DNA of 33,164 nt from a virus: positions 1-33,164 of IMG/VR virus record IMGVR_UViG_3300017779_000065; one strand, written 5' to 3'. Both the position numbers and the translations under genes were made by a program. This document shows positions 1 through 33,164 of this stretch, piece after piece (the first letter of the stretch is position 1; every line of letters starts with the position of its first letter). The notes beneath the pieces were generated by a model. The model made no database searches, was not told the DNA's origin, and saw nothing but the letters and a program-made list of their open reading frames with translations.

Positions 1-165
1 CGAGCAACAGGTGCTCTTCCTATGTTTGATTTATGGTTCTCAGTAATGGGAACAATCGGATGGTTCGCAGTAGGAATGTTATGGCATGATAGAGCTTTAA
101 TCATGTTGAATGGCGCACTTATATTAGTATTAGTAATGGGATTAATGAAAGCATATTTGATATGA
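1..165 (+). CDS. C-terminal part of a small membrane protein
   Basis: An open frame runs from the first base of the window to a TGA at 163-165, giving 54 residues. The start lies outside the window. The visible part is very hydrophobic, with two probable membrane segments: about residues 9-27 (rich in F, W, V, G) and about 34-52 (rich in L, V, M). A short polar turn (HDR) separates them. The stop overlaps the next start as ATGA, so the gene is translationally coupled to its neighbour. I do not recognise the family. Hydrophobic character and coupling are seen directly; a role as a small phage inner-membrane protein is inference. Confidence 0.6.
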   Translation, partial: RATGALPMFDLWFSVMGTIGWFAVGMLWHDRALIMLNGALILVLVMGLMKAYLI

Positions 166-389
166 AAAAAGAAGAATACGAAAGATATACAGTACATAGA
201 AGTAAAAGAGTAGCAAAGTTTTGGGCAAACAAATCCAATGGAACATATCTAGGATTTAAGGATGATGTCGATTATACCTACGCAGTAGAGAAGTCAGGCA
301 CAACTAAATTAGGACATGATAAGGGTGGATACATAGTAGGATACAAGGACAAATTTGAATTTGTCGTAAGAGAGGATTGGAAACCATGA
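162..389 (+). CDS. Hypothetical 75-aa protein
   Basis: This short soluble protein is rich in Lys, Tyr and Gly, with no signal peptide or membrane segment. Its N-terminus is basic (KKEEYERYTVHRSKR). The rest alternates aromatic and charged residues, which suggests a small beta-rich fold. The start overlaps the upstream stop (ATGA), and its own stop overlaps the start of the next small gene in the same way, so the three form one translational unit. I do not recognise it. The overlaps at both ends argue that it is a real gene. Confidence 0.6.
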   Translation: MKKEEYERYTVHRSKRVAKFWANKSNGTYLGFKDDVDYTYAVEKSGTTKLGHDKGGYIVGYKDKFEFVVREDWKP

Positions 390-502
390 AACAAGTATTA
401 TTAAAATACTGGCGAAAGATAGAACCATATTACTATTGTTATTCTTCTTGGTTATATGCAATAGGTATAGTGTTTATATTACTGTTATTTCTAGGATTGT
501 AA
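386..502 (+). CDS. Small membrane peptide, 38 aa
   Basis: The frame starts at an ATG that overlaps the previous TGA (ATGA) and ends at TAA 500-502, just before the endonuclease gene at 504. The peptide has a short basic, tyrosine-rich N-terminal part (MKQVLLKYWRK, then YYYCYSS). A single C-terminal hydrophobic helix of about 16 residues follows (AIGIVFILLLFLGL). It looks like a one-pass membrane miniprotein. Support comes from its exact fit between two genes and from coupling; there is no family assignment. Confidence 0.5.
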   Translation: MKQVLLKYWRKIEPYYYCYSSWLYAIGIVFILLLFLGL

Positions 503-503
503 A

Positions 504-944
504 ATGTATATCAATCCATTGTTTGATGAATTATCAGATAAAGAGATTCCGACTAAGACATGTCGCAGATGTAATGAAACAAAACACAAATCACTATTTG
601 CTCATAGATCATATAATAAGAACGGACAAGCAGAGTATAAGAATTACTGTATAGAGTGTGATAAGAAATCATCTAAGCAAGTCGCATTAATAAAGAAACA
701 GATCGGCGCTGTTCCTGTCGATCATATATGTGATTGTTGTAAGAGATCAGAAAAAGATATTTTAGATGCGTATAGACTATTTCAAGGAACAATGAAGAAA
801 ACAGTTTGGACTTATGATCATGATCATAAAACAGGAAAGTTTAGAGCAATTATTTGTCAACCATGTAATTCAATCATGGGCAATCTACAAGACAACGAAG
901 ATATAGCAATCAAAGTATTATCGTATATAAGGAAACACGCATGA
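504..944 (+). CDS. Endonuclease VII-like HNH nuclease
   Basis: The 146-aa protein carries the signature of the recombination endonuclease VII family (T4 gp49 type): zinc-binding CxxC pairs at C76/C79 and C118/C121, and between them a DHDH block at 105-108 followed by TGxxRxIxCxxCN (N122) and a downstream GN. A second CxxC...CxxC pair at C20/C23 and C49/C52 suggests an extra N-terminal zinc finger. Family members cleave branched DNA such as Holliday junctions. In phages they either resolve DNA before packaging or act as free-standing HNH nucleases. The stop overlaps the next start (ATGA). The family is clear; the exact role (junction resolution versus homing-type nuclease) cannot be decided here. 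Confidence 0.8.
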   Translation: MYINPLFDELSDKEIPTKTCRRCNETKHKSLFAHRSYNKNGQAEYKNYCIECDKKSSKQVALIKKQIGAVPVDHICDCCKRSEKDILDAYRLFQGTMKKTVWTYDHDHKTGKFRAIICQPCNSIMGNLQDNEDIAIKVLSYIRKHA

Positions 945-1594
945 AGAAAATAATTGTTGGTGGAGATTCTTTTACAGATAAAAACATGCCTAAACATGCT
1001 TTGCCAAAACCACTAGATTTTAAAATGTGGGGAGAACTTATAGGTGAAAAACTTAATTGTGAAGTTATTAATGCTGCAATAAGTGGATATGGTAATCAAG
1101 CAATATATCATAAAACACTAGACGCAATAATGAGTAATAAAGATGCAGATCATGTATTTGTTATGTGGTCTGAATGGACAAGACAAGATTTTTTACTAGA
1201 TACCTTAGATAAATTTGAATATAGAAGTATATGTGTTTATCCATATAGGCAATCTTATGATATTGATAAATGGTATGATGATAGTTTTAATAAAAACTTT
1301 CCTATACAATATGATAAAAATTTTATATCACCAAAGCCTAGTATGGAACAACTTGTAAAAACAAATACAAATTACATGTATTCTATAAAAGTCATATGTG
1401 AAAAATTAAATATACCATATACTACTTGTCAAGCAATGGATACTGGTATTGAGTCACAAACGCAAATTACTATGGTAGATTTACTCAAAAAAGAATATGG
1501 TAAAGATTTTAAGATTAGTAATATAGACGGTCACCCAAATGAGAGAAGTCAAAAGTTTATAGCAAATAAAATGTTAGAGTTTGCAAATGAATGA
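941..1594 (+). CDS. SGNH/GDSL-type hydrolase-like protein
   Basis: The 217-aa protein begins KKIIVGGDSFT, a beta strand followed by a GDS block with the likely nucleophile Ser10. A Gly-Asn block lies at SGYGNQ (49-54). The C-terminus has DGHPN (D196, H198) where the family carries its catalytic Asp/His, followed by a final helix. These are the blocks of SGNH hydrolases, which act as esterases or acetyl-esterases on lipids or polysaccharides. WSEWTR (76-81) marks the central strand. There is no signal peptide, so it acts in the cytoplasm or in the virion. Coupled by ATGA to the endonuclease gene and overlapping the next gene by 8 nt. The substrate is unknown; surface-sugar deacetylation is only a guess. 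Confidence 0.65.
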   Translation: MKKIIVGGDSFTDKNMPKHALPKPLDFKMWGELIGEKLNCEVINAAISGYGNQAIYHKTLDAIMSNKDADHVFVMWSEWTRQDFLLDTLDKFEYRSICVYPYRQSYDIDKWYDDSFNKNFPIQYDKNFISPKPSMEQLVKTNTNYMYSIKVICEKLNIPYTTCQAMDTGIESQTQITMVDLLKKEYGKDFKISNIDGHPNERSQKFIANKMLEFANE

Positions 1595-2234
1595 TGTATT
1601 AGTATCATATCAAGGTGGTCAATTTGGAGATTGGTTAAGATACTTCATCGCACAACACGATGGCTTTGAGAAGTTTAAAGATGTACAAACAAAACCAATA
1701 CCAGAACGTAATGACCCTGTATTTCCTAACTTTAGTTTTGAGAATATGAACAAGATCAGTTTACATAGGTGGAATACACTAGAAGAGTTTAAGTCTCAAC
1801 TCATAGAATCTAATTTAAGACAAGTGTATAAACCAACTGCATGGGCACACAATATCGCACACAACCCAGAGAACTACTATAACGATAACGTTGATTGGAA
1901 ATACTATAACATAGTAAGACAGACGAATATGAGTATAATATTTGTCAGTTTAGACCCATTGTCGGAATTGTTTGAAGTGTATCTAAAAAGACAGACACAG
2001 TACACAACAGGAAATATACTATCTGAAGAGGACTTTAGAGATAGTTGTTATAAGAGTTATATACACAAAGAATTTCCTAAACATGAATTAAACCATGTAG
2101 TAAGAATAGATCAACTCGCAGAGTATAATGAAGAGGAGTATGCGAAACTTACAAAATTTTTAAAAATGAAACCATTAAGCAATTGGAAGCATTATGTAAA
2201 ACAACTTGACTTAGTAAAGGACCCATCGAAATGA
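1587..2234 (+). CDS. Tandem paralogue A, sulfotransferase-like (degenerate)
   Basis: This 215-aa protein is one of two adjacent paralogues. I start it at ATG 1587 rather than the TTG six bases upstream, because the second copy begins with exactly the same residues (MNDVLVSY). It opens with a strand and a glycine-rich turn, SYQGGQFGDWLRYFI. This resembles the 5'-phosphosulfate-binding loop of sulfotransferases (YPKSGTTWL) but lacks the lysine. Further on, IFVSLDPLSELFEVYLKR resembles the 3'-phosphate-binding strand and helix, again without the usual arginine. The C-terminus has EEYAKLTKFLKMKPLSNWKHYV. The family assignment is inference; a catalytically dead or altered enzyme is possible. It overlaps both neighbours by a few bases. 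Confidence 0.6.
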   Translation: MNDVLVSYQGGQFGDWLRYFIAQHDGFEKFKDVQTKPIPERNDPVFPNFSFENMNKISLHRWNTLEEFKSQLIESNLRQVYKPTAWAHNIAHNPENYYNDNVDWKYYNIVRQTNMSIIFVSLDPLSELFEVYLKRQTQYTTGNILSEEDFRDSCYKSYIHKEFPKHELNHVVRIDQLAEYNEEEYAKLTKFLKMKPLSNWKHYVKQLDLVKDPSK

Positions 2235-2857
2235 ATGATGTATTAGTATCATATTTTCCTGGCGAATTTGGAGATTGGTTAAGATACTTTATCGCAGAGC
2301 ATGACGGTTTCGAAAGATTTACATATCCACCAATGTCAAAAACATTACCACGTTTTAATATTGATAATGAATTTTATCACACAGGAATTGATTTAGATCG
2401 TTGGAATACACTAGAGGAGTTTAAGTCTCAACTGATAGAATCTAATTTGCGACAAGTGTACAAACCTCGACCATGGACACATACAATAGCACATAACCCA
2501 GAAGATTTTGATGCTGATACTGATTGGAAATACTATGATATAGCAAGACAAACAAACATGAGTATAGTATTTGTTAAACTCAATCCTTTATCCGAATTAT
2601 TTGAGACATATATCAAGAGAAAGATGATGAATGTATTTAAGAAGAATGTATTATCGGAAGAACAATTGCGATATAGTTGCCAGAAGAGTTATATACATAA
2701 AGAATATCCTCAACATGAATTGAACCATGTAATAGAGATAAACGCACTAGCAGATTATGACGAACAAGAGTATAATAAACTGACAACGTTTCTAAGAATG
2801 ACACCATTGAATAATTGGAAATCATATGTAAAGAAACTAGAAAAGGTAAAACTATGA
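2231..2857 (+). CDS. Tandem paralogue B, sulfotransferase-like (degenerate)
   Basis: The 208-aa second copy of the tandem pair starts with ATG overlapping the upstream TGA. It shares blocks with copy A along the whole length: the N-terminal SYFPGEFGDWLRYFIA, HRW/DRWNTLEEFKSQLIES, the WTHTIAHNPED region, FVKLNPLSELFETYIKR, and the C-terminal EYNKLTTFLRMTPLNNWKSYV. DNA identity is also high in the first 60 bases of each copy, so the duplication is fairly recent. As in copy A, the putative phosphosulfate loop has no lysine. No signal peptide or membrane segment is seen. Function is unknown, and the sulfotransferase-like fold is a hypothesis. The last bases overlap the thyX start (ATGA). Confidence 0.6.
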   Translation: MNDVLVSYFPGEFGDWLRYFIAEHDGFERFTYPPMSKTLPRFNIDNEFYHTGIDLDRWNTLEEFKSQLIESNLRQVYKPRPWTHTIAHNPEDFDADTDWKYYDIARQTNMSIVFVKLNPLSELFETYIKRKMMNVFKKNVLSEEQLRYSCQKSYIHKEYPQHELNHVIEINALADYDEQEYNKLTTFLRMTPLNNWKSYVKKLEKVKL

Positions 2858-3516
2858 GTCATGTAAAACTAATATCCTATACAACAAACGGACAAGAGGA
2901 TACACTATCGGAGATTGTCGCACATTGCGCCAGAGTATCAAATCCTAGTAATCAAAATAACAAATCCACAGCGCATAAATTGTTAAACTATCTCAAGGAA
3001 CATAAACACTGGTCACCCTTTGAAATGGTCAATATCTGTTTAGAGATCAACACAACAAGAGACATCGCAAGACAAATACTCAGACATAGAAGTTTCACAT
3101 TTCAAGAGTTTTCACAAAGATACGCTAATCCTAAAGACTTGGATACTATGTTCACAACAAGAGAGACCCGCCTACAGGATAAAACCAATCGACAAAACAG
3201 TATAGAGATAGAAACCGACCCTTCGCTCGCTGAGAACTCGGGCTATTTAAACCTCATTACAGAATGGGGACAAAGACAACGATCAGTAATCAACGCAGCA
3301 CAAAAAGCATACGAATGGGCAATAGAGAATAACATTGCAAAAGAACAAGCAAGATCAGTATTACCAGAGGGATTAACAATGTCTAGACTATACATGAACG
3401 GAACACTAAGGTCTTGGCTTCATTACTTTGATACAAGATGCAATGCAGATACGCAAAAGGAACATAGACAAATAGCAACAGCGTCAAGAGACATCATAAC
3501 TAAACTCATACAGTAA
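2854..3516 (+). CDS. thyX: Flavin-dependent thymidylate synthase ThyX
   Basis: This 220-aa protein carries the ThyX signature RHRSFTFQEFS (R77, H78, R79, S87; the RHR-X7-S motif), preceded by HWSPFEM (52-58) and followed by SQRY. The C-terminal part has ARSVLPEGL and the Arg/His-rich helix expected of the family. ThyX methylates dUMP to dTMP using methylene-tetrahydrofolate and reduced FAD, supplying thymidylate for phage DNA synthesis. I choose ATG 2854, which overlaps the previous stop as ATGA. An in-frame ATG at 2815 lies inside the upstream gene and would add 13 residues not typical of the family. Length matches normal ThyX, and the enzyme appears intact. Confidence 0.95.
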   Translation: MSHVKLISYTTNGQEDTLSEIVAHCARVSNPSNQNNKSTAHKLLNYLKEHKHWSPFEMVNICLEINTTRDIARQILRHRSFTFQEFSQRYANPKDLDTMFTTRETRLQDKTNRQNSIEIETDPSLAENSGYLNLITEWGQRQRSVINAAQKAYEWAIENNIAKEQARSVLPEGLTMSRLYMNGTLRSWLHYFDTRCNADTQKEHRQIATASRDIITKLIQ

Positions 3517-3517
3517 A

Positions 3518-3525
3518 TATAAATA
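3518..3525 (+). promoter_or_regulatory. T4-type late promoter (TATAAATA)
   Basis: An exact TATAAATA lies just after the thyX stop and 24 nt before the start codon at 3550. A transcript starting 6-7 nt downstream would include the AGGAG at 3536-3540. T4-like phages use this octamer as the late -10 element, recognised by the gp55-type sigma factor. Confidence 0.7.
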
Positions 3526-3549
3526 GCATTGTGTAAGGAGAACAACGCA

Positions 3550-3768
3550 ATGAAAATACTATTAACATTAATACTATGCAGTGGAATAGCTGGAGAATGC
3601 TTGCCAGGATATGATTGGCCAGTAGAATTTGACAGTTATTACGAATGTCTGCAAGAAGGCAATATACAAGCATATAACAAACTAGCACTCATAGGCCCAG
3701 AAGAGGTCAATGAATTTCGTATGTTTGTGAAGTTTAATTGTAGTCCCTCAGAGAGAGTAGATACATGA
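3550..3768 (+). CDS. Small secreted cysteine-containing protein
   Basis: ATG 3550 is chosen over an in-frame upstream ATG at 3529 because AGGAG sits 9 nt before it and because it starts a clean signal sequence (MKILLTLILCSGIAG). The 72-aa product has cysteines at 10, 17, 33 and 64, and a mature part with Trp-Pro and a Tyr-Tyr-x-Cys motif. Small secreted proteins of this pattern (short leader, ECLP, a central YxC, a C-terminal FxC) are, as far as I recall, common in marine T4-like phages, but their role is unknown. A late promoter precedes it. Export to the periplasm is inferred from the leader. Confidence 0.75.
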   Translation: MKILLTLILCSGIAGECLPGYDWPVEFDSYYECLQEGNIQAYNKLALIGPEEVNEFRMFVKFNCSPSERVDT

Positions 3769-3923
3769 TGAATACATGTAAACTCTGTAATTGTGAATGT
3801 CATTGTAATATGCCCTTACATACACCTTCTAACGAACTCGATACAGGAGGCCCTTGTATATGTGAGAAATGTGATTGTACTAACATAGAGGATGGTATTC
3901 CTTATGTAGATACAGGGGACTAA
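3765..3923 (+). CDS. Cysteine-rich metallothionein-like peptide, 52 aa
   Basis: The start (ATG 3765 or the adjacent ATG 3768) overlaps the upstream TGA. The peptide has nine cysteines in two clusters. The first, C5, C8, C10, C12 and C14, has the pattern CxxCxCxCxC with a histidine at 13. The second, C31, C33, C36 and C38, has the pattern CxCxxCxC and is almost a mirror of the first. A 16-residue linker containing His19 and Pro separates them, and the C-terminal tail is acidic. No hydrophobic segment is present. Repeated CxC and CxxC pairs are the hallmark of metallothioneins and small zinc-cluster proteins. A metal-binding role is inference from composition; no specific family is recognised. 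It lies in a short late operon between two secreted or membrane peptides. Confidence 0.65.
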   Translation: MMNTCKLCNCECHCNMPLHTPSNELDTGGPCICEKCDCTNIEDGIPYVDTGD

Positions 3924-3947
3924 GCGGAACAATGGAGAACAATCACT

Positions 3948-4064
3948 ATGGACAGGATAATCATTGTCATACTCATACTCTCATTCTGTACAGTTGCATT
4001 GTGTAGTAAAGACCCTCATACTATAATACGAGATATGCGACAATCTACGGAAAAGGTACAATAA
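3948..4064 (+). CDS. Small membrane or signal-anchored peptide, 38 aa
   Basis: ATG 3948 has GGAG at 3934-3937 upstream. The peptide opens with one basic residue and a strong hydrophobic helix (DRIIIVILILSFCTVALC), followed by a short polar tail rich in Arg, Lys and Gln. This fits a signal anchor or a small secreted peptide; no good lipobox is visible. An ATG at 3932 in another frame gives only 24 residues and is less likely. It is probably the last gene of the operon begun at the 3518 promoter. Function unknown. Confidence 0.45.
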   Translation: MDRIIIVILILSFCTVALCSKDPHTIIRDMRQSTEKVQ

Positions 4065-4305
4065 AACATTGAGTCGTTGTGTTTAAAGTCTGCGGCCACT
4101 CGGCAATTTTCTGAGACACACTGAGATTACCCCATAGAGCATTCACAGCGTACACACAGCGTATGCTCCATCTAGCTGCATATGCAACACATCAAATAAC
4201 ATTCAAGCCAATCAGCATCGCCGAGCATCGCAACAAGCAAGCGGCCTGCAGTCATTCTACCCCTGATACAGTCTAAAAAAAATGAGTATATAACCAAATT
4301 AACCC
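4065..4305. other. Non-coding stretch, locally GC-richer
   Basis: I find no open frame longer than about 30 codons here on either strand. Base composition differs from the surroundings: 32 of 60 bases are G or C in 4201-4260. It contains short direct repeats (CACAGCGTA at 4144-4152 and 4155-4163; AGCATCGC at 4214-4221 and 4224-4231) and a TGCATATGCA palindrome at 4177-4186. It leads directly into the strong promoter at 4306. It may be a regulatory or RNA-coding segment, but I cannot assign one. Confidence 0.4.
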
Positions 4306-4334
4306 TTGACAAGTTTTGTATATACCTGTATAAT
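4306..4334 (+). promoter_or_regulatory. Perfect consensus sigma70 promoter
   Basis: TTGACA at 4306-4311 and TATAAT at 4329-4334 are separated by exactly 17 nt. This is the full bacterial housekeeping consensus, as used by early promoters of T4-like phages. Transcription would begin near 4341, about 37 nt before the ATG of the 49-aa peptide. Confidence 0.85.
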
Positions 4335-4377
4335 GACTCTGAGGGTCAAAAGAATAGCTGTATCTAAATAGATCATT

Positions 4378-4527
4378 ATGTGGCATCATCCGTCTTATTA
4401 CAAACGTCTCGCAGAAATACGCAGAGAGGAAGAGAAAAAAGAAAAGAAAAAGGCCTTGACAAAGGCTGAGTTATCTGATAGGATAGAAAAGCAAACTAAG
4501 GAAAGCATCAGCGATTGCTTAGAGTGA
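4378..4527 (+). CDS. Early 49-aa charged peptide
   Basis: This small frame is the first start codon downstream of the perfect sigma70 promoter. It begins MWHHPSYYKRLAEIRR and continues with a dense run of Glu and Lys (residues 17-29) and a second amphipathic stretch (LTKAELSDRIEKQTKES). It is almost certainly helical, perhaps a coiled coil. There is no membrane segment or cysteine cluster. No clear ribosome-binding site precedes it, which is not rare in this window. Small charged early phage proteins often bind host proteins, but here that is only an inference from position and composition. Confidence 0.55.
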   Translation: MWHHPSYYKRLAEIRREEEKKEKKKALTKAELSDRIEKQTKESISDCLE

Positions 4528-4841
4528 TTCCTTTCTTTGCATTCTCTATGGCATTCTGAATTAAGGATGTTGTGGCCCACATAGGTTTCTCACCGAAAGT
4601 TCTCTCATTAGAGTGTGGGGTGGAAGTTTCAGACACTGCCATAGAGATCATTCATCATACGCAATAGTTGTACGGGCGCCTTATATCAAAGGTGGTGCTG
4701 GTAATCTATAAAGTACAGTAGACCTTTGTATATGTCGCAGAGGGTTATTCATCTGAGAGAACGCAAAGACACTGCCCCCCTAAAACTGAGCGTAGTTCAT
4801 GTACATGTGACCTCTCAAAATTTTGGGATATATTTTTTTAC
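4528..4841. other. Non-coding stretch before the tRNA
   Basis: No convincing gene is present; the longest forward frame (4732-4845, 37 codons) lacks a ribosome-binding site and any recognisable character. The stretch contains AGACACTGCC twice (4631-4640 and 4767-4776), a CATGTACATG palindrome (4798-4807), and near its end an AT-rich hairpin with a T run. It would be transcribed from the 4306 promoter as a long 3' region of the peptide mRNA or as an untranslated RNA. Confidence 0.4.
4814..4839 (+). terminator. Possible weak intrinsic terminator
   Basis: CTCAAAATTTTGGG can fold into a short hairpin (C-G, T-G and A-T pairs), followed by ATA and a T-rich tract ending in seven Ts at 4833-4839. 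It lies just upstream of the tRNA promoter, where a terminator would make sense. The stem is AT-rich and short, so it is weak. Confidence 0.25.
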
Positions 4842-4870
4842 TTGACTTGGTAATGCGAATGTGTTATATT
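4842..4870 (+). promoter_or_regulatory. sigma70-type promoter for the tRNA
   Basis: TTGACT at 4842-4847 and TATATT at 4865-4870 have a 17-nt spacer. Transcription would start near 4877, about 17 nt upstream of the mature tRNA. Confidence 0.7.
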
Positions 4871-4893
4871 GACAATACAACGTGTGGGTGTAT

Positions 4894-4970
4894 GATCTCG
4901 TAGCTCAGTTGGATAGAGCAATAGTCTTCTAAACTATAGGTCGTAGGTTCGAATCCTACCGAGATCGCCA
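4894..4970 (+). tRNA. tRNA-Arg (anticodon TCT)
   Basis: The 77-nt sequence folds as a standard cloverleaf: acceptor GATCTCG pairs fully with CGAGATC; D stem GCTC/GAGC with the loop GG; anticodon stem ATAGT/ACTAT with loop CTTCTAA (anticodon TCT); T stem GTAGG/CCTAC with loop TTCGAAT; discriminator G and an encoded CCA. It reads AGA, which is by far the most visible arginine codon in the phage structural genes here. It is the only tRNA in the window and has its own sigma70-like promoter, so it probably supplements a low-abundance host tRNA. Confidence 0.95.
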
Positions 4971-5021
4971 CTCGTATTAATCTAACACTTTGAGTCGTTC
5001 TTGTTTTGTTCTACATATGTT

Positions 5022-5066
5022 CTAGGTCAGCGAGCGAAAAAGTGTTGTGAATCCTAGCGTTTTTTT
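5022..5066 (+). terminator. Possible terminator after the tRNA
   Basis: CTAGG (5022-5026) can pair with CCTAG (5053-5057), followed by CG and a run of seven Ts (5060-5066). A wider inverted repeat, AACACTTT (4984-4991) and AAAGTGTT (5039-5046), could form a competing structure. The position between the tRNA and the next promoter fits a terminator, but the loop is long and the stem short. Confidence 0.3.
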
Positions 5067-5069
5067 CTA

Positions 5070-5098
5070 TTGACAAGGTGGGCGATTTCTGATAGTAT
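5070..5098 (+). promoter_or_regulatory. sigma70-type early promoter
   Basis: TTGACA at 5070-5075 and TAGTAT at 5093-5098 are 17 nt apart. Transcription would begin near 5105, 20 nt before ATG 5125. It probably drives the operon of four small genes through 6116. Confidence 0.75.
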
Positions 5099-5124
5099 AT
5101 TTGTATATGATAAAAAACTATACA

Positions 5125-5280
5125 ATGAAAAAGTACGCAGTAAGATTAAAAAGATTACAATCACGAATCGATACTGCAAAACAAGTATTATATTCGGATG
5201 CAAACGCAAAGAAAACTTTGTTCGATGTAATGCAAGAGATCAATCAACTACCAATGAAGAGAGGAATATATGTCAGATAA
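5125..5280 (+). CDS. Hypothetical 51-aa helical protein
   Basis: This is the first gene after the early promoter. The peptide is basic at the N-terminus (KKYAVRLKRLQSRI) and has heptad-like hydrophobic spacing (L, L, I, V, L), which suggests a helical hairpin or coiled coil. It overlaps the next gene by 11 nt. A longer frame in another phase over the same region begins with a TTG inside the promoter -35 box and is not credible. No clear ribosome-binding site is seen. Family unknown. Confidence 0.5.
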   Translation: MKKYAVRLKRLQSRIDTAKQVLYSDANAKKTLFDVMQEINQLPMKRGIYVR

Positions 5281-5476
5281 TTTTGTCGTAGAAGTAAAAA
5301 CTTATATGAATGATTTGATTACTAAGAATGTATCTAACAAAACTAAACTGTGGGATTTGCCTACTAAGTTAGACATCATAAGAAAGGTCCATAAGAAGTA
5401 CGGAAACTTCGGAAGTGACATCGCAAAAGCGGAATGGGTCCGAATCAAAGAAAACAATGAGAGGGAAATGATATGA
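5270..5476 (+). CDS. Hypothetical 68-aa protein
   Basis: A strong purine-rich ribosome-binding site (AGAGAGGA) lies just upstream of ATG 5270. The protein is helical and charged, with SNKTKLWDLPTKLDIIRKVHKKYGNFG in the middle and AKAEWVRIKEN near the end. No membrane segment or metal-binding pattern is present. Its stop overlaps the next start, so it is coupled within the early operon. Function is not recognised. Confidence 0.65.
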   Translation: MSDNFVVEVKTYMNDLITKNVSNKTKLWDLPTKLDIIRKVHKKYGNFGSDIAKAEWVRIKENNEREMI

Positions 5477-5688
5477 GCTCAGTAGATGATAGAGATATAG
5501 ATAAGTCATTTGAAAATGAAAGTACAAGAGATACTACACCGATGGTATCTATTTCATTAAAGGACTATGACAAACTTAAAGAGAAATCTAAATATATTAC
5601 AGACAAAAGTTTAATTGAGTATATTGATAAGATAGAGTTCTTTGTTAAGGAATTAAGAAAACATATAGTAAGGACGGATATATCATAA
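5473..5688 (+). CDS. Hypothetical 71-aa acidic/coiled-coil protein
   Basis: The start overlaps the previous stop (ATGA). The N-terminal third is acidic and probably disordered (SSVDDRDIDKSFENES); the rest forms charged helices (SLKDYDKLKEKSKY, then LIEYIDKIEFFVKELRKHI) with leucine/isoleucine spacing typical of a coiled coil. The stop shares a base with the start of the following gene. It is probably a small oligomeric phage protein; no family is recognised. Confidence 0.65.
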   Translation: MSSVDDRDIDKSFENESTRDTTPMVSISLKDYDKLKEKSKYITDKSLIEYIDKIEFFVKELRKHIVRTDIS

Positions 5689-6116
5689 TGTTTATATTTA
5701 AAAAAGATACATGGATATTAATCGCATGTTGTTTTGCGTTTATGTTATTAACGGAACCTGTAAGGTCTGAAGAGTGGATAACTAAAAAAGGGAATTGGAA
5801 AGTAATACATTCGGAAAAAATATATGTCAATGTTGAAAAGAGAATTGAGACAGGAAAGACATATACTTGTAAGGATGTACCTGATCATTCAGATCAAGTC
5901 GGAAAAGCAATTATACTGGCAATCGCAGGTAGTATGATTGATAGTGAACATGCCATACTAGGGGCGTTTACAGGATTGTTAACAGGAAATGTCACTGTGA
6001 AAAAGGTATGTTATGACTCAATTTCATATGAAACATATGTCGAGAGAGAATATTCTCATACATTAATTACTCTTTCTAACGGAAAAATAGAAGTTCAAAA
6101 GAGAATACAAGAATAA
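5688..6116 (+). CDS. Secreted or membrane protein with glycine-rich hairpin
   Basis: The 142-aa protein begins with a basic N-terminus and a hydrophobic segment (residues 8-22, WILIACCFAFMLL), followed by a likely signal cleavage near EPVRS-EEW. Residues 71-100 are a Gly/Ala-spaced hydrophobic stretch (KAIILAIAG, then ILGAFTGLLTG) separated by a short charged turn, like a glycine-zipper membrane hairpin. Cysteines at 61 and 108 flank this stretch and could form a disulfide. The C-terminus is beta-like. It is the last gene of the early operon, immediately before a late promoter. A periplasmic or envelope role is inferred; no enzyme motif is visible. Confidence 0.65.
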   Translation: MFIFKKDTWILIACCFAFMLLTEPVRSEEWITKKGNWKVIHSEKIYVNVEKRIETGKTYTCKDVPDHSDQVGKAIILAIAGSMIDSEHAILGAFTGLLTGNVTVKKVCYDSISYETYVEREYSHTLITLSNGKIEVQKRIQE

Positions 6117-6123
6117 TTTTCGT

Positions 6124-6131
6124 TATAAATA
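6124..6131 (+). promoter_or_regulatory. T4-type late promoter (TATAAATA)
   Basis: An exact TATAAATA starts 7 nt after the previous stop and lies 38 nt before ATG 6170, which has AAGGA at 6155-6159. It marks the switch from the early-type operon to late genes. Confidence 0.75.
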
Positions 6132-6169
6132 AGTATATAACAAAGTAAATTTACAAGGATTAACAAGTC

Positions 6170-6931
6170 ATGGCATCGTATTGTGTATCAGGTCAAACTC
6201 AAGAGTATCTAGGGTTCGCAGAATATTTAATATATCAAACTCTATTTTCATCTATCAAGGCAACAACGCCTGTACAAACTAAGACAGAAGAAAATTCTAA
6301 AGACTACGATTTAATTGTAGGAAGTCATGTGGCATCAATGGCCGCAGATGATGATCTAGATAATACAGATAGTGGAAGAGCTTGGTCATGTACTGATAAG
6401 TTTGCTCTTGATGGTCTCGCAAATGCTGCCGCTTTAAAATCAGCAGTAGATGCTCGTATTACAAAATGTAATGCATCATGGTCACACACAGTAGATAAAA
6501 TTGTTTATCGAACATATAGAACAACAAATTACAATACTCAATTATATGGAAGTGCTTGGTTAAAAACTGAAACAGATTCAGTTGTCACTACATCTTACGA
6601 TAAAGTTATAGGTGCAGGCGATAAAGTAATTCATGTAAGTTGGGATGACACTTCAGATTCAAATTCACACTTCCTAAGAACAATGGCAAGATACGAAGCA
6701 ATGGACAATGGTGCAGGTGTTGATTGGGATGAAAGAAAAAAAGCATACGCAAGAAATATACTTGCAATTACTTACCCGTCAACTGCTAATGATTACAAAC
6801 TATGTATTGATAAAATTCTAAACAAAGACGATACTGAGTATGCTGGTCTTTGTACATTTCTAGGAGTATCTGGTATATCATCAGCGACTTGGAAAACTTA
6901 TGTAGATGCTTACTTGACAGCTATTGCTTAA
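6170..6931 (+). CDS. Late 253-aa protein, C-terminal half like the tandem pair
   Basis: This protein is the first gene after a late promoter. The N-terminal half (1-150) is rich in Thr, Ser and Asp and begins MASYCVSGQTQEYLGFAEYL; I do not recognise it. The C-terminal half follows the same layout as the paralogues at 1587 and 2231: a strand plus acidic turn (VIHVSWDDTSDSNSHFLR), a helix with DERKKAYARN, and a final EYAGLCTFLGVSGISSATWKTYV matching their EY..L..FL....W.K.YV ending. A shared, possibly sulfotransferase-like fold is inference. As a late gene it may be a virion component or may act with the oxygenase and radical SAM enzyme downstream. Confidence 0.6.
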   Translation: MASYCVSGQTQEYLGFAEYLIYQTLFSSIKATTPVQTKTEENSKDYDLIVGSHVASMAADDDLDNTDSGRAWSCTDKFALDGLANAAALKSAVDARITKCNASWSHTVDKIVYRTYRTTNYNTQLYGSAWLKTETDSVVTTSYDKVIGAGDKVIHVSWDDTSDSNSHFLRTMARYEAMDNGAGVDWDERKKAYARNILAITYPSTANDYKLCIDKILNKDDTEYAGLCTFLGVSGISSATWKTYVDAYLTAIA

Positions 6932-6949
6932 TAGTAAAAATTTTTTATT

Positions 6950-7534
6950 ATGAAATTGTCGGACTTTATTACAACAAAAGATTTTATTGAATGCGTTGAA
7001 AGTTATCCTTTCGCAATTCGCAATCTACTTACCGAAGCAAAACAATACCACATCACACGACACTCTGGTCAAAGAGTAAATTATCAAATCGATCTTGAAT
7101 TAACCACAATGGAAAACGTAGGCACCATTCATACTTCAAATGTAAATGCACCTATGACAGATTGGAAGATGCATGAGAAACACGAAACTTTCAAATGGAT
7201 TAGTGATCGTGCTTGTGAGATTGCAAAAGGTCTATCTCAAAAAATGGCAAGAGTAGAATTTAGAACATTAGATTGTTGGGGAGTATATTACAGACACAAC
7301 GATTGGACTAAACGACATTCACATTGGCCATGCATTTTTGCGTTTGCTTATTATTTAAAGGTACCAGAAAAACCAGCACCTATTATTTTTCCTACAGCTA
7401 ATTATGAATACAATCCTAAAGTTGGCGATCTAGTTTTGTTTCCTGGTCAGATACAACATGAAGTTAAACCTGTCGAGGGTGAAAGAATTATGATCTCTGG
7501 CAACTTGGTAGTGGACTATGATACAAGGTTGTAA
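6950..7534 (+). CDS. 2OG-Fe(II) oxygenase family protein
   Basis: The 194-aa protein has the jelly-roll signature of the phage 2OG-Fe(II) oxygenase group: WGVYYRHNDWTKRHSHWP (iron-site histidines near 123/125), a core strand FAFAYYLKVPEKPAPIIF, then GDLVLFPGQIQHEV with the distal iron ligand H170, and the 2-oxoglutarate arginine in GERIMISGNL (R179). These enzymes hydroxylate protein, nucleic acid or small-molecule substrates using 2-oxoglutarate and oxygen. Marine T4-like phages often carry several, mostly of unknown substrate. No ribosome-binding site is obvious. It overlaps the radical SAM gene by 17 nt, which suggests the two enzymes are made together late in infection. Confidence 0.85.
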   Translation: MKLSDFITTKDFIECVESYPFAIRNLLTEAKQYHITRHSGQRVNYQIDLELTTMENVGTIHTSNVNAPMTDWKMHEKHETFKWISDRACEIAKGLSQKMARVEFRTLDCWGVYYRHNDWTKRHSHWPCIFAFAYYLKVPEKPAPIIFPTANYEYNPKVGDLVLFPGQIQHEVKPVEGERIMISGNLVVDYDTRL

Positions 7535-8627
7535 AGTTCCTAGCACCTCACTTGTTATAGAGGCCGCAGGTAATCTAACTTTATGTTGTCATGCATATCC
7601 TCACACAACAGGACACATTAGTAAAGTAAATAGTTTAGAAGATTTTTTTAATTCAAGTGTCATGGATTATTATAGAGACGAATTGGCAAATGGAAATATC
7701 AAAACTTTAAATCCTTGCAACACATGTTATAAAAAAAACAAAGAAGGGTTTACTACTTTTCGAAATAGAATAGAAGACTATTATAAATTTCCTAGAGAAG
7801 AGTTAGATAAGAAAGCAAGACAAGTAGGAATGAATGTTCCTATAAGATATTTAGAATATACCTTATCTAATATTTGTAATCAAACGTGTGCGATGTGTAG
7901 TAGTAATTGTAGTCATGCATGGATAGAGTTAGATAAAAAATTTGGTCGCCCTGTTCGTCCTCTTTCAAAACTCGATCAAGAGTCTATTGAAAAAATAGAA
8001 AAAATTTTATACGGATTAGATTATGTAAATCTAAAAGGTGGAGAACCTTTTGCTGATATACGAAACCTTAGAATACTTAAAAAACTAATTGAAGTAAATC
8101 CTAAATGTAATATTGAGATTGTCACTAACATGCAAAGTATAACACCTGAGACAATGTTAATACTGAAACAACTTCCAAACATAAAACTATTTGCAAGTGT
8201 CGATGGTGTAGGTAAAGTCTATGATTGGATACGAGGAGGCAACTTTGAAAAGACAGTTAGTAATATGGAAAACTTTTATAATGAAACAGGAAACACAATT
8301 CAAATAGGAACAACGATTAGTTTATATAACTTTTATAGTTTAGAACCAATACAAGAATACTTTGAAAACAAACCTTACATTCATAACATTACATTTGATA
8401 ACTGGGTAGAGGGTCCCTCATATTGTTCAGCATTATGTTTACCTGAAGATATGTTTAATAAAAGATTAGAAGAATTAAAACAAAGAATTAACATTGTTCC
8501 TATAACATGGAAATCAACAGAAAGAGATATGAAACAATACTCTTTAGAAGAAACAGAAAAGATGAATGATCACAGAGGATTTAATTTGTTTGATTACGTG
8601 CCAGAATTAAAGGAGTGGTATAAATAA
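7518..8627 (+). CDS. Radical SAM protein, twitch/SPASM-like
   Basis: The 369-aa protein carries the radical SAM cluster motif CNQTCAMC (C120, C124, C127), which binds a 4Fe-4S cluster, and the SAM-binding GGEP at 174-177 in LKGGEPFAD. Before it, an N-terminal segment has CC at 23-24 in NLTLCCHA and a CNTC pair at 67-70, resembling the auxiliary-cluster (SPASM/twitch) segment, here placed ahead of the radical SAM barrel. The start overlaps the oxygenase gene by 17 nt; no better start exists. Such enzymes catalyse radical chemistry, often on peptides. The substrate is unknown. Co-expression with a 2OG oxygenase in a late operon suggests a virion protein or a small molecule as target (inference). 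Confidence 0.85.
   Translation: MIQGCKVPSTSLVIEAAGNLTLCCHAYPHTTGHISKVNSLEDFFNSSVMDYYRDELANGNIKTLNPCNTCYKKNKEGFTTFRNRIEDYYKFPREELDKKARQVGMNVPIRYLEYTLSNICNQTCAMCSSNCSHAWIELDKKFGRPVRPLSKLDQESIEKIEKILYGLDYVNLKGGEPFADIRNLRILKKLIEVNPKCNIEIVTNMQSITPETMLILKQLPNIKLFASVDGVGKVYDWIRGGNFEKTVSNMENFYNETGNTIQIGTTISLYNFYSLEPIQEYFENKPYIHNITFDNWVEGPSYCSALCLPEDMFNKRLEELKQRINIVPITWKSTERDMKQYSLEETEKMNDHRGFNLFDYVPELKEWYK
8619..8626 (+). promoter_or_regulatory. Possible late promoter overlapping a stop codon
   Basis: TATAAATA occurs exactly at the end of the radical SAM gene, where it also encodes the last Tyr-Lys-stop. The octamer ends 5 nt before ATG 8632, so a transcript from it would start at or just before that codon. 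Start codon 8644 would then have a short leader. It may be chance, since the codons impose the sequence. Confidence 0.4.
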
Positions 8628-8631
8628 TATT

Positions 8632-9612
8632 ATGAATTATCACATGGGACTAGACGGATTTATATGGTTCATCGGTGTTGTAGAGAATAGAAACGACCCA
8701 TCACAAATGGGAAGAGTACAAGTTAGATGTGTATCGTTTCATACAGACAACAAGAATGATCTACCAACTGAGGATTTACCTTGGGCAACTACCATGTTGC
8801 CAACTACAGCCTCGGCCAATTCTGGTCTAGGTTCTAATCCTTTTTTAGCTGAAGGAACATGGGTACTTGGATTTTTCTTAGATGCCAAGACCAAACAACA
8901 GCCTGTAATACTTGGAACACTACCAGGCAAACCCTCATCGTTAGGAGAAACTGCAAAAGGATTTAATGACCCCAATACAAGACCTGCACCAGAAATAGGT
9001 GTAAGTGTTTATCCTAAAGTTGCAGGCGAACCTGATATTGATAAACTTGCTCGTGGTACAAACACAATTGATAAAACAACTGATCTGACAAAGGATGTTA
9101 ACATTGCAAATTCAACGACAACTTGGAGTGAACCCGATAGTGCCTATAAGACGACCTATCCTTACAACAGAGTATTTAAAACAGAGACAGGTCATGTCAA
9201 AGAATACGATGACACAGAGGGTGAGGAAAGAATACATGAATACCATAAGGCTGGAACATTCTACGAAATCGATAAAGACGGAAATAGAACCACTAGGATT
9301 GTTAAAGATAATTATGAGATTATTGCTGGTGCCAATTATGTTAATGTCAAAGGCGATGTTAATCTTACTGTTGATTCCAATTGCAATACATATGTCAAAG
9401 GAGATTGGAACATACAAGTCGATGGCAACAAGATCGAAAACATCAAAGGAACATCAACAGAAACAGTAGATGGTGTCGCAACTAAAACATTCAAAGGTAC
9501 TGGTTCTGAAGTGACTGCAAAAAATTCATCTGGCACAGATATTAAACTCACAGGTCACACACATACTGACCCAGCTGGAGTTGCTGGAAGTGAAACATCT
9601 ACACCTAATTAG
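8632..9612 (+). CDS. gp5: Baseplate hub protein gp5 (OB-fold/spike, no lysozyme)
   Basis: The N-terminal 105 residues match the OB-fold of T4 gp5/VgrG-type hub proteins: GFIWFIGVVENRNDPSQMGR, then LPWATTMLP, GTWVLGFFLDAKTKQQPVILGTLPG. The middle has NRVFKTETGHVKEYDDTEGEERIHEYHKAGTFYEID, the segment that leads into the triple-stranded spike. Short valine/glycine-spaced strands follow (VNVKGDVNLTVD, VKGDWNIQVDGN), ending in HTHTDPAG. T4 gp5 (575 aa) has a lysozyme domain between the two parts; here the 326 aa leave no room for it. It forms the central tail spike. ATG 8632 is used; 8644 (MGLDGF) is a real alternative. Confidence 0.85.
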   Translation: MNYHMGLDGFIWFIGVVENRNDPSQMGRVQVRCVSFHTDNKNDLPTEDLPWATTMLPTTASANSGLGSNPFLAEGTWVLGFFLDAKTKQQPVILGTLPGKPSSLGETAKGFNDPNTRPAPEIGVSVYPKVAGEPDIDKLARGTNTIDKTTDLTKDVNIANSTTTWSEPDSAYKTTYPYNRVFKTETGHVKEYDDTEGEERIHEYHKAGTFYEIDKDGNRTTRIVKDNYEIIAGANYVNVKGDVNLTVDSNCNTYVKGDWNIQVDGNKIENIKGTSTETVDGVATKTFKGTGSEVTAKNSSGTDIKLTGHTHTDPAGVAGSETSTPN

Positions 9613-9633
9613 TAAAATATATCCTACTATCCG

Positions 9634-9641
9634 TATAAATA
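9634..9641 (+). promoter_or_regulatory. T4-type late promoter (TATAAATA)
   Basis: An exact octamer lies in the short gap between gp5 and gp25, 20 nt before ATG 9662 and just upstream of the AGGAG at 9651-9655. Confidence 0.8.
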
Positions 9642-9661
9642 AATGATAGTAGGAGTTTTCA

Positions 9662-10117
9662 ATGGCACATGCAAGTACAGTCGGTGGCAAAATAGGCACA
9701 GACGCACAACAACAAAATGAATCTAATAGATCAACTAGACAATATAGTGATCTAGATTTGTTCTTTGGGAAGAACGCAATCGGATTTGATGTCAATAAAG
9801 TGACTGATATTCAAGCAGTTAAGAGATCAGTTCGTAATCTTGTTTTACTTAATCAATTTGAAAAACCTTTTCAACCTCAGATTTATGCTGGAGTTAGAGA
9901 AATGTTATTTGAAAATATGACACAAATCACAGCGATTGTTATTGCTAGAAAGATTGAAGATGTCATTAATAACTTCGAACCAAGAGTTAGATTAAACTCT
10001 GTAAAGTGTTATCCTAATTACGATAACAATGCTTATGATGTCACTGTGGGATTTTATGTAGTAAACGCACCAACTGAATTAGTTGAGTTGGATGTAATGT
10101 TAGAAAGATTAAGATAG
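9662..10117 (+). CDS. gp25: Baseplate wedge protein gp25
   Basis: The 151-aa protein has the conserved core of the gp25/GpW family: DINAVKRS-like helix (DIQAVKRSVRNLVLLNQFEKPFQP), the EKPF-QP turn at 67-72, a following helix (GVREMLFENMT), and a strand with EPRVRLNSV. The family forms the wedge heart linking hub and sheath, related to the LysM-free TssE of type VI secretion. Start at ATG 9662 with AGGAG 6 nt upstream. The stop is directly followed by ATG of gp6, as in other T4-like marine phages. Confidence 0.9.
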   Translation: MAHASTVGGKIGTDAQQQNESNRSTRQYSDLDLFFGKNAIGFDVNKVTDIQAVKRSVRNLVLLNQFEKPFQPQIYAGVREMLFENMTQITAIVIARKIEDVINNFEPRVRLNSVKCYPNYDNNAYDVTVGFYVVNAPTELVELDVMLERLR

Positions 10118-12046
10118 ATGGCAACAACTGTAAATAAAAAAAGACTTAGAGTCACAGAATTAGACTTTGCAGAGATCAAAGAAAATTTAAAACTATTTTT
10201 AAAAGCGCAAGAAGAATTTAAAGACTATGACTTTGATGGTTCAGGTATGAACATCTTGTTAGATACTCTTGCTTACAATACACACTATCTAGGATACAAC
10301 GCTAATATGTTAGCGAATGAAATGTTTTTAGACAGTGCATCATTAAGATCATCTATTGTATCACACGCAAAACAATTAGGATACGAAGTACAATCAGCAA
10401 GAGCACCAAAAGCAACATTAAGTATTTCAGTTAAAACAAGCGCAGCCACAATCACAATGTCTGCTGGAACAAAATTCTCAACTACACTAGATGGTGACAC
10501 ATATAACTTTGTCACTACATCTGATATTACAAAACCTAAGTTTGGTAATTCAGTTAACTTTGATTCAATAGATGTTTACGAAGGTACATTTGTTGAAACA
10601 AGATATACAGCTGACACATCTGATTTAGAACAAAGATTTATTTTAAGAGATAACAGAGCAGACACTTCTACACTTACAGTTAAAGTAATTAATTCTGCTA
10701 CTGATAGCACAACTACAACTTATACAAAAGCAACAGACATAACTCAACTAGCAAACAACTCTAGTGTTTACTTTTTACAAGAAGTCGAAGGTGGAAAATT
10801 TGAAGTTTACTTTGGCGATGGTGTTGTTTCTAAAGCAATTGAAGACGGAAACATTGTTTCATTATCTTATGTTGTGACTAACAAGTCAGAAGCGAATGGG
10901 GCTAGTAGTTTTACAGCACCAAGTTCAATTGGTGGACAAACAGATATTACACTTACAACAATTCTAAGAGCAACAGGTGGTGCAGAACCAGAGTCATTAA
11001 AATCAATTAAATTAAACGCACCATTAAATTATGCAGCTCAAGGAAGAGCAGTGACAACATCTGATTACGAAACTTATGTTAGACAACTTTTCGCAAACAC
11101 ACAAGCAGTTTCAGTCTTTGGTGGAGAAGATGGTTCATACGACCCATCAACAGGTGTATCATCAACACCAGAATATGGTAAAGTTTTTATCTCAGTAAAA
11201 TCAACAACAGGTGCAAACTTAACTTCTACTCAGAAAACACAGTTAGTAAATGATTTAAAAAAATATACTATTGCATCTATCACACCTGAGATCGTTGACC
11301 CCGAGACTACATTTATTAGATTAGACTCTAAAGTTAAATTTGATTCAAGTGCAACAACAGATAGTGCAGACGCAATCGTGACCGATGTCACAACTGCATT
11401 AACAAATTATAATACAGAAACACTACAAACATTTAATTCACAATATAGAGCTTCAGCAGTTTCTAGAATTATTGATGAAGCAAACAATTCAATTTTAAAC
11501 AATACGACAAGTGTAAAACTATCTAAGTTCTTTACACCGTCAGTTGGTTCTACAACATCTTATAACCTATCATTTAACAATGCATTACTAAACCCAGAGA
11601 GTGGTTATCTTGCAGCCACTGGTGGTATCATTACATCATCTGCTTTCAAAGTTGGAACAGATACAACATCGGAGTTCTTTTTTGATGATGATGGTCAAGG
11701 TAATTTAAGAAGATATTCTTTAGTAGGAACAACAAGATCATATGCCGACTCACAAGCAGGAACAGTTGATTATAGTTCTGGTGTAATTAAAATTAATAAC
11801 ATTAATATTACTGCAATATCAAATGTTGATGATGCAACTTCCACACAAATTAGATTAATAGTGACACCAAACTCTAATGACATTGTGCCTGTTAGAAACC
11901 AAATACTAGAATTAGATTTAACAAACACAACAATTTCTGCCACAGCAGATACGGAAGCTTCGTCTGGTAGTGCGATCTCTACTTCAGGTAGTGGGTCAAC
12001 ATCAACAACAACTGTATCGACTTCTGGTGGTAGTTCAAGCTACTAG
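10118..12046 (+). CDS. gp6: Baseplate wedge protein gp6
   Basis: The 642-aa length fits T4 gp6 (660 aa). The N-terminus is typical of marine gp6: RLRVTELDFAEIKENLKLFL, DYDFDGSGMNILLDTLAYNTHYLGYNANM, ANEMFLDSASLRSSIVSHAKQLGYE. The centre carries the J/gp47-like baseplate fold, with NAPLNYAAQGRAVTTSDYETYVRQLF. The C-terminal tail (about 610-642) is a low-complexity Ser/Thr/Gly segment. gp6 forms the clamp of the inner baseplate ring with gp7 and gp25. It directly follows gp25 with no gap. Confidence 0.9.
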   Translation: MATTVNKKRLRVTELDFAEIKENLKLFLKAQEEFKDYDFDGSGMNILLDTLAYNTHYLGYNANMLANEMFLDSASLRSSIVSHAKQLGYEVQSARAPKATLSISVKTSAATITMSAGTKFSTTLDGDTYNFVTTSDITKPKFGNSVNFDSIDVYEGTFVETRYTADTSDLEQRFILRDNRADTSTLTVKVINSATDSTTTTYTKATDITQLANNSSVYFLQEVEGGKFEVYFGDGVVSKAIEDGNIVSLSYVVTNKSEANGASSFTAPSSIGGQTDITLTTILRATGGAEPESLKSIKLNAPLNYAAQGRAVTTSDYETYVRQLFANTQAVSVFGGEDGSYDPSTGVSSTPEYGKVFISVKSTTGANLTSTQKTQLVNDLKKYTIASITPEIVDPETTFIRLDSKVKFDSSATTDSADAIVTDVTTALTNYNTETLQTFNSQYRASAVSRIIDEANNSILNNTTSVKLSKFFTPSVGSTTSYNLSFNNALLNPESGYLAATGGIITSSAFKVGTDTTSEFFFDDDGQGNLRRYSLVGTTRSYADSQAGTVDYSSGVIKINNINITAISNVDDATSTQIRLIVTPNSNDIVPVRNQILELDLTNTTISATADTEASSGSAISTSGSGSTSTTTVSTSGGSSSY

Positions 12047-12051
12047 AAACG

Positions 12052-15000
12052 ATGAAAGATACACCGACTTTAAAAAACAAACTCTCGCCTCTTATCAAAG
12101 GTCAACTTGCTGATTTTCTTCAGTCAGATCATGATGTCTATGCTTCTTTCGTTAGGGATTTCTATAAGTTTCTAGAGAGTGCTAAGATTACATATAAGGC
12201 AACAACAAATTATTTACTTCAAGAACCAGAAACTAAAGCATATGTTCTTTCAGAGAATGGAGTTTTAGGAGCACCAGAAGATAGATTGGTGTTAGAAGAT
12301 TCTGTTGAGTTCTCAACAGGTGAAATAGTTAAAGGTCAAACATCAGGTGCAGAGGCAACTGTAGTTGTTGAAGACGTTAGAGGTTCAGCATTATATATTT
12401 CTGCAAACCAAAGATTTGAAATTGGTGAAACAATCAAAGGATTAACCTCTGGTGCAGAATCAGAATTAGTCACATACAAAGCAAACCCTGTACAGAATGT
12501 ACAACAACTTTTAGACTATGGTGATATTGATAATACAATACTTCAATACTTTGATCAGTTTAGAGAAGCATTTTTAAAAGTTATTCCAAATACTTTAGCA
12601 TCTGAAGTATCTAAAAGAAAATTAATTAAATCAATTAAAGATTTGTATTCAGCAAAAGGAACGTCTGAAGGTCACAAAATCTTTATGCGTTTATTATTAA
12701 ATGAAAGTGCAAACATATTCTATCCAAATGAAAATATGTTAAAAGTTTCAAATGGTAATTGGAAACAAAAAGATAGAATTAGATGTGTATCAGATGGTCT
12801 TGGTGCATCTTCAGAAATACTTAATCAAGTTATTACAGGATTAACTTCTGGTGCAACAGCTGTTGTTGATGCAACTGCAACATTTCAACAAGGAACAGAT
12901 TCAGTTTCAGAATTAGAATTAGAAAATGTTAATGGTACATTTCAAAGTGGTGAACAAATTGAAGCAACATCAAACGATACAGATACTAAAATTACATTTA
13001 CAATTAAGTCAGCAATTACAGGAACAAGTTTAGATAACGATGGTATTCTTCATTCACTTTCAGAGGCATTAGTTATTGACGCTGACAAAGGTAATAGTTT
13101 TGCCGATGTATTAGTTGATACAATTAAAGAAGGTTCAGTAAGTTCAGTTCATATTGAAACAGGTGGTAATGCATATGAAGTAGGTGACGCTGTAAACTTT
13201 ACTGGTGGAACAGGTATAACTGCTGCCGCTGGATTTATATCTGCTGTCGGTGGTGCATTCTTACTTGAAGACGGAACAGGTAATATACAAAGAGAAGTTG
13301 GAACAGTAAACACTGAAGTATCTTTTAATGTTGCAATAGAAAAAAGAGATTTATCAGATGGGCCATACTTTGTTTATGGTACTGCTGAATACGGACAACT
13401 TGGTGCAGGTAAAGAAGGTTATTTCTATCCATTATATTTAACAGCCGCAGGTGCAGGTGGAACAAGTAATTCACATACACATACATTTTCAGAATACCCA
13501 GATGTTGTTTTCCATATGCCAGCAGGCAATATGAATCATGCTGTTTCTGATTTACCTACTAACAATACAAACACTGCATGGCCACCTAAGTCTGAAGATA
13601 ATATTATATTAGATAGAACAGACTCTTCTGGTTCAGATGCTGGAGATAAAATTCAAACTAACGAAGTACAACTTTCACTTGATGCTAATGTAAGTGATAG
13701 TGATGTTCTTATATTAGAGAGAGGAACATTCTCAACAGAAACAGAAGCAACTTCTATCAATAGAGTTTTCTTAACAAGTAAAGGTCAAGGATATACTTCT
13801 CTTCCTACAATATCTATTGACAGTGAAGACGGTACTGGTGGTAAAATTATTGCATTAACAAATAACATTGGTGCAGTTGGTTCACTTAAAGTTAATGATA
13901 GTGGATTAAATTATGCTGCAAATAATTTACCAGATGCTAGATTTAGAGCTCACTTTATATTAAAAGATATTACAGGTTCATTTGCCGCAGCTAATACTTT
14001 AACAACACACACTGGTACAGTAAAAGGTTGGAATGCTGATACACAACAATTAGATGTCACATTCGAAGACATTAAAAGAATTGACATGGAGTTGTCAACA
14101 GATTTTAGTTTACCATTTATCTTAGAAGATCAAGATAGTGCAAACAACGAAAACAATATCTTAATGGAAGATATACAATTAATTGATACAACAGTTAATG
14201 ATAATATTATTTTAGACGGAACAAGCATAACATCAGCTCCTACAAGATTTGTACAAACAGATGTAAAAGTAAAACAAGAATCTGTAGGTGTATATAAATT
14301 TATTGTTGATAGTGTAGTACAAAAAGAATTAGTTTTAAATCAAGGATTTACTTACAAGTTTGATTTATCAGACTCATCTTTATATAGTGAAGTCGCAACA
14401 GAAAATCATCCATTCCTTTTTAGTTTAACAAGTGATGGTACACACAATAGCGGAACAGAATATACTAGTGGTGTGACCAAGTCACCGATTACAATCGCAA
14501 CAGGAACAGATGGTGCATTCATTCAAATTGTAATTCCTTTAAACTCGCCAACACTATTTTATTATAATAAAAATTTTGAAGGTGCAGGTGGTAGAATAAA
14601 AACTGTAAAAGTACCAGATACAATTAATGATGAAAACGGAACAATACTATTAAACGGTACAGGTGTTAACAAATTTAAATTGTTAATTGAACCTGTTGGT
14701 ACAGAAAACCCATTACTAGGTATTGCGCTTGAAGATAACTCTGGTACTATGATTTTAGAATCATCTAACTTATCAGTTATACAAGACGAAGGTGTAAAAC
14801 TTGTTATCGATGGTTTGATTGATGACTCAACAGCATTTATATTAAATGAATCATCTGGCGAACCAATGAAGACTGAAGATCATGGTAATTTAATATTAAC
14901 AGAAGCAGGTGATACTTTAGTTTTTGAAACAGACGAAACAACAGGTGGTGATAAAATTGTTTTAGACGGAACAGACGCAAGTTCAAATAATGCTGGAGAC

Positions 15001-15783
15001 AGTTTAATATTTGAAGATAGAATTGACTTTTCTAATAATGATGTTGTAATAACAGACTCTAGTGGAGCATCAGGTACAATTATTCTAGCAGATATTGCTA
15101 GAGGTTCTGTATCAGCAGGTGTCACACAAAGAACAGAGGGTTCATACCTAAACATTAAATCGTTGATTGACGAAGACTTAATTCGTATTCAAGACTCTTA
15201 CTACTACCAACAATTCTCATACGAAGTACAAGTCGGTCAATCAACAGCATCATACTTAAATGAATTAAAGAAAGCAGTTCACCCTGCTGGATTTGCACCA
15301 TTTGGTAAAGTTAGTATTGCAACATTCTTAACAGCTGCAGTTTCAACAACTGGTAGTACAATGAAGTCTCAACCTGATAGTGTATCATCATTCTCACCAA
15401 TACTTGCATCTACATTAGAATTAGTATTTGATGAAAAGTTTTCTCGAAGACATTCAGTTCCAAAACCAGATGCTAGAATTAGTTCTAAAGACGAAGCAAT
15501 TGTATTAAATGGTACGGCAACTTCAGCAACTTTATTAGATGGCACAGATGGTTCATCTACAGACGCAGGTGACAATGTATTATTAGAAACAGGTAGTAAT
15601 GTTCTTAATGAAACAGAGCAAAACTCAGCTGAGAGTATTTTATTTGAAGACGGAACATTTACAAACATAGGTGGACTTGGTGGTAAACTTATGAGTGAAG
15701 ATGCACACGCACCAGGCAATACAGAATTAGTATTTGTACCAAACTATAAAGTTGTAATACAATCACAAGCGAGGGCAAGATAA
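12052..15783 (+). CDS. Large baseplate wedge-like structural protein, 1243 aa
   Basis: The N-terminal 230 residues hold blocks I associate with a widely shared baseplate protein of marine T4-like phages: VYASFVRDFYKFLES, LLDYGDIDNTILQYFDQFREAFLKVIP, LIKSIKDLYSAKGTSEGHKIFMRLLLNE, IFYPNENMLKVSNGNW. It occupies the gp7 position (between gp6 and gp8), but sequence gives no direct match to T4 gp7. The rest is beta-rich and built from repeated modules: GE.I.G.TSGA.A.V elements near 75-150 and 255-275, and many ILLDGTD..S..AGD..LLE elements from about 510 onward. SYYYQQFSYEVQVGQS near the C-terminus is another conserved block. It is probably a structural baseplate component. Confidence 0.7.
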   Translation: MKDTPTLKNKLSPLIKGQLADFLQSDHDVYASFVRDFYKFLESAKITYKATTNYLLQEPETKAYVLSENGVLGAPEDRLVLEDSVEFSTGEIVKGQTSGAEATVVVEDVRGSALYISANQRFEIGETIKGLTSGAESELVTYKANPVQNVQQLLDYGDIDNTILQYFDQFREAFLKVIPNTLASEVSKRKLIKSIKDLYSAKGTSEGHKIFMRLLLNESANIFYPNENMLKVSNGNWKQKDRIRCVSDGLGASSEILNQVITGLTSGATAVVDATATFQQGTDSVSELELENVNGTFQSGEQIEATSNDTDTKITFTIKSAITGTSLDNDGILHSLSEALVIDADKGNSFADVLVDTIKEGSVSSVHIETGGNAYEVGDAVNFTGGTGITAAAGFISAVGGAFLLEDGTGNIQREVGTVNTEVSFNVAIEKRDLSDGPYFVYGTAEYGQLGAGKEGYFYPLYLTAAGAGGTSNSHTHTFSEYPDVVFHMPAGNMNHAVSDLPTNNTNTAWPPKSEDNIILDRTDSSGSDAGDKIQTNEVQLSLDANVSDSDVLILERGTFSTETEATSINRVFLTSKGQGYTSLPTISIDSEDGTGGKIIALTNNIGAVGSLKVNDSGLNYAANNLPDARFRAHFILKDITGSFAAANTLTTHTGTVKGWNADTQQLDVTFEDIKRIDMELSTDFSLPFILEDQDSANNENNILMEDIQLIDTTVNDNIILDGTSITSAPTRFVQTDVKVKQESVGVYKFIVDSVVQKELVLNQGFTYKFDLSDSSLYSEVATENHPFLFSLTSDGTHNSGTEYTSGVTKSPITIATGTDGAFIQIVIPLNSPTLFYYNKNFEGAGGRIKTVKVPDTINDENGTILLNGTGVNKFKLLIEPVGTENPLLGIALEDNSGTMILESSNLSVIQDEGVKLVIDGLIDDSTAFILNESSGEPMKTEDHGNLILTEAGDTLVFETDETTGGDKIVLDGTDASSNNAGDSLIFEDRIDFSNNDVVITDSSGASGTIILADIARGSVSAGVTQRTEGSYLNIKSLIDEDLIRIQDSYYYQQFSYEVQVGQSTASYLNELKKAVHPAGFAPFGKVSIATFLTAAVSTTGSTMKSQPDSVSSFSPILASTLELVFDEKFSRRHSVPKPDARISSKDEAIVLNGTATSATLLDGTDGSSTDAGDNVLLETGSNVLNETEQNSAESILFEDGTFTNIGGLGGKLMSEDAHAPGNTELVFVPNYKVVIQSQARAR

Positions 15784-16859
15784 TGGCAACTAAAAACTTT
15801 TTATTATATCTTGCAAATACAGGATTTAAAAACCCAGATGCTAATGGTATACAATTAGAAGACAATACAAGAGGAACAATTGTTCTTGATGGCCTTGATC
15901 CGTTTCCAGCGAATGTATTTTTTGTGCAAGAAACTAATGGAGATAATATTTTATTAGAAGATAATGTATCGCCAGAAACAAATAGATTATTACACGAAAC
16001 TTCTATTGTCACATTTAGATCAGATCAAGTAGAAGGTGTAGGTGAAAAACTTTTACAAGATGACCCTACAAACGCAGACATCATTCCAATATCAGAATAT
16101 ACTAATATTCCTTTTTTCGAAGTTAGAAGAGAAGCAAAAATTATTAATGAACAACCATCTGAATTATTAGAGAATAATAAACTAACACCTAAACTTATTG
16201 CAGAAAGAGACGGAGTGACTCCTTTACAAACAGAGGATGGCGTATTCATAAGACAAGAAGATGCTACACACAATTCAGCAGACGACCCTTTTAGAAGTTT
16301 GAAAACAGGGGCAGGTGATATTGATTCTGGTGGAGTTCATGAAGACGGAATATTACTAGAACAAGATGATGGGTTTATTACAATAGATGCTACAACTTCA
16401 GACGGTGAAGATGCAAATAGTTTTGTATTATCTGAAGACTCATTTAGATTTATTAGAGAAGATAGAGGAGTAATTGTACAAGAATCTTTTGACCCATCTT
16501 CTCGTATTGTTCATGTATTAATGGAAGGCGATACAACTACAATAACTAAACTTAGATTAGAAGACTCAGATGACCCAGAACCAATTGATGGTATACTTTT
16601 AGAGAGTTCATTACCAGGGGTACCATTCTATGTAAGAACAGAGGCAGATGAAAGAGTTATTAATGAACAAGATTTTAAAGATGTTGCAGCTAGAACAGAT
16701 TTATTATTATCAGAGGAAACACATACAGTAGGAAACAGAGGTCAAATCCCTGTTGTAAATTACGGTATCAGTGTAAGTCAAGATAGACCATTAGGTCTAA
16801 TAAAGAAAGGAAGTCAACCAATCGTACAAAGTGCTTATATTTCCCTATCCTCATCATAA
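15783..16859 (+). CDS. Acidic repeat virion protein, 358 aa
   Basis: The start ATG overlaps the upstream TAA (TAATG). The protein is very acidic and consists almost wholly of the short element (I/V)LLE-D/E-(N/D)-G, as in GIQLEDNTRGTIVLDG, DNILLEDN, DGILLEQDDG, DGILLESS and LLLSEE. The N-terminus (MATKNFLLYLANTGFKNP) differs and may be the anchoring part; the C-terminus ends in a basic/hydrophobic stretch (RPLGLIKKGSQPIVQSAYISL). The same element occurs in its neighbours. I know of no function. A virion or baseplate decoration role is inferred from its place in the late wedge operon. Confidence 0.65.
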   Translation: MATKNFLLYLANTGFKNPDANGIQLEDNTRGTIVLDGLDPFPANVFFVQETNGDNILLEDNVSPETNRLLHETSIVTFRSDQVEGVGEKLLQDDPTNADIIPISEYTNIPFFEVRREAKIINEQPSELLENNKLTPKLIAERDGVTPLQTEDGVFIRQEDATHNSADDPFRSLKTGAGDIDSGGVHEDGILLEQDDGFITIDATTSDGEDANSFVLSEDSFRFIREDRGVIVQESFDPSSRIVHVLMEGDTTTITKLRLEDSDDPEPIDGILLESSLPGVPFYVRTEADERVINEQDFKDVAARTDLLLSEETHTVGNRGQIPVVNYGISVSQDRPLGLIKKGSQPIVQSAYISLSSS

Positions 16860-16866
16860 GGAAGTG

Positions 16867-16886
16867 TATAAATATTTGTATAAATA
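16867..16886 (+). promoter_or_regulatory. Two tandem late promoters (TATAAATA twice)
   Basis: TATAAATA occurs at 16867-16874 and again at 16879-16886, 12 nt apart, in the short gap before gp8. AAAGGAAT follows at 16893-16900, upstream of ATG 16910. Two start points for a gene and its giant downstream partner would raise late expression. Confidence 0.75.
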
Positions 16887-16909
16887 AGTACTAAAGGAAT
16901 AAAATTACA

Positions 16910-18403
16910 ATGACAGCTATTATTACAGAAAAATTTAGACAACACAACGCAGAGCAATTCTTCGAATCATTCTCTGAAGCGTCTAATACAACTTATTATC
17001 TCTTTATCGGTAAGTCTTTACCATACACAACAGGAACAACAGGGGGTAGCGATAGTTCCCCACCAACACCAGCAGACAGTGTTTCTGGTGAGTTCTATAA
17101 TTGGGATGCAATGTTAGCTGCCAAAAAGATTGCAACAACAGATGTATCATTTGCTCTGTCAAGAGTTAACTTTGCAAACGCAACAATTTACGATATGTAC
17201 GATGATACAATTTCATCATCGAATACTACAACATCTGGTGCATCAAGTTTATATGCTGGTAATTTTTATTTCATTACATCTACAAACAATGTATATAAAG
17301 TTTTAGATAATAATAATGGTGTTGCATATTCAGGTTCTGAACCATCGAATACAGGAACATCACCTTTCGCATCTGGTGGATACATTTTAAAATATATGTA
17401 CAATGTGACTGCCTCAGAAGCAACAAAATTTTTAACAACAGATTATATGCCTGTATCTACTGACACAACAGTTAGTGCAGCTGCAACAGACGGAAAGATT
17501 GAGTCTCTTGTAGTCACAGCAGGTTCAGGTTATACTAACGGAACATATTACGCACCAATCTTTGGTGACGGAACAAGTCAAGGAACATCTTCAGGCGCAA
17601 TAGCTAGACTTACAATATCAGGTGGTGCGATTGCATCATTTGGTTTAACTGCTGGAACAGACACAACAATTCACGCAGGTGGTGCCGCATACACATTCGG
17701 TAATATAAGTTTATCAAATGTATTTTCAGATGCAGCTTTATCATCAAGTGCTTCTGTTGGTTCTGGTACAGGTGGAGCAGTAAGAGTTGTTATCTCGCCA
17801 AAAGGTGGACATGGTAAAGATGCAGTAAAAGAATTAGGTGGTCACTTCGTGATTACTAACACAACACTCGCACAAGCAGAAGGCGATGACTTAACAGTCG
17901 CAAACGATTTTAGACAAGTTGGTATTGTCACTGACCCATACAACTATGGTACAACAACAGTTGCAAGTTCAAGCACAGCAAGAATGACTTATGTAGTTAA
18001 GATGAGTTCATCATCAGGTACTTTTGATGTTGATGAAGAAATTACACAAGCAACAACTGGCGCAGTTGGTAGAGTTGTAGAGTGGGACAGTTCTAGAAGT
18101 TTATTATATTATTCGCAAGAAAGATTTAGTACATACGGTACAGCCGCAACAACACAATCTTACACAGCGTTTAGTGGAACAAATACAATAACAGGTTCAA
18201 CATCTAGCGCAACAGGAACACCATCTTCAACTTCAAGTGAAACAGTCACACTTGCAGGTGGGAATACTGTAGTATTTACAAGTGGATACGCAAACCCAGA
18301 GTTGCAACCAGATAGTGGAAATATAGTTTACATTGAAAATAGAAAACCCATTCAAAGGGTATCAGATCAAACGGAAGACATAAAGATCATTATTGAGTTT
18401 TAG
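16910..18403 (+). CDS. gp8: Baseplate wedge protein gp8
   Basis: The start of the 497-aa protein (IITEKFRQHNAEQFFESF, then TYYLFIGKSLPY) matches the start of T4 gp8 (IVTSKFRTEKMLNFYNS, ITFGRSEPW). The end (VYIENRKPIQRVSDQTEDIKI) matches T4 gp8's YMENRPPI...DQTEEINI. Between them PPTPADSV, FYNWDAMLAAKKI and GGYILKYMYNV mirror the gp8 core. It is longer than T4 gp8 (334 aa) because of Ser/Thr/Gly-rich insertions, one of which carries the GE.I.T.A.TGAVGRVV element near residue 375. gp8 forms an outer wedge dimer in the baseplate. Confidence 0.85.
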   Translation: MTAIITEKFRQHNAEQFFESFSEASNTTYYLFIGKSLPYTTGTTGGSDSSPPTPADSVSGEFYNWDAMLAAKKIATTDVSFALSRVNFANATIYDMYDDTISSSNTTTSGASSLYAGNFYFITSTNNVYKVLDNNNGVAYSGSEPSNTGTSPFASGGYILKYMYNVTASEATKFLTTDYMPVSTDTTVSAAATDGKIESLVVTAGSGYTNGTYYAPIFGDGTSQGTSSGAIARLTISGGAIASFGLTAGTDTTIHAGGAAYTFGNISLSNVFSDAALSSSASVGSGTGGAVRVVISPKGGHGKDAVKELGGHFVITNTTLAQAEGDDLTVANDFRQVGIVTDPYNYGTTTVASSSTARMTYVVKMSSSSGTFDVDEEITQATTGAVGRVVEWDSSRSLLYYSQERFSTYGTAATTQSYTAFSGTNTITGSTSSATGTPSSTSSETVTLAGGNTVVFTSGYANPELQPDSGNIVYIENRKPIQRVSDQTEDIKIIIEF

Positions 18404-18411
18404 GGAATAAT

Positions 18412-21400
18412 ATGGCACAAAAAACAGACTTAAATGTTGCACCATATTACGATGATTTTAAAGAAGATAAAAATTTTCATCGTGTATTGTTTAGACCTGG
18501 ATTCGCAGTTCAGGCTCGAGAGTTAACGCAACTTCAATCTATACTTCAAAACCAAATGGAACGATTTGGTAGTCATGTATTTCAAGAAGGTACAAATGTT
18601 ATACCTGGTGGAATTAGTGTTAACAATCAATATGCAAGTGTTCAATTATCAACAGCATTTGCTGGGGAAACAATTGACATAACACAATTTTATGATGCAT
18701 TAAACCCTGTGACAATCGTAGGTGCGACTTCAGGTGTAAGAGCAAAAGTAGTAGGATATAAAGCTGCAACTGCAACTACACAACCTTTGTTGTATGTACA
18801 ATATGTATCTTCTGGTTCAGATTTAGAAACATCAACTTTTAATAACAGCGAAAATATTTTTGCAGACAAACAAATTACTCACACTACTGTATATGCAGCC
18901 AATGCTCAATCAGCAACAACTCATACAAGTGCAAATCAAACAGGAACAGCAGTCACTGCTGGAAATGGTGTTTATTATATTAGAGGAACCTTTGTTCAAA
19001 TGTCTGAACAAACAGTTGTACTATCAGACACTTCAGAAACAGCATCAGCAAGAATTGGATTTACTCTTAACGAAACTTTAGTGACACCAGAAGTTGATGA
19101 GTCACTAACAGACAATGCAACGGGTTCATCAAACTTTGCAGCCAAAGGTGCTCACAGATTAAAAATAGAATTAGTATTAACATCGTTAGATGTAAGTTCA
19201 ACAGACGATGATGAATTTGTTGAAATTGCTAGAGTCTCAAATGGTGTTATAGAAGCAAATGCTAGACCAACAGAGTATTCTGTTTTAGGTGATACACTTG
19301 CAAGAAGAACATTTGACGAGTCTGGTGATTACACTGTAAGACCTTTCCAACTAGATATGAGAGAAGGTTTAACAAACAGACATAAAGATGTAGATTTTAG
19401 AGGAGTATATTCAACAGGCGATACTACAAAGGATGGTAATACTGCAAGTACAGATAAACTCGCATTAGCAATATCACCAGGTAAAGCATATGTTAAAGGA
19501 TATGAAATTGAAAAGTCTGGTGTCACATTTAAAGACATAGACAAAGCAAGAGATTTCGAAACTATAAATGCAGGTTCAGTAAATACTGAATTAGGAAACT
19601 TTGTAAAAATAACAAATCTATTTGGTCAACCAGATGTGACTTCTATCTCTGGTGAAACTACACCATATAAAACAATTCAATTACATGATGATGTTATATC
19701 TACAAGAGGTACAGCATCAGGCACACAAATTGGTGTTGCAAGATCAAGAACAATAGAATATAATTCTGGTACTGCTGGAAATACAGATGCAGTTTACAAT
19801 CTATATCTTTTTGATATTAGACCATTTACTTATTTAACATTAAGCGATATACCTTCAGCAACATTAATATCTAATCATGCAAATGGTGGGGTACAAATTA
19901 AAGGTGTGACATCTGGTGCAACAGGATTCGTATTTGGCTCTTTAACTTCAGGCACACAGGTTGTATTAACAAATGTATCTGGTACTTTTGTAGCAGGTGA
20001 AAAAGTAACAGCTTCTGATAGTGCAGAGACAGATCAGATTGTAGAAAATTCATCTAACGCAGATTTAACAATTGCAAGTACTATCACTCATCAATTTAAT
20101 GAAACAAGATCAGTGTTTATGGATGATGACGATAGTGGTCAAGACTTTACAGCAGACATTGTTTTAGAAAGAACAACAACTGGTACAGATGGTCAACTTG
20201 TAATGGACGGAACAGATGCTGGTTCAACAGATGTAAATGATAACATTGTTCTTGAAGAAGATAATTCAACAACACTTGCTTTAGAATCTGAACAAGTTGG
20301 TAAATTAGTTAGTGCAGAAAAGAACATTGCAATATACAGATTATCTAAAAGAATTATTAAAACATTATTAACTACAACTAATAACGGTGCGTCTGATACG
20401 CAACTTACAATTAGAAAACAATTTATAGGAACAACAAATAGTGCAGGTGCAGTATCATTTACTGCTGGTGCAAACGAAACATTTTTATCTTTTACAGATA
20501 AAGATTACACTGTATCAGTTTTAACTGCTGGAACAGGATCAGCTGCCCAAGGTGATATTATCGATATTGATGGCAAGATTAGTGGAACAGGTTCTGCTAC
20601 AATTACTATTACAGATAATACAAAATTTGGAAATGCAGCTAAAGTAAAACTAACTGCAACAATATTAAAAACAAATATTACACAAAGAATTAAAACAACT
20701 AACTTATCAAAACAGGTTAAAGTTTTAGGTGCAACAGCAGGTGCATTTGGAACAAAAGCTACAGATGATACAATATCATTAGGAAGAGCAGATGTATTTA
20801 GAATTGGTGCAGTATTTGATTCAGAAAGTACAAGTTCAGATGCTCAAATTCCTACAATTACTTTAACAAGTATTCAAGGAACATTTGTAAGAGGAGAAAC
20901 TATTACAGGTGGAACAACAGGTGCGATTGCTAGAGTTGTTAATCCTACTTCACCGATGACTTACTATTTACAGAATGGTGTAGGTTCTGTAAACTTTGCC
21001 GCAAATGAAATAATCACAGGTGCTAACTCTGGTGCAACTGCAACAGTTTCAACTATCACTGAGGGTAGTAAAATTATTACAGGAAACTATACACTTGATA
21101 CAGGTCAAAGAGATAACTTCTATGACATATCTAGATTAAATTTAAAACCAGGTTTTGCAAAACCAAGAGGAAGACTATTAGTAGTATTTGATTTCTTTTC
21201 ACATAGTACAGGTTCTTTCTTCTCAGTAGATTCATATTCAGATCAAGCAGGTCAAATGGAGTATGATAATATTCCAACTTACTCTGCAACAAGAGTTGAC
21301 CCAGATGAACCAGAACCAACTGGTGAGTTTAACTTAACAGATTGTTTAGACTTTAGACCAACATGTGAAAACATTACAGGTGCTACTGATACTAATTCAG

Positions 21401-24400
21401 CAGTAGATACTATTACAGGAAAATCATTTGATTTCTTCCATAGACAATTTGACGGAACAGGTTCTTCAGTTGTTGATACACCAAAACCAGGTTCATTAGG
21501 AACATTAGATTTTGAATTTTATTTAAATAAGATTGCTCTTGTTTTCTTAACTGAAAAAGGAGAATTTAAAATAGTAGAGGGAATTTCTGCTGAAGTTCCT
21601 CAAGAGCCAAAAGAAATAGATGGTGCAATGAAAATTGCTAAGATTAATATACCTGCATTTACATTTAGACCAACAGACGCAACTATTCAAAGAAATAGAA
21701 CACAAAGATTTACTATGAGAGATATTGGTAGATTACAAGAACGTATTCAAAACTTAGAGTATTACACTAACTTATCTCTTTTAGAAAGAGACGCTGAGTC
21801 ATTTGAAATTACAGATGCAAACGGATTAAACAGATTTAAGTCTGGTTTTATTGTAGATAATTTTGCTGGTCATAGAATTGGTGATGTAAAAAATAAAGAT
21901 TATAAGTGTGCAATAGATCAACAAGAAAAAGAATTAAGACCTAAGTGTGTTATGAGAGCTGCAGCTTTAGAAGAAACTGTATCTACAGATGCTCAAAGAT
22001 CAGCATTAGGTTATCAAAAAACTGGTGACTTACTTACTCTTCCATACACAGAGGTGACTAAGAGTGAAAATCCATATGCGACAAGAACAGAAAAAGTACA
22101 ACCCGTTTATGTTGCAAACTGGGTAGGTAATATTGTATTAACACCAAGTGGTGATGAATGGTTCGAAACAGAAACAGCACCTGATTTAATTATTAATGTT
22201 GACGGAAACTTTGATGCAGTATTAGCCGCAAACGAAAATAGAGTTGGTACAATTTGGAATGCTTGGGAAACACAATGGTCAGGCGTTGTTTCTACAAGTG
22301 TTGGTAGACAAGCAACAGGAAATCAAATTATTACAAGAGCAATACAAACTGTAAGATCAGATTTAGAAAGAACAGGTATTCAAACATCGGTAGTAGAACA
22401 GATTGACGAAGAGTCACAAGGTTCAAGAGTTATCTCTAGAGCATTAATACCATGGAGTAGACCAAGAAATGTTTCTTTTGTAGGAACAGGATTTTTCCCA
22501 AATACAAAAGTTTATGTATTCTTTGACGGAACAGCCATGCAAAGTTTTACAACACCTGCAAGTACAGAGTTTACTGAAGATGGTGCAACACCAACTGAAG
22601 GTGGACAGTTAGTCACTACGGCAAATGGTTCTGTAAATGGTACAATGAGAATACCAGAATATGCAGCTCCTGGTCTAGAAGCAAATCCAAAATTTAAAAC
22701 TGGTGAATTAGAATTTACAATAACATCAAGTTCTACAAATAAAACTAGTCCTTTACCAAGAACAGCTGCAACGGCAATATATCTTTCAAAAGGTATTTTA
22801 GAAACTGAACAAGAAACTATTATTGCAACAAGAAATGCTACAGTTGTTCAAACAAGCGTCACAGAAAATACAAGTAGAACAGATACTTCTTCTAGAGTTA
22901 TTAGAGTTGAAAGAGTAAGGGACGAACAAGGAGACCCATTAGCACAAACATTCCTTACAGATGAATCAGGTGGATGTTTTATTACTTCTATTGATTTATA
23001 TGTAGAAACAAAAGATACAGTATTACCAATGTGGGTCGAAGTTAGAAATGTCGTTAACGGATACCCTGGTGCTAAAATTTTACCATTTGGTAGAAAACTA
23101 TTACAATCGTCTGAAGTTAATGTTTCAACAGATGCTTCTGTTGCGACTACATTTACATTTGACTCACCAATTTATTTAAAAGAAGGTGCTGAGTATTGTG
23201 TAGTTGTTAGATCACATTCTTTAGATTACAAAGTTTGGATTTCAAGAATGGGTGAAACAGATGTTGACGGTTTAAGAGTTGTATCTCAACAACCACAACT
23301 TGGTGTTCTATTCAAATCACAAAATAATAGAACATGGTCAGCAGTACAATCAGAGGATTTAAAATTTACTTTGAAAAAAGCAGAGTTCAATACTTCTGCT
23401 GCAGGTGATATTACTTTACATAACTTACCAATTGGTGTATCAAAAACAAATGAATTAGGTGCAACATGTTATGGTAAGAGATTAAAACCTAATCCTTTAA
23501 CAATGACAAATGGTTCAACAGTATTAAAAGTTAAACATGTTGATCATGGTATGTATCAGACATCTAACAATGTTAGACTTACAGGGGTGTCTTCAGATAT
23601 TAGTACAACACTATCTACAGGTATCGGTGCAGATGCAACATCATTAACACTTGCAAGTGCAACTAATTTTCCAACAGGAAGTATTACAATTAAAATTAAT
23701 AACGAAATTATTACTGGTTCATTATCTAGTACAACATTATCATCTTTAACAAGAGGTGTAGGTGGTTCAACTGCGGCTAGTCATACTGCGGCTGACACAA
23801 TAGAATTATATCAAATCTTAGGAACACCATTAACAGAAATTAATAAGATACACACAGCAATTGCAAACATAGGTCTTGATAGTTATACTGTCACATTAAC
23901 AACTGCACCAACAATTTCTGGTGGGTCAACAACTGCTGAAGTTGGTGGAATTAATACTTACGCTTCTGAAAATTACAGATACGAAGTTGGTAAAACATTA
24001 ATTGGTGGATTGGAATTACCAAATACTTCTATAACTACAACACTTAGAAATACAACAGGTAGATCGCCAAGTGGTACAGAGAGTTCATTTACAACATCTA
24101 CACTAGCAAATGCAGTTAAGATTCCATTTAACGAAAACCATAAGTTTGAAGTATCAAACATAGTTGCTTCAGATGTAAATGAAACAAATGAATTAGCAGG
24201 TGCAAAATCATTATTCATACCTATTAAGTTAGGAAGTACTAATACAAACTTATCGCCTATAGTTGATTTAGATAGAGCATCTTTTATTGCAGTAGGAAAT
24301 AGAATTAATAATATTGATAGTTCTTCAGATGTTTTCCCAACAACTGATTACAACGACTCAACACAACCAGAAGGTGATCAAAACGGATTTATATACATGA

Positions 24401-24762
24401 CTAAAAAAGTTGCTTTAGAAAATTCAGCAACTGCATTGAAAATTATTTTCTCAGGTCATAAACCACAAAGTGCTGAGATTAAAGTATTATTTAAAATTTT
24501 AAGATCAGATGATGCTTCTGATTTTGACGAATTAGGATATGAATTTTTTAACACAACTGGTGACCCAGATGTAGCAGTAGGTTCTTCTTTAGATGATGCA
24601 GACTTTCAAGAATATGTATATACTGCTGGAGTCACAGACGATGGTATCGGAACACCACTACCAGAGTTTATTCAGTTTGCAATTAAAATAGTAGGACAAG
24701 GAACAAACGCAGCTGAAGTACCTAGAATTAGAGACTTCAGAGCAATTGCGTTAGCAACATAG
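18412..24762 (+). CDS. Giant DUF4815-type baseplate protein, 2116 aa
   Basis: The N-terminus (DLNVAPYYDDF, then FHRVLFRPGFAVQARELTQLQSILQNQMERFGSHVF) is the signature of the DUF4815 proteins of marine T4-like phages. Later recognisable blocks are NLEYYTNLSLLERDAESF (about 1110), DPLAQTFLTDESGGCFITSIDLYV (about 1505), the MWVEVRNVVNGYPG segment and YCVVVRSHSLDYKVWISRMGE (about 1605). Inserted between are several GE.I.G.TSGA.A.V elements and one DGTDAGSTDVNDNIVLEED element. Its position after gp8 and its length suggest the large peripheral baseplate protein that carries fibres, functionally near T4 gp10, but that is inference. Almost 20% of the window is this gene. Confidence 0.75.
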   Translation: MAQKTDLNVAPYYDDFKEDKNFHRVLFRPGFAVQARELTQLQSILQNQMERFGSHVFQEGTNVIPGGISVNNQYASVQLSTAFAGETIDITQFYDALNPVTIVGATSGVRAKVVGYKAATATTQPLLYVQYVSSGSDLETSTFNNSENIFADKQITHTTVYAANAQSATTHTSANQTGTAVTAGNGVYYIRGTFVQMSEQTVVLSDTSETASARIGFTLNETLVTPEVDESLTDNATGSSNFAAKGAHRLKIELVLTSLDVSSTDDDEFVEIARVSNGVIEANARPTEYSVLGDTLARRTFDESGDYTVRPFQLDMREGLTNRHKDVDFRGVYSTGDTTKDGNTASTDKLALAISPGKAYVKGYEIEKSGVTFKDIDKARDFETINAGSVNTELGNFVKITNLFGQPDVTSISGETTPYKTIQLHDDVISTRGTASGTQIGVARSRTIEYNSGTAGNTDAVYNLYLFDIRPFTYLTLSDIPSATLISNHANGGVQIKGVTSGATGFVFGSLTSGTQVVLTNVSGTFVAGEKVTASDSAETDQIVENSSNADLTIASTITHQFNETRSVFMDDDDSGQDFTADIVLERTTTGTDGQLVMDGTDAGSTDVNDNIVLEEDNSTTLALESEQVGKLVSAEKNIAIYRLSKRIIKTLLTTTNNGASDTQLTIRKQFIGTTNSAGAVSFTAGANETFLSFTDKDYTVSVLTAGTGSAAQGDIIDIDGKISGTGSATITITDNTKFGNAAKVKLTATILKTNITQRIKTTNLSKQVKVLGATAGAFGTKATDDTISLGRADVFRIGAVFDSESTSSDAQIPTITLTSIQGTFVRGETITGGTTGAIARVVNPTSPMTYYLQNGVGSVNFAANEIITGANSGATATVSTITEGSKIITGNYTLDTGQRDNFYDISRLNLKPGFAKPRGRLLVVFDFFSHSTGSFFSVDSYSDQAGQMEYDNIPTYSATRVDPDEPEPTGEFNLTDCLDFRPTCENITGATDTNSAVDTITGKSFDFFHRQFDGTGSSVVDTPKPGSLGTLDFEFYLNKIALVFLTEKGEFKIVEGISAEVPQEPKEIDGAMKIAKINIPAFTFRPTDATIQRNRTQRFTMRDIGRLQERIQNLEYYTNLSLLERDAESFEITDANGLNRFKSGFIVDNFAGHRIGDVKNKDYKCAIDQQEKELRPKCVMRAAALEETVSTDAQRSALGYQKTGDLLTLPYTEVTKSENPYATRTEKVQPVYVANWVGNIVLTPSGDEWFETETAPDLIINVDGNFDAVLAANENRVGTIWNAWETQWSGVVSTSVGRQATGNQIITRAIQTVRSDLERTGIQTSVVEQIDEESQGSRVISRALIPWSRPRNVSFVGTGFFPNTKVYVFFDGTAMQSFTTPASTEFTEDGATPTEGGQLVTTANGSVNGTMRIPEYAAPGLEANPKFKTGELEFTITSSSTNKTSPLPRTAATAIYLSKGILETEQETIIATRNATVVQTSVTENTSRTDTSSRVIRVERVRDEQGDPLAQTFLTDESGGCFITSIDLYVETKDTVLPMWVEVRNVVNGYPGAKILPFGRKLLQSSEVNVSTDASVATTFTFDSPIYLKEGAEYCVVVRSHSLDYKVWISRMGETDVDGLRVVSQQPQLGVLFKSQNNRTWSAVQSEDLKFTLKKAEFNTSAAGDITLHNLPIGVSKTNELGATCYGKRLKPNPLTMTNGSTVLKVKHVDHGMYQTSNNVRLTGVSSDISTTLSTGIGADATSLTLASATNFPTGSITIKINNEIITGSLSSTTLSSLTRGVGGSTAASHTAADTIELYQILGTPLTEINKIHTAIANIGLDSYTVTLTTAPTISGGSTTAEVGGINTYASENYRYEVGKTLIGGLELPNTSITTTLRNTTGRSPSGTESSFTTSTLANAVKIPFNENHKFEVSNIVASDVNETNELAGAKSLFIPIKLGSTNTNLSPIVDLDRASFIAVGNRINNIDSSSDVFPTTDYNDSTQPEGDQNGFIYMTKKVALENSATALKIIFSGHKPQSAEIKVLFKILRSDDASDFDELGYEFFNTTGDPDVAVGSSLDDADFQEYVYTAGVTDDGIGTPLPEFIQFAIKIVGQGTNAAEVPRIRDFRAIALAT

Positions 24763-24764
24763 AC

Positions 24765-24998
24765 ATGAGTACATATTTTAAAGTAGAGGGACATTCAGAT
24801 TTAATTAGAGACAGTAGATCAGGTGCTATTGTTAATACTAATAGGTCTAAGTTTTTAATCGCAAAAAAAAGATGTCAAGATGCAACAAAACATAAAGATC
24901 AAATGAGATCAGTTGTAAGACAAATAAATACTTTAAAATGTGAAATGCATGATATTAAAAATTTATTAAAAAGAATGGTAGAAAACAATGGCAATTAG
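24765..24998 (+). CDS. Small structural-cluster protein, 77 aa
   Basis: The N-terminal half (YFKVEGHSDLIRDSRSGAIVNTN) is a motif I associate with a small conserved protein of marine T4-like phages, and the C-terminal half is a basic helical coiled coil (AKKRCQDATKHKDQ, then INTLKCEMHDIKNLLKRMV). It is separated from the giant gene by 2 nt and overlaps the next gene by 11 nt. A role as an assembly or connector protein is likely but not shown; the gene itself is well supported by context. Confidence 0.7.
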   Translation: MSTYFKVEGHSDLIRDSRSGAIVNTNRSKFLIAKKRCQDATKHKDQMRSVVRQINTLKCEMHDIKNLLKRMVENNGN

Positions 24999-25524
24999 AT
25001 CATCACAGGTCACGACCGCTGGAACAGTAGAACAACTAAGACAAGAGTTTAATAATCTTGTCACAGATGTTAGTGGTTTAGAATCTGGTCAATTAAATTT
25101 TGATACTATTGCAGTATCAACATTATCAGTAGGAGATATTTCAATTACTGGTGATTTCAATGTCACTACATTAACACCTACAACATTAACAGTAAAAGGT
25201 GATAGAATAGAATTTGAAGGTACAGGAGCAGATGATGCTTTTGAAACTACATTAGTTGTCACAAATCCAACTGCTGATAGAACAATCACGTTTAAAGATC
25301 AGACAGGTACAGTCGCATATACAGGTGACTTAGGATTTACAAACTCAACTGTGACAGTACACCCTGCCGCAAGTGCAGATGCTGATCTTGCAGGTGGAGA
25401 GACACCATTTGACTTAGGTGCTACAGACGCATTTGGAGTTGCGTTATCATCTAATCTATATGATATGAATGAACCAAAAGGACTGACAAGTACAGTAGAA
25501 ATGGGTTCAGGCACAGGTATATAA
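24988..25524 (+). CDS. Fibre-like virion protein, 178 aa
   Basis: The protein starts MAIRSSQVTTAGTVEQLRQEFNNLVTDVSGLE, a helical segment of the kind seen at the N-terminus of marine phage fibre or collar proteins. It continues in repeated short beta strands (ISITGDFNVTTLTPTTLTVKGDRIEFEG, then TLVVTNPTADRTITFKDQTGTVAYTGD), the phage-fibre 'TNPTADRTITFPD.TGT' pattern. The Gly/Ala-rich C-terminus has no catalytic motif. Probably a trimeric short-fibre component. It ends just before a late promoter, as the last gene of the gp8 operon. Confidence 0.65.
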   Translation: MAIRSSQVTTAGTVEQLRQEFNNLVTDVSGLESGQLNFDTIAVSTLSVGDISITGDFNVTTLTPTTLTVKGDRIEFEGTGADDAFETTLVVTNPTADRTITFKDQTGTVAYTGDLGFTNSTVTVHPAASADADLAGGETPFDLGATDAFGVALSSNLYDMNEPKGLTSTVEMGSGTGI

Positions 25525-25528
25525 TGAT

Positions 25529-25536
25529 TATAAATA
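25529..25536 (+). promoter_or_regulatory. T4-type late promoter (TATAAATA)
   Basis: An exact octamer lies 5 nt after the previous stop and 31 nt before ATG 25568, which also has AGGAG at 25555-25559. Confidence 0.8.
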
Positions 25537-25567
25537 AACATATAACAATACAATAGGAGTATAAGAA

Positions 25568-26671
25568 ATGCCAACAGTACTACAATTTAGACGAGGTACT
25601 ACATCGCAGAATAACTCATTCACTGGCGCTATCGGTGAGATCACTTATGATACAGACAAAGATGTATTAAGGATTCATGACGGTAGTACGGCTGGTGGTT
25701 TTTCAATGGTTTCTGCAGCGAGTACCGATACACTTACAAACAAAACAATAACAAGTCCAAACATAACTACATCGATAATCCCGACTAGCGCAGACGGAGC
25801 AGCGATAGGTAGTGCATCAAAAGAATTTTCAGACTTGTTCTTAGCAGATGCCTCAACAATTCAATTTGGTAATGATCAAGAGATCAGACTAATACACACA
25901 GCAGACACAGGATTAATTTTAAAACATACTGCAACTGCTGATGACAAACCAATTTCACTTACATTACAAACAGGTGAAACAGATATTGCTGCCAGTGATG
26001 TAATTGGAAAAATAGATTTCCAAGCACCAGACGAAGCTACAGGAACAGACGCAATTTTAGTTGCGGCTGGAATCGAAGCAGTATCAGAAGGTGACTTTAG
26101 TTCATCTAACAACGCAACAAAATTAAGTTTCAAAACTGCTGCTTCAGAAGCGGCTGCAGAGAAAATGAGTTTAAGTTCAGCTGGTAATTTAACAGTTTCA
26201 GGTGATGTTAGCGTAGGTGATGATTTAACTCTTGCGTCTGATGGTGCCATAGTGACTTTCGGTTCAGACTCAGAAATTACAATGACACACGATGCTGATG
26301 TAGGATTAAAATTCAAACACACAGCAACAGCAGATGATAAACCAATTGTATTAACATTACAAACTGGTGAAACTGATATGGCCGCTAACGATGTTATTGG
26401 TGCATTAAGATTTCAAGCACCAGATGAAGGTACAGGAACAGATGCGATATTAGTTGCTGCTGCTATTGAAGCAGTTGCAGAAGGTGATTTCTCAGCTTCT
26501 AGTAATGCAACTAAAATTTCATTTAAGTGTGGTAATTCAGAAGCAGCTACAGAAAAAGCAAAAATCGTAGGTTCAACTGGTAAGTTTCACGCAACGCCAG
26601 ATAGTATTCTATTGATTAAAAACTCTTCTGGTTCTACATTGAAAACAGTAAACGGACATGCTGCCATTTAA
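25568..26671 (+). CDS. Tail fibre-like protein with internal duplication, 367 aa
   Basis: The N-terminus (LQFRRGTTSQNNSFTGAIGEITYDTDKDVLRIHDGST) is the short attachment domain found at the start of many phage fibres and of the major tropism determinant. It is followed by TLTNKTITSPNI, a common fibre linker. Residues 91-202 and 221-332 are two copies of one beta-rich module with the shared core KHTATADDKPI.LTLQTGETD. The end (DSILLIKNSSGSTLKTVNGHA) has no lectin signature. It is probably a fibre or decoration protein that touches the host surface. Own late promoter and good ribosome-binding site. Confidence 0.75.
   Translation: MPTVLQFRRGTTSQNNSFTGAIGEITYDTDKDVLRIHDGSTAGGFSMVSAASTDTLTNKTITSPNITTSIIPTSADGAAIGSASKEFSDLFLADASTIQFGNDQEIRLIHTADTGLILKHTATADDKPISLTLQTGETDIAASDVIGKIDFQAPDEATGTDAILVAAGIEAVSEGDFSSSNNATKLSFKTAASEAAAEKMSLSSAGNLTVSGDVSVGDDLTLASDGAIVTFGSDSEITMTHDADVGLKFKHTATADDKPIVLTLQTGETDMAANDVIGALRFQAPDEGTGTDAILVAAAIEAVAEGDFSASSNATKISFKCGNSEAATEKAKIVGSTGKFHATPDSILLIKNSSGSTLKTVNGHAAI
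25838..26563 (+). repeat. Two-copy internal module within the fibre gene
   Basis: The two modules encoded at 25838-26173 and 26228-26563 are 390 bp apart. Protein identity is high (blocks KHTATADDKPI, LTLQTGETD, FQAPDE, GTDAILVAA, EGDFS and ATK.SFK), but third codon positions have drifted, so the duplication is old. Confidence 0.85.
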
Positions 26672-26712
26672 TGGTTGACAATTCGTTAGGAATATAGTAT
26701 AAAGGAAAGATT

Positions 26713-27669
26713 ATGACAGCAAGAAACCCATTATATTACGCTAGTGATGAGCTGAAAGAAATGTCAGCTGCAGAATTATTGAAATGGCAACAACAAGCCA
26801 TTTATCAATATTCACAAAGTAAATCAGTTGTGATAACTGTTGACGCAGGTAATGGTAATATTGGTACAACGATGAACGACACTAGATTTAGATCATCGGC
26901 CGCAGCACAACAAGCATCTTCACACCCAGGTTCAGGTGCTCTTGATACAGTGACAACTGCTTTTAATCATATTGTTGTGACTGTCACTAACCCAAGTGTG
27001 ACAGGTGATACGAACAATAGATTGTTCCCTTGCTACTATGATAGTTCAGCAGGTGCAGTACAAGCAATGACTGAAACAGATTTTGTTGATACATTTATTA
27101 AACCTGCTCTAGTTTTAATGCAGGCTTCTTCAGAAGCAACTGCTGGAGATTACGGTGGAACATATACAATATCAACAGGAACATCTTTATCAAATCATAC
27201 CAATGTTTCTACAACGGCAGTCTTAACAGATACAATCGCAGATATATCAGAATACACATCAGGTCAAATTGGTTCATCAGGTTCTTTTCAAGATCATAAT
27301 GAAACAGTAAATAACTATTACATGCATGTAAGAAACGGAGTTGATGTTGACGCTACAGGTAAATTACCTTTACAGGTAGATGCCAGTGGTAATTTAAATG
27401 AATATGCAGCTGCAACATTCAAAGGTTATCTTGCAGAATACATTAAAGACTTAGCAGCTTCAGATGATGTTGCTTCTGGTCATAATTTAAGATACAACAT
27501 TAATGGTAGTGGAAACTCAAGAGGAACAGCAATGGTTGATACCAAAATGGATGGTTCTGGTTCTGAAACAAATAGATTTGTTGGTGGTGATGATTACAGA
27601 TCACAAAAGTTTCCTAGTGGTTCTTCAGCTGCTGTCACAACATATAACTTTAAGGTTAACTTAGAATAA
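26713..27669 (+). CDS. Virion structural protein near the fibre cluster, 318 aa
   Basis: The start (TARNPLYYASDELKEMSAAELLKWQQQAIYQYSQ) is a conserved N-terminus I associate with a structural protein of marine T4-like phages. The centre is Thr/Ser/Gly-rich and the end has YRSQKFPSGSSAAVTTYNFKVNLE, like a C-terminal beta strand that docks to a partner. No enzyme motif is visible. AAGGAA lies 5-10 nt upstream of ATG 26713. It follows the fibre gene and probably belongs to the tail or fibre apparatus, though its exact location in the virion is unknown. Confidence 0.7.
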   Translation: MTARNPLYYASDELKEMSAAELLKWQQQAIYQYSQSKSVVITVDAGNGNIGTTMNDTRFRSSAAAQQASSHPGSGALDTVTTAFNHIVVTVTNPSVTGDTNNRLFPCYYDSSAGAVQAMTETDFVDTFIKPALVLMQASSEATAGDYGGTYTISTGTSLSNHTNVSTTAVLTDTIADISEYTSGQIGSSGSFQDHNETVNNYYMHVRNGVDVDATGKLPLQVDASGNLNEYAAATFKGYLAEYIKDLAASDDVASGHNLRYNINGSGNSRGTAMVDTKMDGSGSETNRFVGGDDYRSQKFPSGSSAAVTTYNFKVNLE

Positions 27670-27693
27670 CAATTATATTATTAGGAGTATATT

Positions 27694-28368
27694 ATGAAAG
27701 TAAGCACAAACGATGGTGCAACCCATGAAGTGGTTAAACCTGTTAAAACAACCCCACAGATAAAAGTTGCGAATTACTCTAACGAAGATTCTACAATTAA
27801 AAATCTTACAAAAGAAACTTTTGCTCACGCAGAGTTTATCAATAACGATAGAACAGTTTGTAAAATATATTGGAAGAACCCAGATGGTCATGGAAACGTA
27901 GATAAAGAGTTAGATCACTTTACAGTAAATCTAGAAGATACAACAGACGACGGCAAAGAACACCCTTACATTACAAAACTTTTCGAGTTAACAACTCTTG
28001 ATGAAATGCATGAGAACACTTGGAATAGAATGAAAGGTCAACAAAAAATGTGGCGTGAGTTTGCTATTAAAATTGCAAAACAAGACGGACTAATTATTGA
28101 CCCTGTTGCTTATTATGACTCCGATACACAATCAGCAAAACTAGATACTAAGTTTTTTGGACAAACACTACAATTATTGTTTGAAGATTTTGATGTAGAA
28201 AAACAAAAAGAAGATTTGTTTATTATTAAGTTAGCTGCATTTGAATTAGATATGGTTAAGTCATCTAACGATAGAGAAAGAAAAACAAGACTTAGAAAAG
28301 CAAAAACACCTCTTGAAGTATTAAGTATATTACTTGAATTAAAAGAGATAACAGAAATCCCTGTTTAA
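27694..28368 (+). CDS. Hypothetical 224-aa protein
   Basis: A good ribosome-binding site (AGGAG at 27682-27686) precedes ATG 27694. The N-terminal half is beta-like and polar; the middle has NTWNRMKGQQKMWREFAIKIAKQDG. The C-terminal half is helical and charged (LLFEDFDVEKQKEDLFIIKLAAFELD, RERKTRLRKAKTPLEVLSILLELKE). I do not recognise the family. The C-terminal charged helices suggest an interaction or assembly protein. The gene ends head-on with the minus-strand glycosyltransferase gene, and the two stop codons overlap. Confidence 0.65.
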   Translation: MKVSTNDGATHEVVKPVKTTPQIKVANYSNEDSTIKNLTKETFAHAEFINNDRTVCKIYWKNPDGHGNVDKELDHFTVNLEDTTDDGKEHPYITKLFELTTLDEMHENTWNRMKGQQKMWREFAIKIAKQDGLIIDPVAYYDSDTQSAKLDTKFFGQTLQLLFEDFDVEKQKEDLFIIKLAAFELDMVKSSNDRERKTRLRKAKTPLEVLSILLELKEITEIPV

Positions 28369-29186
28369 GAATCTAAAATATTAAAAACTCTCTCAAAATC
28401 TTTTGTGATAACATGTACTAGACAAGAGTATTTTATTCTTGCATCTACTGTATCTGTTAATACTAGTTCATGCCAATGTGGGGGAACATCAAGAACAGGT
28501 ACTTTGTATTTGTCTATCATATAAGAAGCAAAAACTTCATTGTTATAAAAATATCTTTTATCAATATGTTTAATACTATCAATTAGTTTTTTACATTCAT
28601 CCATTCTCTCAGAAAATTTAAGTTGATCTCTTGCAATATGATTACCACCAAATATTCCTGTATTAACAATAACATTCTGAGTAAGTGGTACACCATCTAC
28701 TTTCATCATATCTTTTTTCATTAGACCTTTAATCAACCAATGATATTCATCTAGTTCTTTTAATTGATCTTTATATTCTTTTGATTGTGTTCTAATAGAA
28801 AACTCATGTCTAGTTTCTAATTTAGTTCTTAATCCAACTCGTTCATTAAAATCATCAATAGGAATGAAATGAGTAATAAATTTATTAAAATCAAATTTGT
28901 CAAATATATTAATATTGGTATTAGGAATAACATCAAAGTCAAGATATAATACTCTGTCATACTCATTACAAAACTCTTCCCATTTTTGAATCTTGTATAT
29001 ATTTAAATCATCATACTTAGTAGAGTTTGGTGTTAGTAATTTAAAATCTGCATTACATATTTCAGCATAATTTTTTAAACCGTCTCTTAATCGATGAAAA
29101 TGTTTTTCGAATTGTATTGAGTTATGACTTCTCTTTTTTGTAGTGTCAGTAATCTTTGTGTAAATGCTAAATATTAGATCGTTCAT
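28365..29186 (-). CDS. Glycosyltransferase-like protein B (GT-A fold, DFD)
   Basis: I start this 273-aa protein at the ATG at 29186 rather than an in-frame ATG at 29225. GGAGAG lies just upstream of 29186, and the paralogue begins with similar residues (IYSIY versus IFSIY). The core has EYDRVLYLDFDVIPNT with a DxD motif at 83-85, and VNTGIFGG at 174-181: the metal- and acceptor-site pattern of nucleotide-sugar-dependent transferases. The end (VPPHWHELVLTD) resembles the paralogue's VQWLDSKWHYFYD. It probably transfers a sugar to host or phage surface glycan or to phage DNA/protein; the substrate is unknown. It overlaps the upstream paralogue by 20 nt and ends in the stop of the converging gene. 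Confidence 0.75.
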   Translation of the reverse strand: MNDLIFSIYTKITDTTKKRSHNSIQFEKHFHRLRDGLKNYAEICNADFKLLTPNSTKYDDLNIYKIQKWEEFCNEYDRVLYLDFDVIPNTNINIFDKFDFNKFITHFIPIDDFNERVGLRTKLETRHEFSIRTQSKEYKDQLKELDEYHWLIKGLMKKDMMKVDGVPLTQNVIVNTGIFGGNHIARDQLKFSERMDECKKLIDSIKHIDKRYFYNNEVFASYMIDKYKVPVLDVPPHWHELVLTDTVDARIKYSCLVHVITKDFERVFNILDS

Positions 29187-30066
29187 ATGCTCTCCAACAA
29201 TAATCAAATTCTTTATTAATCGCATGGATTATTTTTGTATCTTTAGGAATGTGTAATTCCGAATCGTAAAAATAATGCCACTTACTATCTAACCATTGTA
29301 CTGGCACCTCATTAGATACTAGTTTATATGAAAAGATAGTTTCATTATCAAATCCAAATGTATCTGTTATGTTTTTAGGATACATACTATCTGATTTATA
29401 TTCCTCTGTTTTTAGATACTTCATTATATCATAAGTTGTATCAATGTCAACAAAAAAGCCTAGTCTATTCAAACTTTCTTTTGTTGCACCAATAATCCCT
29501 GTGTTAACAACATTACATTGAGGGTCATAATCTGTTTCTTCTAACATTGCCATTGCATTAAAATATTTTGCAGAGGGTGATCTTATTGTTCCTTTAATAT
29601 CAAAAAGTGTTTGACCACTGTGTCGTATCTGTTTGTTGTTATGCACGATTGCTATACCTTTACTTAAATCCCATGCATCAAAAAAAGATTCATTTGTCAT
29701 TGGAACAGTATCAAAATCTAAGTATAATACTTCATCATATTTTTCTGCAAGATCATAGAGTAAATGAATCTTATATTCATTCACAATATTGTATGAAGTA
29801 ATAAAAGGATAGTTTGTATTATAGAATTGTTTTAGTTTTTTGTACTTTTCATCATACTCAAATAGTTTAAAATCAGCACCAATTGATTCTGCATATTTCT
29901 TTTTACATTCAACTAATCTACTATAATGTTCTTTAAATTTCTTTTTAGTATTGATGTTAGTAGGAGTCTCATTTTCTCTTCTTATTGCTTTATCAAAGAA
30001 ATCCAACTCTTTTTCAGGTATATCAATATATATGCTGTAAATAACTCTTGACAATGTATCATCCAT
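29167..30066 (-). CDS. Glycosyltransferase-like protein A (GT-A fold, DFD)
   Basis: The 299-aa protein is the first gene of the minus-strand pair. EKYDEVLYLDFDTVPMTNESFFDAWD contains the DxD motif at 117-119, and CNVVNTGIIGATKE (185-198) is the matching acceptor-side loop. The N-terminal ADFKLFEYDEKYKKL corresponds to ADFKLLTPNSTKYDDL in the downstream copy, so the two genes are a diverged tandem duplication. A perfect sigma70 promoter lies upstream, with a leader of only about 16 nt and no clear ribosome-binding site. It is expected to be an early enzyme modifying host or phage glycans. The family call is good; the substrate is not known. Confidence 0.75.
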   Translation of the reverse strand: MDDTLSRVIYSIYIDIPEKELDFFDKAIRRENETPTNINTKKKFKEHYSRLVECKKKYAESIGADFKLFEYDEKYKKLKQFYNTNYPFITSYNIVNEYKIHLLYDLAEKYDEVLYLDFDTVPMTNESFFDAWDLSKGIAIVHNNKQIRHSGQTLFDIKGTIRSPSAKYFNAMAMLEETDYDPQCNVVNTGIIGATKESLNRLGFFVDIDTTYDIMKYLKTEEYKSDSMYPKNITDTFGFDNETIFSYKLVSNEVPVQWLDSKWHYFYDSELHIPKDTKIIHAINKEFDYCWRAYERSNI

Positions 30067-30074
30067 TCTGGTAT

Positions 30075-30082
30075 TATAAATA
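30075..30082 (+). promoter_or_regulatory. Late promoter for the epimerase (TATAAATA)
   Basis: An exact octamer lies 34 nt upstream of ATG 30117. It overlaps the expected start of the minus-strand early transcript, which begins near 30082. Confidence 0.7.
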
Positions 30083-30088
30083 TGTTAT

Positions 30089-30117
30089 ATTATAGAATAT
30101 TTAGATTGGATTGTCAA
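30089..30117 (-). promoter_or_regulatory. Perfect consensus sigma70 promoter, minus strand
   Basis: On the minus strand, TTGACA (+ strand 30112-30117) and TATAAT (+ strand 30089-30094) are 17 nt apart, the full housekeeping consensus. The -35 box reaches the first base of the epimerase start codon. Transcription would start near 30082 and run into the two glycosyltransferase genes. Confidence 0.85.
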
Positions 30118-30938
30118 TGATTATTTTGATTACAGGTGATAAAGGATTTATTGGGTCTCATCTTAGACAGTCGTTAGTAAGTGAAGGTCACATTGTCTTA
30201 GGATTTGATCATGTAGATGATTATGATGTCGGTAATATTACTGAGGATATTGTTAAAAAAGTAAACAAGATTGTTCACTTAGCTGCATACGCAGATGTTC
30301 GGGCAAGTATGGAAGACCCTAACAAATGGTATGAAAACAATGTAGTAAAATCGAGTCGTCTATTTGAATTATGCAATAAGTTTAATACACAATGCGTATA
30401 TGCTTCATCGTCATGTGTGAAAGAATGGTGGAAGTCGCCATATGGTACTTCTAAAAAAGTAATGGAAGATATGGCAAATGTGCATGGACGATTTGTTGGT
30501 TTAAGATTTTCTAATGTTTATGGTGATAATGGTAGAGAGACAATGCTACTACCTTTGATGTTAAAAGGAAAACTTAAATACTCTACTAATCATACTAGAG
30601 ATTTTGTTCATGTTAATGATGTAGTAGATTGCATAAAACTATTTCTAAAAATGGACAACTTTGACAATCTTGATGAATTAGTTTATAATGTGGGAACAGG
30701 AACAGGAAGAAGAATATCTGATCTTGTAAAACAGTATGGATATGATGTACCAATTACAGAAGGTGACCCATGTGAAATGAAAGATAACACGGCAGACAAC
30801 GCTAATCTCTTAAAATTAGGGTGGTCGCCAAAAGAGAATTTAGATAAATACTTAAAAGGAAAATTAAATGGCGATACCAACAACAAAGAGTACATTCAAG
30901 GATTACTGCCTAAGAAATCTAGGGTTCGGAGTAATTGA
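30117..30938 (+). CDS. NAD-dependent nucleotide-sugar epimerase/dehydratase
   Basis: This 273-aa extended short-chain dehydrogenase starts at ATG 30117; a TTG six bases upstream is in the same frame but less likely. Motifs: Rossmann loop GDKGFIG (7-13), HLAAYADV (54-61), the catalytic serine in ASSSC (96-100), YGTSK with Y109/K113, FSNVYGDNG (131-139) and RDFVHVNDVV (161-170). Such enzymes epimerise, dehydrate or decarboxylate UDP-, dTDP- or GDP-sugars. The specific sugar cannot be told. It lies back-to-back with the glycosyltransferases and could supply their donor. It has a late promoter. Its last 24 codons overlap gp13 in another frame. Confidence 0.85.
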   Translation: MIILITGDKGFIGSHLRQSLVSEGHIVLGFDHVDDYDVGNITEDIVKKVNKIVHLAAYADVRASMEDPNKWYENNVVKSSRLFELCNKFNTQCVYASSSCVKEWWKSPYGTSKKVMEDMANVHGRFVGLRFSNVYGDNGRETMLLPLMLKGKLKYSTNHTRDFVHVNDVVDCIKLFLKMDNFDNLDELVYNVGTGTGRRISDLVKQYGYDVPITEGDPCEMKDNTADNANLLKLGWSPKENLDKYLKGKLNGDTNNKEYIQGLLPKKSRVRSN

Positions 30939-31677
30939 CATCAATGTTTCAGACGATCAAGTAGATGATCGTATAGATGAGGCTTTACAATATTTTTCAA
31001 CATATCATTTTGATCAAGTTGAAAAGATGTATCTCAAATATGAAATCACAGAGGCAGATATAACTAGAGCAAGAGGAAACTCAACAACTTCAGCAACAGA
31101 TGTTTCTGATACTTCAGTCACAGCTACTTTCAAAGAAGGTAATAATTTTATTCCTATGCCAACAACTGTACTTTCAGTAGTACAAGTATTTCCATTTGAC
31201 AATGCCGCATCAACTAATATGTTTGATATTAAATATCAAATGAGACTAAATGATTTGTATGATTTTTCATCAACATCAATGATACATTATGAAATGACAA
31301 TGCAACATTTAGATTATCTTTCACATATTTTAGTAGGACAAAACCCTATAAGATTTTCTGAACATCAACAAAGATTGTATATTGATATGGATTGGGAATC
31401 AGTTTCAGCAGGTGAGTATTTAATTATTGAATGCTATAGAAAACTAGACCCAACTACTTACACTGATATTTTTAACAACATATATTTAAAAAGATATGCG
31501 TCTGCATTAATCAAAAAACAATGGGGTTCCAATTTAAACAAATTTCAAAATGTTCAATTACTTGGTGGGGTCACAATGAATGGTGATCAGATTTACCAAC
31601 AAGCAACAGACGAAATTAGAGAGATAGAACAATATATTGATAATCATCAATACCCAGACATGATAATTAAAGGATAA
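30868..31677 (+). CDS. gp13: Neck protein gp13
   Basis: The 269-aa protein begins AIPTTKSTFKDYCLRNLGFGVIDINVSDDQVDDRIDEALQYF, the conserved N-terminus of marine T4-type gp13, and ends with the Lys-Gln-Trp-Gly helix region (SALIKKQWGSNLNKFQNVQLLGGVTMNG) typical of the family. gp13 with gp14 builds the neck that joins head to tail after DNA packaging. AAAGGA at 30855-30860 is a good ribosome-binding site for ATG 30868, even though this lies inside the epimerase gene (71-nt overlap). Confidence 0.9.
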   Translation: MAIPTTKSTFKDYCLRNLGFGVIDINVSDDQVDDRIDEALQYFSTYHFDQVEKMYLKYEITEADITRARGNSTTSATDVSDTSVTATFKEGNNFIPMPTTVLSVVQVFPFDNAASTNMFDIKYQMRLNDLYDFSSTSMIHYEMTMQHLDYLSHILVGQNPIRFSEHQQRLYIDMDWESVSAGEYLIIECYRKLDPTTYTDIFNNIYLKRYASALIKKQWGSNLNKFQNVQLLGGVTMNGDQIYQQATDEIREIEQYIDNHQYPDMIIKG

Positions 31678-31679
31678 CC

Positions 31680-32693
31680 ATGGCTGTCAACAGTGCATTT
31701 AAAACATCAGGTCTTGCTGCATCGACAAGTGAACAGGATTTATACTCTAATCTAATTAGAGAGTCAATTCAAATTCACGGTCATGATGTTAACTATATGG
31801 ATAGAACATTGCAAGCCAGAGACGATATTTTTGGCGAAGACTCCCTTTCAAAGTTTGAAAAACAACAAACTATTGAAATGTATGTTGAAGATGCAGAAGG
31901 TGGTTATCAAGGAGAAAAAGAATTAATACAACAATTCGGTTTAGAGAATAGAAACGAAATTACATTTGTTGTACATAGAAAAAGATTTGACGATGTTGCT
32001 CATCAACTAGATTTAGAAAGTGGAACAGACACTACTGAAGGTTCAGTCCTATTAGAGTCAGGTACACTTGCACAACATCGTTTCGGAGTACAGTCAGCAA
32101 CTTTTGATTCAGCGTATTTAAGAAACGAAGATGCTACTTTAGGAACATATAACAACAGACCTAAAGAAGGTGATTTAGTATTTCATCCTGTACTTAATAA
32201 GTTATTTGAAGTTTCATTCGTAGATCACGATGAACCATTTCATCAATTAGATAACAACCCTGTTTACAAATTAAGATGTAAACAATTTGAATATAGTTCA
32301 GAGGAATTAAATACAGGTGTTGCAAATATTGATGCGATTGAAGATGCGTTAACTCAAGATGTTCTAAATCATCAATTCACTCTTGAGACAACTTCTACAT
32401 ACAACGAAAGTGTATCACTTGAGTTCTTTACAAACGGAACATATACAGACTCGTTATTAATGGAAGACAACGATACTGTAGTTATGGAAGATGATAATTC
32501 ATCGGTTGGTGAAAACATACTTCTAGAAAATCCTGCTGACTCAGGTGACGATAGCTACTTATTAACGGAAGACTATATAGTAGGGGATATGTCAACAGAC
32601 AAGACAGCTCAAAACGAGTTGTTTGATGAACAAGATGATACAATATTAGATTTCACTGAAAGAAACCCATTCGGTGATGCTGGAGAATTATAA
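31680..32693 (+). CDS. gp14: Neck protein gp14 with C-terminal motif extension
   Basis: The 337-aa protein has the gp14 core: SEQDLYSNLIRESIQIHGHDVNYMDRTLQARDDIFGED, then VEDAEGGYQGEKELIQQFGLENRNEITFVVHRKRF and EGDLVFHPVLNKLFEVSFVDHDEPFHQLDNNPVYKLRCKQFEYSSEELNTG. After about residue 245 it carries a tail built from acidic elements (LLMEDNDTVVMEDDN, ENILLEN), before a final FDEQDDTILDFTERNPFGD block. It is longer than T4 gp14 (256 aa). It starts 2 nt after gp13 and overlaps gp15 by one base (TAATG). Confidence 0.9.
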   Translation: MAVNSAFKTSGLAASTSEQDLYSNLIRESIQIHGHDVNYMDRTLQARDDIFGEDSLSKFEKQQTIEMYVEDAEGGYQGEKELIQQFGLENRNEITFVVHRKRFDDVAHQLDLESGTDTTEGSVLLESGTLAQHRFGVQSATFDSAYLRNEDATLGTYNNRPKEGDLVFHPVLNKLFEVSFVDHDEPFHQLDNNPVYKLRCKQFEYSSEELNTGVANIDAIEDALTQDVLNHQFTLETTSTYNESVSLEFFTNGTYTDSLLMEDNDTVVMEDDNSSVGENILLENPADSGDDSYLLTEDYIVGDMSTDKTAQNELFDEQDDTILDFTERNPFGDAGEL

Positions 32694-33164
32694 TGTTAGG
32701 ACAACAATTTTATCACGAAACAATAAGACGAATGGTCGTGACATTCGGTACGATATTTAATAATATCAACCTTGTTAGAAAAGATAACAACGGAAATATT
32801 ATTCAAAAGATGAAGGTGCCATTAGCATATGGCCCAAAACAAAAATTTTTAGTTAGACTAGACCAAGATGCAAACTTAGATTCTAAAGTTGCAATTACAT
32901 TGCCAAGATTAGGATTTGAATTACAAAACTTAGCATATGACCCTGCTAGAAAATTAAACAGAGTTCAAAAGTTTAAGAAACAAAAAGGTGCATCAACAAA
33001 ATTAATTGATAGTCAATACATGCCAGTTCCTTACAAAGTAGATTTTGAATTGTATGCTATGGCAAAACAATCAGATGATACTTTACAAATGATTGAACAA
33101 ATTGTTCCATACTTCCAACCCGACTATACAGTGACAATCAATGATATGGCTGACATGGGAATTA
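32693..33164 (+). CDS. gp15: Tail sheath stabiliser gp15 (3' end missing)
   Basis: The start ATG overlaps the gp14 stop (TAATG), and the open frame continues to the end of the window (157 codons). It matches T4 gp15: FYHETIRRMVVTFGTIFNNINLVRK (T4 FYNSSFRRYATLMGDLFSNIQIKR), VPLAYGPKQKFLVRL, then the C-terminal-side QIVPYFQPDYTVTI (T4 QILPYFQPHFNTTM). The protein caps the tail at the end that meets the neck. About 100 residues or more are missing downstream. Confidence 0.85.
   Translation, partial: MLGQQFYHETIRRMVVTFGTIFNNINLVRKDNNGNIIQKMKVPLAYGPKQKFLVRLDQDANLDSKVAITLPRLGFELQNLAYDPARKLNRVQKFKKQKGASTKLIDSQYMPVPYKVDFELYAMAKQSDDTLQMIEQIVPYFQPDYTVTINDMADMGI

Follow-up and report, generated by a model that had tools for sequence, protein, structure and literature searches.

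The best reading of the genes in front of the baseplate hub gene gp5 in this marine T4-like phage is a conserved two-gene core with an exchangeable third member. The core encodes a 253-aa protein, predicted to have a sulfotransferase fold, and a 2OG-Fe(II) oxygenase; the third member is a radical SAM enzyme. Late in infection the cassette may alter the chemistry of surface molecules of the phage or the host, and its target could be a virion protein. No description of the 253-aa/2OG pair was found in the freely accessible literature searched, and the same literature yielded no experimentally identified substrate for any 2OG oxygenase of a marine T4-like phage. This 2OG subfamily keeps one partner gene, a late promoter and a set position next to gp5, which makes the pair a concrete one to test.

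Gene layout and late promoter

The window, by which we mean the whole 33,164-nt stretch analysed (IMGVR_UViG_3300017779_000065), comes from a marine T4-like phage and is a virus fragment of 33 kb. Its gp6 most resembles those of the Pelagibacter phages Mosig and HTVC008M and the Methylophilales phage Melnitz (49–52% identity). The features discussed here are as follows.

1587–2234, + strand: paralogue of the 253-aa protein, sulfotransferase-fold family by homology (profile comparison)
2231–2857, + strand: second paralogue of the 253-aa protein (profile comparison)
6124–6131, + strand: late promoter TATAAATA, T4-type, 46 nt upstream of the 253-aa gene start
6170–6931, + strand: P0001, 253-aa protein of predicted sulfotransferase fold, without recognisable PAPS-binding residues (predicted model, alignment, paralogue profile match)
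6950–7534, + strand: P0002, 2OG-Fe(II) oxygenase, 194 aa, prolyl-hydroxylase-like predicted fold (Pfam, PHROG, model, alignment)
7518–8627, + strand: P0003, radical SAM enzyme, 369 aa, N-terminal twitch domain, NF033640 N_Twi_rSAM (profile)
7518–7534, + strand: 17-nt overlap of the 2OG and radical SAM genes (gene coordinates)
8619–8626, + strand: second late promoter motif TATAAATA, within the 3'-terminal part of the radical SAM gene, 13 nt ahead of gp5
8632–9612, + strand: gp5 baseplate hub/spike, conserved downstream neighbour (PF06714/phrog_430)
28365–29225, − strand: GTa, GT8-like glycosyltransferase; orthologues flank the radical SAM gene in L043–L045 and L051
29167–30066, − strand: GTb, GT8-like glycosyltransferase; orthologues flank the radical SAM gene in the same four loci

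Three intact genes follow the first promoter: the 253-aa gene, an 18-nt gap, the 2OG gene, the 17-nt overlap and the radical SAM gene, with gp5 4 nt on. A preliminary description of this DNA had reported a late promoter, three closely packed genes just upstream of the hub gene and a 17-nt overlap of the two enzyme genes, and both the coordinates and the placing of the motif agree with it. Its identification of the enzymes holds as well (PF13759/PF13640 for the 2OG oxygenase; PF04055 and SPASM for the radical SAM enzyme), and late expression of two modification-type enzymes beside gp5 is backed by TATAAATA, Pfam and the gp5 profile matches. The overlap itself varies among relatives: 17 nt in the window, 14 nt in L011 and none in L008 and L009. 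All three genes are under purifying selection, with dN/dS values between the window and L003 of 0.19 for the 253-aa gene, 0.12 for the 2OG gene and 0.41 for the radical SAM gene.

The motif TATAAATA matches the T4 late promoter. Its number in the window shows no enrichment (8 against 5.1 expected, a count of 8 being reached by 18 of 100 shuffles). Its placing is another matter. All eight copies are on the + strand and all eight lie 5–60 nt upstream of a start, where 4.9% of positions qualify and 13.4% of the matches to scrambled octamers of the same composition fall. As in a T4-type late transcription unit, the motif stands closely upstream and is kept in relatives: it is present before the operon in nearly all of them, and 26–47 nt upstream of the homologous start in most. 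A paired TATAAATA in L005, L006 and L030 precedes an inserted DctP gene, itself upstream of the 253-aa gene. Chance origin is ruled out by placing, though the count alone is non-significant, and the TATAAATA at 6124 is, judged by position and conservation, a real late promoter. The second copy falls within the last stretch of the radical SAM gene, and gp5 therefore seems to be under a separate late promoter of its own.

Further upstream, positions 3924–5070 of the window comprise ∼1.1 kb without a convincing protein gene, with a tRNA-Arg(TCT) at 4894–4970. Mosig likewise carries a tRNA-Arg(tct) close to its baseplate genes.

A conserved pair and a mobile third gene

A search with the 2OG protein gave 32 loci. 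Among the gp5-site loci that reach far enough upstream, the 253-aa family precedes the 2OG gene except in L008 and L009, and gp5 lies downstream. An independent search, started from the 253-aa family, found 20 loci, and the 2OG gene is downstream in every one, down to ∼30% identity; these and the other co-occurrence counts rest on records that are nearly all fragments, not whole genomes. In L158, two extra 2OG-type genes stand between the 253-aa gene and the 2OG gene. The radical SAM gene behaves differently. It accompanies both partners only in the window lineage (the window and L001–L003), it is found with the 2OG gene and without the 253-aa gene in L008 and L009, and it is found with the 2OG gene in L011, a locus cut at its 5' end. 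Elsewhere in the records searched, the radical SAM gene occurs with neither a 253-aa nor a 2OG gene detected. A separate 2OG clade lies near gp32, without a 253-aa gene.

The three genes had been proposed to form one system. Co-occurrence of all three across relatives, the mark of a fixed three-gene system, is not what we found, and we reject the triad because the radical SAM gene also occurs away from its companions. The suggested check for independent occurrence in relatives gave a divided answer: the radical SAM gene is independent, whereas the 253-aa and 2OG genes are kept as a pair (20 of 20). This separates the pair from the radical SAM gene, whose place is with the glycosyltransferase islands. 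Retention of the pair could partly reflect shared descent within one phage group.

The interval between promoter and gp5 varies in content. It can hold a DctP gene, an FkbM methyltransferase, a second 2OG enzyme, a 260-aa protein or the radical SAM gene, and PAAR and IscA genes also occur near this slot. The equivalent gp5–gp25 interval of HTVC008M and Mosig is likewise full of accessory genes. Individual loci give a sense of the range. The DctP gene (L005:1470-2405, also L006 and L030) encodes a TRAP-type solute-binding protein (1.8e-35) behind the operon's late promoter. In locus L158 (598-2948) the sulfotransferase-fold gene is followed by three different 2OG-type genes in succession, of which one is aspartyl/asparaginyl beta-hydroxylase-like. 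An IscA-like Fe-S carrier is encoded directly or closely downstream of gp5 in L009 (6894-7208), L010 and L011, loci that carry the radical SAM gene or are related to carriers. The 260-aa protein (L012:6487-7269 and homologues) occupies the radical SAM slot in L012–L024 and has no family match; neither Pfam nor PHROGs confirmed its assignment as a nitroreductase.

Profile searching recovered ∼80 viral radical SAM loci. Most lie between VrlC/tail-fibre genes and neck genes, and the usual companions are GT8-like glycosyltransferases, the phrog_1962 glycosyltransferase family, methyltransferases and small radical SAM proteins, with an epimerase also among the neighbours. In L043–L045 and L051 the radical SAM gene lies exactly between orthologues of GTb and GTa. 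In L047–L049 and L053 it is near capsid and tail-tube genes, which were identified by eye from sequence. A maximum-likelihood tree groups the window-lineage copies with the between-glycosyltransferase copies and L047 (98/96), and groups the gp5-site copies of L008 and L011 with L052 (100/99), apart from the window lineage. This branching suggests that the gene reached the gp5 site at least twice, or moved repeatedly; a parsimony test on the two small groups by itself leaves a single origin at the gp5 site possible. A search of bacterial genomes for radical SAM relatives gave no confirmed match. The ∼205–225-aa neighbours of radical SAM genes were considered as sulfotransferase-fold kin and ruled out by profile comparison; they comprise one family of glycosyltransferases, one of small radical SAM proteins and one that is methyltransferase-like. 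In the window, the GTa and GTb genes overlap and are mutually homologous, and a nucleotide-sugar epimerase gene follows on the + strand (30117–30938).

Similar assemblages have been described. Radical SAM cassettes occur in the host-recognition islands of pelagimyophages, where alteration of the host surface or avoidance of coinfection has been proposed (PMC7029224). Those clusters and our loci share radical SAM genes, glycosyltransferases and variable late-region islands, but the window's radical SAM gene is upstream of gp5, beside the sulfotransferase-fold/2OG pair and outside the island. Also on record are marine viruses of the T4-like type in which as many as 12 radical SAM genes occur together with an A-type Fe-S carrier (PMC5332604); the IscA-like gene nearby in L009–L011 is a point of likeness, whereas the window has no such carrier gene.

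Predicted folds and family membership

The radical SAM enzyme P0003 is a full-length member of NF033640 N_Twi_rSAM (208.6 bits against a curated cut-off of 170, profile positions 5–398 of 398). Its CxxxCxxC (CNQTCAMC) and GGEP motifs are intact, and the twitch LCC and PCxxC motifs are kept in all five aligned rows. It differs from this family in nothing defining; its place before gp5 is unusual among relatives.

The 2OG enzyme P0002 scores 40.1 and 27.8 bits against PF13640/PF13759 (gathering cut-off 27 each) and matches phrog_81 (2.2e-25). Its model (pLDDT 87) is most similar to the uncharacterised marine bacterial proteins 2rg4 (Z 17.8) and 3bvc (17.1). Next come the chlorella-virus collagen prolyl hydroxylase vCPH (Z 16.1), a Pseudomonas P4H (15.9), for which a complex with EF-Tu has also been solved, and PHD2 (15.9). 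SnoN, a glycan-acting tailoring enzyme, nearly equals the prolyl hydroxylases (Z 15.1). The model has the fold similarity expected of a prolyl 4-hydroxylase, and these matches fit protein hydroxylation by a prolyl-hydroxylase-like enzyme. Residues H123-S-H125, H170 and R179 are invariant in the family alignment. Read from sequence against the usual HxD/E...H iron triad, the histidines would be the iron ligands and R179 the 2OG-binding arginine, and the HSH...H motif would place a His where an Asp/Glu ligand is usual.

Few accessory genes are as numerous in marine T4-like phages as those for 2OG oxygenases, which are common in cyanophages and pelagiphages; the eight weak 2OG-profile matches in HTVC008M indicate that the genes are common and that their roles may be diverse. 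Cyanophages carry multiple 2OG genes (PMC10436341), and a 2OG gene of S-TIM4, which mutated as the phage adapted to sub-optimal hosts, has been discussed in connection with nutrient response (PMC6224464). The window enzyme shares its profile match and prolyl-hydroxylase fold with the phrog_81/PF13759 oxygenases of marine T4-like phages. In contrast to these others, it forms a subfamily of its own, whose partner gene and position ahead of gp5 are both fixed; its nearest matches in sequenced phages are <35% identical. Separately, PHROG 274 is labelled 'DNA endonuclease V' and matches 2OG-Fe(II) oxygenases at L158:1907-2344 and L013:1508-2032, to which PF13640 matches too. The label, copied to gp034 and gp039 of HTVC008M, may be wrong.

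The 253-aa protein P0001 has no notable match in Pfam, NCBIfam, PHROG or PDB sequences, and a sequence search against annotated phages gave none. It had been listed as an unknown protein, a label that the structural comparison replaces with a predicted sulfotransferase fold. A model built from 17 homologues has medium confidence (pLDDT 71.8, pTM 0.78), and its top 50 matches among PDB structures are all sulfotransferases (Z 8.2–9.1). The best Foldseek match is the curacin sulfotransferase domain (E 0.017, probability 0.94), and BFVD matches include phage sulfotransferases. The profile of the family also matches the paralogues at 1587 and 2231, which are distant relatives (probability 91%, E 1.1e-6).

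The resemblance to sulfotransferases probably ends with the fold. Alignment and model secondary structure, read without superposition, place no K/R in the strand 1–helix 1 loop of any aligned family row, so the 5'-PSB lysine appears to be missing; the 3'-PB arginine for PAPS appears replaced. Without these residues ordinary PAPS-dependent catalysis is unlikely. The protein would thus share its predicted fold with SULT, TPST, 3-OST and curacin ST and differ from them in having no recognisable 5'-PSB lysine, 3'-PB arginine or Pfam match.

The 253-aa protein diverges more quickly than its neighbours: identity with its L005 counterpart is 59%, as against 87% for the 2OG protein. Its composition is S/T/D/N-rich and K/E-poor, with S+T at 19.8% as against ∼10% in the paralogues. 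A small within-window classifier scored it 0.62 as a virion protein, whereas a larger one, with families held out and 46 of 48 families classed correctly, gave 0.12–0.56. In view of these scores, composition was not used as evidence for a virion protein. The two tandem paralogues are mutually 63% identical and are overlapped by an SGNH-like hydrolase gene; together (941–2857) these genes make up a second small cluster of possible surface-modification genes.

What the cassette may do

Our tentative preference is for a late accessory cassette, in a variable slot before gp5, whose 2OG enzyme hydroxylates a phage protein made late. We favour it on account of the protein-hydroxylase fold, the late timing and the constant partner. 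We infer the enzyme activity, its substrate and the role of the 253-aa partner as follows. The middle-to-late switch would fire TATAAATA, and the core pair would be produced alongside the virion proteins. The 2OG enzyme would hydroxylate a baseplate or fibre protein, or its sulfotransferase-fold partner, and the partner would bind or present the substrate with no transfer of sulfate. In lineages that carry it, the radical SAM enzyme may add a further modification, its gene having perhaps been drawn from the same stock of late-region enzymes that supplies the glycosyltransferase/tail-fibre island. In L008, L009 and the gp32 clade the 2OG gene is kept with no 253-aa gene beside it, so the 253-aa protein is not its only substrate generally. 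If a virion protein is what the pair modifies, phage particles would have a post-translational modification system of a kind not found described in the freely accessible literature searched.

Sulfotransferase folds often act on glycans, and the three proteins might instead act on host-envelope sugars or lipids or on fibre glycans, so as to alter receptors or shut out other phages at a late stage of infection. We consider this somewhat doubtful, yet the link between radical SAM and glycosyltransferase genes keeps it close behind protein hydroxylation. Radical SAM relatives are repeatedly found beside GT8-like and phrog_1962 glycosyltransferases, methyltransferases and an epimerase, some of them exactly between orthologues of the window's two glycosyltransferases; an FkbM methyltransferase and a DctP-type binding protein are inserted at the gp5 site; and surface alteration or coinfection avoidance has been proposed for such islands (PMC7029224). 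However, 20 kb separates the window's glycosyltransferases from these genes and no glycosyltransferase adjoins the pair at the gp5-site loci, the PAPS site of the 253-aa protein is unrecognisable, and the 2OG enzyme finds its best structural counterparts among protein hydroxylases, though SnoN is close.

It is unlikely that the slot is simply a hotspot where separate auxiliary genes share a late promoter with no joint function, the pair being kept by descent. The varied contents of the slot and its surroundings would suit such a hotspot, as would the accessory-rich gp5–gp25 interval of HTVC008M and Mosig and a radical SAM gene that is found apart from the pair and has the highest dN/dS in the window lineage. 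Yet the pair survives many insertions and low identity, and purifying selection acts on all three genes. The least probable of these explanations places the 253-aa protein itself in the virion, as a derivative of a sulfotransferase-fold enzyme, and has the neighbouring 2OG enzyme hydroxylate it. Lost PAPS motifs, a composition unlike that of the paralogues, faster evolution and strict pairing with the 2OG gene point this way; the low virion-like score with families held out and the survival of the 2OG gene without the 253-aa gene in L008 and L009 point the other. A dedicated phage module strikes us as quite improbable too: the sulfotransferase-fold protein, its donor site lost, would be a substrate or adaptor for its prolyl-hydroxylase-like neighbour, and through its late production virions or the infected cell's surface would carry protein that is hydroxylated and, in some lineages, radical-SAM-modified.

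Follow-up and report, generated by a model that had tools for sequence, protein, structure and literature searches.

How does one short junction in a phage genome serve transcription in two opposite directions? The question is raised by IMG/VR virus record IMGVR_UViG_3300017779_000065, whose 33,164 nucleotides were analysed as one stretch, called the window here, and in which two glycosyltransferase genes on the minus strand diverge from an epimerase gene and two neck genes on the plus strand. The nearest named records to the window are T4-like phages under Kyanoviridae, notably the Pelagibacter phages HTVC008M and Mosig. A sequence-only reading had proposed a built-in early-to-late switch at this junction, from transfer to synthesis of a sugar, with a minus-strand sigma70 promoter acting early on the glycosyltransferases and an overlapping plus-strand late promoter, TATAAATA, acting late on the epimerase. 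The genes and motifs are the following.

28365-29225, minus strand: GT1, second GT8-like glycosyltransferase, overlapping the end of GT2
29167-30054, minus strand: GT2, GT8-like glycosyltransferase, probable start TTG at 30054, frame open up to ATG at 30066
30048-30053, plus strand: TTGACA, -35 box of the predicted plus promoter (epimerase, gp13, gp14), over GT2 codons 1-3
30069-30077, plus strand: TGn extension (TG at 30069-30070) and -10 box TATTAT (30072-30077) of the predicted plus promoter
30075-30082, plus strand: T4-type late promoter motif TATAAATA, overlapping the plus -10 box
about 30082 (minus) and about 30084 (plus): predicted transcription starts, placed by geometry only, 7 nt past each -10 box
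30094-30089, minus strand: TATAAT, -10 box of the predicted minus promoter (glycosyltransferases), 17-nt spacer from its -35 box
30117-30112, minus strand: TTGACA, -35 box of the predicted minus promoter; base 30117 belongs both to it and to the epimerase ATG (30117-30119)
30117-30938, plus strand: nucleotide-sugar epimerase/dehydratase family protein (PF01370, E 1.2e-29; phrog_540)
30868-31677, plus strand: gp13-like neck protein (phrog_211, head-tail adaptor), its start overlapping the end of the epimerase
31680-32693, plus strand: gp14-like neck protein, head closure (PF11649)

The two glycosyltransferases scored 24.2 and 19.9 bits against Pfam PF01501, below the curated cut-off of 24.3, and both are therefore called GT8-like only and not members of glycosyltransferase family 8; a GT2 profile found no match in the PDB at E 0.1. 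ATG 30066 is probably not where GT2 starts, since the first residues in the 20 relatives compared are M-S-(R/K), read from the codon that corresponds to TTG 30054. This start codon is TTG and not ATG in the window and its identical relatives, and the -35 hexamer is still intact there. On the other arm, the order epimerase-gp13-gp14 was found in 21 of 21 epimerase loci checked, across which an overlap of the epimerase end with the gp13 start (71 bases in the window, 30868-30938) was also present, as judged from open reading frames and matches.

A scan and a base-by-base recheck bore out the motifs that had been named, that is, the minus-strand TTGACA/17 nt/TATAAT, the late motif facing the epimerase and the minus -35 box touching the epimerase ATG, but a second, near-consensus sigma70 promoter on the plus strand had been missed. 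Against a sigma70 consensus which may differ from that of the SAR11 host itself, the minus promoter matches at 12 of 12 positions and the plus promoter (TTGACA/18 nt/TGn-TATTAT) at 11 of 12, and in both the -35 and -10 boxes lie 16-18 nt apart. They point towards each other from the two strands, each aimed past the other at its own diverging genes, and the junction is predicted to hold two host-type sigma70 promoters as mirror images, face to face, with starts about 2 bp apart. The window has four exact matches to TTGACA-16..18-TATAAT, where 300 dinucleotide shuffles averaged 0.11. Two of them, at 29450 (minus) and 30661 (plus), are intragenic and not conserved, so that a perfect match alone is no proof of a promoter and the notion that it might be was discarded. 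These two matches also lend something to the view that the junction boxes are not promoters at all, AT-rich DNA together with coding and translation-start constraints being enough to yield them.

Conservation of the junction among relatives

Relatives were IMG/VR loci carrying the genes of the window, and junctions were taken where both genes adjoin, giving 18 distinct sequences, one of them the window; identity falls as low as 57% for GT2 and 46% for the epimerase. L001, identical in its core, was merged with the window; L043 and L045, in which the epimerase is not adjacent, and loci without both genes or the epimerase start (e.g. L003, L014, L044, L046, L047) lie outside the set. The -35 box over the glycosyltransferase start (NTGTCAA; TTGACA on the plus strand) and the one at the epimerase start (TTGTCAATG) are each invariant in 18 of 18 junctions. 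Bases -6 to -1 before the epimerase ATG are likewise invariant in all 18, and further up the leader only 1 of 42 bases is; besides the -35 box, we know of no other reason for such a fixed spacer. Within GT2, the Ser2 codon is TCA in 20/20 full-length sequences, and of 28 invariant residues for which at least four codons exist, only 3 are encoded by one codon throughout.

A wider search for GT2 homologues, from which the best 80 of 332 were taken (76 new loci and 8 earlier ones, 58 after merging identical start regions), allowed the same start to be compared in other contexts. Among these 58 start regions, NTGTCAA at the GT2 start together with an upstream TTGACA was present in 21/21 non-redundant divergent junctions with the epimerase (20) or gp13 (1), while TGTCAA stood at the glycosyltransferase start in 0/5 with another divergent partner and 0/32 co-directional homologues (0/37 together). 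Of the co-directional homologues in this sample, 24/32 start ATGAAAAGA, and one of the 32 has TTGACA upstream too, which counts against reading the boxes as a pair. GT2 proteins from divergent junctions group in a single clade to which none of the four sampled outgroups belongs, and the contrast with other contexts is thus confounded with ancestry; the distribution of the boxes is best read as a single origin that appears to have been maintained under constraint.

In the IMG/VR collection at large, an exact consensus face-to-face pair was found in at least 33 stretches as against none for either of two control patterns, where 33 is a lower bound because the scan missed at least one true match (L071), and the control scans may miss likewise. 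Five of these stretches are window-type junctions (L135, L139, L144, L147, L148). The excess over the controls indicates that the design recurs; back-to-back consensus pairs are commoner, with at least 120. Taken with the invariant leader bases and the different starts of GT2 homologues in other contexts, the scans make it very improbable that AT-rich DNA and coding or translation-start constraints alone account for the boxes at the junction.

The -10 boxes are less uniform. The best -10 match at 16-18 nt averaged 4.78/6 on the plus and 4.94/6 on the minus strand over the 18 junctions, as compared with 3.57 and 3.58 of 6 in shuffled spacers, and 0 of 2000 shuffles were as high as the real set, a figure which is not a true probability because the sequences are related. 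Counting against the pair, the minus -10 box matches at only 4/6 in six junctions (L004, L006, L008, L009, L023, L024), of which L004 and L006 are among the nearest relatives of the window, and the plus -10 box does so in five (L029, L032, L037, L038, L039); 4/6 matches are common in AT-rich DNA, a point which also speaks for the non-promoter view.

In 19/19 cases (the 18 junctions and L071) the predicted starts lie 1-9 bp apart and never cross. The -10 boxes do not coincide but are spaced 4-12 bp apart, and each lies downstream of the start predicted for the other. In L071 the glycosyltransferase faces gp13 directly, with exact consensus boxes on both strands and TATAAATA outside the promoter pair, at 5975-5982, 18 nt before gp13. 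Where the epimerase is missing in this locus (5964-5990), a tiny frame, ATGTCAAGA... (M-S-R-H-I-N-S-I, stop), starts at the second -35 box and is possibly a remnant. The length of the junction core itself is variable (63, 66-71 bp), and this bears on another explanation, according to which TTGACA...TGTCAA would be the inverted-repeat operator of a putative regulator and not two -35 boxes. Such an operator would account for the two half-sites, whose letters are conserved above all other non-coding ones at the junction. It is improbable, since the half-sites keep no fixed spacing or helical phase, are identical to the -35 consensus of sigma70 and are accompanied on either strand, at 16-18 nt, by -10-like boxes more often than in shuffles. 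As far as these comparisons go, the conserved object of the junction is the predicted promoter pair and not the late motif, and the putative mirror arrangement is retained in every case where the glycosyltransferase arm and the epimerase or neck-gene arm were seen to face each other.

The late motif and its strand

TATAAATA occurs eight times on the plus strand of the window and never on the minus strand, each time 17-38 nt before a start codon (starts chosen by hand), whereas shuffled sequences carried a mean of 2.8 on the plus strand and reached eight or more in 0.3% of 300. With automatic gene calls, 7/8 sites in the window lie 10-60 nt before a start, a position taken by 4% of sites when 50 permuted 8-mers are counted, and the corresponding figures are 16/30 against 7% in Mosig and 7/21 against 7% in HTVC008M; the best single permuted 8-mer of the 50 reached 10 sites in Mosig and 6 in HTVC008M. 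The short distance to a start and the enrichment on the structural strand that mark T4-type late promoters were thus found at 8/8 sites in the window, and as a class TATAAATA looks like a genuine late motif of this phage. Two copies stand 12 bp apart ahead of the gene at 16910 (window 16867-16886).

At the junction itself the motif changes strand. It lies on the plus strand in 9/18 distinct junctions, on the glycosyltransferase strand in 6/18 and on neither in 3/18, so that it depends on the lineage which strand of this junction, if any, carries the motif. In the clade of the window it is kept together with the plus -10 box as TATTATAAATAT, and the junctions with a minus-strand TATAAATA form one fully supported clade. 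In the five longest loci of the latter (L032, L033, L036, L037, L039; 10.9-11.2 kb) it occurs just twice, at the junction and, 4.8-5.9 kb farther upstream, on the structural strand directly ahead of the 25568-type tail gene. By chance, TATAAATA would be expected in shuffled spacers at rates of 0.5-15% for each sequence and strand, and of 2.6-8.6% per sequence in the minus-motif clade, where its bases also sit within the epimerase leader. We consider the glycosyltransferase-strand motif likely to be functional in its clade. The constant order epimerase-gp13-gp14 means that a different downstream gene is no explanation for the change of strand.

These results bear directly on the proposed switch, in which overlap of an early minus sigma70 promoter with a late plus TATAAATA would turn the locus from the glycosyltransferases to the epimerase. 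Both motifs exist, TATAAATA behaves as a real late motif in the window and in both cultured phages, and its fusion with the -10 box is kept in the window's clade. The switch, however, needs the plus arm to be late only and a conserved plus-strand late motif, and the epimerase arm has a predicted sigma70 promoter of its own, with a -35 box that equals the minus one in conservation, so that host polymerase should be able to read either arm early; TATAAATA, for its part, is missing from some junctions and on the opposite strand in others. Sugar synthesis and transfer are, further, complementary, and a switch between them would make no obvious biochemical sense. What stands of the interpretation is that the opposed promoters overlap and that their complexes should exclude each other; an early-to-late switch between transfer and synthesis we regard as unlikely. 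A late shift towards the plus arm is possible in the window's own lineage. That arm runs into gp13 and gp14, structural neck genes which would need late expression anyway, and this may explain a late promoter there.

Proposed working of the junction and comparison with known systems

From the motifs, their positions, their conservation and the observed shift of the late motif, we infer promoter activity, exclusion and timing as follows. Probably, though by no means certainly, the junction holds two mutually exclusive early promoters by which host RNA polymerase is divided between the arms, and to which individual lineages have added late promoters. The plus promoter would fire right into epimerase-gp13-gp14 and the minus promoter left into both glycosyltransferases, and, as each -35 box sits at the point where the opposite gene begins to be translated, both mRNA leaders would be about 28-33 nt long in the window. 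With starts 1-9 bp apart that do not cross, each polymerase should cover the -10 box and start of the other promoter, so that a single complex would load at a time and each initiation would briefly block the opposite arm; this one-complex-at-a-time argument rests on the size of the RNA polymerase footprint. Early in infection host polymerase would serve both arms, apportioned by competition. Late, in the window's lineage, the motif fused to the plus -10 box would let the plus arm, neck genes included, dominate, and in other lineages the late motif would be absent from the junction or act on the glycosyltransferase side. More tentatively, and with considerable doubt, the junction may be a protein-free ratio device of marine T4-like phages, in which polymerase occupancy alone couples sugar transfer to sugar making and neck genes and the strand-changing late promoter decides the late arm.

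Face-to-face promoters are already known, and a junction of the window type in a phage is new as a variant. The bio and arg operons of E. coli also have face-to-face promoters. In plasmid RP4 the strong one of the opposed promoters trfAp and trbAp is described as inhibiting the weak one until repressors silence it (PMC7314908), and orf02p/orf02prev and repBp/repXp of RA3 are given the same layout (PMC9455977). The window junction resembles these, as they are described, in having two promoters aimed at each other over a short stretch; it differs in being a phage locus, in that both promoters are near consensus with their -35 boxes over opposite start codons, and in the phage late motif layered on top, with no repressor site identified at the junction. 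Opposed polymerases at the bidirectional promoters of E. coli, according to Warman and colleagues, cannot bind together and may compete, and the starts flank or lie within a shared -10 element, mostly 18 but also 10 or 23 bp apart (PMC12825309). There too one DNA stretch serves both directions, whereas the window-type junction has two distinct -10 boxes with the predicted starts between them, which ruled out a bidirectional promoter with a shared -10 box. If active, the junction would be a natural, compact and conserved test case for the sharing of RNA polymerase by two strong opposed promoters; the E. coli bidirectional promoters studied are reported to have low basal activity (PMC12825309).

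As compared with T4-type late promoters as they are described (PMC9004378, PMC3037559), the window has the exact TATAAATA, its nearness to a start codon and its bias to the structural strand in common, and differs in that TATAAATA overlaps a sigma70 -10 box and changes strand between lineages. Annotations of marine T4-like phages in the same two papers take sigma70 matches as early and TATAAAT as late promoters. A survey of pelagimyophages states that late promoters could not be predicted (PMC7029224), and the present counts are evidence for use of a T4-type late motif by this group. The accessible text of a pelagiphage transcriptome paper covers HTVC022P and HTVC027P and does not mention HTVC008M or the word promoter (PMC12753301). 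Among the papers listed in searches on face-to-face and bidirectional promoters, pelagiphage promoters or transcriptomes and cyanophage promoters, we recognised none with such an arrangement in phages.

Other cargo and other loci

The closest cultured relatives, HTVC008M and Mosig, have no such promoter pair, which counts against reading the boxes as one. HTVC008M has no TTGACA/TGTCAA pair at a similar distance anywhere in its genome, and in the four such pairs of Mosig the -10 boxes reach no more than 3/5, 2/3, 2/2 and 3/2 matches, one figure for each strand. A search for further relatives gave 323, of which the best 80 were taken; the 75 new ones were examined and the 55 with at least 1200 bases upstream listed. 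Among these best 80 of 323, minus-strand cassettes upstream of gp13 other than the glycosyltransferases (L070, L072, L080, L085, L121, L123), whose junctions were inspected by eye, have no pair, nor has that of HTVC008M, and the pair as a general feature of cargo at this locus was rejected. In the same six loci and in L054 (2674-5953), different minus-strand cargo occupies the gap that separates the tail from the neck genes, and in HTVC008M this consists of oxygenases and a ferrochelatase, which suggests that the gap is a hot spot for inverted cargo.

An exact consensus face-to-face promoter pair, with one -35 box inside the coding region, also stands at the start of another phage gene family, encoding proteins of 213-214 aa that begin M(T/N)YL(E/Q)IVN... 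(L130, L131, L137, L138, L141, L143, L149, L150, L154, L160, L161). Within the window, the gene-poor stretch 3930-5130 carries an exact consensus sigma70 promoter at 4306 (plus) and a tRNA-Arg (anticodon TCT) at 4894-4970, apart from which no Rfam family exceeded its threshold in the window. Lastly, L132 contains at 6245-6306 a perfect 62-bp palindrome with an exact consensus promoter on each strand.
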